From: Clostridia bacterium
GTDB lineage: Bacteria > Bacillota > Clostridia > UBA1212 > UBA1255
Direction: 5' to 3'
Assembly: GCA_017613535.1 (NCBI GenBank)
Contig: JAGADO010000053.1
Span: 1 to 36,598, forward strand
DNA length: 36,598 bases
Part shown: piece by piece, positions 1 through 36,598 of the stretch
Position numbering within the stretch: position 1 is the first letter of the stretch
Layout of the letters: every line of letters begins with the position of its first letter
Translations under genes and position numbers: made by a program
Notes under the pieces: generated by a model
What the model was told of the DNA's origin: nothing
The model's input: the letters and a program-made list of their open reading frames with translations, nothing else
Databases searched by the model: none

Positions 1-70
1 TCAACAAAGCGTGATCTACTCCGGGAAACTAAAAAAGTCGAAAAAAAGATAAATAATCGGAATTTATCTC

Positions 71-101
71 TTGACTCGTCCCTTAGGGTATAGATTAGAG
101 T
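71..101 (+). promoter_or_regulatory. MerR-type promoter with long spacer
   Basis: TTGACT (71-76) and TAGAGT (96-101) are separated by 19 bp, the over-long spacer typical of promoters activated by MerR proteins. The perfect inverted repeat CCCTTAGGG (80-88) lies inside the spacer where MerR dimers bind. It sits directly upstream of a MerR gene, so autoregulation is inferred. It also argues against any translation start before about 108. Confidence 0.6.
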
Positions 102-130
102 ATCAGATGTGGAAAGGAGATTTTGAGAAA

Positions 131-922
131 ATGCTTAAAATCGGTGATTTTTCTAAGCTTTCGCATCTGACAATCAAAGCGCTGAGGTTCTACGAAAAAG
201 AAGGTCTTCTGAAACCTGCATCCGTTGACGAATGGAGCAATTACAGGTTTTACGAGACTTCTCAGCTTGAAACTGCCGCAATAATCAAATCGTACAGGCA
301 GCTCGGCCTGTCAATTGACGAAATAAAAGCAGTTTTTGCCGGAGCGGATGCGAAAGAGATCCTGCAGGAGAAATTCATTGCGTTAACAAAAGAAAAGCAG
401 CTGATCGAATCCCGCCTTTCCATAATTAAATCAATTATGGAGGACAACGAAATGAAGTATCAGGTTACGGAAAAAGTGATCCCGGAAAAGATCATCTATA
501 CTGCTGAAACGGTATTGAAGGTTTATTCGGACATTATGCAATGGATCCCGTCTGTGGGGGCGGAGTGCCTTAAACTGAACCCTGGGATGAAGTGCTCGGA
601 GCCGCCGTATGAATTCTGCGAATATCTCGATGGAGAGTATAAAGAATCAGATATTCACATCCGTCACAGCGAGGCTGTAACGGATGCCGGAAAAGGGAAT
701 GAGCATATTCAGTTCAGGGTATTGCCTGAGGCAAAGGTGCTGAGTATATACCATAAAGGCTCGTATGCAAATATTGGCGAAGCATATGCATTCCTTATGA
801 AATATGCAAAGCAGAACGGGTATACATCAGCGGGTCTCCCGCGTGAGTGTTATATTGACGGCATCTGGAATAAGGAGTCTGAAGAAGACTGGCTGACGGA
901 AATACAGCTGCCGATCGAATAA
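131..922 (+). CDS. MerR family regulator with GyrI-like effector domain
   Basis: This is a 263-residue transcription factor. Residues 1-70 are a MerR winged helix (IGDFSKLSHLTIKALRFYE, then GLLKP and NYRFYE), residues about 75-107 form the dimerising coiled coil, and residues about 110-262 match the GyrI/BmrR-like effector-binding domain, ending in the usual region with YIDGIWNK. The length and domain order are those of BmrR-like one-component sensors of small, often amphipathic or cationic ligands. The ATG at 131 is chosen because GGAAAGGAGA (111-120) lies 10 bases upstream and the promoter occupies 71-101; an open frame back to a TTG at 71 is discarded for that reason. A second, broken GyrI-like frame follows at 1033-1301. 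The ligand is unknown. Confidence 0.9.
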   Translation: MLKIGDFSKLSHLTIKALRFYEKEGLLKPASVDEWSNYRFYETSQLETAAIIKSYRQLGLSIDEIKAVFAGADAKEILQEKFIALTKEKQLIESRLSIIKSIMEDNEMKYQVTEKVIPEKIIYTAETVLKVYSDIMQWIPSVGAECLKLNPGMKCSEPPYEFCEYLDGEYKESDIHIRHSEAVTDAGKGNEHIQFRVLPEAKVLSIYHKGSYANIGEAYAFLMKYAKQNGYTSAGLPRECYIDGIWNKESEEDWLTEIQLPIE

Positions 923-932
923 CAGAACAAGA

Positions 933-966
933 GTCTGCCTGAGCCTGTGATCACGTTCAGGCAGAC
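933..966 (+). terminator. Possible terminator hairpin after the MerR gene
   Basis: GTCTGCCTGA (933-942) pairs perfectly with TCAGGCAGAC (957-966) around a 14-base loop, 10 bases after the MerR stop codon. Only a weak T-containing tail (AGCTTAATTATT) follows, so it could be a terminator or just an mRNA-end stabilising hairpin. Confidence 0.5.
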
Positions 967-991
967 AGCTTAATTATTGGCAACGGGTTCG

Positions 992-1019
992 TTGAATTAC
1001 AGGGAAAAAATGGTATAAT
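992..1019 (+). promoter_or_regulatory. Sigma-A-like promoter, extended -10
   Basis: TTGAAT (992-997), 16 bp, TATAAT (1014-1019), with TGG just before the -10 box giving an extended -10. The surrounding block 986-1021 is nearly repeated at 9388-9423. It would transcribe the GyrI-like remnant and then the methyltransferase at 1341. Confidence 0.6.
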
Positions 1020-1032
1020 ATCTTTGAGCCGG

Positions 1033-1301
1033 GAGCCCGACAAATTTGTCTTTAAGGAGGCGAAGAAGGCGGCGAGTTCCTGACTGTAGCCGAAGGTCTT
1101 TGTGTGCAGATCATGCATCACGGCGCATTTGACGACGAACCCGAGACAGTTGAGATCATGGATCGGTACATAGAAGAAAACGGATTTGAAAATGATTTTT
1201 CAGGCGGACGGCTGCACCATGAGATTTATTTGTCCGACGCGCGCAAGGTCGAGCCGGCAAAGTGGAAGACCGTGATCCGTCACCCGATCAGGCGCAAATA
1301 A
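1033..1301 (+). pseudogene. Frameshifted C-terminal remnant of a GyrI-like domain protein
   Basis: From about 1062 to 1301 the frame reads a recognisable C-terminus of stand-alone GyrI-like proteins (COG4832 type): FLTVAEGLCVQIMHHGAF, DDEPETVEIM, LHHEIYLSDARKVEP and KTVIRHPIRR. Upstream the matching sequence continues in a different frame (EPDKFVFKEAKKA, 1033-1071) and then meets a stop at 1080-1082, while the downstream frame is closed by TAA at 1053-1055. This is best explained by a frameshift near 1062-1075 plus loss of most of the roughly 200-residue parent. A GTG at 1104 could in principle start a 65-residue peptide, but no ribosome binding site precedes it. The family assignment comes from memory of conserved motifs; alignment to COG4832 would settle it. 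Confidence 0.6.
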
Positions 1302-1340
1302 GGACAGCCGGATAGATGGCGATCCGGGAGGGTTACAATT

Positions 1341-2126
1341 ATGAGTTTTCTCGAGGAATACTATAATAGCAGAGACGAAGAAAATCGGCTTTTATCGCAG
1401 CATGGGCAGGTGGAATACCTGACCACGATGAAATATATCCATGAATGCGCCTCCCGCTTTGACGCTCCCAGAATTCTGGAAGTCGGCGCAGGAACCGGAA
1501 GATACAGCATTGCCCTCGCGAAGGAGGGTTATTCTGTAACGGCAGTTGAATTAGTACCGCATAACCTGGACATTTTGAGGTCAAAACTGAACGGCACCGA
1601 ACCGATCACGGCTATGCAGGGCAATGCACTGGATCTCTCTGCGATCCGTGACAGATCGTTTGATCTGACAATGCTGTTAGGCCCCATGTACCACCTTTAT
1701 ACCTTAGAGGATAAGATGCGGGCAATGTCCGAGGCGGTGCGCGTCACGAAGCCGGGCGGATACATATTGATCGCATATTGTATGAACGAACCCACGATCA
1801 TCCAGTACGTGTTTCTGGGCGGTCATCTTGACGACGTCGTAAAAGCGAACATGCTGACGGATGACTGGCATTGCAAGAGTGAGCCGAAAGAAGTATTTGA
1901 GCTGGCCAGAACGGAGGATATTGCGCTGCTGAATTCGAAGTTTCCTCTGGACAGGATCAAGCTGGTGGCAACAGACGGAGCGTCGCATTATTTTCGCGAT
2001 TTTATTGACGAAATGGATCGTGAATCTTTCGCCAAATGGATGGAATATCACTTTGCGACGTGTGAGCGGCAGGATCTGATCGGGGCGTCAAATCATACCC
2101 TCGATATCCTGAAAGTTCGCGGCTGA
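1341..2126 (+). CDS. Class I SAM-dependent methyltransferase
   Basis: This 261-residue cytoplasmic protein has a Rossmann methyltransferase fold. Motif I is ILEVGAGTGRYS (45-56), the ribose-binding acidic residue is E70 at the end of strand 2, and GPMYHL followed by a helix with MSEAVRVTKPGGYILIAY gives motifs IV to VI. The GPMYHL stretch is typical of small UbiE/Methyltransf_11-type enzymes whose substrates cannot be read from sequence. GGGAGGG (1326-1332) lies 8 bases before the ATG. A GNAT gene follows 26 bases downstream and is probably co-transcribed. It may act on a small molecule, tRNA or antibiotic; the substrate is unknown. Confidence 0.88.
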   Translation: MSFLEEYYNSRDEENRLLSQHGQVEYLTTMKYIHECASRFDAPRILEVGAGTGRYSIALAKEGYSVTAVELVPHNLDILRSKLNGTEPITAMQGNALDLSAIRDRSFDLTMLLGPMYHLYTLEDKMRAMSEAVRVTKPGGYILIAYCMNEPTIIQYVFLGGHLDDVVKANMLTDDWHCKSEPKEVFELARTEDIALLNSKFPLDRIKLVATDGASHYFRDFIDEMDRESFAKWMEYHFATCERQDLIGASNHTLDILKVRG

Positions 2127-2152
2127 ATTCAAGCTTTTAATGAGGGAATAAA

Positions 2153-2593
2153 GTGATCTGTAAAGTTGATAAAGGCACAGAGCTCGCAGATAAGCTCCTG
2201 ACATATGTGGAAAACTGCTCCTGGGATGAAGTGAAAGATCATATAGCCGAAATGATCCGTTCCTGGCAGTTTTCAGACTGGGAAACTATGTTCGTTATGA
2301 TCAAAGAAGGGGAGATCGTCGGTATGGCATCCGTAATGAAAACGGATTATTATCCGCAGCCGGACATCTGCCCCTGGGTATCCTGTATTTTTGTCTCGGA
2401 GGAATACAGGGGGCAAAAGTACAGCGGCGATCTTATTGATTTTGCAAACCGGTATCTGAAGGAGAACGGCTTTAACAGGAGCTATATTCCCACCGGGTTT
2501 TTAGGGTTGTATGAGCATTACGGCTATAAATATCTGAATGATATCGTCAATTACGGCGGCGGTACGGATCATTTGTTCGTGAAGTATTTCTGA
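2153..2593 (+). CDS. GNAT family N-acetyltransferase
   Basis: This is a 146-residue acetyltransferase of the GNAT fold. VSCIFVSEEYRGQKYSGDL carries strand 4 and the acetyl-CoA loop; RGQKYS is a known variant of the usual R/QxxGxG/A motif. The following helix (IDFANRYLKENGF) and the late LYEHYGYKY match the rest of motif A and motif B. The GTG at 2153 is supported by GAGGGA (2142-2147) five bases upstream. It lies 26 bases after the methyltransferase and likely shares its transcript. The acyl acceptor is unknown. Confidence 0.8.
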   Translation: MICKVDKGTELADKLLTYVENCSWDEVKDHIAEMIRSWQFSDWETMFVMIKEGEIVGMASVMKTDYYPQPDICPWVSCIFVSEEYRGQKYSGDLIDFANRYLKENGFNRSYIPTGFLGLYEHYGYKYLNDIVNYGGGTDHLFVKYF

Positions 2594-3128
2594 AAACAGG
2601 ATCCGCGGACTATTCGTGTTTCAGACGCTGGTTGTTCCGGGGCATTTCCTGGCACGTTAAAACTGTTTACTTTGATAAGTTCCCGTTGATTTCACGCGAG
2701 GAATTGATTGCCGCCTCCAGGCCTCCGTTGTTTTTTTGCGATACCCGGTCTGTTTTGTAGATCAGGGGGCAAACAGGTGCGGAATCAGAAGCATAGTTCT
2801 CAGGACAAGCAGGGGCTCTTTTCCTTATTCCGTATTCCGTCAACAATCGATTTGTTAACACCCGCTTTGTCACTCATTTCCGTATCCTGGCACTGTCTCT
2901 TCGCTTTCGGCAGCACTATGATCTTTCGTCCGTCATAGCAGATGACCTGATCCCGCTGTTTTGCTATGACGGGAGCAGCGCCCGCTATAAAAAATGACCG
3001 AGTCCGGACTAGAGACGGCGCCTGCTGTATTCCTCTTTCCTCATATCGCTAATTTGGGACACATCGTTAGGTGGCGCTGTCGAGGCTACGGAAGGCAAAA
3101 ATGAACGACAGAGTGGGGTAAACGGATC
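2594..3128. other. Gene-poor interval, possibly decayed sequence
   Basis: No gene with a convincing start and ribosome binding site is visible in these roughly 530 bases. On the minus strand an 82-codon open frame runs from 3048 to 2800; its last 26 codons contain SDKAGVNKSIVDGIR, which resembles the recognition helix of an XRE-type DNA-binding domain, but the rest matches nothing I know. The stretch may be the remnant of a lost gene. Confidence 0.4.
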
Positions 3129-3156
3129 AATTATTCACGGAAACAGGAAAAGAGCC
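3129..3156 (+). repeat. Dispersed promoter-proximal repeat, copy 1
   Basis: This stretch matches 18958-18986 at 26 positions with two mismatches and one single-base gap; the common core is CAGGAAAAGAGCC. Both copies lie 15 bases upstream of a -35 box (3172 and 19002). Confidence 0.6.
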
Positions 3157-3171
3157 CAAGCAGGTAATTCA

Positions 3172-3200
3172 TTGAAAAACGCGGCTAAAGATGGTATATT
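3172..3200 (+). promoter_or_regulatory. Sigma-A-like promoter for the proX operon
   Basis: TTGAAA (3172-3177), 17 bp, TATATT (3195-3200), with ATGG before the -10 giving an extended -10. The same arrangement, preceded by the same repeat, occurs before the CDF gene at 19002-19030. Confidence 0.6.
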
Positions 3201-3267
3201 AACGAAAAATATTGACGCGTGCGAATCTGAATTCGCGGAGTGCGGGAATTGCTTCGGCGATCCGGAG

Positions 3268-3462
3268 ATGGTTTTCGTCCCGGAAGCCCCTTTGCTGAAC
3301 GTCCCGCAGGCGGCAATCGTTGCCGACCCGCTGCTCGCTAAATTTGAAAAGGCGGGAGAGGAATACGAACAGGTGATGTCTTTGTCGAGAGAGACCGCCT
3401 CTTTGATGGAAACGCCGATGATCCCGAAGGAGGAATACCTTCGGAATGTTAACGGGAAGTAA
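3268..3462 (+). CDS. Small hypothetical protein, start uncertain
   Basis: This 64-residue frame has balanced codon use and a charged helical C-terminal half (ADPLLAKFEKAGEEYEQVM, then ETPMIPKEEYLRN), so it looks like real or recently real protein sequence. I do not recognise the family. The ATG at 3268 lacks a good ribosome binding site. The same frame is open back to a TTG at 3172, but that codon is part of the -35 box of the promoter at 3172-3200 and cannot be the start if the promoter is real. It may be the 3' piece of a truncated gene. It ends 28 bases before proX and would share its transcript. Confidence 0.35.
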   Translation: MVFVPEAPLLNVPQAAIVADPLLAKFEKAGEEYEQVMSLSRETASLMETPMIPKEEYLRNVNGK

Positions 3463-3490
3463 GGACTGATCGGGATTTGCGGAGGTAAAT

Positions 3491-4036
3491 GTGGAACTGC
3501 TTAACGGAAGACCTGAGAATACCGATGGGCGTTTGGATCGTGAGATACGAACGTATGACCTGCTTGATTCGCTGGGTATCGAATACAAAAGAACGGATCA
3601 TGAGCGGACGGATACGATGGAGGCTTGCAATGAGGTCGACAAGGTCCTTGGAGTTGTGATCTGCAAAAATCTTTTTCTATGCAACCGTCAGAAGACGGCG
3701 TTTTATCTTTTGATGATGCCGGGCGACAAGAAGTTCAAAACAAAGGAATTGTCGGCGCAGATCGGTTCGGCAAGGCTTTCGTTTGCAGGGCCCGAGGACA
3801 TGCTGAAATACCTGGATATTGAGCCCGGTTCTGTCAGCATTATGGGGCTTATGAACGACAAGGATAATGAAGTTGCGCTTCTGATCGACGAGGACGTGCT
3901 TAAGGATGATTTTATCGGATGCCATCCATGCGTTAATACGTCCAGCCTTAAGATGCGTACGGAAGACGTTATAAAGAAGTTTCTTCCGGCCATCGAGCAT
4001 GATTACCGGACGGTGCATTTGATCGGGGGAGATTAG
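3491..4036 (+). CDS. proX: Prolyl-tRNA deacylase ProX (YbaK/EbsC fold)
   Basis: This trans-editing enzyme hydrolyses Ala, and possibly other wrong amino acids, from mischarged tRNA-Pro. The 181 residues match the free-standing ProX family over their full length: LNGRPENTDGRL at the start, TMEACNEVDKVLG (42-54), the conserved lysine in ICKNLFL (K59), YLLMMPGDKKFKTKEL and the active-site loop GCHPCVNTSS (143-152). GTG 3491 is used, with GGAGG (3481-3485) five bases upstream; an ATG overlapping it by one base (3489) is out of frame. The stop codon is one base from the next gene's start, so the two are translationally coupled. The assignment is secure. Confidence 0.93.
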   Translation: MELLNGRPENTDGRLDREIRTYDLLDSLGIEYKRTDHERTDTMEACNEVDKVLGVVICKNLFLCNRQKTAFYLLMMPGDKKFKTKELSAQIGSARLSFAGPEDMLKYLDIEPGSVSIMGLMNDKDNEVALLIDEDVLKDDFIGCHPCVNTSSLKMRTEDVIKKFLPAIEHDYRTVHLIGGD

Positions 4037-4037
4037 T

Positions 4038-4643
4038 GTGGCTCGTATGGCCGATAATAGTGATACATTGAATTGGTATAAGGAAAACGCAAAAGATTTT
4101 GTTACACGGACCACAGACGTGGATATGTCGGATCACTACCGTGCCTTTCTGAAATATATTCCTGCCGGCGGTTACATTATGGATCTCGGCTGCGGGGCAG
4201 GGGGTGCGGCTCTGCATTTTACTCAGGCGGGGTACAGTGTGCTGGCCGTTGACGGGTGCGAAGAACTGTGTGAATTTACCCGTCTGCGTGCCGGTTGTCC
4301 TGTACGAACCTTGCGCTTTGAAGAGCTTGACTATGAGGATTCTTTTGACGGCGTATGGGCATGCGCTTCATTGCTCCATCTGCGAAAATCTGAATTGCCA
4401 CGGGTGTTCCGGCTGATCCGGCGCGCGCTGAAAAAAGACGGTGTTTTCTATGCATCGTTCAAATACGGAGAGCTTGAAAGGGAGAAAAACGGAAGGCTCT
4501 TTTCGGATATGACAGAAGATTCGATTCGTGGTCTGATCAGTGAGGCGGGCGGATTTCGCGAAATTGATTTGTGGGTGACAAATGATGCCAGACCAGACAG
4601 GGCGGACGAACAATGGGTCAACATTCTTTGCCGCGCAGTGTGA
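4038..4643 (+). CDS. Class I SAM-dependent methyltransferase
   Basis: This is a 201-residue methyltransferase. Motif I is IMDLGCGAGGAA (47-58), the acidic residue after strand 2 is D72 (AVDGCEE), and FDGVWACASLLHL plus FRLIRRALKKDGVFYASFK complete the later motifs. The small size and the SLLHL signature resemble Methyltransf_25-type enzymes with TehB-like architecture; the substrate is unknown. The GTG at 4038 has GGGGGAG (4025-4031) six bases upstream; an in-frame ATG at 4047 is less well placed. It follows proX by one base, so it is co-translated with a tRNA quality-control enzyme, which hints at a translation-related substrate but does not prove it. Confidence 0.87.
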   Translation: MARMADNSDTLNWYKENAKDFVTRTTDVDMSDHYRAFLKYIPAGGYIMDLGCGAGGAALHFTQAGYSVLAVDGCEELCEFTRLRAGCPVRTLRFEELDYEDSFDGVWACASLLHLRKSELPRVFRLIRRALKKDGVFYASFKYGELEREKNGRLFSDMTEDSIRGLISEAGGFREIDLWVTNDARPDRADEQWVNILCRAV

Positions 4644-4676
4644 GCAGTCCGGGCAATCGTAATTTGCAATGGTGTA

Positions 4677-6077
4677 TCAGTATCTGCTCCAGTAGCCCTC
4701 GGTATCCTGCTTCCCCTCAGCAGCCAGCTCGTCATTGGCCGCCTTGATGAGGTTCAGTTTTTCGCCGTCAACGCCCTCATCCGTCACATATAATTTGTTC
4801 CCCGTGAATTGCCACGAGCAGGCGATCTGGATGCCCGCCTCCCTGATCCGCGCCAGCAGCTTTGCAAACTCCTCCGGGGTACGTTCGTCGTTCTCGAGTG
4901 CCAGGTAGTCGCCAAATTCGCCGAAAAACGTTGCCTTCTTCAGCTGTTTCGCTGTTTTCACGTAAGCGCGGAAATACTGAACGGGCAGCACGTCTCTGCC
5001 GAACCTGGGAAGTGAAGCCGTGTAGACAGGCTCTCCGTCGGCGTTCTCAGAGCACAGCTGCAGGTGGAAACTGATGCAGTCGATCGGGTTCGGCGCCGAA
5101 AGTGAGTTCATGAACAGGAAATCATCGTCCGAATCCATATCCCACGCGACGTTCCAGACGTGAGTTTTCGGGTCCATCGTTAAGCCGGCATCATGCATAG
5201 CCTTTGAAAACGGGCGCAGTTCGCTGTTTCCGCTCGAGATCATCCGGTCGGGATCAACGGCGCGAATTGCCGCCGCGACCTCTGCCAGGAACGTACTCAT
5301 CTCCTCGGAAGTATAGTAGTCAAAACCATCTGCGTTGTCCTCCAGACCAAATCCGGCGGGGAGCCATATCTCAGCTTCCGGGTCGCACAGGTCCGCGTCA
5401 AGGTTATACTCGTTTCCGATCTCCCAGGCCCAGATCGCGGGGCTGTCAACGAATTCGCGCACTACGGTGGTGACGTATTCTTTCGCGTATTTCACGGTCT
5501 TGCTGTTCGGGTCGCCCATAGCTGAGCGTTTTTCTCCGACGTGGGTGGGAAGCGACGCATCGTGCCACAGAAGGGAACATACCAAACCCACGTGCACCTC
5601 TTCAGCGTAGTCAACGATCTTCCTGAGCGTTCCAAGCACCGCCTCCGGATCATTATCAAAAGCCTCGTAGTAGGAAGGCCAGTAGCCGCCGAAATTGATC
5701 CTGACGAACGAAATGCCTTGTTCTTTCAAAAAATCCAGCTGTTTCTTGTAGTCGGACGTGCCGCTCTCGACCTCGCGGGTCACGAGCGTAAAAACATTCA
5801 CACCGAAGCCGTAAAAAGGCTTGCCGGCGAGAAGCACAGTCCCGTTTTCGTCAACTGTAAAGCCCATTGCGTTCTCCTTTACTGCGTGCGGTTCAGCCGT
5901 CTCGAGCGGCATCTCAGTCACCACGACCGGAATCTCTGTCACTTCTGCAGGAACCTCCGTTTCTATGCTGTTTTCTTCTTCTCCTGAAGGACTGCATGCC
6001 GAAAAAGTCATAATGATCGCGAGAAATGCTGCGAAAACCGTTATAAATGATCTAATTGTTTTATTGTCGTTTTTCAT
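4677..6077 (-). CDS. GH5-like glycoside hydrolase lipoprotein
   Basis: This 466-residue secreted lipoprotein has a signal peptide ending in TFSAC (lipid-carrying C28), a Thr/Pro/Glu-rich spacer (about 35-65) and a TIM-barrel glycosidase domain of clan GH-A. The acid/base is expected at E223 (AWEIGNEYN) and the nucleophile at E387 (FFGEFGDY), each at the end of a beta strand as in GH5. The LLWHD and ISFHLQ segments also fit GH5. The substrate is probably a beta-linked plant or microbial glycan such as mannan or glucan, but this is inference. It lies 18 bases after a long FtsX-type permease and shares its operon. A weak AAGGGGA lies about 14 bases before the ATG. GH5 versus another GH-A family needs a profile search. 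Confidence 0.82.
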   Translation of the reverse strand: MKNDNKTIRSFITVFAAFLAIIMTFSACSPSGEEENSIETEVPAEVTEIPVVVTEMPLETAEPHAVKENAMGFTVDENGTVLLAGKPFYGFGVNVFTLVTREVESGTSDYKKQLDFLKEQGISFVRINFGGYWPSYYEAFDNDPEAVLGTLRKIVDYAEEVHVGLVCSLLWHDASLPTHVGEKRSAMGDPNSKTVKYAKEYVTTVVREFVDSPAIWAWEIGNEYNLDADLCDPEAEIWLPAGFGLEDNADGFDYYTSEEMSTFLAEVAAAIRAVDPDRMISSGNSELRPFSKAMHDAGLTMDPKTHVWNVAWDMDSDDDFLFMNSLSAPNPIDCISFHLQLCSENADGEPVYTASLPRFGRDVLPVQYFRAYVKTAKQLKKATFFGEFGDYLALENDERTPEEFAKLLARIREAGIQIACSWQFTGNKLYVTDEGVDGEKLNLIKAANDELAAEGKQDTEGYWSRY

Positions 6078-6095
6078 AGATCGATTATTTTCCCC

Positions 6096-9000
6096 TTAAT
6101 CTTTTTCGCTAAGTACTTCGAGCAGATTAGCCTTGCTCATGCGCTTTGCCGCAAAAATCGTTCCCGCCGAAAAGCCTGCCAGAAACGCAAACGCCAGCCA
6201 GAACATATTGCCCAGGCCCGCAATACCGAGCCATATACAGATACCGGCGGCCGTACCGATGATCGCGGGCAATATCTGTTCCACCGAGAAGATCGCGAAC
6301 ACGCGCCTGTCTGTCTCGCCGATAGATCTGAGCGTGGCAATCTCCATTCTCCTCCTGAATGTGAGCAGATACGCCGCGGCAAATCCGGACAACAACACGA
6401 GTGCGGCCATAGCAGGCAGTACTTTTTCCAGATAACCTATATTCTTCTCAAGTTTCCCGACAGCTTCGCAATACTCCGCGTCTTCAAAAACCGGGTACAA
6501 CCGGTAATATCCCACCGAATGCAGGCGGCTGTAGCCTGTATTTCTGAGCCACTCCTTAGCCTCGCGGATCTTTGAAGTATCTGTTAGCCTGAACGTGCCA
6601 GACGAACTGCTCGTTCTCTGATTTATATGATATACGGTATACTTACCGACCTCGTTTATGTACATCACTTTGTGGCAGTTGTCGAGCCGCGTGTAAATAA
6701 AACCTGCTGAACTGACGCTCCTGAACGATCCGATTATTTTGTATTTTTCATGCACCAGATCCTCACTGACCATCAATTCGACGCTATCGCCGAGTTTCAG
6801 CCCATATTCTTCAAGAAAATCTTCGGGTACCGCGACGCAGAATTCCCTCAGATCTGCGGTACACGAAAAGGCAGAAGAATACCTGTTTTGTATCACTCCT
6901 TCGAACGCCTCGCGCTCCTGCGTAAAGTAGGTAAAATCATACCCGTCCAGCCAGGTCATTTCGGCAGATGCCCGGCCGGCAAATTCAGGCGTTGATGTGA
7001 TATCGTCTGTATAGAAGAGCTTCGGACCGTTAAGAAAGTTGGTGATGAAATTCTCGTACGCGAAACTGCCGTATGTGGGAACGTGTACCATATCGGGACT
7101 GATCTGCTCATTGCCGGGGGATACGGTCCTGAAAGTCCGGTTCACCGCAAATGCATCACAGAGAGAAAAGTGAAAATCGCTGAAATATTCGCAGTCAACT
7201 ATCGTTCCGACCATATTGTCCATCAGCACCAGATCGTAGCGCCGTTTTCCGCTGTAATCGGTAAAATAGCATTTTATAACGGTGCTTTCGTTCAGTTCGT
7301 TAAGCTGTTTTTTGTAATTTGACAGCGCCGTTACGGGGACAAGGATAAACACCGCCATTGCCAGACTTACCAGCGGAACGGCCACGCTGCGGACTCCTCC
7401 GCGTATCAGCGAGATGACAACGTATTTCACCGCCGCTCCGGAAAAGCCGAGCGGTTTTACGTTCTTTGCGAGCCGTTTCGTCCCGTTGCTTCGTTCGTCC
7501 GCTAAAGCCTGTTCGCGTTTTTTCTGCCGCTTATCCTCATACGCTCTCGCATTGACTTTCCTGAGCACAAAAACCAGGAACAGGAGACACATAAGTATGC
7601 CTGCGGCGCAGAGACCGGCACCGCATATGATCCCGGGCAGGGCAGACATCCTGATACTAGGCTCGATGGGCTGGATTATGCCAAGATCGGAGCTGCTGTA
7701 CATGCGAAGAATTGATTGACCATCCTTCACGGTGCGGTCGATCAATCGCGTGAGAATGCCCGAAAGTCCGAATGAAAGGATATTGCCGGCGATTGCCCCG
7801 GGTATCAGTATCAATGCCGCGGCGGTGGCAACGTACGCTGCCAGGCTGCGCGTCGGTGTGCCCATGAGATACATCGATATTATTGCGTCCGACTGGCGTC
7901 CGACAAATACGAAAGCGAACAGTACCAGCATCACCGCGGTGGCAATTACCGCTGCAATTGTTACGCTCACGGCGTTTTCAAACAGTTTTTCGAGCGCTTC
8001 CGTGACTGCCCCATACCCCTGATCGTATACGGCCATTTCGGCTTTTTCCGGCAGCAATTCTTTTATGCGGCTGATTTCTTCCTGCGTTATGCCGTTTCGA
8101 AGGTGAAGCGTACCGAGCGTGTAACCGCAAAAACCGTCTGCCAGATCGGCTGCGCTGCCTAGCCCGGATAGGTATATAAGCGGCACTTCTTTTGCGGTCG
8201 TTGAAAAGACTCCGCTGATCACGCATTCCAGTACGCTGCTCTGATCGAGTGCTCCGTTTTTGCCAAGAGGCCAGTACGAATCATTGATCGAAGAAAAACC
8301 GGTCTGCGTAACGTTTAAAGGAATTTTATCACCTGCGCCAAGATCGAGATTACTGGCAACGATTTCCGGCAGCAGACAATACACCGTTTCGCTGCTTTTA
8401 CCGTCATCGCTTTTCGCAGGGTAGAACCCGCCCTGGCTGAATGAATACTCTTTTTCGACGAAAGGTTCAAGGAACGACGGATCTTTCGAGATCCTGGCGT
8501 ACCAGGAAACGTTGATCGTCGAATATGCGTTGGCCGCGTCAATAAACTGATCGTAAGCCGGTTCCGGCTCTGAGAGGTTTTTATCCGAGCTTACGTCGAG
8601 AACGTAATCCTGCTGCTGTATCCCGGCTGATTCCGCCAGAGAATTAACCAGCGGACCCATATACACATCGATGATGCCTGCAATCTTACCGTCCGTGAAC
8701 CCGGATATAAGATAGCGGTGCCCCGCCTCGCCTTCGAAATCAGTAATGTTTCCATCGCTGTCGCGGACGTGCATGTTAATAAAAGAGCCATCCATTATCG
8801 ATTCGGCGTAAAGGACTTTTTCTACTTTCGCCAGCGGACGATCATCGTAAATTTTGCGTACCACCATCACCACGGCATTATGCGTCGAGCTGTATTGGTC
8901 AAGAGTGACGGAAAGCCCGGGGATGGCAACTATCGCCGTGTCGCTTCGGTCAACGGCTGTCACGCCTTCCTGTTTTCCAAGTGCGTTGAAATCGATCCCT

Positions 9001-9239
9001 GCGCGTACCATAGCGGCTTTTTCGTCGCTTACGGCTTTATCCGGGAACCGGCCTCCGCGATATTCGATCGAGGCAATGGTGATATACGTTTTATCACACC
9101 GGTCTCTCAGCGCAGAACACATTACCGCAAGCGCGGAACCGAGCGTCATTGTCGCTCCGAGCGTCAATGCCAGCAGGAAAAACAGGATGCTTTTTATCGG
9201 TGTTCTGACGACCGATTTTATTGCGTTTCTTACGATCAT
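6096..9239 (-). CDS. FtsX-type ABC transporter permease (MacB/YtrF-like), large
   Basis: This 1047-residue membrane protein has the layout of a duplicated FtsX permease: TM1 at about 15-38, a large extracellular domain to about 420, three TM helices before a short cytoplasmic linker rich in Lys/Arg (KKREQALADERS), another TM (SVAVPLVSLAMAVFILV), a second extracellular domain, and three closing TM helices. The segment RRMEIATLRSIGETDRRVF is the cytoplasmic coupling motif of the FtsX family that meets the ATPase. Such proteins usually drive lipoprotein or peptide export or transmit mechanical force. No ABC ATPase gene is present nearby, so its partner must be encoded elsewhere. Its GGAG site lies 8 bases before the ATG. 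A GH5-like lipoprotein gene follows. Confidence 0.88.
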   Translation of the reverse strand: MIVRNAIKSVVRTPIKSILFFLLALTLGATMTLGSALAVMCSALRDRCDKTYITIASIEYRGGRFPDKAVSDEKAAMVRAGIDFNALGKQEGVTAVDRSDTAIVAIPGLSVTLDQYSSTHNAVVMVVRKIYDDRPLAKVEKVLYAESIMDGSFINMHVRDSDGNITDFEGEAGHRYLISGFTDGKIAGIIDVYMGPLVNSLAESAGIQQQDYVLDVSSDKNLSEPEPAYDQFIDAANAYSTINVSWYARISKDPSFLEPFVEKEYSFSQGGFYPAKSDDGKSSETVYCLLPEIVASNLDLGAGDKIPLNVTQTGFSSINDSYWPLGKNGALDQSSVLECVISGVFSTTAKEVPLIYLSGLGSAADLADGFCGYTLGTLHLRNGITQEEISRIKELLPEKAEMAVYDQGYGAVTEALEKLFENAVSVTIAAVIATAVMLVLFAFVFVGRQSDAIISMYLMGTPTRSLAAYVATAAALILIPGAIAGNILSFGLSGILTRLIDRTVKDGQSILRMYSSSDLGIIQPIEPSIRMSALPGIICGAGLCAAGILMCLLFLVFVLRKVNARAYEDKRQKKREQALADERSNGTKRLAKNVKPLGFSGAAVKYVVISLIRGGVRSVAVPLVSLAMAVFILVPVTALSNYKKQLNELNESTVIKCYFTDYSGKRRYDLVLMDNMVGTIVDCEYFSDFHFSLCDAFAVNRTFRTVSPGNEQISPDMVHVPTYGSFAYENFITNFLNGPKLFYTDDITSTPEFAGRASAEMTWLDGYDFTYFTQEREAFEGVIQNRYSSAFSCTADLREFCVAVPEDFLEEYGLKLGDSVELMVSEDLVHEKYKIIGSFRSVSSAGFIYTRLDNCHKVMYINEVGKYTVYHINQRTSSSSGTFRLTDTSKIREAKEWLRNTGYSRLHSVGYYRLYPVFEDAEYCEAVGKLEKNIGYLEKVLPAMAALVLLSGFAAAYLLTFRRRMEIATLRSIGETDRRVFAIFSVEQILPAIIGTAAGICIWLGIAGLGNMFWLAFAFLAGFSAGTIFAAKRMSKANLLEVLSEKD

Positions 9240-9281
9240 TTATTATCTCCGGGATGATCCGGCTTGCCCGAATCTGTGGGT

Positions 9282-9310
9282 ATTTTAATTGAATGCGGGG
9301 TAAAAATCAA
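9282..9310 (-). promoter_or_regulatory. Promoter of the permease-GH5 operon
   Basis: Read on the minus strand: TTGATT (9310-9305), 17 bp, TAAAAT (9287-9282), about 43 bases before the permease start codon. Confidence 0.55.
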
Positions 9311-9393
9311 TCGAAAAGTGATTTCTGGATCTGCTTCGGAAATCGCGGCGAAATCAGGCAGAAGAACTGTCGGAACCGTTTATATGCGGTTCG

Positions 9394-9421
9394 TTGAATT
9401 TTTCGGGAAAAATGGTACAAT
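9394..9421 (+). promoter_or_regulatory. Sigma-A-like promoter, near-copy of the one at 992
   Basis: TTGAAT (9394-9399), 16 bp, TACAAT (9416-9421), with TGG before the -10. The block 9388-9423 agrees with 986-1021 at about 30 of 36 positions by hand count. It is divergent from the permease promoter and serves the genes from 9572. Bases 9422-9571 form an untranslated leader in which I see no known element. Confidence 0.6.
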
Positions 9422-9571
9422 ATTGTAATGGACAGATCAAATTGGCAGGAGCGGCAACGCTCCCTGAACTATTTGACGCAATAATAACTCAGTATCGATT
9501 TGCCCTGAACTTTTTCAAGCTTGAAGACGCGGGAATGGTTCTTGAAAGGGGCGCGAAGGAGGGTTTTGAAA

Positions 9572-10024
9572 ATGACAATTAAACTTCGCGGACTTTGTTT
9601 CAGCCCGGGATATTGTGATATGCTCGGCGGCGCACACAGTACATCGCTTGAACGAAACGAAAACGGAAACTGGATCTTCGTATCGCGAGACCGCGAGGAG
9701 CACACCTCTCCGACGGTTGTTTCAACGTATTCTGTTTCTTCCGAATCGGTCGCTGAATTTGAAAATTACATAAAAAGCCGGAAAGTATTTTCGCTCGCAA
9801 AGCGTCCTAAAAGCGATCTGTTTGTAACTGATTACAGCCCGTGGACTTATTCTATCGAATATGATAAAACCGTGCTTGGCAAGACTAAAAGGGAATATTG
9901 CAGGATAACCGAATATAAGAAGTATTCTAAAAAAGATAACGATCGTATAAAGGAACTTCACGACCGGTTTATGGCGCTGCGCGGACAGGTATTGTCGCAA
10001 ACGGCAAATGAGGATGATATTTGA
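9572..10024 (+). CDS. Conserved-looking hypothetical cytoplasmic protein
   Basis: This 150-residue protein has no signal peptide or membrane helix. It opens with a hydrophobic strand, then GGAHSTSLERNENGNW, SRDREEHTSPT and a segment with SEFENYIKSRK-like helices, followed by SDLFVTDYSPWTYSIEYD and a long basic helix (YKKYSKKDNDRIKELHDRF). The alternation suggests a small alpha/beta domain. I do not recognise the family. AAGGAGGG (9556-9563) lies 8 bases before the ATG at 9572, which decides this start over longer open frames. It is the first gene of a likely four-gene operon with an EamA transporter, a lipoprotein and a GNAT. Confidence 0.7.
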   Translation: MTIKLRGLCFSPGYCDMLGGAHSTSLERNENGNWIFVSRDREEHTSPTVVSTYSVSSESVAEFENYIKSRKVFSLAKRPKSDLFVTDYSPWTYSIEYDKTVLGKTKREYCRITEYKKYSKKDNDRIKELHDRFMALRGQVLSQTANEDDI

Positions 10025-10061
10025 AGATCCCGGCAAAGCAGGTTAAGAGGGCGAACTGGAA

Positions 10062-11024
10062 TTGAACTCCGAATTTAAAAGCTTTATCAAAATATTTGTC
10101 ACCGGGTGCCTCTGGGGAACGATCGGGCTGTTTGTGAAATTGATGGAGAAACAAGGCTCCTCATCGTCATACACGAGCTTTTTAAGATTGTTCTTCGGAT
10201 TCATTCTGCTGGCGGTTCTGACAATGATAATTGACGGTCCGAAGGCGTTCAGGATCGGTCGGAAAACGCTGCTTTCGTGCATACTGCTCGGGATCGTCTG
10301 CCAGGGCACGTTCAATATTTTGTACAGCACGTCAATATCGATGAACGGCATGTCGATCGGATCGGTCCTTCTGTATACCGCGCCGATATTCACGAGCATC
10401 GCCTCGCTTTTGCTGTTCAAAGAAAAAATGAACTGCTTTAAATGGATCGCTTTGCTGGTCAACGTGGCCGGGTGCGTGCTTACCGCGACAGGCGGTGATT
10501 TCAGCGGCGCAGTGCTGAAGCCGCTCGGGCTGCTGATCGGTGTCGGTGCGGGCCTGACTTACGGTATGACCGCCGTGTTCGGCAGGATCGCAATGCAGGA
10601 AAAATCGTCTCCGTTTGCCGTTGCCACGTACAATCTTTTCTTCGGCTGCGTTTTTATCGCGCTTGTTCGCCGTCCGTGGCAGACGGTGGAAAAACCGTTT
10701 GACCTCAAGCTTCTGCTGTTCGGGATCCTCTTCGGCCTGATCGCGACGACGCTGGCGTACAGTTTTTATTTCAGCGGGCTTTCGAAGATCACGCAGACAA
10801 GCAAAGTACCGGTAGTGGCATCTGTCGAGATCGTTGTCGCCACGGTTATCGGAGCTGTTGCTTTTAGCGAGAACATGAATCTGATTAGGATCGTCGGAAT
10901 AGTTCTTGTCCTCGCTTCCATTCTGCTGTTCAGCAGGAACAGCGACCGGCAGCCGGCGGAGGTATCGCCCGAATCGGGTGAAAGCGGGGAGAAGAGAAGG
11001 AGTATGAAAGGACAATGTTTATGA
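10062..11024 (+). CDS. EamA/DMT family transporter
   Basis: This 320-residue membrane protein has ten predicted helices in two EamA repeats. GCLWGTIGLFVKLM opens repeat 1 and GAGLTYGMTAVFGRIAM opens repeat 2; SVEIVVATVIGAVAFSE in the ninth helix is the usual EamA end signature. DMT transporters move metabolites such as amino acids, riboflavin or drugs; the substrate cannot be read here. The TTG at 10062 is taken as start because it precedes TM1 directly and AAGAGGG (10045-10051) lies 10 bases upstream. The cytoplasmic tail (about 295-320) is charged. The gene overlaps the next by ATGA at 11021-11024. Confidence 0.88.
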   Translation: MNSEFKSFIKIFVTGCLWGTIGLFVKLMEKQGSSSSYTSFLRLFFGFILLAVLTMIIDGPKAFRIGRKTLLSCILLGIVCQGTFNILYSTSISMNGMSIGSVLLYTAPIFTSIASLLLFKEKMNCFKWIALLVNVAGCVLTATGGDFSGAVLKPLGLLIGVGAGLTYGMTAVFGRIAMQEKSSPFAVATYNLFFGCVFIALVRRPWQTVEKPFDLKLLLFGILFGLIATTLAYSFYFSGLSKITQTSKVPVVASVEIVVATVIGAVAFSENMNLIRIVGIVLVLASILLFSRNSDRQPAEVSPESGESGEKRRSMKGQCL

Positions 11025-12019
11025 GACGGACGATCGCGGTGTTGCTTGCTGTTTGTATGCTGTCGTGTATTCTGACCGGGTGCGGTACGAATACCGGCAA
11101 TGAGTCCGCTTCTGCCCGAAAAGATCTGCAGCCTTCGGTCACGTTTGACGCCGGAACACAGACGGTTTATGTGAACAATACAGAAGATTACGCGGCGCTT
11201 TCGTTCCCGGAAGAGATCAAAAAAGCGCGGGTGCTGGAGGTACGGGATGATGAGTTTACCCTCAGTGCCTACCTCGTTATGCTTCGGGACCAGGGAATGG
11301 ACGAACAGGCGGAACTTCCCGGAATGCTTGACAGAACGGCGAAAAGTCTCAGCTTTTTGCGCGGGTATCTGCGTGATAATGCCGGTGCGGCGTACCCGTC
11401 CGCTCTCGCAGAACTGCCGGTAGTCATTAAAATCGACAGATTGTACGGGTATCAGACGGATGACGAGCAGATCACGCTGAAGTACGATGAAGCGGGGGCA
11501 CACCGCGAGTTCCTGTATCTGCTTGCCCTGATGGACTGTGATGCCGTCGGCTGGGAGCACTTAGGATACGCGTGGTACGCCGGCACCTGCATCGATCCTT
11601 ATACTGAAGTTCTCTTCGAATGGCCGATCGTTCCGAAACTCCCGTATTATACGCAGTGCATTGCCGCCGGCATTGATCCCGGACATGTGACTGCGGCGGA
11701 TTTCCGCACGGTATATGATGCCTGCGCACGGGTCTGTTTTGAAAAGGGACTGACGCACTGGGGAAGCCTCTGCGAGAGCACGCCTGTAACGTCAGAACCG
11801 GATTTTACACGAATCAAAGATAAAGAGGCGGGAGACACGCTGCTGACTGCATTCACGGCTGCGTCTTTTCTCGCGTGGCTTGACGAGGCTCACGGGTTTG
11901 AACAGCTAAGCCTGTTTTGCTTCGGAAAGAAGACGTTTGAAGAGGCGTTCGGGACAGATTTTAAGACTGCGTACGACGCCTGGAGCGAGTGGATAATACA
12001 GACATACCCTGCGAGCTGA
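11021..12019 (+). CDS. Lipoprotein resembling a gluzincin peptidase without its active site
   Basis: This 332-residue lipoprotein has a signal peptide ending in ILTGC. The C-terminal part (ASFLAWLDEAHGFEQL, then TFEEAFGTDFKTAYDAWSEWI) strongly recalls the end of M1-like/peptidase MA gluzincins, where helices follow the zinc site. At the expected HExxH position the sequence reads HREFLYLL, and at the distal EGxA site it reads WEHLGYAWY, so the zinc ligands are lost or rearranged. It may be a binding protein derived from a peptidase. The ATG at 11021 overlaps the EamA stop codon (ATGA), with GAAAGGA (11006-11012) 8 bases upstream; the ATG at 11015 is too close to that site. The relationship is inferred by eye. 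Confidence 0.7.
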   Translation: MRRTIAVLLAVCMLSCILTGCGTNTGNESASARKDLQPSVTFDAGTQTVYVNNTEDYAALSFPEEIKKARVLEVRDDEFTLSAYLVMLRDQGMDEQAELPGMLDRTAKSLSFLRGYLRDNAGAAYPSALAELPVVIKIDRLYGYQTDDEQITLKYDEAGAHREFLYLLALMDCDAVGWEHLGYAWYAGTCIDPYTEVLFEWPIVPKLPYYTQCIAAGIDPGHVTAADFRTVYDACARVCFEKGLTHWGSLCESTPVTSEPDFTRIKDKEAGDTLLTAFTAASFLAWLDEAHGFEQLSLFCFGKKTFEEAFGTDFKTAYDAWSEWIIQTYPAS

Positions 12020-12058
12020 CTGTTTTTAAATTACTGGAAGTTTATTGAGGGAATTGAA

Positions 12059-12463
12059 ATGAAGATAATTGATCTGACAGAAGAACAGGTTGAGGCCATC
12101 GAAAATAAACTTGACGAATATGATGAAGATTATATTCACTATAAACTGGACGGCCGGATCCAGATAGGTATCGAAGAAGACGGCAAGATCGTTGCCGGAC
12201 TCGATGCGTGCATGACCGCGTTCAAAATTCTGTACGTCTCTACGGTGTTTGTTGACAAAGACTGCAGAGGAAAAGGTTATGGAAAAAAGCTGATTCTCGA
12301 GATGGAAAAAAGGGCAAAGAACATGGGAGCCAATACGATTCGCCTTGATACGTTTGATTGGCAGGGGAAGGGTTTCTACGAATCGATCGGTTACCATGTG
12401 GTTGGAAGCTATGATAACAAAGAGGACGGCTATTCAGAATACTTTTTCCTGAAAAGGATATAG
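12059..12463 (+). CDS. GNAT family N-acetyltransferase
   Basis: This 134-residue single-domain GNAT has the acetyl-CoA loop RGKGYGKK in VSTVFVDKDCRGKGYGKKL, a following helix (LEMEKRAKNMGA), strand 5 (TIRLDTFDWQ) and the late FYESIGYHVVGSY. The arrangement is canonical and complete. The preceding acidic N-terminus (TEEQVEAIENKLDEYDEDY) is probably the acceptor-binding side. GAGGGAA (12047-12053) precedes the ATG by 5 bases. It follows the lipoprotein by 39 bases on the same strand. The acceptor is unknown; similarity to aminoglycoside or protein acetyltransferases cannot be separated by eye. Confidence 0.85.
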   Translation: MKIIDLTEEQVEAIENKLDEYDEDYIHYKLDGRIQIGIEEDGKIVAGLDACMTAFKILYVSTVFVDKDCRGKGYGKKLILEMEKRAKNMGANTIRLDTFDWQGKGFYESIGYHVVGSYDNKEDGYSEYFFLKRI

Positions 12464-12498
12464 CCGTACATAAAAATACCGGTTTGCAGTAATTAAAT

Positions 12499-15400
12499 TC
12501 AGTTTGTTTTGCGCTTTTTAGCGTGAATAATTATGCCTGCCGCTGCGCCGCACAATGCCAGTGCCGCTCCGCCGATTATCCACGGCAGCGCTTTCTTTGC
12601 GGACGAATCCGAAGACCGCTCACCGTTATTGTCGCCTCTGTCATCGCCGTCGTCGGCAATATCCAGGTATTCCTCTCTTACAAATTTGTGCGGCAGTTCG
12701 GACGTTTTGAGCCAGCTGTATCCGGGAACGCTGCCGTCGGTCAATGCCGCTTTTTTCATTGTCCACTTGCGCTGCGAGAATACGGTCTTTCCGTCAAGCG
12801 TGTAAAACGCCTGCACAAGCAGTTCTTTGCCTTCTTCGCAATACTTTTTATACGCGGGAACGAACAAATCAAAAAATGCGGTGGCGGTTCCGTCGTTGTC
12901 CTGAGAGAACGCGGCCACACTCATCGTACGCTGTTCCGCCCAGAGCACTTTACCGTCAGCAGTGCGGATGACCAGCGTGACAGGAAGGTCATTAACCGCC
13001 TTGTTCGTGTCGTTTATCAGTTTTACCGGTACCGAAACGGTCTCGCCGGGCGTGCGGTTTTCGATATACGTGTCGATCACGATGCCGAGCGTTGCGTTCG
13101 TGTTTTCCATCAGATATTTGAAGTACGGATGGACAGAGAGCGTCTTTGCGCTCGAAACGTCCGGCTCAAGCACGTCGCCCGTGACGCCCAGCGCCGAAGG
13201 GGAGGATGACGTCAGACCGCAGAAGAACAGGAGGCCCGTATACGCTCTTCCGGCGCGGAACGCCTCTAACTGCGCGACCATCAGATCGCAATAATATGTG
13301 AGCCGCTCTTCGTCGGAAAGGCCCGGTCTTGCGCCGTTCCATCTGGCCTCGGTAGCGCTCATCGCCTTGCCCTCGCGGTTTATCCAGTATTCGCCGTGTT
13401 CGTTCAGAATAAACGCGTGACCTTTATAGGTTGATTCCTTCCAGCCCAGATCGATCGTCGTGACGACGGGGCTCGTCTTTGTCATATTTTCTATACCGGT
13501 TATTCCGCTGCCTCCGAGGATGTACGGATGGCACTCGATAGGGTCGTTTTCGCCCTCGGGAGCGCGCCAGCCGTTGTCCCACGGACGGTGCTGAATATCA
13601 TATTCGCGCCCTTCTTTTATCATCTTGTCGGTGAGGTTATACGTTGCTTCGTTCTGAGCGTCGAAAACGATCAGCGACGGGTGATTTCCGCGGTCGTCGA
13701 TCCAGCGGTGGATCTCGGGAGTGAGCGTCTTTATAGTATCGTCGCCTGTATTTCCCCAGATAGGATATTCGTCGAAAATCATCATCCCGACCTCGTCCGC
13801 GATGTCAAACCATTTGCTGTTTGCATGGCCGAGATGCGTGCGGAAGCAGGTCCAGTTTATGCTGCGGTATTCGGAGTAGAGTTTGCGGATCCAGGCGTCG
13901 TCCCAGGGCGTCGTGCCGCACAATTCGTCGTCGAAATAGCGTTCGATGGCAACGTTCGTGCCGAACAGGTAGCGTCTTTCTCCGTTGAGCAGCGCCATTC
14001 CGGTGCCGGGTTCGAAGCAGAACGTGCGCATTCCGAAGCGTACGGAGTATGTGTCGCCGGATGTGCGGACTTCGAGCCTGTACAGGTACGGATTCTCGGG
14101 AGTCCAGCATTTGTCCTTCGACCAGTTCGATAAAGCGATCGGTTCGGCGGTAAATTCAGCGGAATCGTTTGCCCCGACGGACACGCCGCTCACTGTGAAT
14201 TCGCCGACTTTTACCTCTTCCGCATCCGGTTTGCCGTTCGTGAACCGCCCGAGTTCGTACACGGTCAGAGTGACGTCGGTGACAATATCATTGTCTTTCC
14301 GGTTCAGCACACGTACCTTCGCCGTAACGGTGCCGTTGTCAATATCCGGCGCGGTTTGTATCGCGTCAATTTCAGCTCCGGCGTTGAATATCAGTTCGAC
14401 CGAGTCGGTGATGCCCGGTTCGTCGTCGGATGATTCTCCGTCGACAAGCACGTGCGCCGGTGTGCTCGAATTATTGTTCTGGTTCGCGTGCGATCCGAGC
14501 ATTATCACCAGCTGATTTTCACCCTTGTGGAGAAGCCCGGAAATATCAGTCACGGAAGACGAATAATTGTACTCGTATCCTCCGGCGTATGTTCCGTTTA
14601 CGTACACGTACCGCCCGTACATCGCGCTGCCGATCTTAAGGAGCACCTGCCCGGTGGGTTCCTCTTCCAGCACGATAGTGCGTGCGAGCCACATGCGCGA
14701 AGTGCTGTAGTTACCGAGAGAATAAGCCGCGTCTCCCCAAAGACCGGGCACAGGCACTGCGTCTGCGAATGACAGCTGCGGCACGGTCTCGGGCACTTCC
14801 CACTTCGAATACGGTTCGCCGCAGACGTCCCAGATACCGTCCAGCAGGACCGTGAGCCTGTCGCTGCCGGAGGGCAATTCTCCCACGTTTATTTCATCGC
14901 TTTCGGGTGCGTACGCGGGTGTGAAGCTTGCTATCCTCAATTCTCCGCCGGTCAACGCATCTGCGCCTGTCACTTTGAACGTGAGCGTTTCTCCGTCTTT
15001 AAAGTCTCCGAGCCTTATGCCTGAGGATGAATACGAACGGCGAGGCGTGGAGGGAAGCACGAACTCGGTGGAATTGCCGCCCGGTGTAGTGACGTTAAGC
15101 GACGCACCGCCTTCGGCTGAATAAGTGATGGTAAGCACGTTGAATTGACCGTCTGCGCTGACTTTCGCGGTGAATTCCTGTCCTTCCGCAAGCCGCGCGC
15201 ATTTTCCGTACGGAGCCATTAAATCGTCTTCGGCAGCTGCGGAAAACGTTTCGGCGCCCACCGTGCCTTCAGGCGTCTTACCGCCGGCGGAAGTTTCGAG
15301 CGTAAAATACAGGTAGTCGAGGTTTACGTCAACGCTCGGCTTGATCATTATGTCAGAGCCTTCAGGGATGTACGAAATGGGCGAAACGGCGATGTAGGAT

Positions 15401-15867
15401 GACGACATTTCCCAGGAATTTGACGTGGAGAAATCGATCACGCAGAGGGAAATGAAATCTTCGGCGTCCGGGTAGCGGATCAGCGCCTGCATCGTGCTGG
15501 TATTGTGCGTGGCGTAGGCAATGTGTATGACGTTGGCCTCGGGCGTGTTTTTGAACAGGAAGTACTTGCCGCCGGTCGAGCCCGCCGTGGCGCCCCCGGA
15601 CGCTTTTTTATCGCTGACGCGCACGTTATTGATCTTTTTCTTGCCCGAACCGTCGTAGCACGTCGCATCTTCGCATTCGTACCGGTTATCCGGGCCGAGA
15701 CCTTTTCCGGATGATGCGCGGGCAATGCTCCCTCCGCCTGCTCCTGTGGTCAATATCGCTGCTCCTCCGAGCATACATACTGCTGCCGACAATACTCCGA
15801 GTACGAGTTTTCTTATTCTGCCGTTGGTTTTGCCTTGTTTCATGCTGTTTTTTGCGTCGTGTATCAT
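12499..15867 (-). CDS. GH2 family glycoside hydrolase, secreted and membrane-anchored
   Basis: This 1122-residue exo-glycosidase is of the beta-galactosidase/beta-glucuronidase/beta-mannosidase family. A signal peptide (h-region 21-42, cleavage near ARA-SS) is followed by carbohydrate-binding-like beta domains to about 330, the GH2 sugar-binding jelly roll (LDGIWDVCGEPY, then GLWGDAAYSLGNY), an Ig-like domain and a TIM barrel. E740 in DAQNEATYN is the expected acid/base and E823 in FILNEHGEYW the nucleophile. The C-terminus has an acidic spacer, one TM helix (about 1090-1112) and KKRKTN, so the enzyme stays on the outer face of the membrane. The ATG at 15867 has GGAAAGG 8 bases upstream. The longer frame upstream is an artefact of the heptanucleotide repeat. 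The exact substrate is unknown. Confidence 0.9.
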   Translation of the reverse strand: MIHDAKNSMKQGKTNGRIRKLVLGVLSAAVCMLGGAAILTTGAGGGSIARASSGKGLGPDNRYECEDATCYDGSGKKKINNVRVSDKKASGGATAGSTGGKYFLFKNTPEANVIHIAYATHNTSTMQALIRYPDAEDFISLCVIDFSTSNSWEMSSSYIAVSPISYIPEGSDIMIKPSVDVNLDYLYFTLETSAGGKTPEGTVGAETFSAAAEDDLMAPYGKCARLAEGQEFTAKVSADGQFNVLTITYSAEGGASLNVTTPGGNSTEFVLPSTPRRSYSSSGIRLGDFKDGETLTFKVTGADALTGGELRIASFTPAYAPESDEINVGELPSGSDRLTVLLDGIWDVCGEPYSKWEVPETVPQLSFADAVPVPGLWGDAAYSLGNYSTSRMWLARTIVLEEEPTGQVLLKIGSAMYGRYVYVNGTYAGGYEYNYSSSVTDISGLLHKGENQLVIMLGSHANQNNNSSTPAHVLVDGESSDDEPGITDSVELIFNAGAEIDAIQTAPDIDNGTVTAKVRVLNRKDNDIVTDVTLTVYELGRFTNGKPDAEEVKVGEFTVSGVSVGANDSAEFTAEPIALSNWSKDKCWTPENPYLYRLEVRTSGDTYSVRFGMRTFCFEPGTGMALLNGERRYLFGTNVAIERYFDDELCGTTPWDDAWIRKLYSEYRSINWTCFRTHLGHANSKWFDIADEVGMMIFDEYPIWGNTGDDTIKTLTPEIHRWIDDRGNHPSLIVFDAQNEATYNLTDKMIKEGREYDIQHRPWDNGWRAPEGENDPIECHPYILGGSGITGIENMTKTSPVVTTIDLGWKESTYKGHAFILNEHGEYWINREGKAMSATEARWNGARPGLSDEERLTYYCDLMVAQLEAFRAGRAYTGLLFFCGLTSSSPSALGVTGDVLEPDVSSAKTLSVHPYFKYLMENTNATLGIVIDTYIENRTPGETVSVPVKLINDTNKAVNDLPVTLVIRTADGKVLWAEQRTMSVAAFSQDNDGTATAFFDLFVPAYKKYCEEGKELLVQAFYTLDGKTVFSQRKWTMKKAALTDGSVPGYSWLKTSELPHKFVREEYLDIADDGDDRGDNNGERSSDSSAKKALPWIIGGAALALCGAAAGIIIHAKKRKTN

Positions 15868-15897
15868 TGCTGCTGCCTTTCCGGATTTACTGTAATA

Positions 15898-15926
15898 AAT
15901 ATACCAAAACGGAGGCGATTTGTAAA
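15898..15926 (-). promoter_or_regulatory. Promoter of the GH2 gene
   Basis: On the minus strand TTTACA (15926-15921), 17 bp, TATATT (15903-15898), with TGG before the -10 (extended -10). The -35 box overlaps the first bases of the heptanucleotide repeat, and the transcript would begin about 25 bases before the start codon. Confidence 0.6.
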
Positions 15927-16021
15927 TTGAAAATGGCAAATTGCAAATGGTAAGTTGCAAATTGCAAATGGCAGGTGGCAAGTTGCAAATTGCAAATTGC
16001 AAGTGGCAAATGGCAAATGTT
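15924..16021. repeat. Heptanucleotide tandem repeat, 14 units
   Basis: Fourteen contiguous 7-bp units of consensus AARTKGC (mostly AAATTGC and AAATGGC) run without phase change across 98 bp. Variation is confined to a few positions (A/G at position 3, T/G at position 5). Because 7 is not a multiple of 3, it reads as a 7-residue repeat in an open minus-strand frame, which is not real coding sequence. It sits between the divergent GH2 and MerR promoters. Confidence 0.9.
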
Positions 16022-16085
16022 GTGTATCGTTTTAATATTTGTTAAGATATGAGCGAAAAATTAAAAAATCCCCTTGCGTAAGGTA

Positions 16086-16116
16086 TTGCTTGTTACGCAG
16101 CGTCATGTTGTAAGAT
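16086..16116 (+). promoter_or_regulatory. MerR-type promoter with 19-bp spacer
   Basis: TTGCTT (16086-16091), 19 bp, TAAGAT (16111-16116). An inverted repeat GCGTAA (16076-16081) / TTACGC (16093-16098) straddles the -35 box, and TTAC...GTAA (16093-16113) straddles the spacer. Autoregulation by the MerR protein encoded next is inferred. Confidence 0.5.
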
Positions 16117-16140
16117 GCATGGCACAGGGAGGTGAAAGCT

Positions 16141-16866
16141 ATGTCAAAATACACAACGGGAGAAATTGCCAAACTTTGCGGCGTCACTGTCCGGACAGTT
16201 CAGTATTATGATACGAGAGGGATCCTTATCCCGAGCGAGCTCTCCGAAGGCGGAAGAAGGCTTTACTCGGAAGACGATCTGAGACGCATGAAGATCATAT
16301 GCTTTCTGCGGGATCTTGACATTCCGATCGACGCCATTTCCCGGATCCTGAAAGAAGAGCACCCCGAGAAGGTGATCTCGCTGCTTATCGAACAGCAGGA
16401 AAAAGCACTGACGGATGAGATCTCTGAAAAACAGGAAAAGCTGGAAAAACTGTGTGAACTGAAAAACGGGCTGAAAAGCAAAGAAACGTTTTCTCTCGAA
16501 TCTATCGGTGACATAGCCATACTAATGGAAGGCAAGAAGAAACTAAAAAGATTGCGTCTTATGATTCTCCTGACTGGAATTCCGGTCACGGCGCTGCAAT
16601 GGTTTTCGATCATTTTATGGATCGCCAAAGGAATCTGGTGGCCGTTCATCATCTGGGTGGCGGTCGCTGCTGTTTGGGGAATACTGATCAGCCGTTACTA
16701 CTTCAATCACGTGAAATACATTTGCCCGGAATGCCACGAGGTCTTTAAGCCGACATTGAAGGAAGCCTTCCGCGCCAATCATACGCCGACGACCCGAAAA
16801 CTGACTTGTACCGCCTGCGGCCACAAAGGTTTCTGTGTGGAAGTCTGGGGAGGCAACGGAAAATGA
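16141..16866 (+). CDS. Membrane-embedded MerR regulator with C-terminal zinc ribbon
   Basis: This 241-residue protein has an unusual order of parts. Residues 3-70 are a MerR DNA-binding domain (YTTGEIAKLCGVTVRTVQYY, RRLYSEDDLRRM), 75-112 a long charged coiled coil (EKQEKLEKLCELKNG), about 139-161 and 164-186 two TM helices (a hairpin, so both ends face the cytoplasm), and 195-226 a zinc ribbon with CPEC (195-198) and CTAC (223-226). The DNA-binding part is thus tethered to the membrane. The ATG at 16141 has AGGGAGG (16126-16132) 8 bases upstream; a GTG at 16132 overlaps that site. The stop overlaps the start of a YhfC-type intramembrane protease gene, which suggests the two proteins work together. 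Confidence 0.88.
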   Translation: MSKYTTGEIAKLCGVTVRTVQYYDTRGILIPSELSEGGRRLYSEDDLRRMKIICFLRDLDIPIDAISRILKEEHPEKVISLLIEQQEKALTDEISEKQEKLEKLCELKNGLKSKETFSLESIGDIAILMEGKKKLKRLRLMILLTGIPVTALQWFSIILWIAKGIWWPFIIWVAVAAVWGILISRYYFNHVKYICPECHEVFKPTLKEAFRANHTPTTRKLTCTACGHKGFCVEVWGGNGK

Positions 16867-17678
16867 CGGAGATTGATAGCATCGTTATCGGTAAAAGCAG
16901 TATTCCGTCGCTGATCATCACGGTCATTCTGATGATTGTGATCCCGGTCATCTTTTTCGTTTACTGGCGCAAAAAGCATAAGCAGCAGACAAAAATAAGC
17001 TGGCTGATTGCCGGTGCTGTCGGGTTTATCGTTTCGGCACGGGTGCTGGAACTGGGAATACACTATTTCTGTATTGTTTCAGAGAATCCCGTTTCGCGGT
17101 TCATTAACGGAAATACAGCGGCCTTTGTCCTTTACGGGATCATTACGGCGGGTGTTTTTGAGGAGTGCGGAAGGCATATCATTCTGAAATACATTATGAA
17201 AAAGGACCGCACCCGAGAGAATGCGGTGATGTACGGTATCGGTCACGGAGGAATAGAGATACTGGCTGTAATCCTGCCTTCCATGATCATATATCTTGTT
17301 GTCGCGGTACTGTTCTCAGGCGGCAATACTGAAAACGCGCTTCACGCACTGAATATCACCGAAGAAACGGCTGCCTCCGTGCTTCCGTCCGTTAAAGCCG
17401 CCGCAGCATTTGACTACGTTGCGATGGCAATGAATGTAATTGAGCGTTTGCTTGCAATGCTGCTCCACATCGGACTCACTGTCATCGTATATTATGGTGT
17501 CATAAACGCTAAGAAGGTCTGCCTCCCGGCTGCGATTTTGCTGCACATGCTGATGGATACTTTCCCGTCGATGTACCAGAGAGGCCTTGTGCCGCTGTGG
17601 GCTGTTGAGGTATGGGCGGCTGTATGGACTGCTGTTACCATATTTATTGCCGTTAAGCTTTACAAAAGATGCGACTGA
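16863..17678 (+). CDS. YhfC family putative intramembrane metalloprotease
   Basis: This 271-residue protein has about eight TM helices. It carries the YhfC (PF10086) signature motifs: EECGRHIILKY (EExxR type) in one helix, YGIGHGGIEI in the next conserved helix, and LLHIGLTV then LLHMLMDTFP later, which supply the histidines and acidic residues expected of a CPBP/YhfC-like intramembrane protease active site. Biochemical activity of the family is largely inferred, so the protease label is tentative. The ATG overlaps the preceding stop (ATGA, 16863-16866), with GGGGAGG about 10 bases upstream. Coupled translation with a membrane-embedded MerR protein suggests the MerR as substrate or partner. 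Confidence 0.85.
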   Translation: MTEIDSIVIGKSSIPSLIITVILMIVIPVIFFVYWRKKHKQQTKISWLIAGAVGFIVSARVLELGIHYFCIVSENPVSRFINGNTAAFVLYGIITAGVFEECGRHIILKYIMKKDRTRENAVMYGIGHGGIEILAVILPSMIIYLVVAVLFSGGNTENALHALNITEETAASVLPSVKAAAAFDYVAMAMNVIERLLAMLLHIGLTVIVYYGVINAKKVCLPAAILLHMLMDTFPSMYQRGLVPLWAVEVWAAVWTAVTIFIAVKLYKRCD

Positions 17679-17683
17679 AGCGG

Positions 17684-18865
17684 TTACGCCTGAAGTTTTT
17701 TGATGCGCTCGAGACATGCTAGGAATCGCGGTTCTTCGCGGATCGGATCGAACCACTCCCAGCCGTCACGTTCGAACAGTGGATGCACCTGCACCGTCAC
17801 CACCAGGTCGCACATCAAAACGTCGCCTCTCCGGTACTCAACGTGCTTTAATGGAATACCGGGTCTCGTGTGGGGTTGATCCTCGCTATCGCTGAACGGG
17901 ATCACTGTGTAACTGAAATTATCGAGCGAAGGACAGTTATAAGTGAGTTTGCTCCCGACCGGAAGGGCAGAAAAGTTTTCGATCAGAGTGATGGTATCTT
18001 CCAGCACGGAAAGCGCTTCTTCTTTTTTATTATCGGATGCGAGTGCGCATGACAGGCGGAATCCGATAAAATACTTCTTCTTAAACCACATATCCGGGAC
18101 GGGATCTACGAGCGGACCGCCGTAGTGATCCGCGAGGACATTCATAATCTCGAGTGACTTTCGTTGTGCCCAGGCGCTATATGCGGCAGAAGCATGGTAT
18201 TGTTTGCGCAATTTCTCTTCAAAAAGATCCTGCAGCAGCTCTCTCAGCCTGATCTGCCGCGTACTTTCGTATTTGTCCCACTCTTTACGCACGAAATATC
18301 TGCGATTAAGCAGCGCGGTCCGCGTCATATCGACATTTTCGGAAGAATATTTGTCAATAAGATCCTCAAGTTCCTTATCCGGTGCGGTTTCAAATAATGC
18401 AAGGATTAGGAGGTTTTCGTTGTTGCGTTTCAATGTAAAATCCATATTCGGGTCGCTGGAGGCAATAAATTCTTCGGTCAGTGCTTTCTGCTCTGCGTAC
18501 AGTTCCGGGAATTCCGACACAATATTCGCGAGGCACAACAGCACTTCGGTGTTTTCCGGAAAGTCCCGGCGCATCTCACGCAAGAGGGAGAGGCGTTCGG
18601 TATTGTCAGCCGCAGCATAATAATTGCGCCATGCTTCACTTAACTTTTCCTCTTTTATTGCCCCCGATAACCCCATCAGATCGTCCGTGGATATACCGAA
18701 ATAAATGGCGATCTCCGGGATCAGCTCAATATCCGGGTAGTTTGTGCCGTTCTCCCAACGGCTCACCGATTGAAACGAAACGCCAAGCGCGTACGCAAGC
18801 TGTTCCTGTGTCATATCCTTCGCGAGCCTCAGACGCCGTATGGTATCTCCTATATACAGTTTCAT
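17684..18865 (-). CDS. XRE family regulator with long helical C-terminal domain
   Basis: This 393-residue cytoplasmic regulator has an N-terminal XRE helix-turn-helix at about 5-60 (IRRLRLAKDMTQEQLAYALG, then SFQSVSRWENG, DIELIPEIAIYFGIS). The remaining 330 residues are mostly amphipathic helices with TPR-like spacing (LLREMRRDFPENTEVLLCLANI and similar), ending in a beta-rich section. This is the layout of many clostridial XRE proteins that may sense peptides or proteins through the repeats. The ATG at 18865 has AAAGGAGAG six bases upstream. It is convergent with the YhfC gene (five bases apart) and divergent from the CDF gene, whose expression it might control. Confidence 0.85.
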   Translation of the reverse strand: MKLYIGDTIRRLRLAKDMTQEQLAYALGVSFQSVSRWENGTNYPDIELIPEIAIYFGISTDDLMGLSGAIKEEKLSEAWRNYYAAADNTERLSLLREMRRDFPENTEVLLCLANIVSEFPELYAEQKALTEEFIASSDPNMDFTLKRNNENLLILALFETAPDKELEDLIDKYSSENVDMTRTALLNRRYFVRKEWDKYESTRQIRLRELLQDLFEEKLRKQYHASAAYSAWAQRKSLEIMNVLADHYGGPLVDPVPDMWFKKKYFIGFRLSCALASDNKKEEALSVLEDTITLIENFSALPVGSKLTYNCPSLDNFSYTVIPFSDSEDQPHTRPGIPLKHVEYRRGDVLMCDLVVTVQVHPLFERDGWEWFDPIREEPRFLACLERIKKLQA

Positions 18866-18957
18866 ATGATTCTCTCCTTTGTCAGATCTTAAGCTGCGCA
18901 GCTGATGGTAATATATTAACATCTTTCACGGACGCTGTCTGCATCCTGTAACGAGAG

Positions 18958-18986
18958 AATTATTCGCGCAAAGCAGGAAAAGAGCC
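18958..18986 (+). repeat. Dispersed promoter-proximal repeat, copy 2
   Basis: Second copy of the element at 3129-3156 (core CAGGAAAAGAGCC at 18974-18986), again 15 bases upstream of a -35 box. Confidence 0.6.
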
Positions 18987-19001
18987 AATGCGGGGCAAAA
19001 C

Positions 19002-19030
19002 TTGACAAAAAATCAGTCCCGCAATATATT
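19002..19030 (+). promoter_or_regulatory. Strong sigma-A-like promoter of the CDF gene
   Basis: TTGACA (19002-19007), 17 bp, TATATT (19025-19030), a near-consensus promoter 40 bases before the start codon. Confidence 0.75.
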
Positions 19031-19070
19031 GTTATTACATCTACTAAAACCGGGGCTTACGGAGGTCGGT

Positions 19071-20207
19071 ATGACAAACGATAATATTGAAACATTAAGC
19101 GTGAAGAGGGAAAAAACGATAGTCAAAACAAGTATCATCGGCATAGTAACGAATCTGTTCCTCGTCGGGTTCAAGGCGTTTGTCGGGTTTGTTTCAAACT
19201 CGATAGCCGTTATCCTTGACGCGGTCAACAACCTGTCTGACGCCTTGTCGTCGATCGTCACGATCATCGGCGCAAAGCTTGGCGCCAAACAGCCTGATAA
19301 AAAACATCCTCTCGGTTACGGAAGGATCGAATATCTGAGTTCGATGATCGTTGCCGCGCTCGTGCTTTACGCAGGTATTACTTCGCTGGTAGAGTCCGTA
19401 AAGAAGATCATCCATCCTGAAGCGGCCGATTACAGCACGGTCTCGATCATTATCATTTCCGTCGCGATCGTGGTGAAGCTGATACTCGGAATGTATGTGA
19501 AAAAGCAGGGAAAGAGGGTCAATTCCGGCGCGCTTACTGCCTCCGGTTCGGATGCTTTGTTCGACGCGATCCTTTCCGCATCGGTGCTTGCTTCCGCGAT
19601 CGTTTACCTGATCTGGGGCGTTTCTCTTGAAGCGTACGTAGGTGTGGTGATTGCAGGATTCATCATCAAAGCCGGTATAGAAATGATGATCGAAACGCTG
19701 AACGATATCATTGGTAAGCGCGAAGACGCCGAAACGACAAAAGAGCTGCAACAGATAATCTGTGAAGAAGAGGGAGTTCTCGGTGCATACGACGTCACGA
19801 TCTTCAACTATGGCCCGAACAAGAATTACGGTTCCGTACATGTCGAATTGCCGGACACGCTCAGTGTGGACGACGTTGACCGGATCACCCGTAAGATCCA
19901 GGTCGATGTATTTCATAAGACAGGAATAATATTGACCGGTATCGGTGTATATTCGTTCAACACTTCCGACGATGAGGCTGCGCATATGCGGAACAACGTT
20001 CAGAAGATCGTTATGTCGCACGACTGGGCTCTGCAGATGCACGGTTTTTACGCGGATACAGAGAAAAAGACGATCCGGTTCGACGTGGTCATCAGCTTCG
20101 GTGTAGACAGAAAAGAAGCAATACAGACGCTGTACGCGGAGATCGGAGAGCTGTACCCGGATTATGAACTCATGATCATATCTGACGTTGACGTCTCGGA
20201 CGTATAA
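19071..20207 (+). CDS. Cation diffusion facilitator, likely Mn(II) exporter (MntE-like)
   Basis: This 378-residue CDF transporter has six TM helices and a cytoplasmic C-terminal domain. The transport site reads N53xxxD57 in TM2 (DAVNNLSDALSS) and D161xxxD165 in TM5 (SDALFDA). This ND/DD pair is known from Mn-exporting MntE of Streptococcus, unlike the HD/HD site of Zn/Cd exporters such as CzcD. HPLGYGRIEYLSS (79-91) is the CDF TM2-TM3 loop signature. The protein is longer than minimal CDFs, with a second alpha/beta segment at the C-terminus (about 300-378). The ATG at 19071 follows GGAGG (19061-19065); the TTG at 19002 belongs to the -35 box. Mn specificity is inference from the site residues. 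Confidence 0.9.
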   Translation: MTNDNIETLSVKREKTIVKTSIIGIVTNLFLVGFKAFVGFVSNSIAVILDAVNNLSDALSSIVTIIGAKLGAKQPDKKHPLGYGRIEYLSSMIVAALVLYAGITSLVESVKKIIHPEAADYSTVSIIIISVAIVVKLILGMYVKKQGKRVNSGALTASGSDALFDAILSASVLASAIVYLIWGVSLEAYVGVVIAGFIIKAGIEMMIETLNDIIGKREDAETTKELQQIICEEEGVLGAYDVTIFNYGPNKNYGSVHVELPDTLSVDDVDRITRKIQVDVFHKTGIILTGIGVYSFNTSDDEAAHMRNNVQKIVMSHDWALQMHGFYADTEKKTIRFDVVISFGVDRKEAIQTLYAEIGELYPDYELMIISDVDVSDV

Positions 20208-20275
20208 TACGGGGTGATTTGCGGACAAAACGCGGAAAAACTGCTGAAATATTGTCAATGTTAATTTGCGTTGCT

Positions 20276-20303
20276 CGCTATAGCGGCGGATCGACCGTAT
20301 AAT
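20276..20303 (+). promoter_or_regulatory. Promoter and palindromic operator of a short XRE gene
   Basis: TATAAT (20298-20303) forms a consensus -10. The only -35-like hexamer, TTGCTC (20271-20276), is too far away (21 bp). CGCTATAGCG (20276-20285) is a perfect palindrome in the spacer region, a plausible binding site for the XRE protein encoded just downstream. Confidence 0.45.
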
Positions 20304-20334
20304 GATGGCAAAAAAAGAGAAGGAAGGTATTTCC

Positions 20335-20844
20335 ATGCTAAGTGAGAACATCAGAAATCTCAGAAAGTCAAAAGGGCTCTCTCAGGAAGAGCTTGCCGTC
20401 AAACTCAATGTGGTCCGTCAGACAGTTTCTAAATGGGAACAGGGATTATCGGTGCCGGACGCGGATATGCTGATCTCATTGTCGGAGGTGTTTGAAACAC
20501 CGGTCAGCACGCTGCTGGGGGAATCCGTTGCCGCGCAGGAAGCTGAAGATCTGAAGGCAATTTCGGAGAAGCTTGAAGTTATTAATCTGCAGCTTGCTCA
20601 AAGGAAAGAGTCAAGGAGGAAAGCGCTGCACTGGTTCTTCATTATTTTATGCGCAGTGATCATAATAACTTTCATTGTGCTGGCATTGACAGACAACGCA
20701 TATTTCAAACTGGATTTCAGTGATCCTGAAAACGCGGTCGTCGGGACACTCTTTCACGCGTTCGCCTGGACGTTTTTCAGAGCGGCTCCGATCGCCCTGA
20801 TCGGAACGATCGCGGGGATCATATTGACGCGAAAGAAAAGATAA
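20335..20844 (+). CDS. XRE family regulator with C-terminal membrane helices
   Basis: This 169-residue protein has an N-terminal XRE domain (residues 1-60: NIRNLRKSKGLSQEELAVKL, VVRQTVSKWEQG, PDADMLISLSEVF) followed by a short helical linker (residues about 70-95) and two hydrophobic segments (HWFFIILCAVIIITFIVLAL and the last 20 or so residues, IALIGTIAGIILTRKKR). It is a small membrane-attached one-component regulator of a kind frequent in Clostridia. The ATG at 20335 has AGGAAGG (20321-20327) seven bases upstream; an ATG at 20302 lies within the -10 box. Two acetyltransferase genes follow on the same strand and may be its targets. Confidence 0.86.
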   Translation: MLSENIRNLRKSKGLSQEELAVKLNVVRQTVSKWEQGLSVPDADMLISLSEVFETPVSTLLGESVAAQEAEDLKAISEKLEVINLQLAQRKESRRKALHWFFIILCAVIIITFIVLALTDNAYFKLDFSDPENAVVGTLFHAFAWTFFRAAPIALIGTIAGIILTRKKR

Positions 20845-20912
20845 ATTCGTAATGTGCCGCGGTCACTCCGGGATACAGATAATAAAACAGATAAGGAAAA
20901 GGAGTTATAACT

Positions 20913-21368
20913 ATGAGAATAAAACTCGAACCTGTAAATGACGAGAACAAAGAGGCCGTGCTGGCATTGTCCGTGCGCGATGATCAGCCGTTTGTTGCCC
21001 CGAACGATTATTCACTGGAAGAGGCCGAAGAGGCAAATGCGGAATGTCCCGGAGTGGCTCGTCCCTTCGCGATCTATGCGGACGATAAACTGGTTGGCTT
21101 TTGCATGTTCGCATTTGATCCCGAGGAGGAGCCGGAGGACCGTTACTGGCTCTGGCGCTTTATGATCGACAAGGCCGAGCAGGGCAAAGGTTACGGTCAG
21201 GCGGCTCTGGCCGAGATCATCAAATACTTCCGGGACAACGGCGCAGATGTGCTTTATTTATCGACCGAGCCGGAAAACGAGGTCGGCGTTCACATCTATC
21301 ATAAAGCGGGCTTTAAGGAGACCGGCGAGATAGACGAGGGAGAGGCTATTTTTGTTCTGGAACTCTGA
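20913..21368 (+). CDS. GNAT acetyltransferase, BltD-like (spermine/spermidine type)
   Basis: This 151-residue GNAT resembles B. subtilis BltD over its full length: an N-terminal VRDDQPFVAPNDYSLEEA, YADDKLVGFCMF, RYWLWRFMIDKAEQGKGYG (acetyl-CoA loop QGKGYG), LYLSTEPENEVGVHIYHKAGF, and an acidic C-terminus. BltD acetylates spermine and spermidine, so polyamine detoxification is the likely role. AAAAGGAG precedes the ATG by 8 bases. The gene follows a membrane XRE regulator by 68 bases and precedes a YunG-GNAT fusion by 30 bases. Substrate assignment rests on motif recall, not alignment. Confidence 0.85.
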   Translation: MRIKLEPVNDENKEAVLALSVRDDQPFVAPNDYSLEEAEEANAECPGVARPFAIYADDKLVGFCMFAFDPEEEPEDRYWLWRFMIDKAEQGKGYGQAALAEIIKYFRDNGADVLYLSTEPENEVGVHIYHKAGFKETGEIDEGEAIFVLEL

Positions 21369-21398
21369 TTTCCGGGAAAGTGGTGAAGGTTTAGGATA

Positions 21399-22445
21399 AT
21401 GACAGCTAAGTACAGGTTTTACGGGTGGGAAACTGCCGATATTAAGGATAAATACGGCCTGACTCCGATCGATTATTACGACCTGCTTTCTGAAATATGG
21501 CAGGCGGATACTTGCGCGCCAAGGATGCGCGGAGACTGGTCGCCGGAGAACAGGACTCTCGGTCAATGCTCAATCACGGCTTTTTTAATGCAGGACCAGT
21601 TCGGCGGGAAAGTGTACGGCGTGCCGCTCAAAGGCGGAAATTATCATTGCTTCAACGTTGTCGGCGATTGCGTGTTCGACCTTACGAGCGAACAGTTCGG
21701 CGGCGTCAGACTGAATTACACGAATTGTCCCGAGCAGTTCCGCGACGTGCATTTTGCAAAAGAAGAGAAACGGCAAAGATACGAACTCCTGAAAGCACGC
21801 CTTATTGACCGCCTGCCGAAGCTCATCGAAACCGGGCGGCTAATCCTGCGCCCGTTTGTCGAGAGTGACGCTGCCGATGTTTACGAATACCTGAAAGAGC
21901 CCGCGGTCAACTGCTTTGCAAGTATGAAGCTTCATTCCCTTGACGAGGCAAGGAAAGAGATGAAAAAACGCGCCGGCGAGACGGAGTATTACTTTGCCAT
22001 CGTGCTTAAAGAAAACGGCAAGGTCATAGGAGAGATATGCGCCTATCCTGAAGCGGGCGAGCAGCATGAGGGCGAAAACGGTCAGAAAGACACGTTTAGT
22101 CCGTGCTGGATGCTGAATTTAAATTATACCGGAAAGGGCTACGCATACGAAGCGGCGCATGCGTTTTTCGACTATCTTTTTGGTGAAAAAGGGGCGAGGC
22201 GTATATACGCTTACACGGAAGACACGAACGTTCCGAGTCAGCGGCTATGTGAAAGGCTCGGCATGCGACGCGAAGGCTTGTTTATGGAGTTCAGATCATT
22301 TGTGAACAACCCCGACGGAACGCCGCGATATGAAAATACGTACCAGTATGCCATTCTGAAGAAAGAATGGCATACTGATACCGACCTGAAGAAGGCTGTT
22401 ACTCCTGATTCTTGTACGCCAGGGGATTTATGCCGTCGATCGTGA
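21399..22445 (+). CDS. YunG-like domain fused to a RimJ/RimL-type GNAT
   Basis: This 348-residue protein joins two families. Residues about 20-140 are YunG-like (CAPRMRGDWSPENRTLGQC, GGKVYGVPLKGGNYHCFNV, VFDLTSEQFGG, HFAKEEKRQRYELL); YunG has no known function. Residues about 143-325 are a RimJ/RimL-like acetyltransferase (TGRLILRPFVESDAADVYEYL, YTGKGYAYEAAHAFFDYLF, TNVPSQRLCERLGMRREG). There is no internal stop or shift at the junction (DRLPKLIETGRL), so the fusion is genuine. The last 20 codons overlap the convergent gene at 22399. Only a weak AGGATA site precedes the ATG. The YunG part may help choose the acceptor. Confidence 0.86.
   Translation: MTAKYRFYGWETADIKDKYGLTPIDYYDLLSEIWQADTCAPRMRGDWSPENRTLGQCSITAFLMQDQFGGKVYGVPLKGGNYHCFNVVGDCVFDLTSEQFGGVRLNYTNCPEQFRDVHFAKEEKRQRYELLKARLIDRLPKLIETGRLILRPFVESDAADVYEYLKEPAVNCFASMKLHSLDEARKEMKKRAGETEYYFAIVLKENGKVIGEICAYPEAGEQHEGENGQKDTFSPCWMLNLNYTGKGYAYEAAHAFFDYLFGEKGARRIYAYTEDTNVPSQRLCERLGMRREGLFMEFRSFVNNPDGTPRYENTYQYAILKKEWHTDTDLKKAVTPDSCTPGDLCRRS
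22344..22377. repeat. Perfect 13-bp inverted repeat at a convergent gene end
   Basis: CAGTATGCCATTC (22344-22356) and GAATGGCATACTG (22365-22377) form a perfect 13-bp stem with an 8-base loop. It lies inside the last codons of the YunG-GNAT gene and just beyond the end of the minus-strand gene that stops at 22399, where it could serve as a 3' hairpin for that transcript. There is no strong T-tract. Confidence 0.75.
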
Positions 22446-23517
22446 CTACGGATACGCTGTCGCCATTGTATTGATCTTTGAAAGCCGCGATAAAATCCGC
22501 CTTGCTGCAGTATACGAAATATGCTGCGCCAAAATAGCACTCCTTCACAGGCATCGCGGGGTCAGTTATATGCTCATCGGGATCAATATACAAATAGCAG
22601 CCTGCTTTGCTCTGAAGATCACCGGTCAAAAAAACGATCTCGATATTGTCAGCCCGGTCAATGAGGTCCGCGATCTCGTCCAGAGTGAATGTCACCGGAC
22701 CGCTTTCGGCAATGCCGAACGAATTATTGTACGCTTCAAGAATTGTTGACCCGAACCCGGTATACCCGGAGTTGGAGTAGTAATAAAAGCGGAAAACCTT
22801 TCCCTGGCTGGCATGCTCACTGGATTCGCCGTAAATAACGACAATGACGCCTTTTTTACCATCTTCCGCATTCTCTAATTTTGCCGGGAGCGTTATGTGG
22901 AACGGCAGTTCGTCCGCTGCATAAATGTAATTAAGATCGTTATGCTCGTTTTCTTCAGAGATCAGAAACTCGTTTTTCTGTCTTTCAAAATCAAATTCTT
23001 CTCTGTAAGATCCGCGTCCGTCGGAAACACAAAAAGAATCATCCGTTTTGCGGTAAGGATAAAAGTCTTTGTCCTCATACTTATAGCACGCAATGCTCCA
23101 GTAATATATAAAATCGGACACAGCTGTTTTATTATCGACGTTATAGTGATTTACGCCAAGTGCCAGTTCGATAGGGAAAGGCGAGCCGTTATCTATTCTT
23201 TCGGGAACAGATATCACTGCATTGAACCCGTACACCAGTGGCTTGGAAGAAGCGTCTTCGCTATCTGAAACAGTGACAGTTCTGCCGTTATATTGTACTA
23301 ACGGAATTCCGCTGTCAGAACCTGTTTTATTATCATTCTGCCGGAAAATGCTTAACGAAAACATTACAACCGACAAAACAAGCGCGAAAGCCAGAACGGA
23401 AGCCGCAACCGCTGCAAGGCGACCGGCGCTGATCTGACTTTTTTCGGCCGCTTCGGCCTCTTTCAGATAATTTTCGTCAATATTTACGAGCGCGTCATAC
23501 AACTTTTCGTTTTTCAT
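22399..23517 (-). CDS. Anti-sigma-like membrane protein partnered with the XRE-sigma4 regulator
   Basis: This 372-residue protein has a short cytoplasmic N-terminus, one TM helix (about 32-58, RLAAVAASVLAFALVLSVVM) and a large extracellular beta-rich domain of unknown family. The N-terminus (KLYDALVNIDENYLKEAEAAE) matches that of the ECF-linked protein at 33989 (KIIDAIGNINESMISAADAD), so both probably bind their regulator through it. The layout is that of transmembrane anti-sigma factors, although no zinc anti-sigma motif is present. Its ATG shares one base with the stop of the upstream regulator gene (TAATG), showing tight translational coupling. Its 3' end overlaps the convergent YunG-GNAT gene by 47 bases. 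Confidence 0.75.
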   Translation of the reverse strand: MKNEKLYDALVNIDENYLKEAEAAEKSQISAGRLAAVAASVLAFALVLSVVMFSLSIFRQNDNKTGSDSGIPLVQYNGRTVTVSDSEDASSKPLVYGFNAVISVPERIDNGSPFPIELALGVNHYNVDNKTAVSDFIYYWSIACYKYEDKDFYPYRKTDDSFCVSDGRGSYREEFDFERQKNEFLISEENEHNDLNYIYAADELPFHITLPAKLENAEDGKKGVIVVIYGESSEHASQGKVFRFYYYSNSGYTGFGSTILEAYNNSFGIAESGPVTFTLDEIADLIDRADNIEIVFLTGDLQSKAGCYLYIDPDEHITDPAMPVKECYFGAAYFVYCSKADFIAAFKDQYNGDSVSVVTIDGINPLAYKNQE

Positions 23518-23960
23518 TAAAATGACCCCCTGATATGTTTTTTGAGCTTCCTCCTGAGCCTCGTCAGAATCATTCTGACGTTGCCGTCGCTCAGGCGGAG
23601 TTTTTCCGCAATTACTTTCGTGTCGAGAAAGAAACTGTACCGCAAAACAAAAATGTTTCTCTCATTATCCGAACAATTGCCGAGGAAGGTGTTTATACGG
23701 TCTGAGATCGCCTCTTTTTCGAGGCCGGCGGGGAACAACGCTCCGAGTTCATCCAGGACCTTGTCCTCAGACTCTACAAGTAGTTCCGGGTCGATATCAA
23801 ATATCCCGGCAAGCTCCTGAACGGCTGAATAATCAGGCCTTCGATTACCGCATTCCCACTTCGAAACCAGATCGGCGGAAACGCAAAGCCGTTCGGCAAG
23901 CTGCTTCTGAGTCATATTGTTAAGCGTTCTGTACTTTTTGATCTTGTCCCCGGTCGTCAC
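23517..23960 (-). CDS. XRE-sigma4 hybrid regulator
   Basis: This 147-residue protein joins an XRE DNA-binding domain (about 4-60: IKKYRTLNNMTQKQLAERL, SADLVSKWECG, PDYSAVQELAGIF) to a sigma-70 region 4 domain (about 90-143: NERNIFVLRYSFF, VIAEKLRLSDGNVRMILTRL). The second part aligns well with region 4 of the ECF factor at 33437 (ERN, F, RY, V.M.L.R spacing). No region 2 is present, so it cannot bind -10 DNA and core polymerase as a normal sigma factor does. The GTG at 23960 is used, with GGGAGG seven bases upstream; a TTG seven codons earlier overlaps that site. The downstream anti-sigma-like gene overlaps by one base. Confidence 0.88.
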   Translation of the reverse strand: MTTGDKIKKYRTLNNMTQKQLAERLCVSADLVSKWECGNRRPDYSAVQELAGIFDIDPELLVESEDKVLDELGALFPAGLEKEAISDRINTFLGNCSDNERNIFVLRYSFFLDTKVIAEKLRLSDGNVRMILTRLRRKLKKHIRGSF

Positions 23961-23984
23961 ACCATGACCTCCCTTCCGCAAAAT

Positions 23985-24013
23985 AGTTTAAAGCATACAA
24001 AACTGATTGTAAA
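23985..24013 (-). promoter_or_regulatory. Promoter of the XRE-sigma4 operon
   Basis: On the minus strand TTTACA (24013-24008), 17 bp, TAAACT (23990-23985). An alternative with TATGCT as -10 overlaps it. The opposing gene at 24090 has only a weak candidate (TTGCAA 24033-24038 with TAATAT 24056-24061). Confidence 0.4.
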
Positions 24014-24089
24014 CGGACAAAATGCAACACATTTGCAAATACTCTTTTATTATGATAATATGAACTAAATAAACGGGAGGATCGTACTG

Positions 24090-24899
24090 ATGAGAAACCG
24101 CGCATTAAAATATGCCACAGCCGCTCTGATTATTGTCATGGTCTTAAGCTTGTGTTCTTCTTGTGTCTTTAAACTGCTTAAAGATCCTTATGATATCTAC
24201 AAGTATATCTATAACTACACCAGAAACGTGAAAAACTACGCGGCCGATATCGTCATTGATATAAATTACAACGAGACCGTTTCTAAAAAGAAGCGTTCGT
24301 GCTATCTGGGGATAACGGGTACTCTGAAAGTGACCGGTGTCGGGTCTGAAGATATGATGATGGAATCGCACCAGAAAAACGTTATTAACTCCTTCGGGTA
24401 TAAGCACACATCGGATCTCGACGTTTTTTTGACTAAAGATCGTGTTTATGAGAAAACTTCAGATATGAAGTTTTACAGGTCATATTCGCGCTCAAGTAAA
24501 GAGGGGCAATCGATCGAAAACACGGCGTTCTATCCTTTGAATATAGAATATGACAAGTCCGTCTTTTTCAGCGATTCCGCGACGGTCAATGAAGACGGCT
24601 CCAGGACTGTCAGGGCTTCTCTTTCGGAAGAGGATTTTCAGACTGTCTGGAAAGATGTAAAAAAGATGCTGGATAATATCAGTGACGACGGCACTTATAC
24701 ATACGCGAAATATTCTCTTGACTATTATTACGTTGACTATACTTTAGGCGCGGACGGAAGGCCGCTTAGTGAAGTGGTGTCTGCCAGGATCATCGGTAAA
24801 AATTCGGCTGTGGGCCCTGCTTATGATGCGGTTTATACGATCTCCTCATCTGCCGTATATACTGCATTCGGCGATGACGTGGTCATAACCGTTCCGTGA
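24090..24899 (+). CDS. Secreted hypothetical protein, possible lipoprotein
   Basis: This 269-residue protein has an N-terminal export signal (h-region YATAALIIVMVLSLC) followed by SSC, a non-standard lipobox (LCSSC). The mature part alternates charged beta strands (ADIVIDINYNE, LGITGTLKVTG, DVFLTKDRVYEKTS, KYSLDYYYVDYTLGADGRP) in the manner of LolA/LppX-like or outer-surface beta-sheet proteins. I cannot assign a family. GGGAGG (24075-24080) lies nine bases before the ATG. It is divergent from the XRE-sigma4 operon, so the signalling pair may control it, and it is followed by a PHP gene 34 bases on. Confidence 0.75.
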   Translation: MRNRALKYATAALIIVMVLSLCSSCVFKLLKDPYDIYKYIYNYTRNVKNYAADIVIDINYNETVSKKKRSCYLGITGTLKVTGVGSEDMMMESHQKNVINSFGYKHTSDLDVFLTKDRVYEKTSDMKFYRSYSRSSKEGQSIENTAFYPLNIEYDKSVFFSDSATVNEDGSRTVRASLSEEDFQTVWKDVKKMLDNISDDGTYTYAKYSLDYYYVDYTLGADGRPLSEVVSARIIGKNSAVGPAYDAVYTISSSAVYTAFGDDVVITVP

Positions 24900-24933
24900 C
24901 CGGAGCATAATAAAAGCGAAAGGGGACTATAAG

Positions 24934-25728
24934 ATGCGTTTTATTGCCGATCACGACCTGCACATACATTCATGCCTTTCTCTCTGCGCTCCCGATCCGG
25001 CCCAGTCGCCGGAAGCTATCCTCAAATACGGCGAGGACAACGGGTTTAAGACGCTCTGCCTGACGGACCATATGTGGGATGCCGCCGTGCCAGGAGCATG
25101 CGAATGGTACGCAAAACAGCCGTACGAACGATCGAAGAGCGTATTGCCGCTGCCTCAGTCGGATAAGGTGCGTTTTTTGTTCGGGTGCGAGACGGAAATG
25201 GACAAAAATTTCACGATCGGTTTGTCGCCGGAGACCGCGAAGGAGCTGGACTTTATTATTGTCCCGACAACGCATATGCACAGAGACGGGTTCACGGTAG
25301 AGGGCAATGAAGGTGCGGAAGAACGCGCTAAGTTATGGGTGAAACGGTTCGAAGCCGTGCTTGATTCATCGCTTCCGTTCGAAAAGACCGGTCTGGCCCA
25401 TATGACGTGCTGCCTGATCTGGCACAAGGGTAATTACCTCGAGGTCCTTAAACGTATCCCTCTATCGGAGTATCACCGTCTGTTCGAGCGTGCGGCAAAG
25501 GCGGGGCTTGGCATTGAATTGAATTTCCCGGCGTACGGCATGAGTGCGGCCACGGCCGAGATCGAGCTTGTCCCGTACAGGATCGCGAAAGAAGAGGGGT
25601 GCAAATTCTACCTCGGAGGAGATGCTCACGTTCCGGCTGCGCTGGCGAGCAGGAAGCTGTGCTTTGAGGCTATGATAGATGTTCTGGGGCTTACGGAGGA
25701 CGATAAGATACCGTTTTTGCATGGGTGA
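24934..25728 (+). CDS. PHP domain phosphoesterase (histidinol-phosphatase-like)
   Basis: This 264-residue protein carries the full metal-binding set of the PHP superfamily: HDLHIHS (H10, H12), LTDHMWD (D45, H46), GCETEM (E86), THMHRD (H114, H116), GLAHMT (H156) and GGDAH (D230, H232). This gives the usual trinuclear centre for hydrolysis of phosphate esters. The length and motif order match HisK-type histidinol-phosphatases and related PHP enzymes; no other his gene is nearby, so a different phosphate ester is equally possible. AAAGGGG precedes the ATG by 8 bases. It probably shares a transcript with the secreted protein upstream. Confidence 0.88.
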   Translation: MRFIADHDLHIHSCLSLCAPDPAQSPEAILKYGEDNGFKTLCLTDHMWDAAVPGACEWYAKQPYERSKSVLPLPQSDKVRFLFGCETEMDKNFTIGLSPETAKELDFIIVPTTHMHRDGFTVEGNEGAEERAKLWVKRFEAVLDSSLPFEKTGLAHMTCCLIWHKGNYLEVLKRIPLSEYHRLFERAAKAGLGIELNFPAYGMSAATAEIELVPYRIAKEEGCKFYLGGDAHVPAALASRKLCFEAMIDVLGLTEDDKIPFLHG

Positions 25729-25790
25729 GCGCCGGGGTTAATGACATGATGAATGCCATGGTGTTTTTCGACGAAAACGGCTGATTCCTA

Positions 25791-25819
25791 TTGACTACAG
25801 CAGCCTGTTACTATACAAT
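25791..25819 (+). promoter_or_regulatory. Promoter of the transglutaminase-like lipoprotein gene
   Basis: TTGACT (25791-25796), 17 bp, TACAAT (25814-25819), about 49 bases before the start codon. Confidence 0.65.
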
Positions 25820-25867
25820 ACAACCGACCAAAAAATGGCCCACAATCAACGCCAGGAGCTTTGAATA

Positions 25868-27487
25868 ATGAACAGAAAAAAACTTTCGCCGGTTGTAAAA
25901 ATATTTTTTACGACTATACTAACTGCGGTTTTATTAACGGCAGTTTTATTTACGTTGTCCGGGTGCGGAAATACCGGATCTGACGTTCCGGGGACTACCC
26001 ACAGCGATACGATTCTTGATAAGATCACCGCAGAGAGTGCGACTGAAGTTCTGACGCCAGACGTCACTGAACCGGCTGAGACCGGAGAACCTACGCAGGA
26101 AGTTACCGAATTGCCCGCGACCGAAGTGCCAACGCAGGAGCCTACGGAATTGCCCGCGACCGAAGTGCCAACGCAGGAGCCTACGGAATTGCCCGCGACT
26201 GAAGTGTCTACGCAGGAGCCTACGGAATTGCCCGCAACTGAAGTGCCTACGCAGGAAGTTACTGCCACGCCCGAAAGATGCGAGCACGAATACGAAGCGG
26301 TTAAAATTGACCCGACGTGCACCGAAAAGGGCAGTGTGACGTATACGTGTAAAAAGTGCGGAGATTCGTACTCCGAAGAGATAGCTAAACTGGGTCATTC
26401 GTTCGGCGAGTGGAAAGTAACGAAAGAGGCGACGTGCAAGGCTTCCGGAGAGAAATCGCGCAGCTGTTCAAGGTGCGGCAAGACCGAGAAGCAGACGATA
26501 AGCGGCGGGAATCATCAGTGGGACAACGGCACCGAATATCATAACGAGAGCAATTGCGCTGACGAGATGATCTACACATGCACCGTGTGCGGCAGTCAAT
26601 ACCGCCAGGTTCTCGGCTATTCTCACGAGTTCGTCAACGCATCGACCATGTATGTCTGCAGGCAGCGTTGTGAAAAATGCTATATGACGTTTACGGATTA
26701 TTATGCGCAGTTCGAAGATCTGTTCTCTTCGAAAGATCCTAACGCCGCGCTGTATACCGACACCGTTCATTTCGAGAGGCTGCCGTACACTGTCCGCACG
26801 GGCTGGAGCAAGCGCTGGAAAGAGTTCGAGCGGAACGTATTGGCGGCATCCGCGTATTACCGCAACACAAAGGGAGATACGGAATATATGGGCGGACTGT
26901 CGATAAGTCAGAACGAGACCGAAGAGAGCGTCATCAAAGATTATAACGAATTCCGCAACGCGTTCAAAGAACTGTACGGCTGGATGCCTGTGGACGCGGA
27001 GATCATTGACAACGAGTTTGAAGTGTTCTTCATTGTCAACGCGAAAAAGATGCACAACGCGTTTAAAAACGGCATTGAATCGATGTCTGACGAGCAGCGT
27101 GAGGCGCTTACGCAGACTCTGATAGCGGAACTCGTGTACGATTCCGGTATCTACGAAGGAATGCAGGTATATGATGCCGTCGGACTTTTGTACGATACCA
27201 TTAAGAGCCGCGTTAAGTACGACTGGTATCTAGGGTATCATTCCGCGTTTTACGGACTTTGCGGCGGAAGCTGCGTGTGTGACGGTTTCTCGGAAATATT
27301 CCAGCGCTGCTGCGATTTCGCGGGAATCAAATGCGATACGATCGTCGGTACCTGCCGCGGGGAAGGGCATGCATGGAATATGGTCACATTCTCCGACGGA
27401 ACGGAGCGGTTTATTGACGTGACGCTTGATACGGGCGATTACCGGATCCTGTTCACGAAGAATTTCATAAAAGAATATAAATACTGA
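25868..27487 (+). CDS. Transglutaminase-like lipoprotein with repeat stalk and Cys-rich modules
   Basis: This 539-residue surface lipoprotein has a signal peptide ending in LSGC (C33), a Thr/Pro/Glu stalk with four 13-residue repeats (81-132), three Cys-rich modules of the clostridial surface type (CEHEYEAVKIDPTC...CKKCG, EATCKASGEK...CSRCG, CADEMIYTCTVCG, about 137-265) and a C-terminal transglutaminase-like domain. The papain-like triad is visible as C471 (VCDGFSEIFQRCC), H501 (EGHAWNMV) and D517 (FIDVTLD), so it is likely active as a protease, peptide cross-linker or amidase. The ATG at 25868 is short of an ideal site (AGGAG about 10 bases upstream). Its own promoter lies at 25791. The natural substrate is unknown. 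Confidence 0.86.
   Translation: MNRKKLSPVVKIFFTTILTAVLLTAVLFTLSGCGNTGSDVPGTTHSDTILDKITAESATEVLTPDVTEPAETGEPTQEVTELPATEVPTQEPTELPATEVPTQEPTELPATEVSTQEPTELPATEVPTQEVTATPERCEHEYEAVKIDPTCTEKGSVTYTCKKCGDSYSEEIAKLGHSFGEWKVTKEATCKASGEKSRSCSRCGKTEKQTISGGNHQWDNGTEYHNESNCADEMIYTCTVCGSQYRQVLGYSHEFVNASTMYVCRQRCEKCYMTFTDYYAQFEDLFSSKDPNAALYTDTVHFERLPYTVRTGWSKRWKEFERNVLAASAYYRNTKGDTEYMGGLSISQNETEESVIKDYNEFRNAFKELYGWMPVDAEIIDNEFEVFFIVNAKKMHNAFKNGIESMSDEQREALTQTLIAELVYDSGIYEGMQVYDAVGLLYDTIKSRVKYDWYLGYHSAFYGLCGGSCVCDGFSEIFQRCCDFAGIKCDTIVGTCRGEGHAWNMVTFSDGTERFIDVTLDTGDYRILFTKNFIKEYKY
26108..26263 (+). repeat. Four 39-bp in-frame tandem repeats
   Basis: Four adjacent 39-bp copies encode ELPATEVPTQEPT with small changes (S for P in copy 3, EVT at the end of copy 4). 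Copies 1 and 2 are almost identical at DNA level. They build the stalk of the transglutaminase-like lipoprotein; slippage would change its length without breaking the frame. Confidence 0.95.
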
Positions 27488-27550
27488 CATTGAAATATTG
27501 ACTAAGAATTTTGGCATTGACGGAAATGTTCAGAGACGGAGTTTTTAGAA

Positions 27551-30112
27551 ATGGCTAACAAAAGTTTGAAGATCAGGCTTACGGCACTCATGTGCATGGC
27601 GGCGGTCCTGGTAGGGACGATCGCGGCGTTCTGGAGCACGGGGACATTGACCGTGTCCGGAAGCGGGGAAGAAAAAACCGAATTTGATACGTACGCCGAA
27701 TCGAGCATGACGGAAACAAAAACGCTGAACAGCGGCGATGCTGTCGAAGTGCAGTTCCATACGCTTGCACCGACGGTCAGTTTTAGCATTGTCCCGGAAA
27801 GCGGAGACAGCGGCTGCGAATTCACGGTCGAACTGTTCAGGTGGGACGATAATATTAAAAAGACGCTGCGCGGGAGCGTGCTTCACAAGTGGACCGTTTC
27901 GGAATGGGCGGAAACAGGCGGGATCTATATCGATTTTACGGTTCTTAGCGGCGGTGCGCTCGAAGCCGGTGAATATGTGCTGAGGTTCAGGCTGGACAAT
28001 GGCTCCGGCGTCGTGCTGAAGCGCTACAGGCCTTCCGTGAGAGGGATCAACTGCTTCGAAAACGAGTATCACGTGTACGGTTCGTACATCGGAAAGATCG
28101 TCAGTAAAGACCCGGTGGACAAGCTTCTTACTTTCCATTCGCCCGAGGCCAATATCGAGTACCACACCGCGCCGCCTGAATGGACCGTGCCGGAAGACAG
28201 CGCCATCGCGCAGATGGACGTTGACCCGACGCAATGGACAGCAGTCGACGGCCTTGGCCGCACGCTCCCTGACTATTCATCCGTGGGCGGCAATAAAGAG
28301 CGCAAGGTCGGTATGTTTTACTGGACATGGCACTATGCGTGGATGCGCGCGGTTCCGTGCAGCGTCACCGAGGTGATCAAAGGCCATCCGGACGCGATCA
28401 ATGATTTTGACCACGAGATCTGGAAGCAGAACGGCTCAGGTTACTTTTGGGACGAACCTTTGTTCGGTTATTACACTGAATATGACGATTACGTGCTCAG
28501 GAAGCACGCGGAGATGCTGGCGGATGCAGGCGTGGATTTCGTGCTGTTCGACTGTACCAACGACGACGCTACCTGGGAACCTGGTTATATGAACCTGCTC
28601 AAGGTCTGGTCGGAAGCTCGCGCAGACGGCATAAAGACACCGCAGGTCGCTTTTATGCTGAACTTCGTCTGGAGTCCGACGGCTACCGTTTCTTCTCTGC
28701 GCCAGATATACGAGAAGATATATAAGGACGGAAAATATCAGGATCTGTGGTTTTACTGGGAAGGAAAGCCGCTTGTGATGTCGCATAACGGTCTTGACCC
28801 GGAAGATACATATCAGGCCGAGCTGTCAAATTTCTTCACTTTCAAGGCCGGTATGGGGTCCTATTTCGGAGGCGATATGGACGACGGATGGTGGGGCTGG
28901 CTTCACGTCTACCCTCAGTCGGTGTACAGAAACCCGGACGGCAGTGCGGAGTATACCACAGTCGGTGTGTCGCAGAACGCAGACTATGAGACGATGACTC
29001 TGTCCGCGATGAACGGCGAGCATATCATGGGCCGCAGCTTTTCGATGCAGCCGGATTATTCGTATTCGTACCTGTACGCAGGGAAGAAGATCGTGTGCAG
29101 TTCGGATATGGATGATGCGATATTATACGGTATCAATTTTCAGGAACAGTGGGACTACGCTCTCAAGGTCGACCCGGAAATAATCTTTGTGACGGGCTGG
29201 AACGAGTGGAATGCGGGCCGCAGCGTGGAATGGTGCGGTGTCCCGAATGCGTTCCCGGACGAGTTTACCGACGAGTATTCACGTGATGTTGAGCCGACAA
29301 GAGGGAGACTGAAAGACCACTATTACTACCAGCTCGTTGCCAACATCCGGCGCTACAAGGGAGTCTCGAAATACAATGCGCAGCAGAAGACATTGACGAT
29401 CGATGTGGGCGGCGATCCGTCGCAGTGGGACGATCCGTCTATTGTGACGTACAATCACTATACGAACAATACGTACGAGCGCGATATTGACGGCTGGGCG
29501 ACAACGCATTACACAAATTCCGGCACGCGCAACGATATCAAGACGGCGAAGGTGTCGTACGATAGTAAAAACGTGTATTTTTACGTTGAGACCGTTGACC
29601 CGATAACTTCGTCAGGTGATGAAAACTGGATGCGCCTCCTGCTCGATACGGGCGAAGCCACAAAGGATCATACGGATTGGGAAGGATTCGAATATATCCT
29701 TAACCGCGTGTCTCCCGCCTCCGACGGTCTCGTTCTGGAGCGGAGCACCGGGGGCTGGAACTGGGAAGAAGTCGGACACGTTGATTACAGCGTTTCGGGC
29801 AATGTGCTTCAGGTGGCTGTACCGCGCAAACTGCTGGGATTTGGTTCCGGAAGGCTCGATTTCAACTTCAAATGGTGCGACGCGAACCTGGCGGACGGAG
29901 ATATATTGACGCTGTACACGGACGGTGACGCGGCCCCGGGAGGAAGGTTCTGCTTCCACTTTACGACAAAGACACGTACTCCGGCAGAATCACGCAGGCT
30001 GACGGTAATAACAGTCTGCTCAGCGGCCGTAGTACTTGCAGTTGCGGCGGTCGTTACGCTGATCGTTATTAAAAAGAAAAAGGGAAAAAAAGTCGGCGCC
30101 GAGGCGGCGTGA
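27551..30112 (+). CDS. GH99-like endo-glycosidase, secreted and membrane-anchored
   Basis: This 853-residue surface enzyme has a signal peptide (TALMCMAAVLVGTIAAFWS), an N-terminal beta domain (about 40-240) and a barrel with features of the GH99/WbsX-like group: VGMFYWTWHYAWM, FGYYTEYDDYVLRKHAEM, GVDFVLFDCTND, and the signature VTGWNEWNAGR with E552 as the likely catalytic residue. A CBM9/DOMON-like domain (about 640-800) and one C-terminal TM helix with KKKKGKK follow, so it is anchored like the GH2 protein. GH99 enzymes cleave internal alpha-mannosidic bonds; the relatives of this subgroup are largely uncharacterised. It follows the transglutaminase gene by 63 bases and probably shares its transcript. 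GH71 is the main alternative. Confidence 0.82.
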   Translation: MANKSLKIRLTALMCMAAVLVGTIAAFWSTGTLTVSGSGEEKTEFDTYAESSMTETKTLNSGDAVEVQFHTLAPTVSFSIVPESGDSGCEFTVELFRWDDNIKKTLRGSVLHKWTVSEWAETGGIYIDFTVLSGGALEAGEYVLRFRLDNGSGVVLKRYRPSVRGINCFENEYHVYGSYIGKIVSKDPVDKLLTFHSPEANIEYHTAPPEWTVPEDSAIAQMDVDPTQWTAVDGLGRTLPDYSSVGGNKERKVGMFYWTWHYAWMRAVPCSVTEVIKGHPDAINDFDHEIWKQNGSGYFWDEPLFGYYTEYDDYVLRKHAEMLADAGVDFVLFDCTNDDATWEPGYMNLLKVWSEARADGIKTPQVAFMLNFVWSPTATVSSLRQIYEKIYKDGKYQDLWFYWEGKPLVMSHNGLDPEDTYQAELSNFFTFKAGMGSYFGGDMDDGWWGWLHVYPQSVYRNPDGSAEYTTVGVSQNADYETMTLSAMNGEHIMGRSFSMQPDYSYSYLYAGKKIVCSSDMDDAILYGINFQEQWDYALKVDPEIIFVTGWNEWNAGRSVEWCGVPNAFPDEFTDEYSRDVEPTRGRLKDHYYYQLVANIRRYKGVSKYNAQQKTLTIDVGGDPSQWDDPSIVTYNHYTNNTYERDIDGWATTHYTNSGTRNDIKTAKVSYDSKNVYFYVETVDPITSSGDENWMRLLLDTGEATKDHTDWEGFEYILNRVSPASDGLVLERSTGGWNWEEVGHVDYSVSGNVLQVAVPRKLLGFGSGRLDFNFKWCDANLADGDILTLYTDGDAAPGGRFCFHFTTKTRTPAESRRLTVITVCSAAVVLAVAAVVTLIVIKKKKGKKVGAEAA

Positions 30113-30122
30113 CAGATCCGGT

Positions 30123-32156
30123 TTAAATAAAGAACACTATAACTGCACCGGGGAAGCGGAATTCTGCGTCGATACGCGAGCCGCTTCCTGTTTTTTTGAC
30201 ATCTCCGTCACCGATCACCAGCGGATCGCCAAGGACAGGCGAAGAAATGTTATAGCTGTATTTTCCGCCGAGATTCGCGAACAGGCATACGATACCTTTG
30301 CCGTTTTTGCGGTTGATTTTTTCGTGCACTTCGAACACATCGCCCGGTTCGCCGTAGACCACCGGATACGCTTCGGTTATATCATCGCGCACCTGTTTGT
30401 ATAGTGAAAGGACCGAATTTATAAAATCGATGCCCTCGTCCGAAACGCCCGGAAGATCGCCCCAGATACCGTTCTGACCGAGCATCAGGGAAGCGAGATT
30501 AACGAGCTGCGAACTTTTCGGATCATCGGGGAGGTAGTGCGTCATCATCAGCACCGACGGGATCCATTTGTCATAGCACAGCGTACGCCTGCAGATCCAT
30601 GTGCGCGCAGGACCGGGATTAACAAATATGTTTGACCACTGATCGGGCGGCACGCTTATGTCGAAGCAGGGATAGTACGGGCCGTTGTTAACGGCAAAAA
30701 ACTTGCCCGAAGACAGGAAACCGAGACCGACGTAGCGGTCGCATTCGGTTATGTCCATATCGACAATTGCGTCCGGCACCGCTTCGCATATTCGGTCAAC
30801 GATCTTCGACATATATAGGCCCATCCGGAAGCTGAAATTATCGCGCCTCTCTTCCTGCGATGCGTCAACAGTCCCGTGCATATGCCCCGGATCGTCGCAG
30901 CCGTACATACTCATCGCGTCCCACTTGAAATATCTGACTCCGATGGTTCGCGCAAGATAAATGAGGCGGTCCGCAAAGTCCTTCCAGTAGGCCGAAACGG
31001 GGCACATTTCGAAACTTTCCTCCGTCTCCCATACAGGATGGGGCTGAGGCTCTCTGCCGCCGGAACAGGCCTTATCAGCCTCGTGGCGGCGAAGTATTTC
31101 GCTCGAGACCGCGGCCGCAAACGAGAACCAGAGGCCAAGCTTCATGCCTCTCTCTTCAAGCATGCGTGAAATGTGGCGCATTCCGGCGGGGAACTTGCCC
31201 GGGTTAACATTCCAGTCTCCGGTCTTTTCGAACCAGCCTGTGTCGATCACGAAAACGTCAACGCCCATGCGGTGCGCGATCTCGATTTCCTGCCCGATAC
31301 GCTCCTGGTTCATTGACGTCAGATAATTCTGCCTGTTGTAAAATTTGTTGCGCTCCTGGAACGCCCATGTGTTGTAGAAAATGTACGGCTTGCGGCTCTC
31401 GGTATTCAGGGTGCAGTAATGCAGCTGGAATTCGCGGTACGCCTTAGCCAGATCGTCGATAGTCCCTTTTACCGCCCCGAACTGGAACCAGACCGTCTCG
31501 TACGGCTCATCATCAAGCGGGCAGCCGGACCAGTAATTGCCCTTCACCGCGCAAAGCTTGAAGCCGCTGCTTTCGCTGTCTGCCGTGATGCGCGAAAAAC
31601 CTATGTATTTATCCGGATATGTGGAACCGTGCTCGTAGGCTGTCAGAAAAGCATTGCCGCCGGAAACGCCCGCCAGTATCGGACCCATGATAACGTCTTC
31701 GTGCTCGAACGCATCGAATTCGGTGAGCTTGTACGCGTGCTGGACCGAGTCGTACGTCGAAAAACGCACTTCGGTGAGTTTATCCGCCGGAGCGCCGCAC
31801 GTGAAATATGTGATATTTTCGCCGCCGGTCTTAGTCAGTTTCGCGGGCTTTCCGGATGTAAGAACGTATCTGAACCGCACTATCGGTGTACTTTTGCACA
31901 CTCTTAAAATAACGGACAATCCGAATCCTTCTCCGAACGCTCCGGTCAATGTTATTTCTTCGATTTTATTATTCAGGAACCGCCTGCTCTGAAGGTCGAG
32001 CTCCTCCGGCGCGGCGGAAACGTTGATCCCGTTTATTTCAAACGACGGCCAGGCGAGCGGCAGCTGCGTTGTCGAACCGCGTACGGTGTAAGTGAACGCC
32101 AGGCTGCCTCCGGCGAAAAGATCGTAATAATCGTTCGAAATATGGTATTGTTTCAT
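30123..32156 (-). CDS. GH36-like alpha-galactosidase, cytoplasmic
   Basis: This 677-residue protein has no signal peptide. The N-terminal beta sandwich (about 1-260) precedes a barrel with GH36 features: VFVIDTGWFEKTGDW, KFPAGMRHISRMLEERGMKLG, and the nucleophile D413 in YFKWDAMSMYG. The acid/base is probably D468 or D473 (VDMDITECDRY). GH36 enzymes remove terminal alpha-galactose from oligosaccharides such as raffinose. The ATG at 32156 has GAGGGG seven bases upstream. A GTG at 32171 overlaps the stop of the DUF362 gene (GTGA) but has no ribosome binding site. Being intracellular, it would act on imported oligosaccharides, although no importer is in view. The sequence departs from classic GH36 around the acid/base. 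Confidence 0.82.
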   Translation of the reverse strand: MKQYHISNDYYDLFAGGSLAFTYTVRGSTTQLPLAWPSFEINGINVSAAPEELDLQSRRFLNNKIEEITLTGAFGEGFGLSVILRVCKSTPIVRFRYVLTSGKPAKLTKTGGENITYFTCGAPADKLTEVRFSTYDSVQHAYKLTEFDAFEHEDVIMGPILAGVSGGNAFLTAYEHGSTYPDKYIGFSRITADSESSGFKLCAVKGNYWSGCPLDDEPYETVWFQFGAVKGTIDDLAKAYREFQLHYCTLNTESRKPYIFYNTWAFQERNKFYNRQNYLTSMNQERIGQEIEIAHRMGVDVFVIDTGWFEKTGDWNVNPGKFPAGMRHISRMLEERGMKLGLWFSFAAAVSSEILRRHEADKACSGGREPQPHPVWETEESFEMCPVSAYWKDFADRLIYLARTIGVRYFKWDAMSMYGCDDPGHMHGTVDASQEERRDNFSFRMGLYMSKIVDRICEAVPDAIVDMDITECDRYVGLGFLSSGKFFAVNNGPYYPCFDISVPPDQWSNIFVNPGPARTWICRRTLCYDKWIPSVLMMTHYLPDDPKSSQLVNLASLMLGQNGIWGDLPGVSDEGIDFINSVLSLYKQVRDDITEAYPVVYGEPGDVFEVHEKINRKNGKGIVCLFANLGGKYSYNISSPVLGDPLVIGDGDVKKTGSGSRIDAEFRFPGAVIVFFI

Positions 32157-32167
32157 AACTTTTCCCC

Positions 32168-33187
32168 TCACGCAAACGGAACGACGCCTTCCACCGCATC
32201 GGCAGGAGAGATGCGCTTATCACCATCGTCAATATCGATCAGCATATATCTGTCGTTGCCCATCATAAGTTCTTTCATATAGCTCAGCTGCCGAAGCCCG
32301 TGGCGCGTCTCGATACGCTCACGCATAGCGCTTCGGTCATTGTCGCTAAGAGCATATATGAGGTCAACGCTCGCCTGATCCGCTGCGAGTATGTCGGTGG
32401 AGGCAACGATACCGATGTTCGGCGTAACGACCGGCATTGCCGCGCAGCCCTCGCAATCACACGAAACAGACATATTGCGCATCACGTTAATGTAAGTGAT
32501 CTGCTTTCCGAAATGGTCGACCGTCGCCTTCGCAGACTCGGTCATCCGCTCCATAAACTCCTCCGCATTGATGTCCCACATATCGTCCTGGCCGGGCGTG
32601 GTATGGATCATCGCTTTACCGATGCGGCCGTCTGCGCAGCCGATGCCGAGGTTCTTGTTAGAGCCGCCGAATCCGCCCATCGTGTGCCCTTTAAAGTGCG
32701 TCAATGCCACCAGCGAATCGTAGTTCAGCAGGTGACTTCCGACGGTCATGTGGTCAAACCATTTTCCGCCCTGTACGGGCAGGTCAGCCGTGCCTTCTTC
32801 GTCCATGATGTCAACGTCCGTAAACGCTGCCCAGCCGTTTACTTCGAGCGTTTCCCGGTGCTGCTCCGTGGTGTAGCGGTCGCCCTCGTAATACGAGTTG
32901 GTCTCGACGAGCCGCGCGCCATTGAGCTCAGTTTCCAGCAGCTTCCTGACCCACTCGCGGGGGTTAATATTCGGGCCGTTCTTTTCGCCGGTGTGGAGTT
33001 TCACGGCAACGCGCCCCCTGATATTTCCGGCGACTCTCCGGTAGATCCGTGCGAGGCCTGCCGGCGATAGATCGCGCGTGAAATAGACGATCGATTCATT
33101 GCCCTTGCGCCGTGCATACGGAACGTAGCGGTCTCCGTTTTTGCCGGGCCGCGGTTTTTTTGAACTTGATGATCTGCAGTCTGCCAT
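32168..33187 (-). CDS. DUF362 domain-containing protein
   Basis: This 339-residue protein matches DUF362 across residues about 33-320: YFTRDLSPAGLARIYRRV, GRVAVKLHTGEKNGPN, VETNSYYEGDRY, THFKGHTMGGFGGSNKNLG, and a Cys cluster SCDCEGC followed by IGIVASTDILAADQASVD. The Cys cluster is common in the family and may bind an Fe-S cluster or metal, which is untested. The first 30 residues (rich in Ser, Lys, Arg) form an unusual N-terminal extension. GAGG lies about nine bases before the ATG. It is first in an operon with the alpha-galactosidase, 11 bases apart. No function is established for the family. Confidence 0.88.
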   Translation of the reverse strand: MADCRSSSSKKPRPGKNGDRYVPYARRKGNESIVYFTRDLSPAGLARIYRRVAGNIRGRVAVKLHTGEKNGPNINPREWVRKLLETELNGARLVETNSYYEGDRYTTEQHRETLEVNGWAAFTDVDIMDEEGTADLPVQGGKWFDHMTVGSHLLNYDSLVALTHFKGHTMGGFGGSNKNLGIGCADGRIGKAMIHTTPGQDDMWDINAEEFMERMTESAKATVDHFGKQITYINVMRNMSVSCDCEGCAAMPVVTPNIGIVASTDILAADQASVDLIYALSDNDRSAMRERIETRHGLRQLSYMKELMMGNDRYMLIDIDDGDKRISPADAVEGVVPFA

Positions 33188-33225
33188 GGTGCGTGACCTC
33201 GCTTTTTTCGTTTTTCGATGGTTTA

Positions 33226-33254
33226 ATTATACCTGGAATGCGATCCGCGGTCAA
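33226..33254 (-). promoter_or_regulatory. Promoter of the DUF362-GH36 operon
   Basis: On the minus strand TTGACC (33254-33249), 17 bp, TATAAT (33231-33226), a near-consensus promoter 38 bases before the start codon and divergent from the ECF sigma promoter. Confidence 0.7.
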
Positions 33255-33282
33255 TCATCCGTTTTACTGCGATGCATCGGTT

Positions 33283-33310
33283 TTGATTCTATCCGTCAGT
33301 ATGGTATAAT
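33283..33310 (+). promoter_or_regulatory. Promoter of the ECF sigma operon
   Basis: TTGATT (33283-33288), 16 bp, TATAAT (33305-33310), with TGG before the -10 box. A second TATAAT (33367-33372) lies inside the inverted-repeat block downstream but has no clear -35, so it may be a promoter recognised by another sigma factor or chance. Confidence 0.6.
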
Positions 33311-33344
33311 TTATATATAGATTTATTTTTGCCGGGATTTGTGA

Positions 33345-33414
33345 CCCATACGGATCGTTTTACGGGTATAATAGTGAACGTTCATCGTATCAATACCCGC
33401 CCGACCTGTATGGG
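33345..33414 (+). promoter_or_regulatory. Nested inverted repeats in the ECF sigma leader
   Basis: Three nearly concentric dyads are visible: CCCATAC (33345-33351) with GTATGGG (33408-33414), CGGGTAT (33363-33369) with ATACCCG (33393-33399), and the perfect palindrome TGAACGTTCA (33375-33384) at the centre. The block ends 22 bases before the sigma gene's start codon. It could be a large operator or a folded mRNA leader. Confidence 0.6.
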
Positions 33415-33436
33415 GCGGATATAAAAGGAGAGGTCA

Positions 33437-33988
33437 ATGGAAGACAGTATTATCACCGGCCTGATCGCCGAGCGTAACGAAGCAGGGCTTCAGGCTGCAA
33501 GGGAAAAATACGGTAAATACGTTGAGACCGTTGTCGGCAACGTTCTAAGTGACGTTTCGGATGCGGAGGAATGCGTAAATGACGTTTTCCTCGGGGCCTG
33601 GGATGCCGTGCCGAGAGCATTGCCGTCGAATCTTAAATTCTTCCTTGCCAAACTGGCGAGGGAGAAAGCCATCGATCGTCTGAGAAGCAATTCCGCTCAG
33701 AAACGTGGCGGAAAAGTCAGCTTCGTGCCCGAGGAGGAACTGGATAAAGCACTTTCCGGTTCTGTTGTGTCCGACCGGATCGAATCGGCCGAACTGACTG
33801 AACTCATAACAAATTTCCTGCGCGGGCTTGAGGGGCAGGAAAGGAATGTTTTCATAAGAAGATACTGGTATTTCGACGCCATAGAGGACATTGCGCAGAG
33901 GTACGGGTTCGGAAAGAGCAAAGTGAAAATGATGCTGAAGCGTATGCGCGACAGATTGGCCGCCTATCTCAAGAAAGAAGGATACTGA
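33437..33988 (+). CDS. ECF-type RNA polymerase sigma factor
   Basis: This 183-residue sigma-70 family protein has region 2 (about 20-90: YVETVVGNVLSDVSDAEEC, NDVFLGAWDAV, FFLAKLAREKAIDRLR) and region 4 (about 123-178: ERNVFIRRYWYF, IEDIAQRYGFGKSKVKMMLK). It is the ECF layout without regions 1.1 and 3. AAAGGAGAGG lies a few bases before the ATG. The stop codon is immediately followed by the ATG of a large membrane protein (33989), so the pair is translated together, as sigma and anti-sigma genes usually are. Region 4 is closely similar to that of the XRE-sigma4 hybrid at 23517. Confidence 0.92.
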   Translation: MEDSIITGLIAERNEAGLQAAREKYGKYVETVVGNVLSDVSDAEECVNDVFLGAWDAVPRALPSNLKFFLAKLAREKAIDRLRSNSAQKRGGKVSFVPEEELDKALSGSVVSDRIESAELTELITNFLRGLEGQERNVFIRRYWYFDAIEDIAQRYGFGKSKVKMMLKRMRDRLAAYLKKEGY

Positions 33989-36523
33989 ATGAAAAGCGAT
34001 AAAATAATAGACGCGATCGGAAATATAAACGAATCGATGATAAGCGCGGCTGACGCGGATATCTCCGCCGATACGGCTTCTGCAAACGGATTTGCATCCG
34101 GTACACGGAGAACGGCAGGCGAAAGACGCGGAAGAAAAACCGGAGCGATAGCAGGGATCATTGCCGCCGTGGTTGCAGTTGCCGGGATCAGCGCCGGTAT
34201 CATTCTGGGGTACAGAGCAAACCGCGGGCATGATAATCCTGCAATCATTTCTGCAACGGATGACGTGCACGGAACACAAACTCCCGCCGCCACGTCTGTA
34301 TCGGCTCCAACCGCTATACCCGTAATAACCGGCGACGCAGCGATCGCGCCTTTGAAAACGCTCTGGTATGAGATCGACAATACCGGTTTGACTGTCCCGA
34401 TGACGTACAAAGAGTTCCTTTCCGGCCTCGGTAAGATGGATGACGAAGGCAGGCCGCTGCTTAAACTGTTGGGCGATCCCGCGGAGATCCCCGATGATCA
34501 GTCAGGCAAGTATGAGTTGGAAAGTGTCGGATTTACCGGGCGGTTTTACCGCATATTTTCGCCCGACGGCTCAGAATTGGAGCGGAACGTTGTTCAGTAT
34601 ATGTTATTTAAAAACATAAACGGAGCGCCTGAACCTCTCGGCATTAAGATCGGCGACAGCATCGAAACGGTGTTGACGAAACTCGGCATAGGGGAGCTTG
34701 CCGAAAACGTCTGGGAAAGAGGGAAACGGACATTTGCCGCGGAAGTGGACGGCACAAGGCTCGAGGCGGATCTTATCTGCGAAAAGCATCGGGATTTTGA
34801 GGATCTCGGGCTTGCGGTCACTTTATTGATCCGAATGGAAGAGGCGCTGGGTGACGGCAGGTATCATGCGAAAAATATGAGTTTCGCATTCGTGGAGGAA
34901 CCCAACGTGCTGCTGTCGTGGACGGTAATGGTCGTTCTCGATAAAGACGAGTACAGAAGCCTGCCGCTCAACATTCCTACGCCAGCTCCGGCGACGGCAA
35001 CGCCCGGACCCACCGAAGTGCTGAAAGACAATACGTTCAGCATCGGATTCGTTGACAATAAACTCCACATCACCGATCCGACGTATGAAGTATCGGTATA
35101 TCTGGCCGGTACGCGGGCTAACAACAACGAGGACAATAAACTTATTGCCTTCTTCAAGGACGCACTCGAAGGCAAAGCGCTGGATGACACGTATCCTTTC
35201 AACGTAATAAAATATACGGTAAGCCAGGGCCATTACAACTACCGGCTGGTGCCGTACGGATCCGATTCCGGATATGATCTGTATTTCCAATACGGCTCCA
35301 CGACGCAGGAGATGTGGATCATCAATTCCGCCGACAATACGTGCGTAGGAAGCATCGCGTTTACGGACGAAGAATACATCACTTTGTACTACGCCATCTC
35401 GGACGCCGCGTTCAAGGTCAACGGAGATATGCTTCTGAAAGACGGCGACCCCGTTAAAATACGCATAACCGACCGTAAATACAACGAAAAATGGCTGTAC
35501 TCCTCCGGAGAGATCGAGCGCATGAAACAGCTGATCTCCAATTTAAGGATAACCAGTATGACTGAAATAGATCCGTCGGACGGGATATTCAGCTGGGAAT
35601 ATGCACTCAGATTTTATTACGCCGACGGTTCTGTGAGCGAGTTCAAGACGAACGGCTACACCTTGTGGACGGTCGACAATAAAACGTTGTGTCAAGATTC
35701 CTCTGACGCGTCGCTGTTCGAATTCTTCGATTCATTCGCAGACGAGACCGGGATCCAGCCTGACGTCGATATACCGGTCAATGAATCGCCCTTTGTTATT
35801 GCCCGCACGGGTGATACGTTCCGGTTCGAGCGCATTGACACGGTACCGAAAGTGGTGTTGAATGCGACCGCATACAACAGCGGAAAGACACTGGACAATA
35901 CGAACGGCCGTATAACCGAATTTGTCCGCGAACTGCTCGAAGGAAAGCAAATAAATATTCTGAATCAGACCAGGCCCCAGATGACGTACTGTGAATTCTG
36001 GCTCGATTTCATCCCGGAGGACGGCAGCAGCCTGTACGGGTACAGGCTGGCGTACAATTTCAAGTACAGAACGCTGAGGGTCACAGATCTTACGGAGGAC
36101 AACACGTTCGCTAACGTTCCGATCACCGATGAAGAACTGGGAGAACTGGTCGCATTTCTGTTCGGGTCAACGGCTCTTGATCTGCCCGATGCGTCCGGGA
36201 TCAGGAGAATCGACATAACCGCCACGTTCCTCAATAAGGAAGTCAACAGCGTTACGCTTACGGATCAGGACGGGATCGGATCACTGATGAGCATGTTCAG
36301 CTCACTGAAACCAATCGTTTCGGAGACAGGCAAAAGTTCTATTGACGCCTATGAGATATACTATTATGATATCTGGTGTACGGATAACACGCTGTGGAAA
36401 GTAAAAACGTACGGATCAGTTATCGAGATCAGCAAAGGGCAGGAAACGAAGAACTATTATATATTCCTTTGCGACTATGAAGCGTTCTATCCTGCACTGG
36501 AACTGATAATCCCGGTAAACTGA
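33989..36523 (+). CDS. Large anti-sigma-like membrane protein with duplicated extracellular domain
   Basis: This 844-residue protein has a cytoplasmic N-terminus (1-50, starting with KIIDAIGNINESMISAADAD), one TM helix (52-75) and a long extracellular part. From about 345 the sequence is an internal duplication of roughly 230-260 residues: FFKDALEGKALD / FVRELLEGKQIN, GYDLYFQYGSTTQEMWI / GYRLAYNFKYRTLRV, ITDRKYNEK / ITATFLNKE and following segments correspond in order. A Thr/Pro linker (PTPAPATATPGPT) precedes the repeats. Its start abuts the sigma stop, with an AAGGA-type site inside the sigma gene. The role as regulator of the sigma factor is inferred from gene order and topology; no known anti-sigma domain is recognised. 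Confidence 0.78.
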   Translation: MKSDKIIDAIGNINESMISAADADISADTASANGFASGTRRTAGERRGRKTGAIAGIIAAVVAVAGISAGIILGYRANRGHDNPAIISATDDVHGTQTPAATSVSAPTAIPVITGDAAIAPLKTLWYEIDNTGLTVPMTYKEFLSGLGKMDDEGRPLLKLLGDPAEIPDDQSGKYELESVGFTGRFYRIFSPDGSELERNVVQYMLFKNINGAPEPLGIKIGDSIETVLTKLGIGELAENVWERGKRTFAAEVDGTRLEADLICEKHRDFEDLGLAVTLLIRMEEALGDGRYHAKNMSFAFVEEPNVLLSWTVMVVLDKDEYRSLPLNIPTPAPATATPGPTEVLKDNTFSIGFVDNKLHITDPTYEVSVYLAGTRANNNEDNKLIAFFKDALEGKALDDTYPFNVIKYTVSQGHYNYRLVPYGSDSGYDLYFQYGSTTQEMWIINSADNTCVGSIAFTDEEYITLYYAISDAAFKVNGDMLLKDGDPVKIRITDRKYNEKWLYSSGEIERMKQLISNLRITSMTEIDPSDGIFSWEYALRFYYADGSVSEFKTNGYTLWTVDNKTLCQDSSDASLFEFFDSFADETGIQPDVDIPVNESPFVIARTGDTFRFERIDTVPKVVLNATAYNSGKTLDNTNGRITEFVRELLEGKQINILNQTRPQMTYCEFWLDFIPEDGSSLYGYRLAYNFKYRTLRVTDLTEDNTFANVPITDEELGELVAFLFGSTALDLPDASGIRRIDITATFLNKEVNSVTLTDQDGIGSLMSMFSSLKPIVSETGKSSIDAYEIYYYDIWCTDNTLWKVKTYGSVIEISKGQETKNYYIFLCDYEAFYPALELIIPVN

Positions 36524-36573
36524 TACTTTCGTGAATGTACTCGGAAGTGACCGTATCTGACGGAGGGGCGGTA

Positions 36574-36598
36574 TTGAATATGAACAGCTGTTTTAAAA
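36574..36598 (+). CDS. Start of a gene cut by the window edge
   Basis: GGAGGGG (36561-36567) lies six bases before a TTG (36574) and 12 bases before an in-frame ATG (36580). The visible codons give MNMNSCFK. The strand and position suggest a third gene in the sigma operon. Too little is visible to name it. Confidence 0.4.

Follow-up and report, generated by a model that had tools for sequence, protein, structure and literature searches.

In ECF sigma factors, region 2 is responsible for core binding and for melting of the -10 element. Two-subunit sigma factors of the SigO-RsoA type carry region 4 on a polypeptide of its own, and the positive control sigma-like factors that prophages encode, of the Xpf type (NF005385), resemble region 4 at their C-terminus. 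Among the better described ways of controlling or replacing region 4, the membrane anti-sigma factor RsbN keeps region 4 of BldN off the -35 element (PMC8103513), the lambda cI protein acts as an activator when bound just upstream of -35, where it touches sigma region 4 (PMC4496699), and T4 AsiA takes over the role of region 4 at promoters that keep the sigma-70 -10 element (PMC6755090).

Here we describe a gene pair from a Clostridia bacterium, encoded in a DNA stretch of 36,598 nucleotides that was analysed as a whole (the window), in which region 4 is fused to an XRE domain and the fusion is followed by a membrane protein. The pair has in common with the BldN-RsbN type a region 4, the operon layout and a single-TM partner with a short cytoplasmic N-terminus, and related genomes have ECF sigma factors whose partners carry the N-terminal motif of the hybrid's partner; it differs in that the hybrid has an XRE domain and no region 2, that the TATAAT of its promoters is not an ECF -10 element, and that the partner motif is not catalogued as an anti-sigma domain. 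To our knowledge no protein with this XRE-region 4 architecture has been characterised, and a literature search for such fusions, whose coverage left out most subscription journals, found no paper.

An XRE domain occupies the place of region 2

The hybrid gene lies at 23517-23960 on the minus strand, as do its partner and promoter described below, and encodes 147 residues from a GTG start at 23960 to a stop codon at 23517-23519, with a Shine-Dalgarno sequence (GGGAGG, 23968-23973) 5' of the GTG. The original prediction, that an XRE domain stands in the position of region 2 and is followed by a sigma region 4, was borne out by Pfam scores and by a structural model. The XRE domain (HTH_3, residues 7-61, 23778-23942) scored 46.5 bits against a cut-off of 23, and region 4 (residues 97-141, 23538-23672, within a structural domain of residues 78-147) scored 34.4 bits with Sigma70_r4 (cut-off 24.1) and 29.5 bits with Sigma70_r4_2 (cut-off 25.7). 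The Pfam search returned no Sigma70_r2 match in the hybrid, residues 1-65 of which are XRE, and the XRE domain is in the place of region 2. Compared with an ECF sigma factor, the hybrid has region 4, lacks region 2 and has no ECF-type -10 in its promoters; compared with XRE family regulators, it has both the HTH_3 match above cut-off and the XRE fold.

That the C-terminus is a sigma region 4, and not a generic helix-turn-helix of the LuxR or XRE type, held up on several grounds. GerE, the LuxR-type alternative, scored 18.6 bits, below its cut-off of 23.5, and TIGR02937 (sigma70-ECF) scored 58.1 bits over profile positions 102-164 only, which is its C-terminal, region-4 part. The conserved core of region 4 (F104, R107, Y108 and R136) is kept. 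Searched against PDB sequences, a profile of the hybrid family matched SinR, C2 and ImmR with its N-terminal half and SigF region 4 with its C-terminal half, and no PDB entry was named as an XRE-region 4 fusion. In an AF2 model built from 17 sequences (mean pLDDT 90.2, pTM 0.71), residues 1-65 overlay the P22 c2 repressor at 1.6 A (Z 12.6). Residues 78-147 overlay residues 120-189 of E. coli sigma-E over 70 residues at 2.0 A (Z 10.2), and they also align with region 4 of M. tuberculosis SigL. The likeness to the Xpf type is confined to the C-terminal region 4 (21.5 bits, cut-off 136), and those factors have no XRE domain.

The hybrid has in common with the SigO-RsoA type a region 4 whose polypeptide lacks region 2; it differs in the fusion to XRE and in the membrane partner. 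A separate region-2 protein was considered as a second subunit of the hybrid. In this genome, which is 82% complete, all region-2 matches lie in open frames of at least 184 codons, and no small gene encoding region 2 alone was seen.

An overlapping gene pair that recurs across three genera

The hybrid stop codon and the partner start codon overlap as TAATG (23517-23521), TAA and ATG having one base in common, and the partner (22399-23517, 372 residues, no Pfam family) has one predicted TM helix at about residues 34-52 (23362-23418, hydropathy scan), so that the overlap and the single pass both match what had been predicted. At its other end the partner gene overlaps tail-to-tail, by 47 bp, with a plus-strand gene (21399-22445) whose product joins a YunG domain to a GNAT acetyltransferase. 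The pairing is conserved in relatives, where the gene of a single-TM protein directly follows the hybrid gene in 57 of the 61 loci examined, starting at or within the hybrid stop, and the two genes overlap in 55 of these 57 paired loci. Architecture and pairing recur in dozens of relatives, which rules out chance.

Of 31 genomes in the order, 14 contain matches to the hybrid, 73 in total, 70 of them covering both domains. These 14 genomes belong to three genera and comprise all seven of the window's genus, all six of a second genus (g11) and one further genome (G017). Six full-length copies are present in this genome and up to 14 copies, full or partial, in single genomes of the three genera; they fall into two subfamilies of about 147 and about 160 residues. 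Beyond the order one hybrid was found, in a genome (G342) from another family of the same class. With the ten best candidates of each genome scored, hybrids were confined to the order and G342 in a class sample of 391 genomes, and were found in the window's own genome alone in a phylum sample of 398 genomes. An origin from phages or plasmids was rejected, viral contigs yielding partial, mostly XRE-only profile matches and a plasmid collection yielding none. In genome G023, three hybrid copies with near-identical promoters lie within about 7 kb of contig C24 (33448-40700), two of them interrupted by stops, which suggests tandem duplication followed by decay.

The partner resembles the partners of ECF sigma factors

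Hydropathy places one TM helix in each partner, at about residue 34-58, and from this the topology was inferred. The ectodomains vary: a serpin in one partner (E 1.4e-82), VWA domains in up to five, cyclophilin-like and SpaA-type domains, and unrecognised ones, among them that of the window partner. Diverse ectodomains such as VWA, serpin and cyclophilin-like domains are expected of sensors, which here may watch proteases or surface ligands. As would an anti-sigma factor, the partner adjoins the gene of its factor and has a single TM helix and, by hydropathy, a cytoplasmic N-terminus; it has no recognised anti-sigma domain, and none was found by Pfam in 46 partners.

The cytoplasmic N-terminus of the window partner (residues 1-30, 23428-23517) carries the motif MKNEKLYDALVNIDENYLKEAE, identified with a profile of hybrid partners, and in subfamily 1 the N-terminal motif takes the form M-x(4)-LYDA-x(3)-IDxxyvexA. 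Complete ECF sigma factors of the same and related genomes have partners of like layout with similar N-termini, for example MKSDKIIDAIGNINESMISAA. A search of about 10,000 ORFs with the 30-residue profile of hybrid-partner N-termini gave, as best matches outside the hybrid loci, partners of complete ECF sigma factors (E 3.5e-5 at locus L054), with weaker matches to ECF partners at L048, L026, L027 and L029 (E 0.075 to 6). Since region 4 is the sole domain that hybrids and ECF factors have in common, the partner motif most likely binds region 4. The motif found in ECF partners lends support to the part of the original prediction that concerned an anti-sigma-like tether. The partner may keep the hybrid membrane-bound until it receives an outside signal.

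The missing anti-sigma domain and the highly diverse ectodomains would also suit an independent surface protein that is co-transcribed with the regulator and tethers nothing, but the near-universal gene overlap, the one TM helix in each partner and the cytoplasmic motif common to ECF partners all speak against this explanation, which we regard as very improbable.

The window contains a second such signalling pair on its plus strand, a complete ECF sigma factor (33437-33988) and an adjoining gene (33989-36523) for an 844-residue single-TM partner with an N-terminal motif of the same type. The region upstream of this ECF gene contains ATTTGTGAC-N16-ACGGGTATAAT.

A composite promoter element abuts the -35 region

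Nearly all hybrid genes are preceded by a composite promoter in which GTTRC-N-TTTTGTNNC stands at a fixed 30-31 bp from a housekeeping TATAAT. In subfamily 1 the element reads TGTTGCGTTTTGTCCCTTTACA and precedes a -10 of the TATAAT type, and in subfamily 2 it reads ATGTTACCTTTTGTGGCAAAA, in the same register; motif likelihoods were 345 and 188, respectively, against about 100 and 83 in shuffles. Of 54 promoters, 32 have the element in its strict form (shuffle mean 0.43, maximum 3 in 200 shuffles), and the distance from the TTTGT core, which is centred near -42, to the -10 is 30 or 31 bp in 45 of 53. In the window, the upstream element TTGCATTTTGTCC lies at 24015-24027 (TTTGT core at 24017-24021), next to a -35-like hexamer, TTTACA (24008-24013), and a -10 hexamer, TAAACT (23985-23990), 31 bp downstream of the core. 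A pattern search with the window version, TTGCRTTTTGTCCNTTTACA, allowing up to three mismatches, found a single occurrence in the 2.66 Mb genome, at the hybrid promoter. Divergent from the hybrid, at a distance of 129 bp, is a plus-strand gene (24090-24899) for a predicted lipoprotein that has no Pfam family. The element lies between the two genes and could work for both of them.

These promoters strongly support the predicted XRE-guided factor acting near -35, and they resemble, in sequence, those of class-II activators of the lambda cI type, with a conserved element that abuts -35 at a fixed distance from the -10. At PRM, too, an XRE-fold protein stands just upstream of -35, centred near -42; the difference is that cI touches region 4 of the resident sigma factor, whereas the hybrid has a region 4 of its own and a membrane partner. 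The -35 hexamer departs from TTGACA at three or more of its six positions in 22 of 43 promoters, which makes an activator plausible. TATAAT needs the region 2 of the housekeeping factor, so that a factor without region 2 can work at these promoters if DNA melting is left to the holoenzyme. With TATAAT present in the hybrid promoters, it is probably the housekeeping sigma factor that makes up for the missing region 2. We give somewhat better than even weight to the reading that the hybrid is a membrane-controlled, class-II-type activator of sigma-A promoters, subject to positive autoregulation and held by its partner via region 4.

Genome scans with a sequence profile from 28 promoters gave six sites with E<0.005 in this genome. 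Five lie directly before the five subfamily-1 hybrids, and the sixth, at a contig end (G000:C9:147-192, minus strand), is a copy of the composite promoter whose hybrid was probably lost to an assembly gap. Five hybrid-free genomes had no site under E 0.018, and in G342, whose hybrid was outside the training set, the element before the hybrid was the best match of the genome; most other matches are training promoters, and the scan therefore speaks for specificity and not for recall. Of ten sites at E <=0.002 that do not stand before a hybrid, nine, as a raw count, are upstream of genes whose predicted products are lipoproteins, secreted or membrane proteins. The best site of all (G023:C44:12315) precedes a gene of the exported or membrane type; the best sites in this genome lie before the hybrids themselves, and those in other genomes also before genes for exported proteins or lipoproteins.

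Autorepression is usual among XRE proteins, and a hybrid that represses its own operon from an operator abutting -35, with region 4 as a second DNA-binding domain only and the partner relieving or modulating repression, would account for the near-restriction of sites in this genome to the family's own promoters and for the perfect dyads that some sites form (for example GTGACA-N5-TGTCAC). About a fifth of the promoters, including that of the window, have a near-consensus -35 and could fire without an activator, but a consensus -35 is absent from many others, the sites are centred near -42, the position of an activator, and not over -35 to -10, and trans sites precede exported protein genes. 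We consider autorepression unlikely.

Which domain reads which part of the site

Among ECF factors in the clade of the window's ECF factor, 11 of 32 have TTGTGAC in the upstream region, where shuffles give 0.43; an ECF-like -10 commonly follows 16 bp downstream. At loci L354-L375 and L034, TTGTGAC is followed, often after N16, by GCGTCTTA, ACGG or GGTAC, which is likely to represent an autoregulated type of ECF promoter. The invariant core of the hybrid element, TTGTNNC, is close to this sequence and, region 4 being the domain common to hybrids and ECF factors, may be read by region 4, with the upstream part left to XRE. Matrix correlations, which are confounded by shared ancestry, link site similarity to region 4 more than to XRE.

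Against a simple carry-over from the ECF promoters, the TTGTNNC of the hybrids stands about 4-5 bp farther from the start site than the -35 does there. This distance bears also on another possibility, in which region 4 of the hybrid would sit on the beta flap instead of sigma-A region 4, sigma-A region 2 would occupy TATAAT and XRE would pick the promoter. Such an arrangement would parallel, in a cell, the sigma appropriation of T4, or a split sigma factor whose region 2 comes from the housekeeping sigma. It would draw on the retained ECF fold and region-4 core residues, on the poor -35 that accompanies a TATAAT -10 in many promoters, above all in subfamily 2, and on the precedent of T4 AsiA, in which another protein does the job of region 4 on RNA polymerase (PMC6755090). 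The common point with AsiA/MotA is that the role of region 4 may be taken over where a sigma-70 -10 is kept, but AsiA is a phage factor that has no homology to region 4 and is under no membrane control. Against replacement, TTGTNNC lies upstream of the position that RNA polymerase-bound region 4 would read, and many promoters retain a sigma-A-like -35 just downstream of the core. We think it doubtful that region 4 is replaced in this way, and equally doubtful that these hybrids form a cellular, trans-acting region-4 family which, freed from the membrane by outside signals, displaces sigma-A region 4 at XRE-marked promoters. As the original prediction had it, region 4 may touch RNA polymerase.

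Discussion

Read from the sequence, the architecture, the pairing, the motif shared with ECF partners and the promoter element with its geometry are consistent with a module for transmembrane signalling that descends from an ECF sigma/anti-sigma pair and in which XRE would have replaced region 2 and the hybrid would have ceased to act as a sigma factor. According to this activator model, the hybrid would bind the composite element at about -50 to -35, XRE probably reading the upstream part and region 4 probably TTGTNNC, and once bound would activate the promoter, the TATAAT -10 being melted by the housekeeping holoenzyme as with lambda cI at PRM. The partner would keep the hybrid inactive through its cytoplasmic motif of about 30 residues placed on region 4 until a signal at the ectodomain frees it, and the free hybrid would raise expression of its own operon and, in some genomes, also of lipoprotein and secreted protein genes.

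The family suggests a route from an ECF sigma/anti-sigma pair to a membrane-controlled activator of ordinary promoters, along which region 4 and the membrane tether would be kept and region 2 exchanged for a DNA-binding domain. Each copy comes with a sensor ectodomain and a promoter element of its own. The family allows a clean test of whether region 4, once separated from region 2, can function on RNA polymerase or simply as an activator that binds DNA, and it is a possible source of orthogonal, signal-responsive switches on sigma-A promoters. What is new is an ECF/anti-sigma-like module with a different output, one that probably carries outside signals to ordinary promoters.
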